Part shown: positions 1 to 49,759 of the stretch, in pieces
Layout of the letters: each line of letters opens with the position of its first letter
How positions within the stretch are numbered: the first letter of the stretch is position 1
From: Oceanobacillus luteolus
GTDB taxonomy: Bacteria > Bacillota > Bacilli > Bacillales > Amphibacillaceae
Length of the DNA: 49,759 bases
NCBI RefSeq assembly: GCF_023715655.1
Contig: NZ_JAMBON010000026.1
Coordinates: forward strand, 1 to 49,759
Reading direction: 5' to 3'
Translations under genes and position numbers: made by a program
Notes under the pieces: generated by a model
The model's database searches: none
Told to the model about the DNA's origin: nothing
What the model saw: the letters and a program-made list of their open reading frames with translations, nothing else

Positions 1-31
1 CAACCGCCCATTTAACTTCACTAGAATAAAC

Positions 32-101
32 GTTTTTGCCCACGCAAAAACACCTCCGAATTAGTATTGGTTTGATTATACCATTTCGAAGGTGTTTTTT
101 A
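32..101. terminator. Two hairpins at the window edge
   Basis: A short hairpin (GTTTTTGC at 32-39, GCAAAAAC at 44-51) is followed by a longer inverted repeat whose arms lie at 46-60 and about 85-100 (AACACCT and AGGTGTT, with flanking CGAA/TTCG). The right arm ends in a T run, so it could terminate + strand transcription entering from outside the window. No gene is seen in positions 1-151. Confidence 0.4.
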
Positions 102-151
102 TTGTCTCATTTTATTGTGTTAGTCTATTTTCGTTTATGGCTTTCCTTCCA

Positions 152-508
152 TTAATGTTCCAACAGTTCAATCGAATAAACACCACGTGATGTCGTCAAA
201 AGAAAACGTGAACCGTCATATTCATAAAGGGCGTCGTCTTCCAGTGGTATTTCAAATTTATCCGATGGCAGGTCTTCAAAGTTGTTCTCCGTCGTTCCAA
301 TCTTCCCCGGACCATTCAAATGCAGAGCATAACGGGGTTCATAATCATCTTCATCATGATTTTCCTTTGCATATGAAACTTCGTCCAGATTGATTAATGT
401 TTCGTCAAGGTCACTCATTTCATGTTTCACTACTTTTACCCTTTTCCCACTCCATTGCCGCAATAAATCATTAAATTCTTGTATCGATAAATATCGTTGC
501 TGCTCCAT
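152..508 (-). CDS. Hypothetical protein, 118 aa
   Basis: I do not recognise the family. The protein is soluble and acidic, with no signal peptide or membrane segment. It starts MEQQRYLSIQEFNDLLRQWS, carries a basic patch (GKRVKVVKHE, about residues 21-30), then a very acidic middle (HDEDDYEP), and ends in a region likely to be beta-rich. The ATG at 508 has a strong ribosome binding site (AGGAGG, about 7 bases upstream). It lies downstream of the VWA lipoprotein gene on the same strand, with about 117 bases between them and no clear terminator, so the two could be co-transcribed. It is probably a real gene of unknown function. Confidence 0.7.
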   Translation of the reverse strand: MEQQRYLSIQEFNDLLRQWSGKRVKVVKHEMSDLDETLINLDEVSYAKENHDEDDYEPRYALHLNGPGKIGTTENNFEDLPSDKFEIPLEDDALYEYDGSRFLLTTSRGVYSIELLEH

Positions 509-625
509 AGTATCTCCTCCTGATTTTACGTTTTCCTTTTTTGGAGATAAACATGCATGAAATTGAGGGCTTAAAAAGGAATGAGAGGAAGAAACATACA
601 GAATTTCAGCCTCATGTTAGCTATC

Positions 626-2026
626 TTATCGATACATTTTATTATAATACTCCGTCCATTTATCTACTCCAGTATCATAATAATGGAGCCATACTTCTAC
701 CCCATTATCATAAGCTTCCAGCCAGTTTTTCGATTGATTATCGTATCCATACATCCATATCGCACTGGAGCGGTCATAAAATAACATCCATAAATTCTCC
801 GCTTTTTCCATTTCGCGTTCCTTTACAAGATAATCGATTAATTCCTCTGCTCGTTCAAACTCCAGTTCGGATTTATCCATGATTGAAAAACCATTTTCCT
901 CAGCTAAATCCATCAACTCATTCGAGATTTCTTCAGCATTTTTCATGCCTTCCTGTTGCCATTCTTCCCAAGCTTCTTGTATCCGAGTATATTCATCATG
1001 CCAATATTGTTCTAAATCTTGCTGATTCCCTGCATACGTGAAAGTTCCATTACCCGCTTCTGCTACCTCCTCTAATAATTCTCTTGCTTCATCATCAACT
1101 TGGAAACCAATAATATTGATGATTGGCTCGATGCCTTTTTCAGTCAACGCTTTAGCAGCGGCCACTGGATCACCATCACATGTCTCGATCCCATCACTTA
1201 CAACATAGACAATGGCACCGGAAGCAACTTCAGGAATATCTTTTTCCGCTTCTTCCAGCGCAAATCCAATCGGAGTCCAGCCTGCAGGGGTTACGGATTC
1301 TAATGACTTAGTAAAGTCCTCATGATTAACTTTGTCATTATAAATTACTTCAGTAGCTTCACAGGACATCTTTTTATCTTGTTCTGTTCCCGAGCCTTCA
1401 TGGCCATACACACGTAATGAAATCGTACTGTCTTCAGGCAGTGTATCAACGAAGTCTGTGATAGCTTCCTTTGCAGCGTCCATTCTCGTTTTCCCACCAT
1501 TGTCTGCATTCATACTGCCACTAGCATCCAGTAAAATGGCAAAATGGCTGGAGGAAATCTTCTGTTCTGGTCCGTCCACGTCTTCGTCTGGACTTTCAAC
1601 TTGAACATCAACTGTCGGGTCAAATTTGACGAAAACTTCCACTTCTTCATGATAATCTTCACGAATCAATTGTAAAATCGCCGACTCCAATACTTCCTCA
1701 CTGCTATCCATCGGCAGTTCATCCAACAACAATTTAATCTCCTCAAAATCATAATCATCTCCACTGAACATACCTTCTTTCAGCACGAGATCCTGCTCCA
1801 GTTCCTCCAATTCCCGTGGGAGATCTTCTAACTGATAAGCTTCGACTTCCTCCTCCCACCAAGCCTTTTGTTCATCTTCCGTTGACTCTTCGGTATTGGT
1901 GTCATCCTCTACCGATTCCTCAACTGGGGAAATTTCCTCCTCATCTTCTGCAGAGGCTTCCTCGTCTTCACTGCAACCTGAAATAAACAACATAGTAATC
2001 AACAAAAATAGTCCAAACTTCTTCAA
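626..2026 (-). CDS. VWA-domain lipoprotein
   Basis: A 466-aa surface lipoprotein. The signal peptide ends in a lipobox (LFISGC, lipidated Cys18) and is followed by a long Glu/Asp-rich linker to about residue 60. A von Willebrand A domain spans about 160-345, with a complete MIDAS: D167-x-S169-x-S171, T251 and D278 (VSDGIETC). After it comes a helical C-terminus rich in Trp and Tyr (about 370-466). VWA domains bind protein ligands through a divalent metal; the partner here is unknown. The VSDGIETC segment recalls Bacillus YwmC-type VWA proteins. The start is TTG, with AGAGGTG 6 bases upstream. The acidic linker resembles that of the OmpA-domain lipoprotein at 19506-20927. Function beyond a metal-dependent adhesive or sensor domain is not inferable. 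Confidence 0.85.
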   Translation of the reverse strand: MKKFGLFLLITMLFISGCSEDEEASAEDEEEISPVEESVEDDTNTEESTEDEQKAWWEEEVEAYQLEDLPRELEELEQDLVLKEGMFSGDDYDFEEIKLLLDELPMDSSEEVLESAILQLIREDYHEEVEVFVKFDPTVDVQVESPDEDVDGPEQKISSSHFAILLDASGSMNADNGGKTRMDAAKEAITDFVDTLPEDSTISLRVYGHEGSGTEQDKKMSCEATEVIYNDKVNHEDFTKSLESVTPAGWTPIGFALEEAEKDIPEVASGAIVYVVSDGIETCDGDPVAAAKALTEKGIEPIINIIGFQVDDEARELLEEVAEAGNGTFTYAGNQQDLEQYWHDEYTRIQEAWEEWQQEGMKNAEEISNELMDLAEENGFSIMDKSELEFERAEELIDYLVKEREMEKAENLWMLFYDRSSAIWMYGYDNQSKNWLEAYDNGVEVWLHYYDTGVDKWTEYYNKMYR

Positions 2027-2282
2027 TTCGACACCTCTTCTTTGATTTACAATTTGTATAAATCATATAAAAGTGAAGATATTTTTCTAGAGGTTTAATA
2101 CCTATAAAACGCCTATAAAATACGACAACAAGGGCCTTTCGCCTCAGTATTATCGACGGAGTTTAAATATTTGTATTTAATTGGCAAATAAGAAATTAAT
2201 TATTTTTACCACGAACCACGGATTCTTTGGTAATATAGTATAGTTAGGAAAATTAGAATCAATTGCAAGGGAGTTTTACTTT

Positions 2283-2720
2283 TTGATCATTACCGAAATC
2301 ATGACAAAAGACGAATTACTGAAATTGCAAAATCTGCTCCAGGAATCTAAAGAAGATGCTGTACTTTTCGTTGAAGATAAAATACAACTACGATCGAAGA
2401 AGAAAAGGATTCAAAAGAAATTCCGCAAAAAAATAATCACTCAACTTTCTTCTATGGAGCAAGCCGTACATACAGATGAAGAAGTAATTGCTGAGCAGCC
2501 AGAAGTGGATGTCAGCGGTCTCCCTGTTACCTTCCTATTAGGTTTAGGCAAAGAATATTTTGCTGATTTGGATATCGTCAAGTATTACTATACGAAATCC
2601 CAAGAAGCATACTATAAAAACAAGGAACTATTGATTGAAACAATCAATAAAGCAATCCAAGAGGAAACTTCTTCTGTACGGAAAGAAATTATCACGAAAG
2701 TTGAAGAAAAGAAAAAGTAA
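2283..2720 (+). CDS. Hypothetical protein, 145 aa
   Basis: Family not recognised. Soluble and highly charged: an N-terminal helical part with a strongly basic stretch (RSKKKRIQKKFRKK, about 37-50), a central segment (PVTFLLGLGKEYFADLDIVKYY, split across 81-102) and a lysine-rich helical C-terminus. The start is taken as TTG at 2283 because AAGGGAG lies 8 bases upstream; the in-frame ATG at 2301 has no ribosome binding site. It is a single-gene unit closed by a good terminator. The basic stretch could contact nucleic acid, but this is only inference. Confidence 0.65.
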   Translation: MIITEIMTKDELLKLQNLLQESKEDAVLFVEDKIQLRSKKKRIQKKFRKKIITQLSSMEQAVHTDEEVIAEQPEVDVSGLPVTFLLGLGKEYFADLDIVKYYYTKSQEAYYKNKELLIETINKAIQEETSSVRKEIITKVEEKKK

Positions 2721-2759
2721 CAATTTGAGGTGTATGCTGCCTCAAATTGTTATTTTTTT
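2719..2759 (+). terminator. Rho-independent terminator
   Basis: A 12-bp perfect stem (arms 2719-2730 and 2740-2751) with a 9-base loop is followed by a T run; it overlaps the stop codon of the gene at 2283-2720. Confidence 0.9.
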
Positions 2760-2838
2760 GCCTTGAGGGCGTTACTAATAAAATTAAAATAATAACAAAA
2801 GCTATGGACGAATGATTTGATATGAAGGAAGTGCTTCT

Positions 2839-3063
2839 ATGAAAAGGCGTTTGTTTATCATAGCAATTATACTTTGTACCACCCTAGCTCCACTCATCAT
2901 AAGTGCTCACGTAAAATGGTTTACAGAAGAGCCGGCGGTAAAAGAAGATATCACAACAATCTTATCACCATTCTTTATTTCATTCGCTTTGCTTGTCGCC
3001 ATTGTTTTAGCTGCAATTCCTCAAATACTTCCTCGAATTCCGGTACTTCAAATGGTGCTTTGA
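2839..3063 (+). pseudogene. Truncated signal-peptide membrane protein
   Basis: A 74-aa reading frame with a good ribosome binding site (GAAGGAAG, 8 bases upstream of ATG). It has a signal peptide, then a conserved-looking AHVKWF motif at the mature N-terminus and a transmembrane segment (about 46-65). AHVKWF starts are typical of several-hundred-residue membrane proteins (DoxX/CopD-like annotations), so this looks like the 5' end of such a gene. From about 3037 onward the frame runs antisense into the 3' end of the GNAT gene, and the last residues look like antisense translation. I infer that a deletion removed the rest of the gene. It could still be expressed as a short secreted or membrane peptide. 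Confidence 0.5.
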
Positions 3064-3490
3064 TCCCCCAAAGAGATGCACTCTTGAAGCCAAACTTCGG
3101 ATAATATTCGGGATGCCCCAAAACAATAACTGAAAGATACCCAAGTTCTTTCGCTTTTCTTAATGCCTCGGAGATCAAAAGGCCGCCGATTCCTTTATTT
3201 TGCTTCTCCGGTAAAACAGATACGGGAGCAAGAGCAAGTGATTCCACCGTTTTTCCGTCATTTTTTCTAATTTGTATTTTCGACAAAAGGATATGCCCGA
3301 CTAACTTATTGGTTTCCGGCTCTGTTGCCACAATGGAAAGCTCTGGTAAGAAGCCTTCCGAATTTCTAATTCGGGAAACTAACAGATGTTCATTTTTATC
3401 ACTTAACTCCGCATTGGCAAAAGCTTGCTCCACAACCTGTTCAGTTGCATTATAATCATTTGGAGTTTCTTGCCTGATGTTAACGTTCAT
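2975..3490 (-). CDS. GNAT N-acetyltransferase, C-terminus probably replaced
   Basis: A 171-aa GNAT-fold acetyltransferase that would transfer acetyl from acetyl-CoA to an unknown amine. The acetyl-CoA loop is seen as LPEKQNKGIGGLLISEAL (Q/R-x-x-G-x-G/A motif), preceded by SLALAPVSV and followed by GHPEYYPKFGFKSAS, as in COG3153-type enzymes. Relatives of this type continue after PFEVP with a DEAFMALEL-like strand; here the sequence turns into a charged tail (EFEEVFEELQLKQWRQAKRMK, split across 150-171) that is antisense to a truncated gene on the other strand. The last 20 or so residues are therefore probably non-native. It lies 15 bases downstream of the patatin gene and is likely co-transcribed with it. 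The enzyme may be damaged. Confidence 0.75.
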   Translation of the reverse strand: MNVNIRQETPNDYNATEQVVEQAFANAELSDKNEHLLVSRIRNSEGFLPELSIVATEPETNKLVGHILLSKIQIRKNDGKTVESLALAPVSVLPEKQNKGIGGLLISEALRKAKELGYLSVIVLGHPEYYPKFGFKSASLWGIKAPFEVPEFEEVFEELQLKQWRQAKRMK

Positions 3491-3505
3491 AAAATCAACC
3501 CTCTT

Positions 3506-4348
3506 TCATCCAAGAAAATCTTTCAAGGCAGCAAACTGCTCCCTGGCATCATTCTGGCCTAACTCGTAAAGTTCCTCTAACCTTTCCCTATTACGTTCCA
3601 TCCTCCCGACGGGCAAAGAAACACTTGGTCTTAGTACAAATACATTACCGGCCTTTTCCTGCTCATTTATGTATTCTACTGTCGCGTTATAATGTTTATA
3701 TCGCTCGCGTAATAACTCACTAATTTTTGGATGGCGTTTATATTTCAATACTGATGACAATTTGCTTGGACGTTTAAAATAACCTTCAGGCTTCGTGAGG
3801 ATAACCACATTTTTTTGGTAGCCATCCCCTTCCGCTTTTTTTACAGGTATTGGATCTACGATGCCACCATCCAACAAATGCTTGCCCTTATACTCTACAC
3901 TCGATGACACAAACGGTAAGGAACTGGAAGCACGAAGGAGCTTGACGAGATCATCTCCCTGTTGCGATTTATCAAAGTATACAGGCTCCCCTGTTTCACA
4001 ATCTGTCGTAACAATGACGAACTCCTCCGGGCTCTCCCGAAATGCCTCCATATCAAACGGTACAAGCTTATTCGGGATTTCATCAAAAATAAAATCCATG
4101 CCAAATATTTCCCGTTTCCTAATATAATTTGAAAATGAAATATAGCGTTTATCATCTATGTATCCAAGATTCACTTTTTTATTTCTACCTTTTTGCCTTG
4201 ATAGATAGGATGCACCCATACAAGCTCCAGCTGAAACCCCAATGATATAAGGGAAATATAAATCCTGTTCCATAAAATATTCAAGAACACCAGCTGTATA
4301 TAACCCGCGCATTCCTCCGCCTTCAAGCACTAGTCCTGCATTAATCAT
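3506..4348 (-). CDS. Patatin-like phospholipase
   Basis: A 280-aa patatin-family serine hydrolase, likely a cytosolic acyl hydrolase or lipase (YjjU-like). The oxyanion-hole motif GGGMRG is at about 10-15, the nucleophile elbow GVSAGA (Ser39) follows, and the catalytic Asp is in DGG (about Asp160), giving the full Ser-Asp dyad. The ATG at 4348 is chosen because AGAGGAAA precedes it at good spacing and it places the first beta strand (INAGLVLEGGG) at the N-terminus, as in the family. An in-frame ATG 36 bases upstream has no ribosome binding site. It is the first gene of a two-gene unit with the GNAT gene. Confidence 0.85.
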   Translation of the reverse strand: MINAGLVLEGGGMRGLYTAGVLEYFMEQDLYFPYIIGVSAGACMGASYLSRQKGRNKKVNLGYIDDKRYISFSNYIRKREIFGMDFIFDEIPNKLVPFDMEAFRESPEEFVIVTTDCETGEPVYFDKSQQGDDLVKLLRASSSLPFVSSSVEYKGKHLLDGGIVDPIPVKKAEGDGYQKNVVILTKPEGYFKRPSKLSSVLKYKRHPKISELLRERYKHYNATVEYINEQEKAGNVFVLRPSVSLPVGRMERNRERLEELYELGQNDAREQFAALKDFLG

Positions 4349-4466
4349 CGACCATTTCCTCTCTTTTTTTGCATTCATTTCCATTATTGAATATCATTAT
4401 TCTAACAAAGCCGCTTAGCATTTGAAAATTTATGGATTACATCGACTCGAGAGGAGCGATTCATGT

Positions 4467-4841
4467 ATGATTAAACTAAAGCGAATTTATGATGAACCGG
4501 CCGAGACAGATGGAGTTCGTATATTGGTGGACCGTCTCTGGCCGCGGGGGATATCAAAAGAGGAAGCAAAGCTCGACCATTGGCTAAAAGAAATCGGACC
4601 TACAAACGAACTGCGAAAGTCTTTTCATCATAATGAACTGGGTTTTACAGCATTTAAAGAAAAGTATCTTCAAGAATTGACCTCAGGGAAACAAAAAGAA
4701 GCACTCGAGGAATTAAAAAGAATCTATAACTCCGAGGAGAAAGTTACACTTTTATTTGCCGCGAAAAATGAGGAAAATAATCAGGCCAGGATATTGAAAG
4801 AAATGATTGAGCATGATAATGAAAATATTTCAGATTCCTAA
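4467..4841 (+). CDS. DUF488 family protein (YeaO-like)
   Basis: A 124-aa protein of the DUF488 family, recognised from KRIYDEP, the VDRLWPRGISKE motif and the late LLFAAKNEENNQA segment, all in the usual order for YeaO-type members. The biochemical role is not established. The ATG at 4467 is preferred over the in-frame ATG at 4422 because GAGGAG lies at 4451-4456 and family members begin close to KLKRIY. It is followed after 32 bases by the SRPBCC gene, so the two probably form an operon, divergent from patatin. Confidence 0.8.
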   Translation: MIKLKRIYDEPAETDGVRILVDRLWPRGISKEEAKLDHWLKEIGPTNELRKSFHHNELGFTAFKEKYLQELTSGKQKEALEELKRIYNSEEKVTLLFAAKNEENNQARILKEMIEHDNENISDS

Positions 4842-4873
4842 AGTAAATGACAGGATCAAAGGAGAATGCATGT

Positions 4874-5350
4874 ATGAATGAATACGGTACACTACTTAAG
4901 AAAGATGGGCGTTATTCTTTACGATTTGAACGGTTTTTTCCGCTTCAACGAGAAGATGTCTTCCGCGTAATAACAGACCCTGAAGCCTTCAAGCAATGGT
5001 ATCCTTTTGCCACTGGAGAAATGGATGTGAAACTTGGCGGAAAAATAGCTTTCGACGATGGGGAAGGATCGACATATGAAGGCATTATCACTGAATTAGA
5101 TCCACCCCATGAATTCGGTTTTGATGAGGTTGGTGACTTAGTAAACATAACCATACAGGAAGAGGATGAAGGCAGCCGATTAATTTTCATCCATATTTTC
5201 GATGATGATTCTTGGGCGGTACAAACTGCTGCAGGTTGGCACCGTTGTCTCGATGCACTGAGTCAAATCATTAATGGGGAAAAAGTAGAGTGGAAAGATA
5301 ACGCAGCTGCATTACGAGAAATATATAGTAAAGCCTTTGATAAGGAATAA
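4874..5350 (+). CDS. SRPBCC (AHSA1-like) protein
   Basis: A 158-aa START/Bet v1-like fold protein of the activator-of-Hsp90-homologue (AHSA1/YndB) group: an N-terminal strand (LRFERFFPLQREDVFRVITDPEAF, split), WYPFATGEMDVKLGGKIAF, then the C-terminal helix AAGWHRCLDALSQII. Such proteins bind hydrophobic ligands in a cavity; the ligand is unknown. The ATG at 4874 follows AAAGGAG at good spacing; the upstream ATG at 4847 would read through that ribosome binding site. Second gene of the DUF488 unit, followed by a terminator. Confidence 0.8.
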   Translation: MNEYGTLLKKDGRYSLRFERFFPLQREDVFRVITDPEAFKQWYPFATGEMDVKLGGKIAFDDGEGSTYEGIITELDPPHEFGFDEVGDLVNITIQEEDEGSRLIFIHIFDDDSWAVQTAAGWHRCLDALSQIINGEKVEWKDNAAALREIYSKAFDKE

Positions 5351-5365
5351 TAATGTCACTAGCTA

Positions 5366-5403
5366 AAGGGTGCTTTCAACAGGAGGAGCACCCTTCGTTT
5401 TAT
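5366..5403 (+). terminator. Rho-independent terminator
   Basis: A 9-bp stem (AAGGGTGCT at 5366-5374, AGCACCCTT at 5387-5395) with a short T-rich tail closes the DUF488-SRPBCC unit. Confidence 0.75.
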
Positions 5404-5418
5404 CTCTATCACGTGATA

Positions 5419-7115
5419 TCACCCCCTCTTCCACACTTTTCGGTAATCGATCCTTCCATTACTATCAAGGGTCATATTTACAAAAAGGTGATCATTAGAT
5501 TCATAAACGATATGTGAGCGATGGGTCAAAAAACGAATCACATGATGATCTGTCAAATAGTCCTCGATTTTCTTGTAGTACATCATGCGCTCCACGTCAT
5601 CGTCCGTTCCTTTGATATTCTCCAGCTGTTCCAGTATAAATTGTTGCATATCTGGCTCTAAACAATTAAATATCGGAATCCTTTTCGATGTTAAAGTAGC
5701 AATTAAGGAAAGCAGCCGGTCTTCTCCGAGGGCAACACCAGATACGATTAAATCGTACCGTTCAAGCACTTGCCTTTCCTTAAGATCATTCACATCTACG
5801 GCTTCAACTTTAGCTTGAATGCCGATTTGATTCAGCTGTTGTTTTAGTATTTCAGCTTCCCGAAGATGATTTACCCCTTCACGGATTTGTTGTGCGGCAA
5901 TCTTAATTTCCCCAGCAAACGTCACCTTACTAAAATCATGAGAAGGTGGTCGTTTCCCACTTCTCTCCGTCAGAAAACTATCCGCTACTCTCTCCCCAGG
6001 TAGACAAAATTCTTCTGGTCGGATCATTCGATATATTTTTTCTCGCAAACCCTCATTCTGTAGGAGGCCAGATTTCCGGCAATTAAACATAATAAAATCT
6101 GCACCCTCCTCTATCCTCTCTACCGCTTTCCACGAGGCATCGGGAGGACTTAATAAAATCGGGACAGAAACATCCGATGGAAAAGGAGTTTTTATAATTT
6201 CAATATGATCCAACCAAGGTCGGTACCCGTAGTAATCCTTGAAAACTTCCAATATGATCATTTCATCGTCATGCCGAACCAATTGATATGGCCCACAACC
6301 GATAGGGAAATCCTGAAAATTGGATGAATCAATAATATCCATCGGAATGATGGATGCTTTTAAACTAGCCAAATATCGCGGAAACAAATAATTGATTTCT
6401 TGCAGTTGAAATTCCACGACATATTTTGATTGACATAGAATTTGATCGATGGTTTGCAACGGCGCTTCTATCGGCATCATACGAGTAAGGCTAGCCTTCA
6501 CATCTTCACTCGTCAATTCTTTACCATGATGGAACAGGACACCTTTTCGCAAATAAAAGGTCCAGGTTTTTCCATCCTCACTTTCAAAATGATGGGCAAT
6601 CTGCGGAACAACCTGTCTCGTTTCAGCATCAAAGTCTACCAAACGGTCAAAGATTTGCTTCACCATATGGGCATCATGCCTGGAAATCGCATGGAGCGGA
6701 TCCATCACCAGCCTTGTTTCATAGAATGGATAGCGCAATATATCGAGATCCTCTTCACTCTTATTGATGCTGGCTATATAACTTGTCATCCATTCCTGAA
6801 ATTGGAGCTGAATTCTTCCTTCCATTTTTTCCAGCATCGCAAATCCTTCTTTATACTGTCCCTTCCGGATATACTGCTTCGCCTCTTCCAATTCAAGTTC
6901 ATCTAAAGAGTAGTTTAATACGATGCTTGGCTTCTTTCCCCTTCCTCGTTGAATAGACCATGTGATATAGCCTTCGTTATCCAGATAACGAACAACCGTC
7001 TTGACATGACGCTCTGAACAATCCAATATCTCTGCAAGATCCTTAATTGTAGTCTCATATGTTTTATGTATGGTAAAAATTTGTTCATTCTTTTTAAATG
7101 ATTACTATATTTCAT
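5419..7115 (-). pseudogene. SgrR-like transcriptional regulator, N-terminal frameshift
   Basis: An SgrR-type regulator of about 565 aa: an N-terminal winged helix-turn-helix (DLAEILDCSERHVKTVVRYL) fused to an ABC solute-binding-protein domain (about 100-560, with QIAHHFESEDGKTWTFYLRKGVLFHHGKELTSEDV, split). Such proteins sense a small molecule and control a neighbouring transporter, here the divergent MFS gene. The only well-placed start, ATG at 7115 behind GGAGGT, reads MKYSNHLKR and leaves the gene's frame. The HTH frame is reached only by a -1 shift. The sequence T TTA AAA (7092-7098) lies in exactly the right phase for -1 slippage, giving MKYSNHLKKNEQIFTIHK then the HTH. The alternatives are a one-base deletion (a broken gene), a sequencing error, or initiation at a TTG inside the HTH (7026), which would destroy DNA binding. 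Confidence 0.7.
7092..7098 (-). promoter_or_regulatory. Candidate -1 slippery heptamer T TTA AAA
   Basis: On the minus strand, the seventh codon after the ATG at 7115 begins an X-XXY-YYZ heptamer in the zero frame. A -1 slip there continues in the frame that encodes the complete SgrR HTH. No downstream stimulatory pseudoknot was identified by eye. Confidence 0.35.
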
Positions 7116-7227
7116 ATTTACCTCCAAAAAGGTGAACTGCTAATCTTCATAAAATTCACTTTATGTTGCTCTTTTTCTATCATACACTTTGATTAGAAAC
7201 AGAACAATCAACGTTCGGGGTGAGGAT

Positions 7228-8451
7228 ATGGAAAATAGAGAAGTTCATGAAGAAACACAGACACTATGGAAAAATAAAAATTTCCTATTAATCTGGGGAG
7301 GTAATGTCGTCTCCAGCTTAGGTTTTCAAATTTATAGTATTGCAATTCCGTTATTAATCTACAGTATGAGCCAATCCGCCATAGCGATGAGTGCTATGCG
7401 AGCAATTGAATTTCTACCGAATATTTTTATAGGTATGATTGCCGGAGTGCTTGTCGACCGATTCAATCGGAAAAAAATGATGCAATGGACGAGTTTTATC
7501 CAATTTGCCTGTGTGCTCGGCATTGTACTGTTGCTCCTTGTCAGTCAGCTTGAACTTTGGCATTTGTACATCTTAGGCTTTATCCTTTCCTGTGCAGGCT
7601 ACACGTTTGGAAATGCGAGCCACTCGATTATCCCGCAGATTGTGGAAAAAGAGCAGCTTACATCAGCTAATGCCAAGCTGACCTTTATGAGCACCATCGT
7701 TCAAACAGCTGGACCAGGAATGGCCGGAGCATTCCTTGCTGCTTTTTCTTTTACGTCGACATTCGCCCTGTATTTATTTTGCCTGCTTATTTTATTGCTG
7801 TGCATCCGTTCCATTAAATTGCCTTCTGCTGCAAAAGAAACGAGCAGACAAACCGGTATTTGGACAGAAATGAAAGAGGGGCTGGTAGAATTATTCCAGA
7901 ATAAAACATTACTCACTCCGACGATTACAGTCTTATTTGTCAATTTTGCTGCGAGTCTTGTCATTGGCGTCCTCGTTTTTTACGTCACCGATCAACTCGG
8001 GGCGACCGAGGCAGAAGTCGGACTGATGTTTACGATTTCTGCTGCAGGAGGACTGATTGGGGCGGCTTTCATCAGCCAAATCCGGAAAAAGTTCGGTAGA
8101 GGAAATATTTATACCTTTTGCTTGTTGATTGATGTGATTGGCATCACGAGCTTAATCTTTGCGCCAACATGGTGGACAATCGGAATTGCCCTTGGCATCC
8201 GTACATTTTCCACCACATTATCTAACATTGTTTATTTTACAATCCGGCAAGAATTCACGCCGAATCATTTGCTTGGCAGAGTAGCCGGGACTTCTTCCAT
8301 GCTTATGAAGTTAACCCTTCCACTCGGGTTATTAATTGCAGGCCTCTGGGCCGAGTGGTTGCCAATTCCTATTTTATTTGCCATCTCATCGTGCATCTTG
8401 TTCATATTGTTTATTCGCCTTTTTTTCCACCCGTTTCGTAAGCTCGTATAA
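7228..8451 (+). CDS. MFS efflux transporter
   Basis: A 407-aa major facilitator superfamily permease with 10-12 transmembrane segments. The MFS loop 2-3 signature is present as GVLVDRFNRKKMM (about residues 79-91), and the cytoplasmic centre (about 195-215) is polar. The architecture matches the MFS_3/enterobactin- and macrolide-exporter-like group, so drug or metabolite efflux is likely; the substrate is unknown. The ATG at 7228 follows GGGGTGAGG; the frame is open upstream, but that part lacks a ribosome binding site. It is divergent from the SgrR-like regulator across about 110 bases, a common regulator-transporter arrangement. Confidence 0.85.
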   Translation: MENREVHEETQTLWKNKNFLLIWGGNVVSSLGFQIYSIAIPLLIYSMSQSAIAMSAMRAIEFLPNIFIGMIAGVLVDRFNRKKMMQWTSFIQFACVLGIVLLLLVSQLELWHLYILGFILSCAGYTFGNASHSIIPQIVEKEQLTSANAKLTFMSTIVQTAGPGMAGAFLAAFSFTSTFALYLFCLLILLLCIRSIKLPSAAKETSRQTGIWTEMKEGLVELFQNKTLLTPTITVLFVNFAASLVIGVLVFYVTDQLGATEAEVGLMFTISAAGGLIGAAFISQIRKKFGRGNIYTFCLLIDVIGITSLIFAPTWWTIGIALGIRTFSTTLSNIVYFTIRQEFTPNHLLGRVAGTSSMLMKLTLPLGLLIAGLWAEWLPIPILFAISSCILFILFIRLFFHPFRKLV

Positions 8452-8454
8452 AAA

Positions 8455-8487
8455 ATCGGGTTAGGAGGAGTCACCTTCTAACCCGAT
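8455..8487 (-). terminator. Terminator between convergent genes
   Basis: A 10-bp perfect stem (ATCGGGTTAG at 8455-8464, CTAACCCGAT at 8478-8487). The T run is on the minus strand (the A run just before 8455), so it best serves transcripts coming from the VOC gene at 9043 through the repeat region. It may also slow + strand transcription from the MFS gene. Confidence 0.75.
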
Positions 8488-8495
8488 GAATGTTA

Positions 8496-8605
8496 AACTT
8501 GAGCATAAAACATGTGAGATTGAGCATTTTTGCTGTGAACTTGAGCATTTATTTGTAAATCTGAGCATTTTCACCATCGACTTGAGCATTTCAACTCAAC
8601 ATCCC
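8496..8605. repeat. Five imperfect repeats, 21-bp period, TTGAGCAT core
   Basis: The heptamer TGAGCAT recurs at 8500, 8521, 8542, 8562 and 8583, giving spacings of 21, 21, 20 and 21 bases. The copies share a core of about A-C-TTGAGCATTT with variable remainder. The block fills the space between the terminator at 8455-8487 and the stop of the VOC gene at 8609. Read on + it would give a heptad-like peptide for three copies, but the 20-base spacing breaks the phase, so it is unlikely to be coding. Confidence 0.8.
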
Positions 8606-8608
8606 GCA

Positions 8609-9043
8609 TCACTGCTTCCGATGCTTTTCCCAAAACTCCATCATCTCTTCTTTACTGATTTCCCGATGTACTTCATGCAGCATCCAAACATAACCAAATG
8701 GATCGGTAAAAATTGCATTCGAAAGCCCCATCTCAGGTATTTCAGTGACGACTTGTATTTCCGTACATCCCGCTTCCATTGCCTGTTTGTATGTATCCTT
8801 AATGTTAGGGACTGTTACATTTACCCAACTCGTTTTCGAATCTTCCGGCTTTGGAGCAATCAAATGAAATTGCGGATTTTCATCCAAAAGATGAAAACGA
8901 ACACCATATAAAGTAAAGATGACTTCATTTTCACCACGCGAAAAGTCCGTTACTTCTTCACGTTCAATATCAAAAATCCTCTCATACAATTCCAGAGCCT
9001 TAATACTATCCGGCACCACCATATCCAGTTCTACTCCGACCAT
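8609..9043 (-). CDS. VOC (glyoxalase-fold) protein
   Basis: A 144-aa vicinal-oxygen-chelate superfamily protein with one full pair of beta-alpha-beta-beta-beta modules: VELDMVVPDSIKALELYERIF at the start, a central VNVTVPNIKDTYKQAMEAG, and FTDPFGYVWMLHEVHR near the end (the PhnB/YycE-like DPFGhxW motif). The enzymatic or binding role is unknown. The ATG at 9043 follows GAAGGAGT. The segments are cut at 20 residues here for brevity. Monocistronic, probably ending at the terminator at 8455-8487 after transcribing the repeat block. Confidence 0.8.
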   Translation of the reverse strand: MVGVELDMVVPDSIKALELYERIFDIEREEVTDFSRGENEVIFTLYGVRFHLLDENPQFHLIAPKPEDSKTSWVNVTVPNIKDTYKQAMEAGCTEIQVVTEIPEMGLSNAIFTDPFGYVWMLHEVHREISKEEMMEFWEKHRKQ

Positions 9044-9252
9044 TAAGAGTCACTCCTTCGTAAATTAATTGGCTTCCTTATTATAACTCAATTAACCCTC
9101 ATAATGTCTCTGGTCACAGCTTCCCTCTCTATTCTTCGATTTATTCCTATGAACATTAGAATTTTTCCCGTTCATACAGCATACGTTTGTAATAAGGACA
9201 AGCATCATGCTCATTCATCCTAGTAACTATAATCAAAGGAGAGGAATTTAAT

Positions 9253-10773
9253 ATGAGGTACAAAAATCCGAACACGGAAGGTGCAGTCGTTCATTTCAAG
9301 GTTCGGTATGATAACTATATTGGAGGCGAATATCGTCAGCCGGTTAAAGGGATGTATTTCGAAAATGTCAGTCCGGTAACAGGAGAAGCGTTCTGTGAAA
9401 TTGCACGGTCGACGAAGGAAGATGTGGACCTGGCTGTTCAAGCAGCGACGGAAGCAAAAGATACTTGGGGCAAAACGTCGGTTGCCGAACGGGCAAATAT
9501 ATTAAATGAGATCGCCAGGCGCATGGAAGAAAATATGGAGAAGCTCGCTGTTGCAGAGAGTTGGGATAATGGAAAAGCGGTCCGGGAACCGTTAGCAGCA
9601 GACTTGCCATTGGCAATCGATCATTTCCGTTATTTTGCAAGTGCGATTCGCGCGCAGGAAGGCGGCATCAGCCAAATCGACAATGATACGGTAGCTTATC
9701 ATTTCCATGAGCCGCTTGGAGTCGTTGGACAAATCATTCCTTGGAACTTCCCACTCTTGATGGCGACTTGGAAATTAGCTCCGGCACTTGCTACCGGAAA
9801 CTGTGTCGTATTAAAACCAGCGGAACAAACACCTGCATCAATTCATGTTCTGCTTGAGTTGATTCATGACCTATTACCACCGGGAGTACTCAACGTAGTA
9901 AATGGCTTTGGACTCGAAGCAGGAAAACCGCTTGCCACACATCCTGGCATTCAAAAGGTCGCTTTCACTGGTGAAACGACTACTGGCCGACTCATCATGC
10001 AATATGCGTCAGAGAATATCATTCCAGTAACTTTAGAACTCGGCGGAAAATCTCCGAATATCTTTTTTGAAGATGTGTTCGATCAGGATGACGGATTCCT
10101 CGATAAAGCGGTGGAAGGATTTACAATGTTCGCGTTAAACCAAGGAGAAGTTTGTACTTGTCCTTCCCGCGCTTTGATTCATGAATCGATTTATGATGAA
10201 TTTATGGACCGGGCTATTGCACGCGTGAAAGAAATTAAGATTGGTCACCCACTCGATACAACAACAATGATGGGTGCTCAAGCTTCAACCGAGCAAATGG
10301 AAAAAATCACTTCCTACCTCGATATCGGAAAACAAGAAGGCGCGGAAGTTCTTCATGGCGGCAATGTGAATCGTCTCGAAGGAGAACTTTCAAACGGTTA
10401 TTATGTAGAGCCGACTATCTTCAAAGGAAACAATAAAATGCGGATTTTCCAAGAAGAAATTTTCGGTCCTGTAGTTTCCGTAACAACATTCAAAGATAAA
10501 GAAGAAGCACTGGAGATTGCGAACGACACACTGTACGGACTAGGTGCCGGGGTTTGGACACGTAATATTAATACAGCATACCGTTTCGGACGTGAGATTC
10601 AAGCCGGACGTGTCTGGACGAACACGTATCATCAATACCCTGCCCACGCAGCATTCGGAGGCTATAAAAAGTCAGGAATCGGTCGGGAAAACCATGCAAT
10701 GATGCTCTCCCACTACCAGCAAACGAAGAACTTGCTGATCAGCTATAGTGAAGGGCCTGCTGGATTGTTCTAA
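9253..10773 (+). CDS. NAD-dependent aldehyde dehydrogenase (acetaldehyde type)
   Basis: A 506-aa class X aldehyde dehydrogenase (AcoD/ExaC-like) oxidising acetaldehyde or related aldehydes to acids. Landmarks: [20 protein letters not shown], the cofactor motif FTGETTTG (about 236-243), the general base Glu in LELGGKSPN, and the nucleophile Cys in [12 protein letters not shown] (about residues 296-302). Near the C-terminus is [14 protein letters not shown]. Length is normal. The ATG is preceded by AAAGGAGAGG. The DUF779 gene follows after a terminator, an association often seen for this ALDH type. Confidence 0.92.
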
Positions 10774-10781
10774 TAGAAGGA

Positions 10782-10817
10782 AAGGAGCTAATTCCACGAA
10801 AGATTAGCTCCTTTTTT
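10782..10817 (+). terminator. Terminator after aldehyde dehydrogenase
   Basis: An 11-bp stem (10782-10792 with 10803-10813) overlaps a T6 run. It lies between the ALDH and DUF779 genes, so read-through or a separate promoter is needed for the second gene. Confidence 0.85.
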
Positions 10818-10846
10818 GCATAGGTTACTAGCAAGGAGGGATTGCG

Positions 10847-11203
10847 ATGGTTGAACGTGTGATTGCAACAGATACCGCATTGCAGTTAATCGATAAGCTG
10901 AAATATATCCATGGGCCACTCATGTTTCATCAATCTGGCGGCTGTTGTGATGGAAGCTCGCCGATGTGTTATCCACGTGATGAATTCCGTACCGGAGAAT
11001 CAGATGTTTTACTCGGTAAAATTGGCGACACACCCTTTTACATGTCAAAAGACCAATATGAATACTGGAAACATACTCAATTGATCATTGATGTCGTCGA
11101 TGGCAGAGGCGGTATGTTTTCCTTGGAAGGTCCTGAAGGGAAGCGTTTTTTAACACGCTCAAGGGTATTTACGGAGGAAGAAAGAAAAGAGTTAGCTCTC
11201 TAA
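10847..11203 (+). CDS. DUF779 protein
   Basis: A 118-aa DUF779 family protein. The family signature is visible: HGPLMFHQSGGCCDGSSPMC (Cys pair plus a third Cys, about 22-41) and YEYWKHTQLIIDVVDGRGGMF (about 67-87; split). The Cys-His-rich motif looks metal-binding, but no activity is established that I know of. DUF779 genes commonly follow acetaldehyde-dehydrogenase genes, as here, so a role in assisting or protecting that enzyme is plausible. The ATG is preceded by GCAAGGAGG. Confidence 0.88.
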   Translation: MVERVIATDTALQLIDKLKYIHGPLMFHQSGGCCDGSSPMCYPRDEFRTGESDVLLGKIGDTPFYMSKDQYEYWKHTQLIIDVVDGRGGMFSLEGPEGKRFLTRSRVFTEEERKELAL

Positions 11204-11225
11204 TATTCTATAAGAACCTGTATCC

Positions 11226-11248
11226 GGGCCCTTAACCCAAGAGGGCCC
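11226..11248. terminator. Possible hairpin between convergent genes
   Basis: GGGCCCT at 11226-11232 pairs with AGGGCCC at 11242-11248. There is no T run on either side, so termination strength is doubtful. Confidence 0.35.
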
Positions 11249-11250
11249 TG

Positions 11251-12051
11251 CTAATTTATAATAACTTCCTTATGAAAGTTATGAGCAGCCCAGTTTCCTT
11301 CCATTTCAAATAATTCATAGACTGTTTCCTGGTCCTGTGGTGGTTCATTCACCCATTCCAGTAGCCTCCTGACAACAGATGTTTTCTCAGGGAAATACTT
11401 TATAAAGACTTCCGCCTGTTCAGCAAGGCGTGTCGTCCATATTTGCGAGCGTACCATCACCATGGAATAATAGGTTCGAATCAGTTTACGGGAAAAGTTT
11501 TGCACAACTGTATGCCACTCTTTCTCAGAAGCCTTATTTAAATTTTCCAGCGTTCTAGCAAGCACGTCACCAATATCTCCGTTAAAACTAATTGCGATTT
11601 CAGCTGATAAATTATACGGACCAAATTGCTCCCCTACGTCTTCACCGAATACACAAACAGATATTTCCTTAATAAAGGCATTTTCATAATAATTCTTCGG
11701 ATCCATGATATCTTGATAATTCGCAACTGCTATTCCGACATCACGAACCAAGGATTCATATTGGGCAGATAACCCTTGAGCAAGCTCCTTTAACACAGAC
11801 TTCTCTCTCGAACTTAGTTCACCATGAAACATCGCGATGACATCCAAGTCCGATTTAGAAATTACCGCATCTCCTCTGGGCACACTTCCGTACACATAAA
11901 CACTGTGAAGCTGATATTGAAATAACACTCGAAGACGTTCAACAGAATCCCTAATGCAAGGCAGGAAAACAGGATTTATCTTCTCCACACTTACATCACT
12001 TATAATATATCCTTGATTGTCAAGACCATACCCAGCTTTTAACCTTGTCAT
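11251..12051 (-). CDS. Nucleotidyltransferase-domain protein
   Basis: A 266-aa protein of the Pol beta-like nucleotidyltransferase superfamily. The motif is VYGSVPRGDAVISKSDLDVIA (about residues 51-71; G-S followed by the D-x-D metal pair). The rest is mostly helical and resembles the C-terminal half of aminoglycoside-type nucleotidyltransferases (ADP- or AMP-transfer), but the substrate is not readable. It lies 28 bases downstream of the 108-aa gene, in a transcript that begins with a SAM-I riboswitch. Regulation by SAM is unexpected for this family. A weak ribosome binding site (GAGGGGAG) precedes the ATG. Confidence 0.82.
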   Translation of the reverse strand: MTRLKAGYGLDNQGYIISDVSVEKINPVFLPCIRDSVERLRVLFQYQLHSVYVYGSVPRGDAVISKSDLDVIAMFHGELSSREKSVLKELAQGLSAQYESLVRDVGIAVANYQDIMDPKNYYENAFIKEISVCVFGEDVGEQFGPYNLSAEIAISFNGDIGDVLARTLENLNKASEKEWHTVVQNFSRKLIRTYYSMVMVRSQIWTTRLAEQAEVFIKYFPEKTSVVRRLLEWVNEPPQDQETVYELFEMEGNWAAHNFHKEVIIN

Positions 12052-12079
12052 TGTGAATGACTCCCCTCTTCCGTACAGA

Positions 12080-12406
12080 TCATAACCCTACATATTCCAA
12101 ATAATTCCCATACCCTTTGACGATCGACAATCCATCCTGTACCAATCCATTCCAAATTTCCGCATCCAAAGCAAATGGACCGGTCGCCTGCAGTTCAGCA
12201 ATTCGTCTTTCAGAGATGACAGTTTCATAATATGTTTCCTCTAATCTCACGATAAAATGATAATCTGCCAATTTCATAATGTTCACCGCATAGTTTCCGT
12301 CCCATTCCAGAAGTTGCCGCTCTATTCCCTCACCAACAAATAGCAGGAAGTCTTCACTCTCATAATTTTTGGCAATCATTCCTCTAATCCATCCACTCGT
12401 ATTCAT
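12080..12406 (-). CDS. Hypothetical protein, first gene of SAM-riboswitch operon
   Basis: A 108-aa protein I cannot assign. It looks soluble and mixed alpha/beta, with a strand-rich centre (YAVNIMKLADYHFIVRLEE, about 39-57) and a Trp/Tyr-rich C-terminal half. The ATG is preceded by a near-perfect AAGGAGG. It is the first gene after the SAM-I riboswitch and terminator at 12440-12612, and the nucleotidyltransferase gene follows after 28 bases. No methionine or SAM pathway feature is visible in it. Confidence 0.75.
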   Translation of the reverse strand: MNTSGWIRGMIAKNYESEDFLLFVGEGIERQLLEWDGNYAVNIMKLADYHFIVRLEETYYETVISERRIAELQATGPFALDAEIWNGLVQDGLSIVKGYGNYLEYVGL

Positions 12407-12439
12407 CTTATTCTATTCCTCCTTTAATTTTCCTGGAGG

Positions 12440-12487
12440 ATAACAAAAAGAACGCCCTTTGCTGCATACGGAGTGCAACAAAGGGCG
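12440..12487 (-). terminator. Expression-platform terminator of SAM-I riboswitch
   Basis: On the minus strand, a 14-bp stem with one wobble (arms 12474-12487 and 12453-12466) is followed by TTCTTTTTG. It lies between the aptamer and the gene at 12406, as expected for SAM-induced premature termination. Confidence 0.85.
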
Positions 12488-12504
12488 AAAGTTTTCCGTT
12501 CCTC

Positions 12505-12612
12505 TTGTTATCATCCAAAGCAGTTTCGCTTTGCTGGGTGGAGCACCTTACTTGTTCGAGCAGGTTGCTGTGAAGTCATCGAGCCAGTTCTCTCATTCAC
12601 TCTTGATAACTG
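12505..12612 (-). ncRNA. SAM-I (S-box) riboswitch aptamer
   Basis: On the minus strand P1 forms from GTTATCA (12604-12610) and TGATAAC (12507-12513). The conserved core follows: ATCAAGAG, AACTGGCTCGATGA (kink-turn region), CAGCAACC, AAGGTGCT, then the P4 hairpin CAAAGC-GAAACT-GCTTTG. The usual GGG/CCC pair of P2b is GAG/CTC, a compensatory change. P2 GTGAA pairs with TTCAC. The conserved core and compensatory changes make the call strong. Downstream lie a terminator and the hypothetical-nucleotidyltransferase operon, not methionine genes. Confidence 0.92.
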
Positions 12613-12628
12613 ATTAAGTTGTAATTAT

Positions 12629-12657
12629 GTTTTATCACAAGATTCACAGTTTGTAAA
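12629..12657 (-). promoter_or_regulatory. Candidate SigA promoter for riboswitch operon
   Basis: Minus strand TTTACA (12652-12657), a 17-base spacer, then TAAAAC (12629-12634). A start about 7 bases further would begin the transcript just before riboswitch helix P1. Confidence 0.5.
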
Positions 12658-12788
12658 GTTCTTGAATAACACGATTCATTCGAAATAAAATGATTTCAAT
12701 CACGAATTTCATCTCTTAACCTGTTATAATAAGTATAACTTTTATATGAATTTATCAATCTGAATTCGAAAGGTGAGCTGCTATTTAG

Positions 12789-13892
12789 ATGGGCCAAATG
12801 AACGTAATTGCAAAACGTATTATAATTGGAATACTTATCGTTATTGGTATACTTATTACATATTTTTATTTCTCACAAATCTCCCCGATTCTGCTGGCAT
12901 TTTTACTCGCTTTGATTTTTGAGCCATTTGTCCGTTTTCTGATGAAGCGATTTAAATGGCAAAAACGAATATTACCCGTACTCATCACCTTTCTTTCCTT
13001 TTTAGTTCTTAGCGGACTGTTGATTTATTTTACTGTCGTCGTTGTATTTGATATTCTCTACAGCTGGGCATTTCAGATTCCTAGCTATGCGGTGGAAATA
13101 CAGAAATTCATCGAAACAAATATTGAAAGCTTCTATCTCTTTCTCCAGGAAGTACCGATGGCGGATGTGATCATTGAAGAATTGGAGGCTCTGTCTTCTG
13201 ACTTCATGCAGACTGCTTTAAGTATCACCACCTCTATTATTACTGGGATTGGCTCCTTTGTACAAAGTATGGTGTCTGCGATTCCAAATTTGATTTTTGT
13301 ATCGCTTTTCTTCTTGATTGCTCTTTTTTTATTCAGCTTGGAATTACCAAGAGTGAAGAAAATCTTCTGGAGTTGGTTCAGCTCTGATCTATCCAAAAAG
13401 CTTCAAGTCGTTTCTAAGCGGATGGGTGAAGTGTTTCTCGGGTACTGGAAAGCACAGTTCATTTTGAGTGTCGGTGTATTCATTTTATGTTATATCAGCC
13501 TCAAATTTATCGCACCTGGATCCGCCTTGATCATGTCGATAGTTATTTGGGTGGTCGACATCATTCCGCTCTATGTCGGTCCAGCTTTGGTCCTTGTACC
13601 ATGGGGAATATTTGCAATGATTCTCGGAAATACATTTACAGGAATCCAGCTTCTCGTGCTGACGGTTGTATTACTTGTTCTGCGCCGGATCATTGAACCG
13701 AAAGTATTGGGTGACTCTATTGGGTTAGCTGCCCTTCCAACGGTTTTATCGATGTATTTTGGATATGTATTCGGAGGCATACTCGGGTTGATTTTCGGGC
13801 CATTCGTCTATATCGCATTTCAAACAGCAAAAGAAGCTGGTCTGTTCAAACTTACTGCTAAAGCGGATCAATCAGGCATAAAACCTGATTAA
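12789..13892 (+). CDS. AI-2E family permease (YtvI-like)
   Basis: A 367-aa integral membrane protein of the AI-2E/UPF0118 family: two N-terminal transmembrane segments (about 10-45), another near 62-82, a long amphipathic region (about 90-145), then a cluster of four or five segments from about 155 to the end, with the family hallmark SIGLAALPTVLSMYFGYVFGG (about 312-332; split). It is closest in feel to Bacillus YtvI, a sporulation-associated member, but the substrate is unproven. The ATG at 12789 lies about 12 bases after AAAGGTGAG, which is longer than ideal. Its last codons form part of the following terminator. Confidence 0.8.
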   Translation: MGQMNVIAKRIIIGILIVIGILITYFYFSQISPILLAFLLALIFEPFVRFLMKRFKWQKRILPVLITFLSFLVLSGLLIYFTVVVVFDILYSWAFQIPSYAVEIQKFIETNIESFYLFLQEVPMADVIIEELEALSSDFMQTALSITTSIITGIGSFVQSMVSAIPNLIFVSLFFLIALFLFSLELPRVKKIFWSWFSSDLSKKLQVVSKRMGEVFLGYWKAQFILSVGVFILCYISLKFIAPGSALIMSIVIWVVDIIPLYVGPALVLVPWGIFAMILGNTFTGIQLLVLTVVLLVLRRIIEPKVLGDSIGLAALPTVLSMYFGYVFGGILGLIFGPFVYIAFQTAKEAGLFKLTAKADQSGIKPD

Positions 13893-13903
13893 TCCGCTCT
13901 TTT
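13862..13903. terminator. Bidirectional terminator overlapping a coding end
   Basis: A 15-bp near-perfect stem (13862-13876 with 13884-13898) with a 7-base loop and a T-rich + flank. It contains the last codons and stop of the permease gene and abuts the convergent VOC gene. Confidence 0.8.
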
Positions 13904-14579
13904 ACTTTCGATATACATCTACTTTATTGGAATCAACAGAAATTCGATACTGATTGGAAGTGGTAATCTCCAATGGGTAAACCGCAGATATTTTATCTGA
14001 GAAGAACCATTGCCTTCCAGGTTTATTGAGGATGATAAAAATCCCCTTAGATTTCTCTCCCATAAAGTTAAGCGATGTGATGCTGATTGGTTTATCATCC
14101 CGTTCATGGATACCAATTTCAATCAATCTATTTCCAACAGTTACAACATCCTCAACTGTAAGGCCAATTTCACTAATATTTAGTACATCTTCTACAGAGA
14201 ATGGCCCTTCTCCCCTTTCCGAGATAGAATGTCTGGAGATAAACTCTACTACATTACCAGCAGGATCATAAAAATATAAGGCATGGGCATCAGAGTAGGA
14301 GAAATAAACTTCATCTTCCCCCTCATTTTCGTTCAATGGCACTCTTTCTTTAACCCATGATTTAGCTTCTTCGAATTTATTTGCAAAAATGTTAAAAGCA
14401 AAATGATAATACGGATCACCTTTTACATTTTCTGTTGTGAATTCCAACTCACTAGAGCCTGCTTGGATACGAAATCTATTTTCATCTTCCATTACTAGCG
14501 GAAATCCGAAAGTATCTACATAAAATTCTTTCATTTCCCTAATGCTTTTAGTTTGAAGAGTCAATCGTTCTATTTCCAT
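13902..14579 (-). CDS. VOC family protein, 225 aa
   Basis: A glyoxalase/VOC-fold protein longer than usual. The first module is clear (LTLQTKSIREMKEFYVDTFGF, about 6-26; split) with HFAFNIF and ALYFYDPAGNVVEFISRH ending the canonical domain at about 118. A second half (about 125-225) begins like another VOC module (ISEIGLTVEDVVTVGNRL) but lacks obvious metal ligands. It may be a two-module protein of the CatE/YycE type or bind a ligand without catalysis. The ATG is preceded by AAGGGGTGG. It is followed by the bidirectional terminator; upstream lies glycerate kinase on the same strand, 45 bases away. Confidence 0.75.
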   Translation of the reverse strand: MEIERLTLQTKSIREMKEFYVDTFGFPLVMEDENRFRIQAGSSELEFTTENVKGDPYYHFAFNIFANKFEEAKSWVKERVPLNENEGEDEVYFSYSDAHALYFYDPAGNVVEFISRHSISERGEGPFSVEDVLNISEIGLTVEDVVTVGNRLIEIGIHERDDKPISITSLNFMGEKSKGIFIILNKPGRQWFFSDKISAVYPLEITTSNQYRISVDSNKVDVYRK

Positions 14580-14624
14580 GACAAACCCACCCCTTATCCA
14601 TCCATACTTTGTATCATCAATGCT

Positions 14625-15779
14625 TTAACGATTCTTTCTCAACTGCATTCCCTCAATCAAACGAAATAGTTGATTAGTAGTAAACTCTAGGTTTCGATAA
14701 GTTGTATCAAAGTCCATCGCCTCATCCAGAGACAAAGGAGCATGTAAGATAGAAAAACAGGCTGTCATCCCTTGTTCATTCAATTGGAAGTTTTCATGAT
14801 TCACACCGCCAGCGAGGGCAATCACTGGTACACCATGCTTTTTAGCTAGCGCTGCAATGCCGAGTGGAGCTTTTCCCATTGATGTCTGTCCATCCAACAT
14901 CCCTTCCCCGGTTATCACTATATCCACCTCTTTTACATACGTTTCCATAGCCGTAAATTCCAACACGAGCTCTATTCCGGATTCTAAGCTTGCTTGTAAA
15001 AATCCTGCAAATGCTGCACCAAGACCTCCAGCTGCACCTGCTCCTTCAATAGCATGAATATCTATTTCCAAAACATCTTGCACAATATCCGCGAAATGCC
15101 GAAGACCTTCATCTAACTGCTCGACCATTTCTTGGGAGGCACCTTTTTGTGGGCCGTACACGTGGGCCGCTCCATTTTCACCGTAGAGATGATTATTCAC
15201 ATCACAGGCTACTTGAAATTGGCACTTATTTAATAATGGATGAACGTTGTCTGTACGAATATGTTCGATCTTTTTCAGCGCCTCTCCTCCTGAGGTCACT
15301 TCTAGTAACTGTTCATCCAGAAACTGAAAACCTAACGCTTGCAGCATACCTACACCAGCATCGTTCGTGGAACTGCCACCTAAACCAATGATAAATTTCC
15401 GGCAACCTTTTTCCATCGCATCAACTATGAGCTCGCCGACTCCATATGTTGTTGTTTTTAATGGATTTCTTCGCTCAGTTGGTACGAGCGGAAGTCCACA
15501 AGCTTCAGCTACCTCTATCATAGCGGTCTTCCCATCCCCAGAAATTCCATATGAAGCGATGACCTTTTCTGTCAATGGCCCTTGTACTTCCTTTTTCACC
15601 CATCTACCGTTCGAAGCTTCAATAAGTGCTTCCACCGTCCCTTCCCCACCATCTCCGAGAGGAATTCGATTAATCTCTGCTTCTGGATATACATCATAAA
15701 TACCTGAAGCTATAGCTTCACTCGCTTTTTTAGAAGTAATGCTGCCCTTGAAAGAATCAATAGCTATCAACACCTTCAT
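14625..15779 (-). CDS. glxK: Glycerate kinase
   Basis: A 384-aa glycerate kinase of the GlxK/GarK family, phosphorylating D-glycerate with ATP (2-phosphoglycerate product in the GarK type). Family landmarks: IAIDSFKGSITSKKASEAIA at the N-terminus, PLGDGGEGTVEALIEA (about 41-56), KFIIGLGGSSTNDAGVGMLQALG (about 129-151; split), GAGAAGGLGAAFAGFL (about 243-258) and VITGEGMLDGQTSMGKAPLG (about 287-306). Length is normal. The ATG has TAGGAGG at ideal spacing. No glyoxylate or glucarate genes lie nearby, so the source of glycerate is not evident. Confidence 0.92.
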   Translation of the reverse strand: MKVLIAIDSFKGSITSKKASEAIASGIYDVYPEAEINRIPLGDGGEGTVEALIEASNGRWVKKEVQGPLTEKVIASYGISGDGKTAMIEVAEACGLPLVPTERRNPLKTTTYGVGELIVDAMEKGCRKFIIGLGGSSTNDAGVGMLQALGFQFLDEQLLEVTSGGEALKKIEHIRTDNVHPLLNKCQFQVACDVNNHLYGENGAAHVYGPQKGASQEMVEQLDEGLRHFADIVQDVLEIDIHAIEGAGAAGGLGAAFAGFLQASLESGIELVLEFTAMETYVKEVDIVITGEGMLDGQTSMGKAPLGIAALAKKHGVPVIALAGGVNHENFQLNEQGMTACFSILHAPLSLDEAMDFDTTYRNLEFTTNQLFRLIEGMQLRKNR

Positions 15780-15921
15780 ATTCTGCCTCCTAACATAGAC
15801 TATATATTAAAACTGCTCTCAACTCATTCAGCTCCCTATCTGATTTGAATATATACTGGATGAGCCGAACCTTCAAATCAAATTAGCTAGATAACTCTCT
15901 ATATATCATTACTATCGCTCT

Positions 15922-15945
15922 AATAGGCAGACCTAAATAGGCAGA
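15922..15945. repeat. Short direct repeat AATAGGCAGA x2
   Basis: Two identical 10-base copies begin at 15922 and 15936 (14-base period) in the 225-base space between the divergent glycerate kinase and membrane-protein genes. It might be a regulator site; nothing else was seen there besides weak promoter-like A/T boxes. Confidence 0.4.
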
Positions 15946-16004
15946 ATGGCCCCTAGGAAAATAATGGATAGTATAGTTAAATCATAAGAAAGGGAGGGAG
16001 AAGT

Positions 16005-16685
16005 TTGATAGAAACATTATTTAATTATGGGATTCTTTTCGGAGTTGTCATATTTTTTGTGATCATTGTCTCCTTGGTGAGCCGTTCTCGTATACTTTCT
16101 TCTCTATTCAAGTTTTTAGGTAAGCTGTTGTTGGTACTGTTGCAGGTTGCTATGCTTGCTGTATTTACTGTCATCATCAGCTTGCTCGTCGGGTTGATCA
16201 TCTTCATTCACCCGTTGGTATTAGGAGAGCCGCAATTTTTTGCGAATGGAGAAGCGGTTCATCTTCTGGCACCTGAACCTGATGGTTATGGTCTGATGCA
16301 ATTTGCTTTTACTTATGGAATCATGTACATTATCTTATATTTTATCGCTTTACGATTCCTTGCCAAGACAGGGATCACAAAATTCTTCTATAGCATCGCA
16401 AGGAAAATCCGGATGATTTTCCCTTACCGGCGGAGCCACAAATACTTGGAAACAAAACTTGTCGGTACAGCATGCCAGTTGCTCACTACCAGCTGTTTGA
16501 TCCTATTATATCCACTGGCTATTGCTGGCATGTTTCCACATCTTGAATTGACGATGACAGGTAATGTCGCCATCTTTATTTGTCTATTCATCTTTTCTAT
16601 GGTTCCACTGCCTGGTTATGCAGATACAAGAGAAGAGAAACAACGACCGTATTTACGGACGGGAACGATAAGAAATAGATTCTAG
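16005..16685 (+). CDS. Hypothetical membrane protein, 226 aa
   Basis: An integral membrane protein with about five transmembrane segments (about 6-27, 40-72, 98-118, 151-177 and 184-203) and a basic cytoplasmic loop (ARKIRMIFPYRRSHKYLETK, about 132-151), ending in a charged tail. Family not recognised. The start is TTG at 16005 because GGGAGGGAG lies just upstream and no in-frame ATG occurs before the first membrane segment. Single-gene unit closed by a terminator. Confidence 0.7.
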   Translation: MIETLFNYGILFGVVIFFVIIVSLVSRSRILSSLFKFLGKLLLVLLQVAMLAVFTVIISLLVGLIIFIHPLVLGEPQFFANGEAVHLLAPEPDGYGLMQFAFTYGIMYIILYFIALRFLAKTGITKFFYSIARKIRMIFPYRRSHKYLETKLVGTACQLLTTSCLILLYPLAIAGMFPHLELTMTGNVAIFICLFIFSMVPLPGYADTREEKQRPYLRTGTIRNRF

Positions 16686-16696
16686 CACTGATGCAT

Positions 16697-16735
16697 GAAA
16701 AGCAGATCAATCCTTTAGATCGATCTGCTTTTCTT
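16697..16735. terminator. Bidirectional terminator
   Basis: A 12-bp perfect stem (GAAAAGCAGATC at 16697-16708 and its complement at 16722-16733) sits between the convergent membrane-protein and ASCH genes. Confidence 0.8.
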
Positions 16736-16744
16736 CATTCCTGA

Positions 16745-17200
16745 TTACCTATATACCACTTTAAACCGTTCACAGACAATCAACATATCCTCTTCAAATT
16801 CTCTTTTTATTCCCTTCAATTCACGTGCAAAAAAATCTTCATGGACCTTCCTCCAATAAGCAAGTGAACGGTCCCCCTCACCCTCCAGATAAGCATGTTC
16901 TGCCGAGACTTCATGAAATGGGATCAACTCTATTGATGTCGTTTCGATCATGCCAACCGCTTGTTCCTTACCATTAAGAATCACATTGTGTAATCCCACG
17001 TAAGGTAACTCCTCGTTTTCCAATTCGTACAGTAAATGCAATGATGATGTTGCTGTTTTTGTTCCGTCAAAGACCAACTCTGCAAGCTCATCCGCCGATT
17101 CTTTAGAATCACCAAATGCCCACGCATCATATGTTTCAGGTGCAGCTGGATTTGTCTTACAGAACTCATTCCACATGTTTATGACCGATTGATTTTTCAT
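16745..17200 (-). CDS. ASCH-domain protein
   Basis: A 151-aa ASCH (PUA-like) domain protein. The signature G-x-K-x-x-T/S is seen as DGTKTATSSLHLLYE (about 45-59), with AWAFGDSKESADELAELV before it and the late strand AVGMIETTSIELIPFHEV. ASCH domains are thought to bind RNA and some have nucleoside-related hydrolase activity. The gene starts immediately after the ABC-F stop codon (TAG then ATG); the second ATG (17200) is chosen because it lies 9 bases after AAAGG, while the first (17206) is only 3 bases away. Translation is probably coupled to the ABC-F gene, so both fall under the same leader. Confidence 0.83.
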   Translation of the reverse strand: MKNQSVINMWNEFCKTNPAAPETYDAWAFGDSKESADELAELVFDGTKTATSSLHLLYELENEELPYVGLHNVILNGKEQAVGMIETTSIELIPFHEVSAEHAYLEGEGDRSLAYWRKVHEDFFARELKGIKREFEEDMLIVCERFKVVYR

Positions 17201-17206
17201 ATTCAT

Positions 17207-19075
17207 CTACCTTTCTATGCTTTCGACTAATGTTTCCCATTTCTTTTCCAAAGCTTCTTTTTCACTATACATCTCTTGTAATATCTCAACATCCTCAATC
17301 TCTAACAGTTTGTCATCCAGTTCATTTATTTTCTTCTCTAAAGCATCTAGTTCTTCCTCTACTTTAAGTCCCGAATCTTTTTGCAACGATGAATTTCGCT
17401 GTCTTGGAGCCTGTTTCTTTTCACTGGCACCCAATTCGATTCGATGCTGTCTCTGCTCTTCCATCTTCTCCCTTGCCCATGTATAACTGCCGTCGAAATG
17501 ATACATTTTCCTATCTTCAAGCCAATAGATCTTCTCAAATAATTTATTCAAGAAATAACGGTCATGAGAGACAGCTAGAATCGTACCATTATAATCCTCC
17601 AGCGCTTCTTCCAATACTTCCCGTGAGTCGATATCCAAGTGGTTTGTCGGTTCATCTAAAATCAATAGATTCACATCCTGGTGCATAAGCTGCGCCAATC
17701 TTAGCCGCATACGTTCACCACCACTTAAGCCGGAAACTTTTTGAAAAACTGTATGACCATAAAACATGAACTTGGCCAGTATCCCCCTTGCCTCACCTTC
17801 AGTCACCTTCACCTTATCCCGGAATGCATCCAATACTGTTTCATCGGCGGCCTCTTGGAAAACATGCTGTGACAAATATCCGATTTTAACATTACTACCG
17901 ACACGAACCTCGCCCTCGTCAGCCGTCATTTCTCCTAATATCATTTTCAGTATTGTAGATTTTCCTGTACCATTCTGACCGATGATTGCTGCTCGATTTT
18001 GATAAACAAGATGCATCGACACATCCTGGAATAATTGCTTATCCCCAAATCTTTTACAGACGTTCCGCAATTGGATGACGTCCTTCCCGCTTCGATCAGA
18101 GGCCTCCATTTCCAAGTCCATTTTCTTCCGTTGCATTACTGGGCGATTCAATTTCTCCATTCTTTCTAGCGCTCTTTCCATATTACGCGCCCTTCGATGT
18201 AGATCAGCATTCGGTGGATTTGCCCGGTTAGCCCAGTCCCGAAGCCGCTTGATCGCTTCTTTCACCTTCTTGATTTTCTTCTGTTGCTCCTCATAATCTT
18301 GGAAAGCCTTTAATAACCTTTTCTCTTTTTCTTCCACAAATCCAGAAAAATTGGTGTGGTACGTCATCAGCTCCCCATCCTCTAAATCAAGTATTTTATC
18401 GACCACTTCATCAAGGAAATAGCGGTCATGTGAAATGACGAGGACAGTTCCTTTATAATTCTTTAAAAATTCTTCGAGCCATTCTACAGCCAGTAAATCG
18501 AGATGATTCGTTGGTTCATCCAGCAATAACAATTCTGGTTCCTGAAGCAACAGCTGACCGAGTCCGACCTTCGTCTTCTCTCCTCCACTTAAACTGGAAA
18601 AAGCTTGATCTATAAAATCGACCATGTCTAACCCGTGAACAATTTTCTCCATACTTGCTTCCATTTCATAGCCGCCTTGTATAGAAAACTGTTCCTGCAG
18701 CTTGCCGTATTCGGACACCAATTTTTCCAATTCCTCCGTGTCAGACTCACTTGTCATTCGTTCTTCCATCTTCTTCATTTTATATTCCATGTTAGTTAAA
18801 TCTGAAAAAGCCCTTTTCAGTACATCCCATGCTGTACCCTGCGACTCTTCCGGAAGCTGTTTCAAATAGCCGATGGAGGCACCCTTTTTCCAATGAATCT
18901 TTCCGGCATCGACCAACTCCTCACCTGAAAGCAGACGAAGCAATGTCGTTTTTCCACTTCCGTTCCTTCCCACTAAAGCGACTCTTTCATTTTCTTTTAT
19001 CTCAAACGATAGATTTTCAAAAATCATGTTACCACCGTACATTTTGGCAATATCGTTTACACTACAAATTATCAT
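17207..19075 (-). CDS. ABC-F ATPase, ribosome-protection-like
   Basis: A 622-aa soluble protein with two ABC ATPase domains and no membrane part, so an ABC-F factor acting on the ribosome. Domain 1 (about 1-235): Walker A GRNGSGKT, signature LSGGEKTKVGLGQ, Walker B LLLLDEPTNHLD. A linker of charged helices (about 240-310, P-site tRNA interaction region) follows. Domain 2 (about 325-525): GQNGTGKS, LSGGERMRLRLAQ, LLILDEPTNHLD. The C-terminal extension (about 545-622) is a predicted coiled coil. The size fits the YfmR/YdiF group or antibiotic-resistance ABC-Fs; sequence alone does not separate them. The attenuator-like leader upstream favours a drug-inducible protection factor. The ATG has AAGGAGG 6 bases upstream. 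Confidence 0.9.
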   Translation of the reverse strand: MIICSVNDIAKMYGGNMIFENLSFEIKENERVALVGRNGSGKTTLLRLLSGEELVDAGKIHWKKGASIGYLKQLPEESQGTAWDVLKRAFSDLTNMEYKMKKMEERMTSESDTEELEKLVSEYGKLQEQFSIQGGYEMEASMEKIVHGLDMVDFIDQAFSSLSGGEKTKVGLGQLLLQEPELLLLDEPTNHLDLLAVEWLEEFLKNYKGTVLVISHDRYFLDEVVDKILDLEDGELMTYHTNFSGFVEEKEKRLLKAFQDYEEQQKKIKKVKEAIKRLRDWANRANPPNADLHRRARNMERALERMEKLNRPVMQRKKMDLEMEASDRSGKDVIQLRNVCKRFGDKQLFQDVSMHLVYQNRAAIIGQNGTGKSTILKMILGEMTADEGEVRVGSNVKIGYLSQHVFQEAADETVLDAFRDKVKVTEGEARGILAKFMFYGHTVFQKVSGLSGGERMRLRLAQLMHQDVNLLILDEPTNHLDIDSREVLEEALEDYNGTILAVSHDRYFLNKLFEKIYWLEDRKMYHFDGSYTWAREKMEEQRQHRIELGASEKKQAPRQRNSSLQKDSGLKVEEELDALEKKINELDDKLLEIEDVEILQEMYSEKEALEKKWETLVESIER

Positions 19076-19101
19076 TTTTATCCTCCTTCATTGTAAGTAC
19101 A

Positions 19102-19137
19102 CAAAAAACCATGAGAAGACATACTCCCCATGGTTTA
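19102..19137 (-). terminator. Leader terminator 2, next to ABC-F start
   Basis: Minus-strand stem of about 13 bp (8 perfect pairs AAACCATG/CATGGTTT plus wobble-containing extension) followed by T6. It ends about 27 bases before the ABC-F ATG, so it must be bypassed for expression. Confidence 0.85.
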
Positions 19138-19159
19138 TAGATGCTGCAAATCAGCATCA

Positions 19160-19195
19160 AAATAAAAAGGAGTACATGAAAATGCACTCCTTTTC
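19160..19195 (-). terminator. Leader terminator 1
   Basis: Minus-strand stem AAAAGGAGT (19186-19194) with ACTCCTTTT (19165-19173), extended by an inner CAT/ATG pair, and followed by a TTTTTATTTT tail. It lies upstream of terminator 2 in the same leader. Its 5' arm contains a ribosome-binding-like AAAGGAG and its loop an ATG opening a six-codon frame (MYSFLF), possibly coincidental. Confidence 0.8.
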
Positions 19196-19197
19196 CA

Positions 19198-19230
19198 ATA
19201 TAGCTTTTAATCAACAGACGACGGCTATAT
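19198..19230 (-). ncRNA. Leader hairpin before terminator 1
   Basis: Arms ATATAGC and GCTATAT (19224-19230 and 19198-19204) form a 7-bp stem immediately before terminator 1. It could belong to an alternative, antiterminating fold of the ABC-F leader. Confidence 0.4.
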
Positions 19231-19322
19231 CCCCTTCAAATACGAGGTGGAGAATTAAAAATCCGTCAATCCTTGATTTCTTTTATGGGTAAAGAGATGT
19301 TTCCACTGTTTCAGCTTGCTAT

Positions 19323-19439
19323 TTAGTTGTTAAAAAAGGACACACTTATCCCGTTAACAACCAAACATGCAAATTTTGCACGGACAAAATAAAGAAAATC
19401 TTCTACAAATCCATGCACTAAAACAGTATCATTAAACAT
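19323..19439 (-). CDS. Leader peptide of ABC-F operon, 38 aa
   Basis: A 38-codon frame begins MFNDTVLVHGFVEDFLYFVR and ends SVSFFNN. It has an excellent ribosome binding site (GGAGGTG, 7 bases before the ATG), better than that of many full genes here. Its final codons lie in an inverted repeat (GTTGTTAA and TTAACAAC), so ribosome position on the peptide would decide whether that hairpin forms. Downstream are a hairpin, two tandem terminators and the ABC-F gene. This is the layout of ribosome-mediated attenuation used by several antibiotic-inducible ABC-F and erm genes. The peptide may act only in cis; function is inferred from arrangement. Confidence 0.7.
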   Translation of the reverse strand: MFNDTVLVHGFVEDFLYFVRAKFACLVVNGISVSFFNN

Positions 19440-19471
19440 CCTTTCCCACCTCCGTTCATCAATATAATTAC

Positions 19472-19500
19472 AGTTTACCATTTTCCGAAAGTTTCCACAA
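19472..19500 (-). promoter_or_regulatory. Candidate promoter of ABC-F leader
   Basis: Minus strand TTGTGG (19495-19500), a 17-base spacer and TAAACT (19472-19477) with an extended TGG before the -10. A start near 19466 would place the leader peptide's ribosome binding site (19447-19453) close to the RNA 5' end. Confidence 0.5.
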
Positions 19501-19505
19501 GCAGA

Positions 19506-20927
19506 TTATTCATTTGGATTAATCACGAACTCCACTCGACGATTTTTCTGCCTACCATCCTCATCTTCATTTGAAGCAATCGGCCTGGTCAATCCGTAAC
19601 CGTTCGTCTCAAATGTTAAATGATCAAGGCCACCATTTTCCTGGATATAAACTTCCACCGCTTCTGCCCGTTCTTCCGATAATTTCTGGTTCAACTCTTC
19701 GCTGCCTGAGTTATCCGTGTGTCCGTTAATTTGGATGACCGTTCCTTCTTCTACCTTTTCCAATGACCCGAGGAAATCATCAAGAGCCGCTTCTGCCTCT
19801 TCCCTTAATTCACTTTCACCAAAATCAAATAAAATATGATCCGGCAGCTGGATTTTCGTTTCTTCCCCATCAACCGTTATCTGGGAATCTTCAGGCAAGT
19901 TATAATCAAACTCAGGAAAATTCGGATAAAGTTTTAATTCAATTCCTTTTACCCCTTCTTCATTCTCTATCACTTGCTCGCCTTCCATGTAAGCAAAGTC
20001 CTCCCCATAAACATTAAAAGTCTCATCAGGGTCTTGATGGCTATAATTCCCCCATGTTGAAAACTCGATGAAACCAACATCTGTGATAGAGTCATACGGA
20101 ATCCGCAATAAAAAAGTTCCATCCCGCTTTACGTTATCTTCACTGCTGAACCAATGTTGTGGTAGTGCAGCTTTCTCTGAGGAATAATAAACAGCCCTGA
20201 CATTCGTTCCTTCTAATAGATTTGATTTTCCTTCCACATATAGATAACGGTGATCATTCGTTACGTCCGTATCAACCCATACTTCCTTTTCTCCGTAGTC
20301 AGTCGGAGGATCTGTGTATTCAGGAGCCTCAATCAAATATTCCGTTTCTTCGCCGCCGACTAAAATATAAATTGGAGCGTAAGCCTTATATTTCGTTTCT
20401 CCTGATTGATCATATGGATAAATAAATGGCCCTTCCATTTTTTCTCCCTTTTCACCATAGAGTAAGATTGTTTCTTCTGGTTGCATCGACATTTTCACTT
20501 CGATCGCCAACTCAATATAACTTTGATCAAAACTTTCCCCAGGTGGAGGAAATTCGAAATGGAAGCTTCCATCACTTTCCACTTTTGCATTCTCTGACCC
20601 ACAAGCTACACAAATTAGATGTCTTAATGTAAAGGGAGAGCGGTAACGGGTAACTTGAACATTCGTTCCTTCAGGTAAGTTACTTTCTCCTTCTACAATC
20701 ATGGCATCATCCGTAAGCGTCACTTTTCCTCCTAAAGAAACCTCAGCACTTTGTTCAACCTTTTCCGCGTCTTCTATGTCATCTTCTTCATTTACTTCTG
20801 CTGCCACTTCCTCAACTATTTCGCTCTCTTTCGTTGATTCATCCTCAGCAGGTTCCTCCTCTGCTTCCCCCTGACAAGCTGTCAAAAATAAAATAAAAAT
20901 TAATGCTAAAACGGCTAACCGCTTCAC
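19506..20927 (-). CDS. OmpA-domain lipoprotein with duplicated domain
   Basis: A 473-aa lipoprotein: signal peptide and lipobox (LFLTAC, Cys18), an acidic linker (about 20-60), two related modules, and an OmpA-like peptidoglycan-binding domain (about 360-470). The modules align by eye: EGESNLPEGTNV (79-90) with EGKSNLLEGTNV (232-243), then SDGSFHFEFP with RDGTFLLRIP, and YGEKGEKMEG with YGEDFAYMEG. The OmpA domain keeps the diaminopimelate-contacting motif HTDNSGSEELNQKLSEER (Asp405, Arg420). It would sit on the outer membrane face and grip the cell wall; the modules' ligand is unknown. The start is GTG, with GGGGGATG upstream. Confidence 0.85.
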   Translation of the reverse strand: MKRLAVLALIFILFLTACQGEAEEEPAEDESTKESEIVEEVAAEVNEEDDIEDAEKVEQSAEVSLGGKVTLTDDAMIVEGESNLPEGTNVQVTRYRSPFTLRHLICVACGSENAKVESDGSFHFEFPPPGESFDQSYIELAIEVKMSMQPEETILLYGEKGEKMEGPFIYPYDQSGETKYKAYAPIYILVGGEETEYLIEAPEYTDPPTDYGEKEVWVDTDVTNDHRYLYVEGKSNLLEGTNVRAVYYSSEKAALPQHWFSSEDNVKRDGTFLLRIPYDSITDVGFIEFSTWGNYSHQDPDETFNVYGEDFAYMEGEQVIENEEGVKGIELKLYPNFPEFDYNLPEDSQITVDGEETKIQLPDHILFDFGESELREEAEAALDDFLGSLEKVEEGTVIQINGHTDNSGSEELNQKLSEERAEAVEVYIQENGGLDHLTFETNGYGLTRPIASNEDEDGRQKNRRVEFVINPNE

Positions 20928-21141
20928 GGCATCATCCCCCCAAACCTAGTCTATCCATATCTTAGGAAAGTTTAAGAGAAAATGAAATAGCTTCAAAGTT
21001 CTAAACAAGACAGCCCTCCAGTACGTTTTTCCTGGTTTTCGTTTTGAATAAGGGTTGAAATAACTGCTCCATAAAGAGCATAACGCGAAACATATTTTAA
21101 TCCTCGAAGGAGCGAAAATACCTTCCCTCCGCCAAATTTGC

Positions 21142-21147
21142 TATAAT
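21142..21147 (+). promoter_or_regulatory. -10 box of deaminase gene
   Basis: A perfect TATAAT stands 39 bases before the start codon; no convincing -35 is seen. The rest of the 258-base gap upstream shows no riboswitch that I could recognise. Confidence 0.4.
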
Positions 21148-21185
21148 ATCTATGACAACACAAGAATTAAAGGAGACAGAAATGG

Positions 21186-22433
21186 ATGAAAAAATTTATC
21201 AACGCAAACATCTACGGAGACCCAGAGTCTCAAGAAATCCTCATCGAAAATAACCAATTCAAAGCAGTTGGCAATAACTTGGGAGACGCAGACGAAGTAA
21301 TCGACCTTGAAGGCCGTCTTGTGCTCCCACCATATGTCGATCCCCACCTCCACTTGGATTACATCTTCTCAGGACTTGGCGAAGGAAACGCCAACGTATC
21401 CGGTACACTTTTTGAAGGTATCCAGCGCTGGAGCGATAACAAAAAGTCATTAACAGAAGACTTAGTTCGAGAAAGAGCTTTAAAAGGAATCAAAAAAGAA
21501 GTAAGTCATGGGGTGCAGTTCATCCGTACTCATGTTGATATTACCGATCCGAATCTGACGGGAATGAAAGCTTTACTTAAACTCCGCGAAGAATTAAAAG
21601 ATATCGTTACCCTTCAACTTGTCGCCTTCCCTCAAGAAGGATTTTTTCGCTACAAAGGCGCAGAACAATTAATGGAACAAGCATTGGAAATGGGTGCGGA
21701 TGTCGCTGGAGGTATCCCACATTTTGAGATTTCCTACGAGCACGGTGTGGAGTCTCTGAAACGGATTGTTGACTTGGCAATTAAATATAATGTCATGATT
21801 GATATCCACTGTGACGAAAACGATGATCCAAACAGCCGCTTCCTCGAAGTACTAAATGCGCTAGTGATGGAAAAAGACTACGGAGAATATACAACCGCAA
21901 GTCATACGACAAGCTTCGGTGCAGTAGAAAACAGTTATGCGAATAAAATGATGGGCTTATTCAGAGAATCAAAAATCAACTTCATCTCTTGTCCTACAGA
22001 AAACGCCCACTTACAAGGACGTGGCGACAATTATCCGAAACGCCGTGGTCTCACAAGAGTGAAGGAATTACTCGAAAATGGCAACAACGTCGCATTTGCC
22101 CAAGATTCAATCGCAGACTACTGGTATCCATTAGGTAACGGAAACATGATGAACATCCTAGATAACGGAATCCATTTGGCACATTACACCCATATCGATG
22201 AAATCAATAAAGCATTCGACCTCATCACGTATAATGGCGCGAATATTATGCGGGTCAACGATGAGTACGGAATTGAAGCAGGCAAACCAGCGAACTTTAT
22301 CGTACTGGATGCAAAGGATGCTTATGAAGCGATTCGAGAGCGTGCCGAAGTGTTAGCTTCTGTCCGTAACGGAGAATACTTATTTAAACGCGAACCGAGA
22401 AAAAATGATGTTGAAATTGACTTCTTAAAATAA
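21186..22433 (+). CDS. Cytosine deaminase-like amidohydrolase (CodA type)
   Basis: A 415-aa metal-dependent amidohydrolase matching CodA across its length, which would deaminate cytosine or a related base. Metal and active-site segments are present: PHLHLD (about 53-58), RTHVD, VAFPQEG (the Gln that contacts the pyrimidine), DIHCDEND (about 207-214), SHTTSF and YPKRRGLTRVKELLE. The CodA metal-ligand loop GHDDVFDPWYPLG reads AQDSIADYWYPLG here: the catalytic Asp is kept, but the preceding His is Gln and the next Asp is Ser. Substrate preference may therefore differ from E. coli CodA. AAGGAG lies about 10 bases before the ATG. No permease gene (codB) is adjacent. Confidence 0.8.
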   Translation: MKKFINANIYGDPESQEILIENNQFKAVGNNLGDADEVIDLEGRLVLPPYVDPHLHLDYIFSGLGEGNANVSGTLFEGIQRWSDNKKSLTEDLVRERALKGIKKEVSHGVQFIRTHVDITDPNLTGMKALLKLREELKDIVTLQLVAFPQEGFFRYKGAEQLMEQALEMGADVAGGIPHFEISYEHGVESLKRIVDLAIKYNVMIDIHCDENDDPNSRFLEVLNALVMEKDYGEYTTASHTTSFGAVENSYANKMMGLFRESKINFISCPTENAHLQGRGDNYPKRRGLTRVKELLENGNNVAFAQDSIADYWYPLGNGNMMNILDNGIHLAHYTHIDEINKAFDLITYNGANIMRVNDEYGIEAGKPANFIVLDAKDAYEAIRERAEVLASVRNGEYLFKREPRKNDVEIDFLK

Positions 22434-22441
22434 AAATAAAA

Positions 22442-22475
22442 AAATCCCCCTCTCCACATTAGGAGGGGGATTTCT
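22442..22475. terminator. Bidirectional terminator
   Basis: An 11-bp stem (22442-22452 with 22463-22473) rich in C/G, flanked by A and T runs, lies between the convergent deaminase gene and the ger operon. Confidence 0.85.
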
Positions 22476-22681
22476 CATGAAGTTACGGATAGAAAACCGA
22501 TAAGATGATTCAGTAATGTAGTCGGTCCAGGCATTTTCTCCAATGGCAAAAATGAAAGTATAGCACATACACCAAAAATAAATATTAGAGTAGCTTTTTC
22601 AGTTTTGGAGGCATTTTTTATTAAATTCCAATCAACAGCGATAATGATACCAATCAATATAAGCATAACGATGATCGGCAC
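22475..22681 (-). CDS. Small two-helix Ger operon protein (GerD-subunit type)
   Basis: A 68-aa protein with two transmembrane segments (about 2-18 and 30-47) and a short polar loop. It is the last gene of the ger operon and starts with GTG overlapping the gerC stop (TAGTG), behind GAGGTGA. Small two-helix subunits of this kind accompany some GerA-family nutrient receptors and adjust germination response; this assignment rests on size, topology and operon position, because the sequence itself is not distinctive. Confidence 0.65.
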   Translation of the reverse strand: MPIIVMLILIGIIIAVDWNLIKNASKTEKATLIFIFGVCAILSFLPLEKMPGPTTLLNHLIGFLSVTS

Positions 22682-23844
22682 TATTCTTTCACCTCATCTT
22701 TCGGCAAGAATCCCGGCGGACCAATATAACCAGGTTTTTGGACAATTACGGTAAGATCAATATCGACTTCCACCTCTTGATATTTACTATCCCATTCACT
22801 TTTTGCTTCTTTCCACTCTTGTGGGTAATGTTGATGAAACTTTCTTCCGAACTGAAGTACATCCGTATTCATCTTTTGAAGTTTGCTAATAAGATCTGCT
22901 ATTTTTCCTTCCAACACTTCTTTATACCTTTTCTCGATTTGCTTAATTACCTGTTCATGCATAATATTGAAATGTGTTTCGTTCTGTATAATTTCTCCTT
23001 CTACAGAAACAACAACATCCATTTTCCATTGCCCATCCTGCACTTCAGGTATGTACTTAACTCTACCTGAAGCAACTTTCATTGTAATATCCCCACTCTC
23101 TTCAGGTAAACTTGCAGATACAACCCCTCTTGTCACATCCCCTTGTAACCACAATAAATATTGAGTTTCCATAATATCGAGTAAGCCCGCCTGTTGATCA
23201 CCATGAAAAGTCGCCGTAGCAGAAATAACTGGTATTGTCTTCTGTTGAGCATTTCCAGCTGCTTCTAAAGGAATAATATAGGGAATCGAAACGCTCTTCC
23301 CTTCCCCCATTAACCCTTTATCTACATCCCGTAACGTCGTACCTAAACCTACTTCCTCATCTGTTAATTTACTTAACACTTCTGCAGAATATCTTTCGAG
23401 AGGCGGGGTCAGTTCCAAAGTGCCCTTCGCTTCTCCCTGGCTTACAAATAAAAAAGCTCCTCCTCTTGGTCCCGGGTGCCGGGCTAAATAGTCCAACTCT
23501 TCTCGTATCCCATCCTTTGCGAGCTCTTCTCCAAGAATAAATATTTTACATTGTCCCCAAAAAATCCTTCGCGGAACATTCACTTGCAATAAGGAGATGG
23601 CACTTGCAAGGTTCTCTCCCACACCCTCTCTTACAAAGGTAGCCCCTGAATCGGGATCTTCCCCCGTCTCCCCACTCGTAATTGCACGTGGTATAAAAAT
23701 TTGGACGGAGATCCTCGTCTGTCCATCTTCAAGTTTATCAATTGCAGCAGCCGTAATGATAGCAAGGTTTTGCAACTCTACTCTGTCCCAGCAACCGGAT
23801 AAGAGTGGAAGGCTTAGCACTAAAACAAGAATCATTTTCTTCAA
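22681..23844 (-). CDS. Ger(x)C family spore germination lipoprotein
   Basis: A 387-aa GerC-type lipoprotein, the C subunit of a nutrient germinant receptor in the spore inner membrane. Signal peptide and lipobox (LLSGCWDRVELQ, Cys about 17) are followed by the family hallmark WDRxE-L and the C-terminal region KKMNTDVLQFGRKFHQHYPQEW-like (about 333-352 of the protein; sequence in the window is QKMNTDVLQFGRKF). The start is TTG at 23844, behind GGGGGCGG, overlapping the gerB stop (TTGA). The frame is open 47 codons further upstream, but that would read through gerB. Confidence 0.9.
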   Translation of the reverse strand: MKKMILVLVLSLPLLSGCWDRVELQNLAIITAAAIDKLEDGQTRISVQIFIPRAITSGETGEDPDSGATFVREGVGENLASAISLLQVNVPRRIFWGQCKIFILGEELAKDGIREELDYLARHPGPRGGAFLFVSQGEAKGTLELTPPLERYSAEVLSKLTDEEVGLGTTLRDVDKGLMGEGKSVSIPYIIPLEAAGNAQQKTIPVISATATFHGDQQAGLLDIMETQYLLWLQGDVTRGVVSASLPEESGDITMKVASGRVKYIPEVQDGQWKMDVVVSVEGEIIQNETHFNIMHEQVIKQIEKRYKEVLEGKIADLISKLQKMNTDVLQFGRKFHQHYPQEWKEAKSEWDSKYQEVEVDIDLTVIVQKPGYIGPPGFLPKDEVKE

Positions 23845-24934
23845 TTGGTTTTCCGCCCCCTCATCCCACGTGCTAAAGCGATAAGTAGTAAACAAAGAGG
23901 TAGTATGACTTGAACCAGAAGGAAATAAGTTGGCTGAATGTTCTTCATGTAATCCACTAAGACTACATAATTCGGCAAGCCCCACTGACTAAACAGTATA
24001 ATAAACAGACTGATCGGATAAACAACAATTCGATAATCAGACAACCTCAATAATTGAGCAAGCGCCAAGCTAACTACATAGAGAAACATAGATATCTTTA
24101 CAAAGTTACCTAGAACCCAAGAAGCTGTAATAATCACCTCAAAGTTTTCAAAAAAGTCAAATACTGATATTGCGCGGATAAGGGAATAGACTGGATATAG
24201 TTGATTGCCTGCGGTTACCCCAAGTACAGTAAGCACAAAAAATTGACGTAAAAAAAAATGAGCATAATATATATAGTTGCCAATATCCCTGGCTTTACAC
24301 TGATTTTCTCTCTATTAAGAAATGGAAAAATAAATGCCAGCAAGAAAAGCTCACTATACCATGCACCGAAGACAAAACCGCCCTTCAAGACAGGCGTAAT
24401 CCCATTTTCCATAATAGGAAGCAGGAGGCTTACATCCATATCTTTAATCAGCAATAATAAAGAAAGTGAGGATAGCATGAATATCGTCGTACAAATGACG
24501 GCGCTTCTTGCAATCACCTCAATACCACCACGCACCGCCAAGGCACTTACTACCATTATGCTAAGGGAGAAAATTAGTTCTGGAGTTTCTGTCAATACGT
24601 TCATCGTAATAAAATCCGTATATTGCCGAACAATTAGCCCAGTATTATGGAGGTAAAAGAAGATGAGAAAAAAACTGAGCATAGAACCGAGTATTTTTCC
24701 GAGAATTTTTTCATTATATTGAATCGGAGTCATTCTCGGAAACAGTTCATGAAGCTTCCAAACAAGAAAGACAGTAATAAATCCGATGATAGAGCCTGCA
24801 ATTGGAGTCATCCACATATCATGTACCGCAAGTTGAGCAGCCATTGATGGGATGGAGAGGATCCCCGTAGCAATGATGGTTGGTATAATGATAAATTGCA
24901 TTTGCAACGTCGATATCTTCCCTTTTTCCAGCAA
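23841..24934 (-). pseudogene. GerB-type spore germination permease, frameshifted at T9
   Basis: A GerB/Spore_permease protein (APC superfamily, about 364 aa intended) split into two frames. The first 239 codons (from TTG at 24934) give about seven transmembrane segments, and the last 131 codons give the rest (LYPVYSLIRAISVFDFFENF and GNFVKISMFLYVVSL are typical). The frames meet at a run of nine T on the minus strand (about 24250-24258). With ten T the reading continues as IFFLRQFFVLTVLGVTAG, a normal GerB sequence. So one base is missing: a real inactivating mutation, a homopolymer sequencing error, or a case rescued by transcriptional slippage. GerB-less receptors are normally non-functional. 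Confidence 0.88.
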
Positions 24935-24958
24935 CTATATTTCACTCCCATCTGCGGC

Positions 24959-26488
24959 TTATTCACTATGATGTTTAGGACCCGGCTTCAAGTTTTCCTT
25001 CTGTCTTCTCGGATTATACTTACCAGTCAAATGCGGACGATAATCCATTTTCCATAATGGAGAACGGACAAGCGTATCTTGAAACACTGGCTTTCGCAAG
25101 GTACTAATTGGTCCTAGATAAGGTAGACCGAACGATCTCAAGGAGGATAAATGGATTATGATTAAGATAAAGGCAAGCATGACTCCAATTAATCCGATTG
25201 CGCCTCCTAATAAAATAATCGGAAAACGTAATAAACGGACCGTTAAACCCATGGAATAACGTGGAACGAGGAAAGAAGCAATTCCAGTAATACTTACAAC
25301 GATAATCATCGGAGCAGAAACTATGCCAGCTTGAACAGCCGCTTGCCCAATAACAAGAGCCCCTACAATACTCACTGCTGACCCAACTTGTTTCGGCAGA
25401 CGTATACCGGCCTCTCGCAATGCTTCAAATGCAATCTCCATAATGATAACCTCAATAATCGCCGGAAAAGGAACCGCTTCTCTCGATGAAGCAATGCTGA
25501 GCATGAGATTGGTTGGAATCATTTCTTGGTGGAATGTTGTGACCGCCACATAGATAGCCGGGAGGAATAATGAAATACCTAAGAATAAAAACCGAAGACT
25601 TCTTACAAAGGTTCCTACCCAGAAACGGTCATAATAATCTTCCTGACTTTGAAACAAACTGAAGAAACTTACGGGAGCAATTAAACAGAATGGGGTGCCG
25701 TCAATGAATATAGCTGCTCTCCCTTCAAGTAAATTCCCACTTACTACATCAGGCCGTTCTGTAAATAACATTTGTGGGAATGGAGAATACGGATTATCTT
25801 CTATAAACTGTTCAATGTACCCACTTTCCAATACCCCGTCAATTTTTATACGATTTAGACGGTCCTCGATTTCTTTAATTAATCCCGGATCTGCTAATCC
25901 ATCTATATAAGAAATGACAACCTTCGTTTTTGTATATTTACCGATTTGGAGATTTTTCATTTTCAAAGCAGGATCTTTGATGATGCGCCGCAATAAAGAT
26001 GTATTCACTCCAATTGATTCTGTAAATCCTTCTCTCGGTCCACGAATGGCCATTTCCGCTTCAGGCTCTGCAATTGAGCGCATCTCAAATTTAGCTATGC
26101 CAAACGACAGTGCTTGTTTTTCACCATCTACCAAAAGAATTGGGTTACCATTGGAGATTTCATCGATTCCTTCCACGTATGTAGCTATCTTTTTCATATT
26201 CGAGACCGGAATACGATTCTCTACGGATTGAAGAAAATTTTCTTCATTAAACTCAGCCTCTGCTAAGAGTATGTTCAAAACTTGCTCATCTAATTTCTGT
26301 GTATCTGTTAATCCTTCTATATATATAATAGTAGCTTGTCTATTTCCTATAGAAACTGAATGGAAAACGACATCCGTACTTTGTTCATATAGATTGGTAA
26401 AAAAAGAAACATTCTCTTCCAGCTTCTCCGAGAACGATTGGTTTGGCACGACGCTTTTCTTGGCAGACCGTTTTGTTCTTCTAAACAT
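24959..26488 (-). CDS. GerA family spore germination protein
   Basis: A 509-aa GerA-type subunit of a nutrient germinant receptor: a hydrophilic N-terminal domain (about 20-280, with RGPREGFTESIGVNTSLLRR at about 150-169 and LEGRAAIFIDGTPF at about 254-267) followed by about five transmembrane segments (about 290-455) with VPFPAIIEVIIMEIAFEALREAG-like helices (split). Length is normal. It is the first gene of a four-gene operon (A, B, C, small D-type), with 24 bases to gerB. The ATG follows GAGGAG. A clear SigG promoter was not identified upstream. Confidence 0.93.
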   Translation of the reverse strand: MFRRTKRSAKKSVVPNQSFSEKLEENVSFFTNLYEQSTDVVFHSVSIGNRQATIIYIEGLTDTQKLDEQVLNILLAEAEFNEENFLQSVENRIPVSNMKKIATYVEGIDEISNGNPILLVDGEKQALSFGIAKFEMRSIAEPEAEMAIRGPREGFTESIGVNTSLLRRIIKDPALKMKNLQIGKYTKTKVVISYIDGLADPGLIKEIEDRLNRIKIDGVLESGYIEQFIEDNPYSPFPQMLFTERPDVVSGNLLEGRAAIFIDGTPFCLIAPVSFFSLFQSQEDYYDRFWVGTFVRSLRFLFLGISLFLPAIYVAVTTFHQEMIPTNLMLSIASSREAVPFPAIIEVIIMEIAFEALREAGIRLPKQVGSAVSIVGALVIGQAAVQAGIVSAPMIIVVSITGIASFLVPRYSMGLTVRLLRFPIILLGGAIGLIGVMLAFILIIIHLSSLRSFGLPYLGPISTLRKPVFQDTLVRSPLWKMDYRPHLTGKYNPRRQKENLKPGPKHHSE

Positions 26489-26628
26489 AGCTCCTCATCC
26501 CCTGAACTGATATATAGATAAATTTCCTCAAGGACGGAAAATTATACATATCTCTTCGTTATAGATATAAGTTATGATTTTAAATAATCTAAGAACGTAA
26601 CTACTTTAAGTCAGTTAGGACTAAGCCA

Positions 26629-26668
26629 TAAAAAAATATACCCCTTATCAAAAGAGGTATATTTTTTA
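26629..26668. terminator. Bidirectional terminator between araA and gerA
   Basis: A 12-bp stem (AAAAAATATACC and GGTATATTTTTT, arms 26629-26642 and 26656-26668) carries an A run on one side and a T run on the other. It chiefly ends the araA transcript, which comes from the right. Confidence 0.85.
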
Positions 26669-26670
26669 TG

Positions 26671-28095
26671 TTATTTGATTTTAATTACTTCCAATTCAAA
26701 CATTTTACCTAAATCTTCAATTTGATCAGCTGTAACTGCAAATGAGAGGACCGTATGATGTCCTCCACCATGTTCAACCCATTTTTTCACGCCTTCATAA
26801 AATCCGGATTTTGGAGTATACATTTGACGGGCAACTGGGAGATTTGGAGCCGGTGTTTCCGGTTTATTTCCATCCACCTCATACATCACTAATTTGAATC
26901 GGTCGCCAAAGTCAGAAATAGTGATATTCACTGCCTCCCCTTCCGATCCATCAAATACTAATCTTGCAGGATCCTCTTTCCCACCTATTCCAAGTGGATG
27001 AACCTCTACTCTAGGTTTTGTGCTAGCAAAAGTCGGATCTACTTCTAACATATGGGAGCCTAAAATAGTCTCTTGTCCTTGAACAAGGTTATACGTATAA
27101 TCCTCCATGAATCCTGTTGCTTTGTTATGAGACATAATTTTTATTAATCGGTCAAGAGCCGCTGTTTTCCAATCTCCTTCACCAGCAAAGCCATATCCAG
27201 CTTCATTCAAACGCTGTACAGCCATGCCAGGTAGCTGCTTCATGCCCCATAAATCTTCAAAGTTTGTTGTGAAGGCACTATAACCCCCACGCTCAAGGAA
27301 CTTCCTTAGGGCTATTTCAATTCTAATTTGCTCTTTAACTTGCCCTTCGAAAAAACTAGGATCGTTATCGCCAACAACTAACTCATATTTTTCTTCACAT
27401 TCTTTATATACAGCATCTATTTCCTCTTCTGTTACTTCCTTCATTTCGGCTACGAGGTCACCAATGCCATAATAGTCGACTGTCCAGCCGAATTTAATTT
27501 GGGCTTCAATTTTATCTCCATCCGTTACTGCTACATTACGCATATTGTCTCCAAATCTAGCTACTTTAATATGGAAGCTTTCGTTGTAAGCTACAGCTAC
27601 ATCCATCCATTGCTTGATTTCATTTTGCAGACGTTCTTCTTTCCAGTGACCGACAACTATTTTATTGTTTTTATTTAATCGAGCATTGATAAAACCATAT
27701 TCCCTGTCACCATGTGCACTTTGGTGCAAGTTCATGTAATCCATATCAATCGTATCCCAAGGAATATCATTCGCAAATTGAGTATTTAAATGAAGTAATG
27801 GCTTTTGTAGTAATTTAGTTCCTCTAATCCAGTTTTTTGCTGGAGAGAATGTATGCATCCAAGTGATGACACCTGCAACACGATCATTATAGTTTATTTC
27901 TTTCATAACTTGCGTAATACTGTCCGCCGTGGTTACAACCGTTTTAAATACAATCGGATAAGGGAAGTCACCCTTTTCATTTAGTTCATTAATGATTGCA
28001 ACTGTATTTTTCTTTACTTCATTTAATGTTTCTTCCCCATATAAGTGCTGACTTCCTACAACAAACCAAAATTCGTATTCATTTGTTTTTAACAT
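26671..28095 (-). CDS. araA: L-arabinose isomerase
   Basis: A 474-aa L-arabinose isomerase, converting L-arabinose to L-ribulose in the cytosol with Mn2+. Start [20 protein letters not shown] and the [12 protein letters not shown] motif are diagnostic. Metal-site segments [10 protein letters not shown] (about 304-313), SHMLEVDPT and the late [11 protein letters not shown] (His pair) are intact. Length is normal. The ATG is preceded by AGAGGAGGGTG. It is transcribed away from araE/araB, from the promoter at 28215-28243, which carries an AraR box. Confidence 0.97.
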
Positions 28096-28194
28096 CCATA
28101 CACCCTCCTCTAATTTTTAAAGCCACTTTACCTATCTGATTAAAGAATATAAATATATAAAATTAGTATGGTAGATTCAAAAAGTGAATCCCAT

Positions 28195-28210
28195 ATGTAA
28201 ACCGCTTACA
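28195..28210 (-). promoter_or_regulatory. Candidate catabolite-responsive element (cre)
   Basis: The minus strand reads TGTAAGCGGTTTACA, a cre-like palindrome with one extra base relative to TGTAAGCGTTTACA. It lies at the expected start site of araA, where CcpA repression is usual. Confidence 0.45.
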
Positions 28211-28214
28211 TAAA

Positions 28215-28243
28215 ATAATAAAATATTTATACGTATAAGTCAA
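28215..28243 (-). promoter_or_regulatory. araA promoter with AraR box
   Basis: Minus-strand TTGACT (28238-28243), 17-base spacer, TATTAT (28215-28220). An AraR-type palindrome (ATTTATACGTATAAGT at 28225-28240) covers the spacer and part of the -35. B. subtilis AraR boxes have the ATTTGTACGTACAAAT form. Confidence 0.8.
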
Positions 28244-28253
28244 ATGATATTTT

Positions 28254-28269
28254 ATTTATACGCATAATA
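28254..28269. promoter_or_regulatory. AraR box 2
   Basis: ATTTATACGCATAATA, 29 bases centre-to-centre from the first box, giving a pair suited to cooperative AraR binding in the araA-araE space. Confidence 0.65.
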
Positions 28270-28424
28270 AAACAATTCCTGTTAACATAAGTTGTAATTT
28301 ATATGCTATCCATTAGGTATTTATTTAGCTTATATAATTTAACAAACAACCAAAATCACGAATCGCATTAAAATAACAGTATTAACTATAAGCAAATGAA
28401 ATGTTTAGTAATCTAAAACCCAAA

Positions 28425-28478
28425 ATTGATACGTACAAAAATTAAACTGTTGATTTATTCGGATAACGGTGTTAACAT
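28425..28478 (+). promoter_or_regulatory. AraR box 3 and candidate araE promoter
   Basis: ATTGATACGTACAAAA (28425-28440) resembles the AraR consensus. It is followed by TTGATT (28450-28455), a 17-base spacer and TAACAT (28473-28478), a possible promoter for araE-araB. Confidence 0.55.
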
Positions 28479-28513
28479 CATTTTATGAAAGCCTTTACCT
28501 ATCTTTAAAGAAT

Positions 28514-28631
28514 TCATAGAAAAGAGGCGGTACTACAAAGTAATGATGAGTTTCAACAAAAGATCATGGTTGTCCTTATAAGTATAGGTAATTTATTTTT
28601 ATTCGCAGCCTTTATATCATTTTATTTGTAA
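28514..28631 (+). other. Protein-like fragment in araE 5' region
   Basis: A short open stretch between stops reads as RKEAVLQSNDEFQQKIMVVL followed by a hydrophobic SIGNLFLFAAFISFYL. It looks like the C-terminal end of a membrane protein (charged DEFQQK then a transmembrane helix) but has no ribosome binding site for its only in-frame ATG. It may be a gene remnant from before the ara genes arrived. The remainder of the 613-base gap between araA and araE holds the AraR boxes and promoters listed separately. Confidence 0.35.
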
Positions 28632-28708
28632 GCCTTTTCCAAAACCAGAAAATTATTTTTAATATAATTTTACTGAGCGATCGGATTATTCTTAAGGAGG
28701 GAAACACA

Positions 28709-30091
28709 ATGGTTAAAGAAAAAAAAGTATCACATAAATTTATATACTTCTTTGGAGCTTTCGGCGGTATCTTATTCGGGTACGATATCGGTGTTATGAC
28801 AGGAGCGTTGCCATTCCTCCAACAGGATTGGGGACTTGATAATGCCGCTACCATCGGATGGATCACATCTTCTATCATGTTAGGGGCAATTTTTGGAGGC
28901 GCTTTAGCAGGTCAATTGTCTGACCGCTTTGGAAGACGAAAGATGATTCTAGCTACTTCCGTCATTTTCGTCATCGGCTCCATACTTTCTGGGATGGCAC
29001 CGCCAGACGGAAGCTTATTCTTAATTCTTGTCAGAGTATTTCTAGGTTTAGCTGTTGGTGCTGCTTCTGCATTAGTACCAGCTTACATGTCAGAAATGGC
29101 TCCAGCACATTTGCGAGGACGCCTCTCAGGAATTAACCAAACAATGATTGTGTCTGGAATGTTGCTTTCCTATATTGTTGACTTTCTACTTAGTGGTTTA
29201 CCAACAACGATAGCTTGGCGTTCTATGCTTGCAATGGCAGCGGTTCCAGCTGTAATCCTATTTATCGGAGTATTGAGATTACCAGAGTCACCTCGTTTTC
29301 TTATTAAAAATAATAAATTGGACGAAGCTCGAACCGTTCTAGGATACCTACGTCCAAACAAAAAAGCCATTGATGCTGAAATTAAAGAAATCCAAGAAAG
29401 CAGTAAACAGGAGAAACAAAACGTATCTTGGGGTGCCTTACTCGATAGTAAGTATCGTTATCTAGTTATAGCTGGTGTAGGTGTTGCTGCGTTCCAGCAA
29501 TTCCAAGGGGCAAATGCGATCTTCTACTATATTCCGCTTATCGTTGAACAAGCGACTGGACAAGCAGCAAGTTCGGCATTGTTGTGGCCGATCATCCAAG
29601 GTATCATTCTTGTCATTGGATCATTAGTCTTCCTTGTAATTGCTGATAAATTTAAACGCCGTACATTATTGACACTTGGTGGAACGGTAATGGGACTTTC
29701 TTTTATTTTCCCAGCAATTCTAAACGTTTTGGTTCCTAATGCGGATCCAATGTTGATCGTTGTATTCTTGAGTATTTATGTAGCATTCTATTCCTTTACT
29801 TGGGCACCTTTAACATGGGTTATTGTAGGAGAGATTTTCCCGTTATTAATACGTGGACGTGCTTCCGGCTTAGCCTCATCCTTTAACTGGATAGGTTCAT
29901 TCCTAGTTGGTCTACTGTTCCCAATAATGACTGCATCCATGGCTCAAGAAGCTGTGTTTGCCATTTTCGGTGTCATCTGTTTACTTGGAGTAGCCTTTAT
30001 CCGCATTCGTGTCCCTGAAACTATGGGTCGCACTTTAGAGGAGATTGAGAAGATTGGGGAAAGAAAAGGATTGGAAAAAAAAGGAGCTTAG
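28709..30091 (+). CDS. araE: Sugar:H+ symporter, AraE type
   Basis: A 460-aa sugar-porter family MFS permease with 12 transmembrane segments. Sugar-porter signatures: GGILFGYDIGVMTGAL (about 18-33), GQLSDRFGRRKM (loop 2-3), ESPRFLI after segment 6, QQFQGANAIFYY (about 261-272) and the PETMGRTLEEIE tail. Context (araA opposite, araB immediately downstream, AraR boxes) indicates L-arabinose as substrate. The ATG follows AAGGAGG. It forms an operon with araB, 33 bases apart. Confidence 0.92.
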   Translation: MVKEKKVSHKFIYFFGAFGGILFGYDIGVMTGALPFLQQDWGLDNAATIGWITSSIMLGAIFGGALAGQLSDRFGRRKMILATSVIFVIGSILSGMAPPDGSLFLILVRVFLGLAVGAASALVPAYMSEMAPAHLRGRLSGINQTMIVSGMLLSYIVDFLLSGLPTTIAWRSMLAMAAVPAVILFIGVLRLPESPRFLIKNNKLDEARTVLGYLRPNKKAIDAEIKEIQESSKQEKQNVSWGALLDSKYRYLVIAGVGVAAFQQFQGANAIFYYIPLIVEQATGQAASSALLWPIIQGIILVIGSLVFLVIADKFKRRTLLTLGGTVMGLSFIFPAILNVLVPNADPMLIVVFLSIYVAFYSFTWAPLTWVIVGEIFPLLIRGRASGLASSFNWIGSFLVGLLFPIMTASMAQEAVFAIFGVICLLGVAFIRIRVPETMGRTLEEIEKIGERKGLEKKGA

Positions 30092-30124
30092 TCGAAACAG
30101 CTCAACAGGAATGGAGGAGAAATA

Positions 30125-31723
30125 ATGTACATTAAGGAAACATCTCAGGCAATTCAACGTGGTGATGTATATCTTGGAATAGAATTAGGATCTACTCGGA
30201 TTAAAGCTGTTTTAATCAACGATAAATATGAAACCATCTCCGTTGGAAGTTATGCATGGGAAAATAAGTTTGAAAACGGTATCTGGACCTATTCACTTGA
30301 TGATGTGTGGAAAGGGATCCAAAGTAGTTACCTCCAAATGGCAGCAGATGTGGAGAGCAAATTCCACACGAAACTAACTAAGATTCGCTCTATTGGTGTA
30401 AGTGCCATGATGCATGGTTATTTAGCTTTTTCACAGGATGGTACACTGCTTACTCCTTTTCGAACATGGCGCAATAATACAACAGAGAAAGCTGCAATTG
30501 AACTTACGGAATTATTTCAATTCAATATACCAGAAAGATGGAGCATCGCTCATCTTTACCAAGCAATCCTAGACGAGGAATCACATGTTGAGGATGTGAA
30601 CTTTTTAACGACTTTAGCTGGTTATGTCCATTGGAAATTATCAGGAGAAAAAGTTTTAGGTATTGGTGATGCCTCTGGTGTGTTCCCTATTGACGAGAAT
30701 ACTGGTAATTATTCTGAGGAACTTCTACTTAAATTTGAAAATATGAAACGTGTATCAGCTTATGAGTGGAATATTAGAAGTATATTACCAACTGTATTAA
30801 AAGCAGGCGATGTAGCAGGCAACTTAACAGAGGAAGGAGCTAAGCTGCTTGATGTGAACGGATATTTACAGGCGGGAAGTTTCATGGCTCCACCAGAAGG
30901 GGATGCAGGAACCGGTATGGTCAGTACGAACAGTGTGCGCAAACAAACAGGAAATATTTCTGTTGGAACTTCAGCGTTTTCAATGATTGTGCTTGATAAA
31001 CCACTAAAAAAGGTTTATAGAGATATCGACATTGTTACTACTCCTACAGGGAATCCTGTTGCAATGGTCCATACCAATAATTGTTCATCTGATATTAATG
31101 CCTGGGCAAATATATTTAAAGAATTCGCAGAAAGGCTCGGTATAGAAATCGAGCCCGACAAATTATATGAATCCCTATTTCTTACTACTACGAAAGCAGA
31201 CCCAGATGCCGGAGGATTGATTAATTACAGTTATCTTTCGGGTGAGAACATTACAAAAATGCCGGAAGGACGTCCCCTATTTGTAAGGGATGTCAATAGT
31301 TCGTTTACATTGGCGAACTTTATTCTCACACAGTTATATGCTGCTTTTGCTCCTTTAAAAATTGGTATGGATATCTTGTACAATGAAGAGGAGATTCAAA
31401 CAAATGTCTTAATAGCCCAAGGAGGTCTGTTCAAAACAACAGTCATTGCTCAACAGATTTTGTCCAATGCCTTAAATACGCCAATCACTGTTATGAACAC
31501 TGCGAGTGAAGGCGGAGCTTGGGGTATGGCGGTATTGGCTGCATACACCAAGTTTGGGAATGAGAATATGAACTTGGAGGACTTCTTAGACCAGTATGTA
31601 TTCGTAAATCCTAATAGCTCTACCTTAAGTCCGGAACCTCAAGGGGTTGAGGGGTATGAGACATTCATCAATAATTACAAAGCCGGCTTACCCGTTGAAG
31701 AGGCAGCGATAAAATATATTTAA
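30125..31723 (+). CDS. araB: FGGY kinase, probable L-ribulokinase
   Basis: A 532-aa FGGY-family carbohydrate kinase. The ATP phosphate-1 loop reads LGIELGSTRIKAVLI (about 17-31); the sugar-binding region includes ISVGTSAFSMIV, and the C-terminal ATP-binding helix-loop is ASEGGAWGMAVLAAY. By position (between araE and araR, with araA and araD present) it should make L-ribulose 5-phosphate. The loop and 532-aa length match Lactobacillus-type AraB rather than the 560-aa B. subtilis/E. coli class, and automated annotation may call it a xylulokinase. The ATG follows GGAGG. Confidence 0.8.
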   Translation: MYIKETSQAIQRGDVYLGIELGSTRIKAVLINDKYETISVGSYAWENKFENGIWTYSLDDVWKGIQSSYLQMAADVESKFHTKLTKIRSIGVSAMMHGYLAFSQDGTLLTPFRTWRNNTTEKAAIELTELFQFNIPERWSIAHLYQAILDEESHVEDVNFLTTLAGYVHWKLSGEKVLGIGDASGVFPIDENTGNYSEELLLKFENMKRVSAYEWNIRSILPTVLKAGDVAGNLTEEGAKLLDVNGYLQAGSFMAPPEGDAGTGMVSTNSVRKQTGNISVGTSAFSMIVLDKPLKKVYRDIDIVTTPTGNPVAMVHTNNCSSDINAWANIFKEFAERLGIEIEPDKLYESLFLTTTKADPDAGGLINYSYLSGENITKMPEGRPLFVRDVNSSFTLANFILTQLYAAFAPLKIGMDILYNEEEIQTNVLIAQGGLFKTTVIAQQILSNALNTPITVMNTASEGGAWGMAVLAAYTKFGNENMNLEDFLDQYVFVNPNSSTLSPEPQGVEGYETFINNYKAGLPVEEAAIKYI

Positions 31724-31740
31724 TTTGACGCATCCATTTA

Positions 31741-31786
31741 AAAGAGAGCTGAGACACAACTCGTAGTTTGTCTCAGCTCTCTTTTT
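31741..31786. terminator. Bidirectional terminator araB/araR
   Basis: A 16-bp perfect stem (31741-31756 with 31769-31784) and T-rich flank lie between converging araB and araR; it overlaps the end of araR. Confidence 0.9.
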
Positions 31787-32879
31787 CCATCATTTCCTTA
31801 GAAGCGAGGGGAAGTACAGAATCTCGCTCAATGATTTCTGGTTCATATACTTTTGAAGTAACCTCTTGTTTATTTATCAAATCGATCATCATTTTCCCTG
31901 CGTCCAACCCCATTTTTTCCTGTGGATGACGAATTGTTGTCAGTCGTGGGTTGATATAATTTGAGAATCGATAATCATCTACCCCAATTATCGAAATATC
32001 ATGTGGGACACTCAAACCAATTTCTTTAGCAAATTTAATTACTTGAATAGCTAATTGATCGTTATAGCAAACAATTGCTGTTGGTGCATCGTTCGAACGG
32101 GTCAGCATCATGTGAAGTTTTTTAAACAAGTTATCAATATTTTCTTCCGTCTGAAACATCATAATATCGCCCATATTTAATAACTCCGGCTGCTCTTGAT
32201 AAGCTTTGATAAAACCATTCATTCTATCAATCCCCTGCTTATCATCCACTTTAAATATACCAACGATTTGCTTATGTCCCTTGGAAATTAGATAGTTAGT
32301 CGCAAGCTCACCAGTCTTTACATCATCCATGATCAAATATGGTATATCGAGGTCATCATAAACTGCATTAATCGACAACATCGGGATACCCATCGATTTG
32401 ATATTATCGTAAATTCCTTTATTATAATCATTCCGAGCGCTCTTGGTTGGCTCAATAATTAAACCAGACAAATTATTATTTAGTAGATTCGTAAGGCTTT
32501 TACGCTCTTTCTCAGGACTGTTTTGTGTATCCGTTATAAGAATGGAATAACCATAATTAGATAGGTAATTATCGATTCCTGTAATGATATTCGGGAAAAT
32601 ATAATTGGCGATATGTGTGGAAATAAGCCCGATTGTCTTATGTTGAATTTGTATTTTTGGTTTGCTTTTCCAATCATTAACAAATATTCCAGCACCTTGA
32701 ATTCGGTATACATAATTATCTTTCTCAAGTTCATCAATTGCACGTCTTACTGTAAATCTACTGACATCGTAAACCTTCATCATTTCTGATTCAGTAGGCA
32801 ATTTATCATTCACTTGATATACTTCCGATAGGATTTTTTCTTGTATATTTTGTTTGATTCGTTCATATTTTTTAACCAT
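31773..32879 (-). CDS. araR: Arabinose repressor AraR
   Basis: A 368-aa chimeric regulator: a GntR-type winged HTH at the N-terminus (YERIKQNIQEKILSEVYQVN, then LPTESEMMKVYDVSRFTVRRA, about 27-47; split) joined to a LacI-type effector domain (IGLISTHIANYIFPNIITGI at about 83-102 to IIGVDDYRFSNYINPRLTTI). It represses ara genes and is released by L-arabinose. Boxes matching the AraR consensus occur at 28225, 28254, 28425 and 33952. The ATG follows AAAGGGG. It is monocistronic and converges on araB. Confidence 0.95.
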   Translation of the reverse strand: MVKKYERIKQNIQEKILSEVYQVNDKLPTESEMMKVYDVSRFTVRRAIDELEKDNYVYRIQGAGIFVNDWKSKPKIQIQHKTIGLISTHIANYIFPNIITGIDNYLSNYGYSILITDTQNSPEKERKSLTNLLNNNLSGLIIEPTKSARNDYNKGIYDNIKSMGIPMLSINAVYDDLDIPYLIMDDVKTGELATNYLISKGHKQIVGIFKVDDKQGIDRMNGFIKAYQEQPELLNMGDIMMFQTEENIDNLFKKLHMMLTRSNDAPTAIVCYNDQLAIQVIKFAKEIGLSVPHDISIIGVDDYRFSNYINPRLTTIRHPQEKMGLDAGKMMIDLINKQEVTSKVYEPEIIERDSVLPLASKEMMEKES

Positions 32880-33054
32880 ATTGAATCCCCTTTAATTCCA
32901 TACGACCTATAATAAAGAATAATCTTTCTATATACAGAAATTTCTATTATGTGTAGACAAGTTTAATTATAGCATACCTATAATCATTATTATTGGTTGT
33001 AAATAAAAAGTCTAAACCTATACGGTAAGATTTAGGTACGTTTAACTTGCATCA

Positions 33055-33093
33055 AATAAAAAAACCATTAAGAAATTAGAATGCTTCTTAATG
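33055..33093 (-). terminator. Terminator of araD
   Basis: Minus-strand stem CCATTAAGAA (33084-33093) with TTCTTAATGG (33064-33073), followed by T7. It separates araD from araR; the 257 bases between these genes otherwise hold only A/T-rich promoter-like sequence (TATAAT near 32966). Confidence 0.85.
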
Positions 33094-33136
33094 GCAGTAT
33101 CTTGAAAGATTTGAATCTAATTATAACTCTATAAGA

Positions 33137-33832
33137 CTATTTTTGACCGTAATAAGCATTTGCGCCATGCTTCCTCAAAAAGTGCTTATCCAAAAGATAA
33201 GAATCCATCTCAATTCCATGTGGATTCAATTGTAATGTATGGTAAGTCATTTTAGCTACCTCTTCCAATACGACCGCATGGTGTACAGCATCTTGTGCAG
33301 ATTTCCCCCATGTAAAAGGACCATGATCATTGACTAACACTGCTGGAACATAATCTGGATTAATCTTACGTTCTTCAAACGTCTCAACGATAACATCTCC
33401 AGTTTGTCTTTCATATTCACTAGATACTTCAGATTCTGTCATCTTCCTTGTTACAGGGACGGGGCCATAAAATGTATCAGCATGAGTAGTTCCTGATGAC
33501 GGAATATCAATACCAGCTTGGGCGAATGTTACAGCCCAAGGAGAGTGTGTATGAACAATGCCTTTAATATTAGGAAATTGATTATATAAAACAACATGCG
33601 TTGCTGTATCACTCGATGGATTCAATTCCCCTTCAACAACATTACCTTTCAAATCAACGACCACCATATGCTCTGGCAACAGTTCTTCATAAGGTATGCC
33701 ACTAGGCTTAATAACAATTAAATTTTCATTTCTATCTATTCCACTAACATTTCCCCATGTAAAAGTAACAAGATTATATTTCGGAAGTAACATGTTCGCT
33801 TCATAAACTTCTAGTTTTAGCTGTTCTAACAT
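33137..33832 (-). CDS. araD: L-ribulose-5-phosphate 4-epimerase
   Basis: A 231-aa class II aldolase-family epimerase that converts L-ribulose 5-phosphate to D-xylulose 5-phosphate. NVSGIDR, KPSGIPYEEL, SSDTATHVVLY, the Zn ligands in HTHSPWAVTFAQAG (His-x-His) and the late His in VLVNDHGPFTWGKS are all present. Length is normal. The ATG follows AAAGGATG. Expressed from its own AraR-covered promoter. Confidence 0.96.
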   Translation of the reverse strand: MLEQLKLEVYEANMLLPKYNLVTFTWGNVSGIDRNENLIVIKPSGIPYEELLPEHMVVVDLKGNVVEGELNPSSDTATHVVLYNQFPNIKGIVHTHSPWAVTFAQAGIDIPSSGTTHADTFYGPVPVTRKMTESEVSSEYERQTGDVIVETFEERKINPDYVPAVLVNDHGPFTWGKSAQDAVHHAVVLEEVAKMTYHTLQLNPHGIEMDSYLLDKHFLRKHGANAYYGQK

Positions 33833-33941
33833 AATCAGTCATCCTTTTTAGCATTTTTTTAGTTCAAGTTGGATGGATCATTTGAAAGATTGCCTCAAAA
33901 CTTCTATTAACTCTACGTATTATTCTCTTCATACTAATGTC

Positions 33942-33970
33942 ATCATATTATATTTGTACGTACAAGTCAA
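33942..33970 (-). promoter_or_regulatory. araD promoter with AraR box
   Basis: Minus-strand TTGACT (33965-33970), 17-base spacer, TATGAT (33942-33947). A near-consensus AraR box ATTTGTACGTACAAGT (33952-33967) covers the spacer and part of the -35, the same geometry as at araA. Confidence 0.85.
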
Positions 33971-34052
33971 TTGAGTTATACTTAAATTAAGCATTTTAAT
34001 ACGGACTAATTAAGATACATAAATTTCATTCGTATAACTGGTAATGTTTTAT

Positions 34053-34066
34053 TGTAAACGCTTGCC
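34053..34066 (+). promoter_or_regulatory. cre site before galM
   Basis: TGTAAACGCTTGCC matches the CcpA consensus TGWAARCGYTWNCW at 13 of 14 positions. It lies between the divergent araD and galM genes, 67 bases before the galM start. Confidence 0.75.
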
Positions 34067-34132
34067 AAAAGCTAAATTCAAGCGCAATTCAACTTAACGA
34101 TTTATTAAAATATCTATAGGTTGGTGAATCAA

Positions 34133-35161
34133 GTGATTACACGAAAAGAAATAGCAAGTAACTTAGAGCGTCCTCTTATGCAATATACTGTTAATAATGG
34201 TAATGGATACGCTTTTACCTGTTTGAATTATGGAGCTACATTAACTTCTATTATGATGCCAGATAGAAATGGAATCATAGATAACATCTTGCTCGGTTTT
34301 AACGGACCCACAGACTTTTTGAATGACCAGACGTATTTCTTCGGAAAGGCAATCGGCAGAGTTGGTGGGAGAATAAAAGGTGGTCTGTTCCACTATAAAA
34401 ATCAGGAATTCCTATTACCTAGGAATGAAGGAGACAACACCTTACATGGTGGGGTTAACGGCTTTCATCATATGTGGTGGGATGTTTCGGAAACTGAAAA
34501 GGGACTAACTTTCACTAAAGTAATTAATCCGGAAATGGATGGCTTTCCTGGCAAGTTGGAAGTTACTATTACATATAGATGGGGAGAAAACAATCAATTT
34601 CATGTTGAATTTTATGCTATAAATAAATCCGATACACCTACACTCTTTAATCCCACTACACATATTTATTTCAATTTAAACAATGATAAGTTAAAGGGAT
34701 TGAATAATCATAAACTATCCATCAGCGCCGAACAGCTGTTAGAGCTGGACCAGCAACAAATTCCAACTGGAGAATTTATAAATGTAACAAACACACCCTT
34801 CGACTTTCGGAAAGAACAAAATCTATCAGAAATGCTGCACTCACTAAAACAGCTCAATATATCAGGATATGATCATCCTTATCATGTAACCGGGCCAAAG
34901 GCTGCTAGATTAAGCAATTTAAATAATGGACGAATTGTTGAAATCCAATCCGATCGAAACGGTCTAGTTTTTTATTCATTAAACAAAACTCATCCTCACA
35001 TAAAGGTGAATGAGGGGAATCATCTATTCCCTCATATGGCTGTAGCATTGGAACCCCAAACTTTACCTGATGCTAATCATCACCCTGATTTTGGAGATAT
35101 TGTCTTACCTGCTAATACCGAAAAGAAATATGAAATTACTTATAAACTATCAGTAATATAA
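34133..35161 (+). CDS. galM: Aldose 1-epimerase (mutarotase)
   Basis: A 342-aa aldose 1-epimerase interconverting sugar anomers, here likely L-arabinose. GalM signatures: FTCLNYGATLTSIMMPDRNG (about 22-41), AIGRVGGRI, NTLHGGVNGFHHMWWDV (about 102-118; catalytic His of NxLHGG), NPTTHIYFNL (second His) and the base in VALEPQTLPDANHHPDFG. The GTG at 34133 follows GGTGA at 5-base spacing; an upstream TTG at 34121 lacks a site. Divergent from araD, with a cre upstream. Confidence 0.9.
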   Translation: MITRKEIASNLERPLMQYTVNNGNGYAFTCLNYGATLTSIMMPDRNGIIDNILLGFNGPTDFLNDQTYFFGKAIGRVGGRIKGGLFHYKNQEFLLPRNEGDNTLHGGVNGFHHMWWDVSETEKGLTFTKVINPEMDGFPGKLEVTITYRWGENNQFHVEFYAINKSDTPTLFNPTTHIYFNLNNDKLKGLNNHKLSISAEQLLELDQQQIPTGEFINVTNTPFDFRKEQNLSEMLHSLKQLNISGYDHPYHVTGPKAARLSNLNNGRIVEIQSDRNGLVFYSLNKTHPHIKVNEGNHLFPHMAVALEPQTLPDANHHPDFGDIVLPANTEKKYEITYKLSVI

Positions 35162-35162
35162 G

Positions 35163-35208
35163 AGTAACCGATGTTCCTTCATCAATTCTGAAGGAACATC
35201 GGTTTTTT
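35163..35208. terminator. Terminator between galM and ATP-grasp gene
   Basis: ACCGATGTTCCTTC (about 35167-35180) pairs with GAAGGAACATCGGT (about 35190-35203), followed by a T run on the + strand. It ends galM. Confidence 0.85.
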
Positions 35209-35239
35209 ACCCAACTTTTAACATGGTTACGTAACATCA

Positions 35240-36190
35240 TTAATTAACTACAACTGCTGTTTTCTCCAATTCCTTCCCTAAAAACTTCGCAACCTCCAAC
35301 ATCCCATACTTTCCACTTACAGCTTCGGCATCACTGTTGTAGTTCGTATTTGTGTTGATGTCATACGTATAGATTTTTCCGTCCTTATCCTCAATAAACT
35401 CGATACCTGCGATTTGGATGCCATTCGCTTGAAGGAGTTTTTCATATTTGTCGATTATAGGATAATCAAAGCCTTCCCTCACTTGGAATTTAGCTGGCGC
35501 TTCGCTTTCTTCACCGACTGGGCAAAAAGCATCCTCTATGGAGCAAGCGTCTGCCGGACATAATTCAAACCCTTCTGATGTATCTACACGAACCGCATAA
35601 AGGAATTTACCGCCAACAAATTCACAGCGTGTAATATATGATTCCGGTGATTCGATATAATCTTGCAGCAGTGTAATTCCGTCCACCGGCTCTTCGAACT
35701 CTTCACTTTCGACATAACGCTGTAACGCTTCAACAGAATCAAACAACCGGACGCCGAGTCCTTTTCCAGCACGATTATGTTTTGTTATGAATTTCTTACC
35801 TCGGAAGTTTTCAGCAGCTTTCAAGATCTCATCTTTTCCAACTGCTACGACCGTCCGTGGAGTTTCAATGCCAAATTTCTCAAGTTCCAAGTACTGAAGA
35901 ACCTTGCTGACTTCCAACTGCAATACGCGACTGCCATTGATCACCGTTCTCCCATGTTGTTCCAGCCAAGTTAAGACTGCGCTCGTCAACTCCGGAGCAA
36001 AACGATGACCTCTCGTGTGAGACGACGCACTCATCCGGCTGTAGAAGACTCCTTCTGGTGGTACAGAAGCAAGATCCACCGTCCCCTTATCCAAATGCCA
36101 TTCTTCATAAGGCAGATTCAATTCCTCCAAGCGTTTCGTCAAATGATTGGTCCATTCTTTATTTTCATGCAGAACATATATTTTACTCAT
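35240..36190 (-). CDS. ATP-grasp protein in S-box operon
   Basis: A 316-aa ATP-grasp ligase-like protein related to RimK/glutathione-synthetase folds. ATP-binding parts are visible: KFITKHNRAGKGLGVRLFDS (about 152-171, glycine loop), LLQDYIES (hinge) and GIEFIEDKDGKIYTYDINTNTNYN (metal-binding Glu...Asn; split). The substrate acid and amine are unknown. It is the second gene of a transcript beginning with a SAM-I riboswitch, 19 bases after the monooxygenase gene, so a role in sulfur compound metabolism is inferred. The ATG at 36190 (MSKIYVL) is preferred because AGGAG is 8 bases away; the first ATG is only 3 bases from it. Confidence 0.85.
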   Translation of the reverse strand: MSKIYVLHENKEWTNHLTKRLEELNLPYEEWHLDKGTVDLASVPPEGVFYSRMSASSHTRGHRFAPELTSAVLTWLEQHGRTVINGSRVLQLEVSKVLQYLELEKFGIETPRTVVAVGKDEILKAAENFRGKKFITKHNRAGKGLGVRLFDSVEALQRYVESEEFEEPVDGITLLQDYIESPESYITRCEFVGGKFLYAVRVDTSEGFELCPADACSIEDAFCPVGEESEAPAKFQVREGFDYPIIDKYEKLLQANGIQIAGIEFIEDKDGKIYTYDINTNTNYNSDAEAVSGKYGMLEVAKFLGKELEKTAVVVN

Positions 36191-36209
36191 CAACATACTC
36201 TCCTATTGT

Positions 36210-37262
36210 TTAGTTTTTTGCTAACTCGCTGCGTAATTCTTCAACTTTAGGCATGACTTGTTTGGAAAATCGTTCGAGTTCTTCTAGCTGGGGAGAACTT
36301 TGTAATAATAATAAATCTACTCCCGCTTCCTCAAACGCTAAAATCTGTTTCGCTATTTGCTCAGGTGTCCCGATTAAATTCGGACGAAGCCCACGATTCG
36401 ATACAGAATAATCTTGTAATGCAATCTTCTGCTCTAGCTCAGACTTCGTTGTAAAGTCTTTAAATCCAGCATAGCCACTTAAATCATCTACAGTCGTAAT
36501 CCGTTCCAACTCGGCTTGTGCTTCTTCCTCCGTATCCCGACAAATCACATATGCCGCCATCCCGATTGTACGGAAAGGCTCACATCCCGCTTGCTTTCTC
36601 CGTTCCTTCATTTCATCGATTTTCTCTTTTGCTTCTTCCACCTTATGGCCATGAATCACATACGCATCACATAAGGAGGAAATGACCTGTTTTCCTTTTT
36701 CACTTTCTCCGCCTGCATAAAGAATCGGGTTTGGACGTTGAACTGGCTTCGGTTCTAGTTTCGTATCCTCGATTGTATAGAACTTACCTTTAAAGGAGAA
36801 CGTATCTTCCGTCCATAAGCCTTTTAATATTTGAATGAATTCTTCGGTTCGTGCATAACGCTCGTCATGCGCTGTGAATTCACCGCCGTATTGTTTTGCT
36901 TCCCCTTCCCACCAGCCAGAGACTATATTCAGCGTAAAGCGTCCATTAGAAATATGGTCGATATTTGCAGCCATTTTAGCTGTAACTGCTGGATTATGAT
37001 AAATCGGACGGACGGCTGTCATGATTTCAATTTTCTCCGTCACTGCCGCTAATGCAGCTGCGGTTGACCACGCCTCTAATGAATCGTGATCTGTACCTTT
37101 GATGTCATTCAAGTACAACTCAGCAATTAACGTTGTATCATAGCCCCAATTTTCCGCAGATTGGATGACTTTCTTCGCATATTCATAAGTAGGTGGCATT
37201 TTTTCATCTTTTACATTACGTAACCATCCTCCAAAAATCGGCAACCAAAATCCATATTTCAT
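36210..37262 (-). CDS. FMN-dependent monooxygenase (LLM family)
   Basis: A 350-aa luciferase-like flavin monooxygenase of the SsuD/SfnG type, using FMNH2 and O2 to cleave C-S bonds. Landmarks: KYGFWLPIFGGWLRNV, VRPIYHNPAVTAKMAANIDH (about 81-100), SNGRFTLNIVSGWWEGE (about 102-118), HDERYARTEEFI and PNPILYAGGESEKGKQ. Substrate could be an alkanesulfonate, sulfone or related sulfur compound. It is the first gene after a SAM-I riboswitch and terminator, so it is expressed when SAM (methionine) is low. The ATG at 37262 follows GAGGAG. The reduced flavin may come from the FMN reductase on the divergent transcript. Confidence 0.9.
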   Translation of the reverse strand: MKYGFWLPIFGGWLRNVKDEKMPPTYEYAKKVIQSAENWGYDTTLIAELYLNDIKGTDHDSLEAWSTAAALAAVTEKIEIMTAVRPIYHNPAVTAKMAANIDHISNGRFTLNIVSGWWEGEAKQYGGEFTAHDERYARTEEFIQILKGLWTEDTFSFKGKFYTIEDTKLEPKPVQRPNPILYAGGESEKGKQVISSLCDAYVIHGHKVEEAKEKIDEMKERRKQAGCEPFRTIGMAAYVICRDTEEEAQAELERITTVDDLSGYAGFKDFTTKSELEQKIALQDYSVSNRGLRPNLIGTPEQIAKQILAFEEAGVDLLLLQSSPQLEELERFSKQVMPKVEELRSELAKN

Positions 37263-37299
37263 CTTCCCCACTCCTCATCTCTCTCTCTTAATCTATATA

Positions 37300-37335
37300 A
37301 AATAAAAAAACCTTTCTCTAAAAAATAGAAAAAGG
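37300..37335 (-). terminator. Riboswitch terminator, minus strand
   Basis: CCTTTTTCTA (37325-37334) pairs with TAGAGAAAGG (37311-37320), followed on the minus strand by T7ATTTT. It ends about 38 bases before the monooxygenase start. Confidence 0.85.
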
Positions 37336-37360
37336 GTCCAATCACAATATTACTTTCCTC

Positions 37361-37470
37361 TTCCTATCTTCCAAGCCATACATGCTTGATGGAATTAGCA
37401 CAGTATTCTCTGTTAGAACCTGTTGCCGAGGCTTCCGTGGGCCATATCCCTCCACCTCTCTTGATAAGAA
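37361..37470 (-). ncRNA. SAM-I (S-box) riboswitch, minus strand
   Basis: P1 forms from TTCTTATCA (37462-37470) and GATAGGAAG (about 37361-37369). Core motifs in order: ATCAAGAGAGGTGGAGGGA, TATGGCCC, CGGAAGCC, CGGCAACAGG, CTGTGCTAATTCC and a P4 hairpin AAGC/GCTT. The loop motifs ATGGCCC and GGAAGCC deviate slightly from the usual CTGGCCC and TGAAACC. It precedes the LLM monooxygenase and ATP-grasp genes. Confidence 0.92.
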
Positions 37471-37585
37471 ATTATTCGATTATTACCAATCCTAAAGTAA
37501 TTAAAATCATTTGTCAATCAAAAAATTCGCACTTGACTTATCGGAATAATTCACATAGAATATGAAATAATTTAATAATTAAGAG

Positions 37586-37698
37586 TTCTTATCAAGAGAA
37601 GCTGAGGGACCTGGCCCGATGAAGCTTCAGCAACCTCTGATTTATCGAATCAGAAAGGTGCTAAATCCGGCAAGAAATAATTCTTGAGAGATAAGAGA
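37586..37698 (+). ncRNA. SAM-I (S-box) riboswitch, plus strand
   Basis: P1 forms from TTCTTATCA (37586-37594) and GATAAGAG (about 37690-37697). Core: TCAAGAG, GAGGGACCTGGCCCGATGA, CAGCAACC, AAGGTGCTAAATCC, then a P4 helix. It matches the consensus closely and precedes the FMN reductase and NtaA-type monooxygenase genes. It faces the other riboswitch at a distance of about 115 bases. Confidence 0.95.
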
Positions 37699-37709
37699 TG
37701 AATGTAACC

Positions 37710-37750
37710 AATCCCTATTTCTCAAGTTTATGAAAGAGAGGGATTTTTTT
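37710..37750 (+). terminator. Riboswitch terminator, plus strand
   Basis: AATCCCT (37710-37716) pairs with AGGGATT (37738-37744), followed by T7. It is the expression platform of the + strand SAM-I riboswitch. Confidence 0.85.
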
Positions 37751-37846
37751 AATGCTCTAAATTATGAACAGTGTCTAAGTCGCCGTTCGTTATCTACTGA
37801 TTCGAAACCTTAAAATATGAAAATACTCTTAGAAAGGAGTTATATC

Positions 37847-38404
37847 ATGAGTGAAATTATTATACTTTCCGGAAGTCCTTCTGAAAATTCGGGTTCTGAC
37901 AAAGTATTGTTATATTTAGGTTCCTTACTGGAGAAGGAAGGTTTATCTGTAACCCACCTTTCCGTAAAAGATGTCCCTTATCAAGATTTGTTTGAAGGGA
38001 GATATAATAGTCCTTCTGTCGTCGGCATCACCAGACTCATTCAGAATTCAAAAGGTGTACTCGTCGGCTCACCAGTATACAAAAGTTCCTACACCGGCGT
38101 ATTAAAAGCACTGATTGATCTGCTGCCACCAGATGTATTTGAACATAAACCAGTACTCCCATTGATGAGTGGAGGAAGCGCCTCCCATCTATTGGCACTC
38201 GAGTACTCCCTGAAACCTCTGCTGGCAAGTCTTAAAGCACATAATTTAAAAGGCATTTATCTCATAAACGAACAAATCGATAAACGAAAAGATACCCCGA
38301 TAATCGATGAAGAACTTCTACAACGTGCAGAAAAACAACTGAACTATTTCATCCATCTCGTCAACAGGCAAAAACAAGCTACACCAGTATTTTTACAACA
38401 ATAG
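37847..38404 (+). CDS. NADPH-dependent FMN reductase (SsuE-like)
   Basis: A 185-aa flavodoxin-fold FMN reductase. The phosphate-binding loop is ILSGSPSENSGSDKVL (about 6-21); GVLVGSPVYKSSYTGVLKAL (about 75-94) and VLPLMSGGSASHLLALEY follow, as in SsuE. It would supply reduced FMN to the monooxygenase encoded 11 bases downstream and perhaps to the LLM enzyme at 36210. The ATG at 37847 follows AAAGGAG at 7 bases; an upstream in-frame ATG (37817) has no site. First gene of an S-box operon. Confidence 0.9.
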   Translation: MSEIIILSGSPSENSGSDKVLLYLGSLLEKEGLSVTHLSVKDVPYQDLFEGRYNSPSVVGITRLIQNSKGVLVGSPVYKSSYTGVLKALIDLLPPDVFEHKPVLPLMSGGSASHLLALEYSLKPLLASLKAHNLKGIYLINEQIDKRKDTPIIDEELLQRAEKQLNYFIHLVNRQKQATPVFLQQ

Positions 38405-38415
38405 GAGGAATAGCA

Positions 38416-39768
38416 TTGAGTAAAAAACGAATCTATTTAAACGCGTTTGACATGAATACACCTGGGCATCAATCTCCAGGTTTATGGGCCCATCCCGAAG
38501 ATCAATCACATCGATACAAGGATAGTGAATATTGGATAGAACTTGCTAAGATTTTAGAAAAAGGACGTTTTGATGGGGTGTTTATTGCTGATGTACTGGG
38601 AACCTACGATGTATACGGCGGATCAAGAGACACTGCGGTTGCACACGGTGTACAATCACCGGTTAATGATCCGTTTCTCATCGTGCCACTGATGTCGGCG
38701 GTAACGAAACATCTTGGATTTGGTGTAACCTCCTCCGTGATTCATGAACATCCTTATACCTTTGCACGAAAAATAAGTACACTGGATCATTTGACGAATG
38801 GGCGCGTCGGATGGAATATCGTCACGTCCTACTTGAAGAGTGCCTCCGTAAATATGGGGCTTGATGAGCAAATTTCCCATGATGAGAGATACGATATTGC
38901 AGAGGAATATTTGCAAGTTTGCTTGAAGCTTTGGGAAGAGAGCTGGGAAGATGATGCAGTCAAAGTAGATAAAGCTAACCGGATTTATACCGACCCGACT
39001 AAGGTTCACGACATCGAGCATGAGGGTAAATACTTTAAAGTACCAGGTGCACATCTGAGCGAACCATCTCCACAGAGGACGCCAGTCATATTCCAAGCGG
39101 GAGCTTCTACAAAGGGAAGATCTTTTGCAGCAAGACATGCCGAGGTTATTTTCATCGGTGCACCAAATAAAAATGTAGCTAAAGAAACCGTCCGGAAAAT
39201 TCGTGAAGAAGTAAAAAAAGCAGGCAGACCACAAGATGGCGTAAAAATTATTACGATGTTCGTTCCGATTACCGGAAGCACAGAAGAAGAAGCAAAACGG
39301 AAGTATGAGGATTATAAAAGCTGTATTAGTAAAGAAGGAGCGCTCGCATTATTTGGCGGTTGGACCGGGGTCGATGTATCCGGCTACGCACCAGATCAGG
39401 AAATCAAGTATATCGAAAATGACGCTATTCGTTCAGCGTTAGAAAACTTTACGAAATTAAAAGCAGATCGCGCCTCCACCGTACAGGATGTCATCGATGC
39501 GATAGGTATCGGCGGGATGGGTGCTTCTGCGATAGGATCTCCCGAGCAAATAGCGGACATCATGGAAGAATGGGTGGATGAAACTGGGATCGACGGGTTT
39601 AATATCGCTTATGCAACTACACCAGGAACTTTCAAAGATTTCGTAGACTATGTAGTACCTGTTCTACAGGAACGAGGGTTGGTCCAAAAAGAATATGAAG
39701 GCAACACTTTCCGGGAGAACTTATTCGGAACGAACCGCCGTCTGTCGCGGGAAAAACATTTCGTTTAA
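38416..39768 (+). CDS. NtaA/SnaA/DszA-family FMN monooxygenase
   Basis: A 450-aa class C flavin monooxygenase of the NtaA/SnaA/SoxA(DszA) group. Typical segments: NAFDMNTPGHQSPGLWAHP (about 9-27), DGVFIADVLGTYDVYGGS (about 54-71), SVIHEHPYTFARKISTLDHL (about 115-134), GRVGWNIVTSYL and FQAGASTKGRSFAARHAEVI. Relatives in B. subtilis (YxeK, CmoJ/YtmJ types) act in salvage of S-modified cysteines; the S-box control here agrees with sulfur salvage, but the substrate is unproven. The start is TTG behind AGGAGG. It is followed by a bidirectional terminator. Confidence 0.9.
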   Translation: MSKKRIYLNAFDMNTPGHQSPGLWAHPEDQSHRYKDSEYWIELAKILEKGRFDGVFIADVLGTYDVYGGSRDTAVAHGVQSPVNDPFLIVPLMSAVTKHLGFGVTSSVIHEHPYTFARKISTLDHLTNGRVGWNIVTSYLKSASVNMGLDEQISHDERYDIAEEYLQVCLKLWEESWEDDAVKVDKANRIYTDPTKVHDIEHEGKYFKVPGAHLSEPSPQRTPVIFQAGASTKGRSFAARHAEVIFIGAPNKNVAKETVRKIREEVKKAGRPQDGVKIITMFVPITGSTEEEAKRKYEDYKSCISKEGALALFGGWTGVDVSGYAPDQEIKYIENDAIRSALENFTKLKADRASTVQDVIDAIGIGGMGASAIGSPEQIADIMEEWVDETGIDGFNIAYATTPGTFKDFVDYVVPVLQERGLVQKEYEGNTFRENLFGTNRRLSREKHFV

Positions 39769-39785
39769 AATATCTCGACAAAGTG

Positions 39786-39825
39786 AAAAAGTGGTATTCG
39801 TTTTCCTAGACGAATACCACTTTTT
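39786..39825. terminator. Bidirectional terminator
   Basis: A 15-bp perfect stem (39786-39800 with 39811-39825) with A and T runs on either side, between the monooxygenase and the converging csbD gene. Confidence 0.9.
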
Positions 39826-39841
39826 AAACTTTCCACATGAG

Positions 39842-40036
39842 TTATCTCCGATGTGGAGAATCATGAATATCCTCTTTCAGATCTCCAATCCGCTTTTTCA
39901 CATTACCTTTTGCTTTATCCACTTTTCCTTCTGCTTGCTTGGAAAAGTCCTCTGTGGCTTTACCCCACTGATCTTTTGCTTCACCTTTTGCTTTATCAAC
40001 CGTTCCGTCCACTTTATCTTTAAATCCATTATCCAT
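39842..40036 (-). CDS. csbD: CsbD family stress protein
   Basis: A 64-aa hydrophilic CsbD-like protein: repeated DKxKGxAK motifs (GTVDKAKGEAKDQWGKATED, about 11-30, and GKVDKAKGNVKKRIGDL). CsbD proteins are SigB-controlled general stress proteins of unknown biochemical role. A SigB-type promoter lies at 40064-40089. The ATG follows GAAGGGAG. Confidence 0.88.
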   Translation of the reverse strand: MDNGFKDKVDGTVDKAKGEAKDQWGKATEDFSKQAEGKVDKAKGNVKKRIGDLKEDIHDSPHRR

Positions 40037-40063
40037 CGTGTCTACTCCCTTCTTGTTCTTTTT

Positions 40064-40089
40064 CTTCCCTCCATGGTTCTTTCTAAAAC
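40064..40089 (-). promoter_or_regulatory. SigB-type promoter of csbD
   Basis: Minus strand GTTTTA (40084-40089), 14-base spacer, GGGAAG (40064-40069), close to the SigB consensus GTTTAA-N12-15-GGGWAW. Confidence 0.65.
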
Positions 40090-40135
40090 ATGTTATACTT
40101 TAATGAAGCACAACTTAGTCTGTACCTTAACACGT

Positions 40136-40170
40136 TAAAAAGCGGTACCCGTCTAAAGATTGGACACCGC
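40136..40170 (-). terminator. Terminator of glycosyltransferase gene
   Basis: Minus-strand 9-bp stem (40162-40170 with 40142-40150, two wobble pairs) followed by T5, just past the glycosyltransferase stop. Confidence 0.65.
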
Positions 40171-40183
40171 CGCGATTTCAATA

Positions 40184-41473
40184 TTACCTTACATCATCAA
40201 GGGATTTGGCAACCGTATGTGCAATTGGTTTCCATTCCACCTTTTGAAATAAAGCAACAACAGCAATTGGAATATACGTAAACATGAATAATGGAAAAGT
40301 GAAGGTATAGAAAATCTTTTTCCAGCTAGTACTATGAATCCTCTTCCATTCCGTCAATACAGTAGCCAAACCGAGCAAATACAGTATCCCATAATACCAG
40401 CAGAGGAATCTCAATATAGTAGCAATGGTTACCGGAATGACTTCTCGATCATCTATTATTCCTGTTACACCAGCTATGAGAAATGCCATATTTACAAGAA
40501 TACTGAAAAAGGAAACAAGCATTGCGGGGAGAATCATCATCGTCATATCATAGCAAGAAAATCGATGATGATTCCCTTTTGTAAAGATATTTTTAATCAT
40601 TGTTTTACCGTATTTAGCAAATACTTGGTAAAATCCTTTCGCCCAGCGCATTCTCTGATTCCAAGATTGACGGAAAGTGACGGGCTGTTCATCATAAAAC
40701 ATCGCATTTCTGCAGTAACCGATTTTTTCACCCTTGGCAATTTGAGCAACAGAAAACTCAATGTCCTCTGTAAGCAGATGGTGACCCCAACCACCATTTG
40801 CCTTTATAATGTCTGCATGAACGAGGAAGCCTGTCCCAGAAATGGCACAGCTTGTATTCAAATTCATTCTTGCCAGGTTCAGATGTTCCGCTTCATGGAG
40901 GAACCAAAGTGAATAACCTGAAGAGATCCAGTTCTGTCCAAAGTTCTTAGAATTCCGATAACTTGTGATGATTCGATATCCATCGTGGAAGGTACGATTC
41001 ATCTCCAATACATAATCCTCTTCAAGCAGATTATCTGCATCAAATACAAAATAACCTTCATACTTCTCCTCAAAAAATTCTTGCTCTATAATATGAAACA
41101 TAAAATCAAGCGCATAACCCTTTCCCACCAACTCCTTGTTGAATCGCTCCCTGACAATTGCCCCCGCCTTTTGTGCGACCTCGGCAGTCCGGTCTGTACA
41201 GTTATCCGCCACTACGAATATATCAATCATTTCTTTGGGATACTTCTGTTTTTTGATACTTTGAATCAATTGACCAATAACAAGCTCTTCATTTCTCGCA
41301 GCAATGATTACGGCATACTTATGAAAAGGAACGGTATGATTGAAAGACGATTTCCTTTTCTTTACTTTAAATGAATAAAGCAGATAAATGATTTGATACA
41401 AATACATGAATCCAAAGAGAAGAAATAAAAGAAAATTAAATCCATATATAAACTCTTCAATCGGTATACCCAA
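40184..41473 (-). CDS. Membrane glycosyltransferase, family 2
   Basis: A 429-aa processive-type GT2 glycosyltransferase. One transmembrane segment at the N-terminus (about 10-34), catalytic domain about 50-290 with VIIAARNEE, FVVADNCTDRT, the DxD-like FDADN (about 142-146), TEDIEF (general base Asp) and QRMRW (the QxxRW motif), and then three or four transmembrane segments (about 305-410). Such enzymes polymerise sugars into or across the membrane (hyaluronan/cellulose/PNAG-synthase-like); the sugar is not inferable. The start is TTG with only a modest GGTGGTGG upstream. Stands alone between csbD and a small hypothetical gene. Confidence 0.85.
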   Translation of the reverse strand: MGIPIEEFIYGFNFLLFLLFGFMYLYQIIYLLYSFKVKKRKSSFNHTVPFHKYAVIIAARNEELVIGQLIQSIKKQKYPKEMIDIFVVADNCTDRTAEVAQKAGAIVRERFNKELVGKGYALDFMFHIIEQEFFEEKYEGYFVFDADNLLEEDYVLEMNRTFHDGYRIITSYRNSKNFGQNWISSGYSLWFLHEAEHLNLARMNLNTSCAISGTGFLVHADIIKANGGWGHHLLTEDIEFSVAQIAKGEKIGYCRNAMFYDEQPVTFRQSWNQRMRWAKGFYQVFAKYGKTMIKNIFTKGNHHRFSCYDMTMMILPAMLVSFFSILVNMAFLIAGVTGIIDDREVIPVTIATILRFLCWYYGILYLLGLATVLTEWKRIHSTSWKKIFYTFTFPLFMFTYIPIAVVALFQKVEWKPIAHTVAKSLDDVR

Positions 41474-41633
41474 AATGATACCACCACCGTTTTATATTTT
41501 TCTCTTGCTCTACTTAACAACTAATTATAGAACATGATTAAAAATGGCATATTAATCCAACATTAAAATCCCGTTAATTTAACTAGTTCTATTGCCATGA
41601 GTCGTAAATCACTACCTATACTATAAATAAAAA

Positions 41634-41664
41634 AGCATGCTTTGAAGGTACCTTCAAAGCATGC
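41634..41664 (-). terminator. Perfect 30-bp palindrome, terminator
   Basis: Positions 41635-41664 are a loop-less perfect palindrome with half-site GCATGCTTTGAAGGT; on the minus strand it is followed by T6. It ends the 69-aa gene. Confidence 0.85.
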
Positions 41665-41680
41665 ACTCTTCGTTTTGTAT

Positions 41681-41890
41681 TTACCAGTTTTCCTCGTCTC
41701 TCATATTCTTCTGGTCTTCTTCGTCCTTTTCATCTTTAACATAACTCACTCCATATGCTGCATTATAAATACTCGAATATGGAGGTGAGTCCATCCGATG
41801 ATTTTTTTCATCTTCTCCGCCAATCTTTTTGTTCAACTCAAGATTCGCTTCTTCTGTTGTTTTACGTTCGCGTCCGGGTTTATTTTTCAT
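41681..41890 (-). CDS. Small hydrophilic protein, 69 aa
   Basis: A highly charged protein without membrane segments, rich in Lys/Glu/Asp (KNKPGRERKTTEEANLELNK, about 2-21; DEKDEEDQKNMRDEENW at the end), with one Tyr-rich patch (PPYSSIYNAAYGVSY, about 36-50). Family not recognised; composition suggests a disordered small stress- or spore-associated protein, which is inference. A strong ribosome binding site (AGGAGG) and a dedicated terminator make expression likely. Confidence 0.72.
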   Translation of the reverse strand: MKNKPGRERKTTEEANLELNKKIGGEDEKNHRMDSPPYSSIYNAAYGVSYVKDEKDEEDQKNMRDEENW

Positions 41891-42045
41891 TAGACATTCC
41901 TCCTGTTAGTGGTATTCCCTCTAATAAAAGATTTATTACCCACTCCAAAAATATCTTAATACATTCTTTAATTGTTCATCTTATGTGAATACTGGTACAC
42001 TTAATTTCAGCTGAGTAAAGTAAAGAACAAAGGAGGGGCGAAAAA

Positions 42046-42393
42046 ATGATAAAAGGGATAGGTGGCATATTTTGGAGAACTAAAAATCTTGATGAGGTTA
42101 AAAGATGGTACAGCAAGGTATTGAAAATTGACGTAGAAAACTGGAATGGAACAGTAATGAAGCTTGAACCAGGGAATGAGACGATTTTTTCCTTTTTTAC
42201 TGAGCATGACAGTTATTTCCCGACAGATCAGCAAGTGATGTTAAATTTCCAAGTTCATGACCTGGACGAAACGATTCACCATCTTGAACAAATAGGCGTA
42301 CCTCTGAAGAAAGAAAAAGAGGATACGGATTTCGGAAAATTTATTTGGATTAAAGATCCAGATGGTCGACTAATCGAACTTTGGGAGAAATAA
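42046..42393 (+). CDS. VOC (glyoxalase-fold) protein
   Basis: A 115-aa single-domain VOC protein: GGIFWRTKNLDEVKRWYSKV at the N-terminus, LNFQVHDLDETIHHLEQIGV (about 66-85) in the middle and KFIWIKDPDGRLIELWEK at the end (DPDGxxIEL, metal-ligand Glu). Function unknown; possible lyase, dioxygenase or resistance-type binding protein. The ATG follows AAAGGAGGGG. Monocistronic. Confidence 0.85.
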   Translation: MIKGIGGIFWRTKNLDEVKRWYSKVLKIDVENWNGTVMKLEPGNETIFSFFTEHDSYFPTDQQVMLNFQVHDLDETIHHLEQIGVPLKKEKEDTDFGKFIWIKDPDGRLIELWEK

Positions 42394-42396
42394 AAA

Positions 42397-42427
42397 GATT
42401 AGGCAGAGCTCCATCCTCTGCCTAATC
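42397..42427 (-). terminator. Terminator of the histidine kinase operon
   Basis: A 12-bp perfect stem (42397-42408 with 42416-42427) followed on the minus strand by a T-rich run; overlaps the end of the kinase gene. Confidence 0.8.
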
Positions 42428-43336
42428 CCACTTTCTAAACGATAACTCAATTATAAATTCATTTTCTTGAACATCAGCAACTGCTGTTCCTCCCTGTTTA
42501 GTGACAAGCTGCTGTACGATGTGAAGACCTAATCCAAGCTGATTACCAGTCCGACTGGAATCAAGCCTGACGGTACGGTCAAAGATCCGCTGCAGGGATG
42601 TAACATTTATTTCCTCCACGTCATTCACTGCCCTCAAACGGATAACTTCCTCTTCCTCTACAAAACTGATTTTGAAATAACTTTTCGCATACGTTATTGC
42701 ATTTTGGATGATATTTGCTACAATCCGGTCCACCGCTTTCTTGTCAGCTAAAATTGGCGAAACAGTACGCTCGTCCATCTCTACCTTAATTTGTTTCTTT
42801 TCAAAGTCGCCATAAAAGAGCAACATCGTATCTACAACGATGTGGTCCAAAGATTGCTTTTCCATTATGAGTTGTTTATCTGAAGAGTCCAATTGGGAAA
42901 GCTCGTAAAATAAATCAACCTTCATCGTAAGATTATCGATTTTCTTTTCAATAATCGTTAAAAATTCTTTCCTTTGAGTTTCTGATAAAGATGGTTCAGA
43001 CAATAATTCCGTAAATCCCTTGATCGACGTTAATGGTGTCCGAAAATCATGTGAAATATTCGTTATTTCCTGTTTCAGATTCTTTTCCCTATTTAACGTA
43101 TGCTGCTGATCTTGCTTGAATAAATGAATGAGCTGATTGATTTTAGCTGTAAACTTCGTCACGTTTTTGTGATGCGTACTCGTGCGAACTAATTCATTTG
43201 TACCAAAATTTTCAATGATATCATCCAATTGTTTGGTCATGTTTTTAATATCCCAATGAAATAGCAGAAGTCGCGCAAACGTAACAATCAGCAGTAAAAG
43301 CAATATCGTGATAATCAACCAGCTGCCCACATTCAT
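42422..43336 (-). CDS. Sensor histidine kinase, short N-terminus
   Basis: A 304-aa histidine kinase with one transmembrane segment (about 5-25) and no extracellular sensor domain. It has an H-box SHDFRTPLTSIKG (His96), an N-box (IIQNAITYAK), and G-box (GLGLHIVQQLV), though the canonical F-box looks weak. The lack of a sensor, together with the ABC transporter in the same operon, suggests sensing via the transporter, as in bacitracin-type detoxification modules. It is last in the operon, 14 bases after the permease gene. The ATG follows AAGGGATG. Confidence 0.9.
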   Translation of the reverse strand: MNVGSWLIITILLLLLIVTFARLLLFHWDIKNMTKQLDDIIENFGTNELVRTSTHHKNVTKFTAKINQLIHLFKQDQQHTLNREKNLKQEITNISHDFRTPLTSIKGFTELLSEPSLSETQRKEFLTIIEKKIDNLTMKVDLFYELSQLDSSDKQLIMEKQSLDHIVVDTMLLFYGDFEKKQIKVEMDERTVSPILADKKAVDRIVANIIQNAITYAKSYFKISFVEEEEVIRLRAVNDVEEINVTSLQRIFDRTVRLDSSRTGNQLGLGLHIVQQLVTKQGGTAVADVQENEFIIELSFRKWD

Positions 43337-43350
43337 TCATCCCTTCTCAG

Positions 43351-44100
43351 TCAATCAATACTTTGATTTTTGAACTTTTTTGCTCCTATCAGGATGGCAA
43401 TCACAGAGATTACTATGCCTATAATCCAATATAGATACTCAAATTGAACTGTACCATCCATAAAGTGCATTAAGTTATCATTTAATAATGTATTTGGTGT
43501 ATATTTATATATCTCGTTTAAGCCTGTAACTGGACGAAACAGATTCCGAAGTAGATTACTGGAAAATCCATAAATAAATAACAGTACAAAAATGATGTAT
43601 ATATCTCCAACCTTCATCATTTTTAACGCATGAGTCAGAAAGAATCCACTTAGAATAAGCGGAGCCATATTCACACTCGCAATTAGAAAATGTCTGACAG
43701 ACTGTTGATCACTAGGGAACATATTCTCACCTAGTACAATCATAAAAAGTATCCCAACAGCACATACTGCTAGAAAACAACTTAAAGTAATGATGAGCTT
43801 GGACCAGAAAATTATTTTACGGGATATGCCGAAAGAAACAGATTGCTTAATTAAAGACATATCTTTACCAGTAAGAGTTGAATTAAAGATTATCCCTACG
43901 AGTACGATCAGTAAACCACTGCCAATTACATTAGAGTAGAAAAATTCGCCAGTATTATAAGGGAAATTCGGATCGGATTGTCCAAAATAATAAAGGACAG
44001 CGGCAGCAGCAGCAATCAATAAAAAACAGATCACACTTGTGATATACAAGCCTTTTAGACGAAAGAGACGATAATACTCACTTTTCATATAATTTATCAT
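43351..44100 (-). CDS. ABC-2 type transporter permease
   Basis: A 249-aa membrane protein with six transmembrane segments (about 16-37, 54-73, 95-122, 133-155, 162-183, 220-243) and a polar N-terminus MINYMKSEYYRLFRLK, the usual layout of ABC-2 permeases in lantibiotic-immunity/bacitracin-type exporters. The start overlaps the ATPase stop (ATGA), behind GGAGGGGG, so translation is coupled. Confidence 0.85.
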   Translation of the reverse strand: MINYMKSEYYRLFRLKGLYITSVICFLLIAAAAAVLYYFGQSDPNFPYNTGEFFYSNVIGSGLLIVLVGIIFNSTLTGKDMSLIKQSVSFGISRKIIFWSKLIITLSCFLAVCAVGILFMIVLGENMFPSDQQSVRHFLIASVNMAPLILSGFFLTHALKMMKVGDIYIIFVLLFIYGFSSNLLRNLFRPVTGLNEIYKYTPNTLLNDNLMHFMDGTVQFEYLYWIIGIVISVIAILIGAKKFKNQSID

Positions 44101-45011
44101 TGTTGTTCCCCCTCCACTAATCCTAAGAAATATTCTTCCAGCTTCAATGTTTCGGTACGGAACTCTCGTACGAAGACGCCACTGTCCACTAAAAGACGAT
44201 TTATTTCTCCAGCTTTTTCTGCATAATTTTGGATCGTTATTACTTGATCAGGGAGAACTTGATACTGGAGATCTACATATGCCTGTTCTAAAACTCTTGC
44301 AGCTTTAGCAGGATCATCCACTTTCAACAATATTTGTTTCCTGCTCTTATCCACTAATGCTTCTTTGCTCAAATCATCGACGACTACCCCATTTTTGATG
44401 AACACAAAACGGGTGGCGAGTAATTCTAATTCCGTTAAAATATGGCTGGAAATCAATATCGTTATATGTTTTTCCTGGTTAAGCTTCGTCAAAAGCTTAC
44501 GGATTTCCATAATTCCTTCTGCATCCAAACCATTAATCGGTTCATCGAGCACTAAGCAATCCGGACTGCTTAAAAGACATAGGGCAATACCTAATCGCTG
44601 CTTCATCCCCATGGAGTATTCTTTAAATTTTTTCTTCTTCTCTTTCGCCAAATCTACAATTTCGAGCACTTCATGAATGCGCTGTTTATCCACTACGCCA
44701 CGTTGAATCCGGAAATATTCCAAGTTTTGTTGTGCAGTGAAATCAGGAAAAAAGGCAGGAGTTTCAATCATAAAGCCCATTCTCTTTCTCGCACGAGCTT
44801 TTTTCTTACCTGTTTTGCCAAACAACTGCATATCTCCACTTGTCGGTTTGATTTGTCCGGAAAGCATTTTAAAAATCGTCGACTTACCTGCCCCATTTTT
44901 TCCAATGAGTGCACAAATCTCTCCTTTTTTTAACGTAAAATCTAGTGGCTTGATAACTTCTGCATCTTTAAATCTTTTCGTTAATCGGTATGTCTGAACA
45001 ATCGTATCCAT
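44097..45011 (-). CDS. ABC transporter ATPase (BcrA-like)
   Basis: A 304-aa ATPase: Walker A GKNGAGKST, Q-loop region ETPAFFPDFTAQQNLEYF, signature YSMGMKQRLGIA (a degenerate LSGGQ, common in BcrA/NatA-like exporters), Walker B CLVLDEPINGLD, H-loop SSHILTEL, then a C-terminal domain of about 75 residues. With the permease it would form a heteromeric exporter of antimicrobial peptide or drug. The ATG at 45011 is preceded by AAGGAG at 8 bases; a GTG one codon upstream is also possible. Confidence 0.9.
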   Translation of the reverse strand: MDTIVQTYRLTKRFKDAEVIKPLDFTLKKGEICALIGKNGAGKSTIFKMLSGQIKPTSGDMQLFGKTGKKKARARKRMGFMIETPAFFPDFTAQQNLEYFRIQRGVVDKQRIHEVLEIVDLAKEKKKKFKEYSMGMKQRLGIALCLLSSPDCLVLDEPINGLDAEGIMEIRKLLTKLNQEKHITILISSHILTELELLATRFVFIKNGVVVDDLSKEALVDKSRKQILLKVDDPAKAARVLEQAYVDLQYQVLPDQVITIQNYAEKAGEINRLLVDSGVFVREFRTETLKLEEYFLGLVEGEQQ

Positions 45012-45082
45012 CACATTGACTCCTTCACCGTATTTCTTTACTTAAGTTTAGCGCAGAAGTCTTTAAAATCCTTTAAGCAAAA

Positions 45083-45102
45083 CATAAAGAAATCATAAAG
45101 AA
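45083..45102 (-). promoter_or_regulatory. 11-bp direct repeat, candidate response-regulator site
   Basis: CATAAAGAA occurs at 45083-45091 and 45094-45102, exactly 11 bases apart, in the 100 bases between the response-regulator gene and the ATPase gene. The repeat lies just upstream of a possible -10 (TAAACT, minus strand, 45045-45050) that lacks a good -35, as expected for an OmpR-type activator. Confidence 0.55.
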
Positions 45103-45112
45103 TGTTTGCGAA

Positions 45113-45793
45113 TTAAACCAGCATAAAGCCGACGCCCCAAATTGTTTTGATATATTCTTCTTCCGTAACTTCCGCCATTTTCTTGCGGAGATTGGAGACG
45201 TGGACACTGATCGTATTATCGTCTCCATAGTAAGTCCCGCTCCAAACATTTTCATAAATCTCTTTCTTGGAGAAAGCATGCTCCGGTTTATCCATAAATA
45301 AGTTTAAAATATCGAACTCAGCGTTCGTCAACTGCAGTTCTTTTCCTTTCAATGTCACGGAACGTTTATCTTTATCGATGGTAAGCCCACGCCATTCCAT
45401 TTGAGCTGTTTCCAGCGGATCATTTTTTGCTTTTCGTAGCTGAACTTCCACACGAGCAAGCACTTCTTCCTGATGAAATGGCTTTGTTATGTAATCATCC
45501 GCTCCGATTTTCAATACTTGCACTTTATCCTCCACAGCTACCTTTGCTGAGATGACGATGATCGGAATCGAGCTTTTTTCTCTGATTTCTTTGATTAATT
45601 CTTCACCGCTTTTTCCCGGCAGCATTAAATCAAGTAAAATTAAATCAAACGAATTATTTTGTAGGTGTAATAAACCTTCCGTACCAGAATATGCTGCAAC
45701 AGGGCTTAGATTGGACTTGGATAGTATCACTTGCAGCAGCATACTGATTTCTGGATCATCTTCAATAATTAAAATCTGTTTTCCTTCATTCAT
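45113..45793 (-). CDS. OmpR-family response regulator
   Basis: A 226-aa response regulator: receiver domain (acidic pocket Glu11-Asp12-Asp13, phosphoacceptor Asp55 in LILLDLMLPG, Lys in TKPF) and a winged-helix DNA-binding domain (about 130-225, LTNAEFDILNLFMDKPEHAF and NTISVHVSNLRKKM). It likely controls the ABC genes immediately downstream. The ATG at 45793 follows GGTGA; a GTG three codons upstream is an alternative. It is the first gene of the regulator-ATPase-permease-kinase cluster. Confidence 0.92.
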   Translation of the reverse strand: MNEGKQILIIEDDPEISMLLQVILSKSNLSPVAAYSGTEGLLHLQNNSFDLILLDLMLPGKSGEELIKEIREKSSIPIIVISAKVAVEDKVQVLKIGADDYITKPFHQEEVLARVEVQLRKAKNDPLETAQMEWRGLTIDKDKRSVTLKGKELQLTNAEFDILNLFMDKPEHAFSKKEIYENVWSGTYYGDDNTISVHVSNLRKKMAEVTEEEYIKTIWGVGFMLV

Positions 45794-45924
45794 TCTCATC
45801 ACCCGTTCATCGATATCTTACTATTTATTATAACGTATCTTGTTTATTAACAAGCCATAGTGCCTATGGGTATATAGATGTTTTCTTTTATATGAAAATC
45901 GGTTATACTAATAGCAGATAAACA

Positions 45925-45930
45925 TATAAT
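45925..45930 (+). promoter_or_regulatory. -10 box of candidate antitoxin RNA
   Basis: A perfect TATAAT on the + strand; the -35 is weak (TTATAC at a 16-base spacer). It would start an RNA near 45937. Confidence 0.4.
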
Positions 45931-45965
45931 ATAAAAAACCGTTTGGTGCGGGAACACCAAACGGT
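45931..45965. terminator. Strong hairpin beside the toxin gene
   Basis: ACCGTTTGGTG and CACCAAACGGT form an 11-bp stem, with T6 on the minus strand. It can end a long toxin transcript, and on the + strand it would form the stable 5' end of the antisense RNA. Confidence 0.75.
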
Positions 45966-46060
45966 AAGTGCATACAGCCCTTCAAGGGGCGACTCACAAT
46001 AGAGTGTTAAAAATAACCACCGCTAATTGCTTGTCAGGCTAAGGGTGGTTATTTTTTATC
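45937..46060 (+). ncRNA. Candidate antisense antitoxin RNA
   Basis: A predicted RNA of about 124 bases starts after the TATAAT at 45925 with an 11-bp hairpin, has a second small hairpin (GCCC/GGGC), and ends in the shared hairpin AATAACCACC/GGTGGTTATT (46011-46054) with a T-rich + tail. It overlaps the 3' end of the toxin message on the opposite strand, as RatA and SR4 do in B. subtilis. Boundaries are inferred. Confidence 0.55.
46011..46058. terminator. Shared bidirectional terminator of toxin and antisense RNA
   Basis: AAATAACCACC (46011-46021) pairs with GGTGGTTATTT (46044-46054). T-rich tails on both strands let it end both converging RNAs. Confidence 0.8.
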
Positions 46061-46132
46061 GTTAATTGACAGTATCGCAACAATGAGACTCCCAAAGGAA
46101 ATCATCACAACCATTGCTTCATAAACCGTCAT
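46049..46132 (-). CDS. Holin-like type I toxin peptide, 27 aa
   Basis: A 27-aa peptide beginning MTVYEAMVVMISFGSLIVAI and ending SINDKK. It has a single hydrophobic helix with a short charged tail, the hallmark of the TxpA/BsrG/YonT holin-like toxin family. AAAGGGGGTG precedes the ATG at 7 bases, a strong site typical of these toxins. Stop and following hairpin overlap. A promoter with perfect TATAAT (46197-46202), extended by TGA, lies upstream. The 5' leader (about 60 bases, including GGTGGTGGCTCACTCCC) is structured. Convergent antisense RNA on + is described separately. Confidence 0.85.
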   Translation of the reverse strand: MTVYEAMVVMISFGSLIVAILSINDKK

Positions 46133-46196
46133 AGGCAACACCCCCTTTCTAAAAGGGAGTGAGCCACCACCCTGATAGCCTTATGCACTTGTCATC

Positions 46197-46220
46197 ATTA
46201 TATCACTAATTGTCTTTTAT
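46197..46220 (-). promoter_or_regulatory. Toxin promoter
   Basis: Minus-strand TATAAT (46197-46202) preceded by TGA (extended -10). The nearest -35-like TTGCTT is 19 bases upstream, slightly far. Confidence 0.55.
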
Positions 46221-46240
46221 TAAGCAAAAATTTCCAATTT

Positions 46241-46960
46241 TTATAAATGAAACTTCCTGGCAATTTTTTGTTTGATTCGTTCCGGCATCCCATATTTTAC
46301 ATAAAGCATAATCAACAGGACCGGCAACAATTGCAGGACTGTAACAATCAGCCAATTTAACGGATCTGTCTTGTTTTGGTAATTTTGGATGAAGAAATTG
46401 ATCCACATGATGAGAATGACTGCGGCTATAAAAAAGAAGCCTATCACATTAAAGCCTCTGACCGATAACGCCCGGACTACACTCCAGTAAAGGATGGCCA
46501 CGACCGTTGTTCCGGTTACAATCGGAAATGCCAGTGGGATGAACCAATCCAGGCTGCCGTTAAACAGATCTAATCCGAATAGCAGGATGAGCATATCCAA
46601 ACCAATCCCAATCAGCACTTTATAATAATTTTTCACATAACCAAAAGTAAAGAATATGAATCCCCAGCCTGCAAGAACACTTAAATTACTGTATCTGGAC
46701 CATGTGAACATTTCATTTAATTCATAATCGATATAAGCCATGAGACTGACAGCTACGAATACTAACAGTGTAATAAATATAAAAATACGGTTCAGTACCC
46801 GTCTCATATAGCTTGGATAAGGGTTGGTCGTTTTAGGAAACTTTCTTACTCTGACAACCTCTTCACCATCTTCATTGACTTTCGGAATAGGGAAACTGCA
46901 AAGTGGACATGGCCGGTTATCCCTCTCCACTCTAATTCCGCATTTCGGACAATAGGCCAT
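46241..46960 (-). CDS. DUF6320-like zinc-ribbon membrane protein
   Basis: A 239-aa membrane protein with an N-terminal zinc ribbon (YCPKCG and CPLCS, about 3-23) followed by about six or seven transmembrane segments (about 55-75, 88-104, 112-133, 140-163, 171-192, 205-222). It resembles proteins annotated DUF6320. It overlaps the end of the acyltransferase gene by 29 bases. The ATG at 46960 (MAYCPKCG) is chosen because GAGGAG lies at good spacing within that gene. Pairing with a condensation-type acyltransferase is known for the family, but no biochemical role is established. Confidence 0.75.
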   Translation of the reverse strand: MAYCPKCGIRVERDNRPCPLCSFPIPKVNEDGEEVVRVRKFPKTTNPYPSYMRRVLNRIFIFITLLVFVAVSLMAYIDYELNEMFTWSRYSNLSVLAGWGFIFFTFGYVKNYYKVLIGIGLDMLILLFGLDLFNGSLDWFIPLAFPIVTGTTVVAILYWSVVRALSVRGFNVIGFFFIAAVILIMWINFFIQNYQNKTDPLNWLIVTVLQLLPVLLIMLYVKYGMPERIKQKIARKFHL

Positions 46961-48230
46961 CTTCATTCTCCTCATCGTTTGTTTCAATTGTAACTTGTAT
47001 TCCTAGCTCACGGATGCTACGGAAAAATTCTCGCTCAAGCATACGGTCTTTTGATAAGTTCCCAAATGAAATGTACATATGTTCTTTATAGCTCGTCAGT
47101 ATGGCCTTCACTTTGTTGCCAATACTCGGCGGTGGATAGCACTCCACTCTTTCAATGTATTTCTCCATTTCACTAGGCACACGTACAATCCCTAAGTTGG
47201 ATAAGCCACTCGTATATTGTCCTTCACCAAAAAAGGAATATATCGATGGAGCGACCATATCCTTGATCGGTGATGGCATTAATCGCAACATTAATGATTT
47301 CTCACTAATGACACTCTGTTTGATGTACTGTTTTAATTTTTTTGGCGTCAATAATCGGCTAAATTCGATTTTCACTTCCTGGATTATTTCTTCAAATTCA
47401 TATTTACCAAGCCTTGCATCAATCGAAGGTGTAATACTTACAAAGAAGTTTCGCATCGTGTCACTTGGAAAGTACGACCGCATATTTACAGGTACATTGA
47501 TAACGACCGGCCGCTTACGTCTTGATGTTCTTTCTTGAATCGTCAACAAACTTTGGATATAAATCGCAGTGAGGAATATTGTAATCGATACATCATATTC
47601 CTTTGCTTTTTTCTTTAAAGCCTCTACAGGTATGATTCCGGTAACGATATGATAATACCCTTTTTTATCTAATTCCAAGGGCAGTTTAAAAGAGTTTCCC
47701 AACTTGGTCTTCGGTGCCGGTATACTTTTATCATAATATCTCCGGAAACCATTCTCCGTTTCCGCCTCCAACTGCTCATCACTTATCTCCTCTTGCTCAA
47801 TCGGAATGCCTTCCTTCAAATGCAAGTATTGCTTGACGAGCTCACCTAAAAACTTCAGCCCCCCAGTCCCATCTGTCATACTATGGGATAGCTCCAGGGC
47901 GATTCTGTTATTATAATAATATACCCGATATGGAAAAGAGCCACGCTTTTTAATCGATAAACTCATGCATGGGTAATACCTCTCTTTTTCCACTTGAGGC
48001 ATTTGATCTGTTCCTTCAAAGTAATACCAAAAAAATCCTTGCTTTAATTGCACTTTAAAAAATGGAAAACGTTGTAACGTCAATTCCAAAGCCTCTTGCA
48101 ATAAATCTGGATAGATTGGGCTTGTCAATGTTGCAGACAAGCGGAATAAAGTAGTTGCACGGGAGGATATGATAGAGGAATACAATTTCCCAGCATTATC
48201 TAATTGGTACCATGATTTGTCCCCTCTCAT
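46932..48230 (-). CDS. Condensation-like acyltransferase
   Basis: A 432-aa protein of the alcohol acetyltransferase/condensation superfamily. The catalytic HxxxDG motif is present as HSMTDGTG (about 135-142), with LTLQRFPFFKVQLKQGFFWY (about 48-67) and the channel motif region FGNLSKDRM near the end. Such enzymes transfer acyl groups to alcohols or amines; the substrates here are unknown. Followed by an overlapping DUF6320-like membrane gene, so the two probably work together. The start ATG at 48230 follows a weak AGGGTTGA site. Confidence 0.8.
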   Translation of the reverse strand: MRGDKSWYQLDNAGKLYSSIISSRATTLFRLSATLTSPIYPDLLQEALELTLQRFPFFKVQLKQGFFWYYFEGTDQMPQVEKERYYPCMSLSIKKRGSFPYRVYYYNNRIALELSHSMTDGTGGLKFLGELVKQYLHLKEGIPIEQEEISDEQLEAETENGFRRYYDKSIPAPKTKLGNSFKLPLELDKKGYYHIVTGIIPVEALKKKAKEYDVSITIFLTAIYIQSLLTIQERTSRRKRPVVINVPVNMRSYFPSDTMRNFFVSITPSIDARLGKYEFEEIIQEVKIEFSRLLTPKKLKQYIKQSVISEKSLMLRLMPSPIKDMVAPSIYSFFGEGQYTSGLSNLGIVRVPSEMEKYIERVECYPPPSIGNKVKAILTSYKEHMYISFGNLSKDRMLEREFFRSIRELGIQVTIETNDEENEDGLLSEMRN

Positions 48231-48375
48231 CTGATCAACCCTTCCTTGTGATGAAGATTACGAGGTTATTTTACCATACCAATAGTGGTAAAGATAGATT
48301 GACAACATGGTCTTCAAGAAGGAATGACATGTATCATCGGCCCTATACTTACTATCGCTTCATCTTCTATAAATA

Positions 48376-48399
48376 AAAGCCGCAGAGAGCTGCGGCTTT
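48376..48399. terminator. Bidirectional terminator
   Basis: A 10-bp perfect stem (AAAGCCGCAG at 48376-48385, CTGCGGCTTT at 48390-48399), with a T-rich minus-strand flank, ends the PH-domain gene. The 200 bases between it and the acyltransferase start otherwise show only A/T-rich promoter-like sequence. Confidence 0.75.
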
Positions 48400-48429
48400 A
48401 TCCTAAAAATCAACTAGAAGTAAAATGTT

Positions 48430-48864
48430 CTATTTTATGAACTGTACTGAATGAGAAATCTTATCATCAATAATTTGTACGAACTTATTGATATTCTCAG
48501 GTGCAATGATGGTGTAATCATTGGCATTGTAATATAAATAGTAACGCTCCTTTGCAAGTGCCACTGATGCAAGTTGTGTATTGGTTTTTTCGATCTTTTT
48601 AATAGCATGAAGAGCGATTTTACGTTTAAAAGGGCCTAGATTAATGATTAAGGTATCATCTGTCAATATATAATACGTACTGTACCAAAACCATAGGATG
48701 ATCAAACCACTTATCCCAAATAAAAGACCGACGATTAAACTGGCAGCCAATCCAGCTTTGTTATAAATTGGTACAAAGAGGCCGACTGAAATTCCTAAGA
48801 AAAGTAAAGCCGATCCCCAAACGAGGACTCGGTATGTTGTGTCCTTTTTTGCGTTAAACTTCAT
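48430..48864 (-). CDS. PH-domain membrane protein (DUF1200-like)
   Basis: A 144-aa protein with two transmembrane segments (about 14-32 and 38-58) followed by a bacterial pleckstrin-homology-like domain (about 60-140; YYILTDDTLIINLGPFKRKI at 64-83 is the recognisable start). Function unknown; some relatives in Bacilli are membrane stress proteins. The ATG at 48864 follows GAGGTG at 9 bases; a GTG-ATG pair 12 bases upstream is less well placed. Confidence 0.8.
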   Translation of the reverse strand: MKFNAKKDTTYRVLVWGSALLFLGISVGLFVPIYNKAGLAASLIVGLLFGISGLIILWFWYSTYYILTDDTLIINLGPFKRKIALHAIKKIEKTNTQLASVALAKERYYLYYNANDYTIIAPENINKFVQIIDDKISHSVQFIK

Positions 48865-48921
48865 AGGTTTCATCACCTCATCCGTTAGACTAATTTGTTT
48901 TGAAATATTATTAGACTCATC

Positions 48922-49428
48922 TTATTCTCTTTTACCGACTATTGGCACCCAAAGCTCAAATATACAATCAGGGTCATCATTATGTGTAAAATCCTTACCG
49001 TAAAACTCAAAGTAATGAGGAAATTGATAGTGAAACCCTTTTATCGTCGGAGCCCATTCACTAAACAAATAATCATTTGCTATCCTAATTTCATCAATGA
49101 CACCTTGATAGGTAAGTACTGCATATTCATAACTCGGTATTTCTGCCGTCTTCATTCCACTCGGCAGTTCAGATGGAAATTCACTAACCTCGATACATGC
49201 CATATACTTGTGGGAATCCCCAACCTTCCAATCTTCTGGAAAACGCATCAATCCATATGATTGATGTGGCACGGCATGGTTGATCTCTGATCTTCTTTCA
49301 TTAAAGGCATCCCAGGTTTTTGCAATTGTATTTTCTGAAGGTTGCTCTTTATTGGATTGCCAGTCAATCTCAATCCCAACTACTTTAAAGGCATCTTTTT
49401 TGATGATACTTTTATTTACAATCCCCAT
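48922..49428 (-). CDS. GyrI-like effector-binding protein
   Basis: A 168-aa stand-alone GyrI/AraC effector-binding domain. Typical beta-alpha elements: FKVVGIEIDW, IAKTWDAFNERRSEI, QSYGLMRFPED, YMACIEVSEF (about 76-85), YEYAVLTYQGVIDEI and a final FELWVPIVGKRE. Such proteins bind small organic ligands or hydrolyse cyclopropanoid compounds; the ligand is unknown. The ATG at 49428 follows AGGGGG at 6 bases; the ATG two codons upstream touches it. Confidence 0.85.
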   Translation of the reverse strand: MGIVNKSIIKKDAFKVVGIEIDWQSNKEQPSENTIAKTWDAFNERRSEINHAVPHQSYGLMRFPEDWKVGDSHKYMACIEVSEFPSELPSGMKTAEIPSYEYAVLTYQGVIDEIRIANDYLFSEWAPTIKGFHYQFPHYFEFYGKDFTHNDDPDCIFELWVPIVGKRE

Positions 49429-49634
49429 TTTCATCCCCCTATTGATAAAATCCGAAACATTTCATTCCTATTGCCCGATATGCTGCTTTATTCACTACTT
49501 CAGATAGTTGATTGTATATGTTCCAACTCCCTTCTTTCCATTCTCATGTCGCTTTTCCTTGATATATAACTTCTACCTATACTTAATCTTTTCCTCTTTC
49601 CAGATGTTCCTAACAGATAAAGAATTTCACACAA

Positions 49635-49665
49635 AAAGAGGCTGGGACATAACTAGCCGAAAACA
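49635..49665. repeat. GCTGGGACATAAC intergenic repeat motif
   Basis: The motif GAGGCTGGGACATAACTA is a recurrent intergenic sequence in low-G+C Firmicutes, often near mobile-element ends. Only one copy is visible, at the window edge. The region 49435-49759 otherwise contains no gene that I can support. Confidence 0.4.
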
Positions 49666-49671
49666 GTAATT

Positions 49672-49715
49672 AAAAAGGATCCAAGCAATCAAAACTTTGC
49701 TAGGATCCTTTTTTG
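49672..49715. terminator. Terminator-like hairpin near window end
   Basis: AAAAGGATCC (about 49673-49682) and GGATCCTTTT pair, extended by AGCAA/TTGCT, with T6 on the + strand. It may belong to a gene or repeat element outside the window. Confidence 0.65.
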
Positions 49716-49759
49716 AGTCAAATTTATCATTATCGGTCTTTAGATTGGGGTTGTTGGCG

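Follow-up and report, generated by a model that had tools for sequence, protein, structure and literature searches.

The window, which is the whole stretch of DNA analysed here, comprises 49,759 nucleotides of contig NZ_JAMBON010000026.1 of Oceanobacillus luteolus. On its minus strand we found a leader with an S-box aptamer and an intrinsic terminator, followed by two open reading frames of 108 and 266 amino acids (Table 1), the same two ORFs that an earlier note on this DNA had called. That note had read the locus as a SAM-I riboswitch controlling a nucleotidyltransferase operon with no methionine link, and had proposed either a new SAM-regulated function or a lost methionine gene whose switch captured new cargo. 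As a rule, an S-box stands before a methionine or sulfur gene.

Table 1. Features of the leader and of the two genes behind it.
Feature	Coordinates	Strand	Basis
Candidate promoter: TTTACA (12657-12652), 17-base spacer, TAAAAC (12634-12629)	12629..12657	-	By eye
SAM-I (S-box) aptamer of the GAG/CTC variant clade	12505..12612	-	RF00162 71.9 bits, model 1-108; clade features
Antiterminator: P1 3′ strand pairs with terminator 5′ arm	12473..12512	-	Leader fold and duplex energy
Intrinsic terminator: stem GCCCTTTGTTGC/GCAGCAAAGGGC, then T-rich run	12445..12486	-	Sequence and fold
Shine-Dalgarno AAAGGAGGA	12417..12425	-	By eye
108-aa orphan protein, conserved partner of the variant S-box type	12080..12406	-	ORF, homologue searches
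266-aa nucleotidyltransferase-like protein, passenger gene in the preferred reading	11251..12051	-	Weak NTP_transf_2

As the note had suggested, we ran the Rfam model RF00162, whose positions 1-108 matched at 12612-12505 (-) with 71.9 bits (gathering score 44.4, E 5.8e-15), confirming the S-box. The likeness to SAM-I extends over the whole model, the SAM-contact bases, the P1-P4 layout, and the terminator-type expression platform and includes, by eye, the CTGG/CCAG complementarity between L2 and J3/4. Folding gave a terminator stem at 12486-12454 with a T-rich run after it, and an antiterminator appeared when the leader was folded without the terminator 3′ arm (duplex energy -10.6 kcal/mol in silico). 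The two structures are mutually exclusive in the in silico folds; a terminator had also been described in the note. A terminator-like hairpin with T-rich sequence was present in 73/73 S-box-bearing leaders of the 108-aa family, compared with 232/1460 mononucleotide shuffles; this count comes from the stricter of two scans, the looser one having found 73/73 leaders but also 53/73 shuffles. From the anatomy of the window leader we infer that SAM binds and represses and that the protein is made in SAM shortage: with SAM plentiful the aptamer would close P1, the terminator would form, and the 108-aa gene would be off, and with SAM low the P1 3′ strand would pair with the terminator 5′ arm and the gene would be read.

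The window genome (4.0 Mb) has 17 S-boxes above the RF00162 cut-off, and the one at 12612-12505 (-) scores lowest of the 17. In the RF00162 alignment the ends of its P1 are unpaired, and it carries C61, C62, C64, and U85, leaving the 64-85 contact unpaired. It lacks the usual tertiary contacts of A61/A62 with P2b and of A24 with the U64-A85 pair, A24.(U64-A85). Because these contacts are common rather than defining features, its membership in the SAM-I riboswitch class (RF00162) stands, as a variant. To judge from the unpaired C and U at the 64-85 contact, the window's own aptamer may function more weakly. The window also contains two S-boxes of ordinary type, at 37361-37470 (-) and 37586-37697 (+), which point away from each other ahead of divergent genes that, by eye, encode a luciferase-type monooxygenase and a flavin-reductase-like protein.

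We collected homologues of the 108-aa protein by protein similarity only and sought S-boxes afterwards, using for the association counts a model (R1) built from the 16 other S-boxes of the window genome, with which Rfam's own model agrees wherever it was run. Among 96 distinct homologues, 69 have an adjacent S-box of >50 bits located 68-273 nt upstream on the same strand, 2 have a decayed one (~31 bits), and 25 have none. These 96 were retained from 116 loci after removal of L145 (no profile match), 13 repeated places, 4 fragments, and 2 identical proteins; most locus flanks were 1.5-3 kb. Counted by search, in sets that overlap partly, a same-strand upstream S-box was found at 9/10 loci from 58 relatives, 20/28 loci from named genomes, 13/16 further loci at the family level, and 43/61 further loci at the order level. 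Chance adjacency is negligible, since the whole 4.0-Mb genome has only 17 S-boxes compared with 69/96 homologues that carry one. The earlier note was correct that the S-box stands before a gene without known methionine function; this gene is the 108-aa gene, and the pairing is kept in other genomes. The suggestion of a lost methionine gene with captured cargo is not borne out, as the pairing recurs with proteins of 27-28% identity to the window's (L059, L060) and the 16 further S-boxes of the genome are mostly located, by eye, before sulfur or methionine genes.

The coupling between S-box and 108-aa gene looks old, with repeated losses, because in the midpoint-rooted protein tree (109 columns, many forks unresolved, bootstrap unsettled) both basal branches contain members with S-boxes, and L163, a member outside the order, has one too. 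An intact adjacent S-box is missing from 27/96 homologues, and 12 of the 25 with none belong to one clade. In two loci counted as lacking an S-box (L207, L224), one or two other genes separate the family gene from an upstream variant S-box, which scores only 47.9 bits in L207. The 108-aa family occurs in 25/159 genomes at the family level, 66/397 at the order level, and 32/398 at the class level; 24 of the 32 class-level genomes are from one family (f62) with divergent and shorter proteins, and none of 23 fetched f62 loci has an S-box. By eye, decayed S-box remnants are visible upstream of the 108-aa gene in L035 and L046.

The compensated GAG/CTC in P2b, which the note had pointed out, is present and turned out to be the hallmark of a whole aptamer subclass. 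We compared 73 family leaders (70 distinct) with 19 distinct ordinary S-boxes, a small reference mainly from one genome (16 from the window genome). Three substitutions are found in 0/19 ordinary S-boxes: the P2b pair G22-C30 becomes A-U in 72/73 family leaders, A85 becomes U in 72/73, and U64 becomes A in 64/73. Additionally, A61 is replaced by C in 44/73 leaders and A62 by C in 62/73, compared with A in 19/19 and 18/19 ordinary S-boxes, and the outer pair of P2a is U-A rather than A-U. In contrast to these changes from RF00162, U7, C44, A45, U57, G58, and U88 are invariant in 73/73 leaders (the window's row included) and G11 is present in 72/73; we take these to be the SAM-contact bases. Several of them are named as highly conserved in PMC3764141, which also gives A62-G23-C29 as a SAM-I triple and A61 as one of the highly conserved bases. 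The changed positions are those of the (A85-U64)-A24 triple and of the A61-62 contacts to P2, both of which are described in PMC9580860.

The alignment pairs 14-44, 23-33, and 90-121 are standard in 96.2% of cells, versus 72.0% when shuffled and ≤59.9% when slid, and 64-85 is unpaired in 9/89 distinct rows. We then used a wider set made up of the S-boxes of ten further genomes chosen for the variant or the family (98 rows aligned) together with pattern-found copies. Among 223 distinct aptamers, those with A-U in the middle of P2b have A64-U85 in 88/103 cases and those with G-C have U64-A85 in 85/106; classing was by regular expressions, which left 14/223 outside both P2b classes and position 64 unreadable in 15/106 of the G-C class. 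Of the G-C-class aptamers with A64-U85, one (L101) belongs to a leader of the 108-aa family. Because the two aptamer groups are related sets, these counts show a coordinated swap and not many independent events. Judged by sequence, the family's S-boxes are a separate SAM-I clade. Extra conservation of the variant aptamer was considered and rejected: its mean identity over 36 genome pairs is 0.759, which is lower than the best ordinary S-box pair (0.801) and higher than the median best match (0.702), and it beats the best ordinary pair in 8/36 (9/10 genomes, one being merged as an identical row; ordinary aptamers ≥135 bases excluded).

The departures of the window aptamer could also mean that the leader is a decayed S-box without switching, the gene being expressed by read-through. 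Its lowest RF00162 score among the 17, its unpaired P1 ends, and C64 facing U85 all fit such a reading, and decayed copies do occur in relatives (L036, 31.5 bits; L085, 30.5 bits; 31.8 and 37.8 bits with Rfam, under the cut-off of 44.4). However, the core of the window leader, the alternative pairing of P1, and the terminator are all intact, and its score of 66.5 bits with R1 is typical of the clade (range 52.5-77.4 bits), so we consider decay very unlikely.

The variant S-box is not exclusive to the 108-aa family, and recognised methionine genes are rare among its targets. A 32-base core pattern (≤1 mismatch) located 90 places in 85/397 order genomes, and the reversed control pattern located 0. 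The 108-aa family gene follows directly at 46 of these places and not at 44, of which 40 were fetched. At 12 of the 40, divergent or damaged 108-aa family members follow, as identified by profile searches whose E-values are partly circular since the last-round profile already contained some rows; at 2 (L207, L224) the family gene is further downstream; 13 precede an alpha/beta hydrolase (Pfam on part of one, the rest by sequence likeness), 8 a second small orphan family (6 by motif, 2 by eye), and 2, by eye, methionine genes; 3 have no assigned target. The methionine genes are metY-like in L210, where the variant S-box is in tandem with a second S-box, and metNPQ-like in L209, whose copy was matched via the mismatch only and resembles the ordinary type. 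Variant targets, being mostly uncharacterised small proteins and hydrolases, differ in this respect from those usual for RF00162. The hydrolase has ~255 aa and is found behind the variant S-box in several families (L213-L217, L235-L242), and the second orphan family has a motif like TPEELEAFKxERYxKFI (L205, L206, L208, L218-L222).

Altered sensing by the variant clade, for either a SAM-related ligand or a SAM range different from that of ordinary S-boxes in the same cell, and hence a second regulon, is an alternative to plain SAM control. The clear separation of the two classes at 64-85, the coincidence of the changed positions with published tertiary contacts, and the scarcity of recognised methionine genes among the targets all speak for it. 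But the presumed SAM-touching bases are unchanged in the variant, the 64-85 swap keeps a standard pair in most rows and so preserves rather than alters the fold, and in L210 the variant copy forms a tandem with a second S-box before the metY-like gene. We consider altered sensing unlikely. As a wider and tentative proposal, it is possible that Bacillales have two parallel SAM-I systems, in which ordinary S-boxes control methionine genes and an old remodelled clade with a different SAM threshold or selectivity controls, as a second regulon, new effectors for SAM starvation, including the 108-aa family, the alpha/beta hydrolase, and the second small orphan family.

The genes next to the 108-aa gene vary between lineages. 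Same-direction followers include a VOC-family gene at six loci (five in the Anoxybacillus family, one elsewhere; Pfam on one), a carboxyltransferase-domain (5-oxoprolinase-type) gene in O. bengalensis, and a CBS-domain gene in Lentibacillus. In one O. bengalensis locus (L037, 2799-6318), two copies of the S-box and 108-aa gene flank three same-strand genes, the first of which is the carboxyltransferase-domain gene. A pair of aldehyde dehydrogenase and DUF779 genes adjoins the S-box/108-aa unit both in the window (9253-11203, +) and in the distant family f25 (L143, L144, L146, L148), where the orientation differs from the window's. An M42/M28-type peptidase gene is located directly upstream at five distinct family places (L036=L010, L043=L091, L044, L056, L089). 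We rejected the peptidase as a general partner: matches are weak in all 58 relatives, and a long match (>250 bits) is found in only 2/58 (G028, and G042, which itself lacks the 108-aa family), with a 167-bit fragment in G010.

In the window, the follower is the gene that the note had called a Pol beta-type nucleotidyltransferase. A likeness to nucleotidyltransferases is present, and the assignment itself is weak, as the 266-aa protein scores 17.6 bits with NTP_transf_2 (Pfam cut-off 21) and 22 bits with ANT(9) (NCBIfam cut-off 340), far below what would place it among the ANT(9)-like aminoglycoside nucleotidyltransferases. The two genes share a strand with a 28-base gap and, by eye, no terminator between them, and could form a unit, with the nucleotidyltransferase under SAM control and the 108-aa protein as its partner. 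Against this, the comparison with other genomes that the note had proposed found an S-box at 0/14 nucleotidyltransferase loci (11 close, 3 distant; ~1.5 kb flank), and the gene adjoins the 108-aa family at 1/115 family loci, the window's own. Both genes occur together in only 2/58 genomes including the window's, and in the other they are on separate contigs. On the 0/14 loci and the single adjacency, we rejected the nucleotidyltransferase as the riboswitch target, and the operon as a regulated unit appears extremely unlikely. Our best explanation, to which we give a probability of about 0.78, is that a terminating SAM-I riboswitch from a distinct clade has just one conserved small gene, the 108-aa gene, under its control. 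The nucleotidyltransferase is, in this explanation, a lineage-specific passenger in second position, which may be expressed by read-through from the 108-aa gene.

Neither Pfam nor NCBIfam gave an accepted match for the 108-aa protein. Among 11 members searched at E up to 1, no two matched a common Pfam or PHROGs family, and the family has no match in the plasmids or phages searched. AlphaFold models of the window protein (pLDDT 86, pTM 0.79) and of a second family member (pLDDT 95, pTM 0.86) predict two helices followed by a three-stranded sheet and further helices. No PDB or viral fold matched the models at E≤0.001, the best matches being a designed protein (E 0.028) and a viral ORF (E 0.0032). 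The models have a helix-beta3-helix topology, and weak PDB echoes with the same topology include dsRBD, SRP Alu, and ribosome-hibernation folds, all at E>0.001 and with listed query TM-scores of 0.17-0.36. PDB sequence matches to influenza PA, at E 0.049 and above, were taken as chance. The net charge is ≤0 in 24/25 members of the family. Most likely, the product is a stand-alone soluble protein made under SAM/methionine shortage. We would guess that it is a regulatory or adaptor protein and not an enzyme, because it is small and mostly acidic, lacks an operon partner shared across its lineages, and shows no evident catalytic motif. The long retention of an S-box before one orphan protein strongly hints at a place for this protein in methionine/sulfur physiology, the usual field of S-box genes.

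Uncharacterised S-box genes have been described before in Bacillales. In the portion of PMC4342826 covered here, Bacillus methanolicus MGA3 is reported to have SAM riboswitches before BMMGA3_09040 and other genes of 'unknown function'; that portion describes neither the protein family nor the variant aptamer. We found that B. methanolicus DE0196 (L058) has the S-box of the 108-aa family with a frameshifted gene. The novel SAM-riboswitch genes of Bacillales were suggested to act in Met/Cys metabolism or transport (PMC3766115), in a text whose accessible sections do not name the 108-aa family. A literature search of open texts recognised no paper that names the family or the aptamer variant, and an earlier description is possible. 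The clade offers a natural compensatory swap, A64-U85 for U64-A85, at a tertiary contact of the SAM-I crystal structure, and supplies a ready set of orphan genes for a role in SAM shortage. The position of the variant S-box, mostly before uncharacterised genes, suggests that the bacterial reaction to a lack of methionine has a branch still unexplored.

Two further features were observed elsewhere in the window. The protein encoded at 13902-14579 (-) combines a domain of toxoflavin-degrading enzymes (TxDE, 77.8 bits) with one of glyoxalase type. BsrG is a type I toxin-antitoxin RNA, and a match to it of 90.7 bits is located at 45940-46187 (-).
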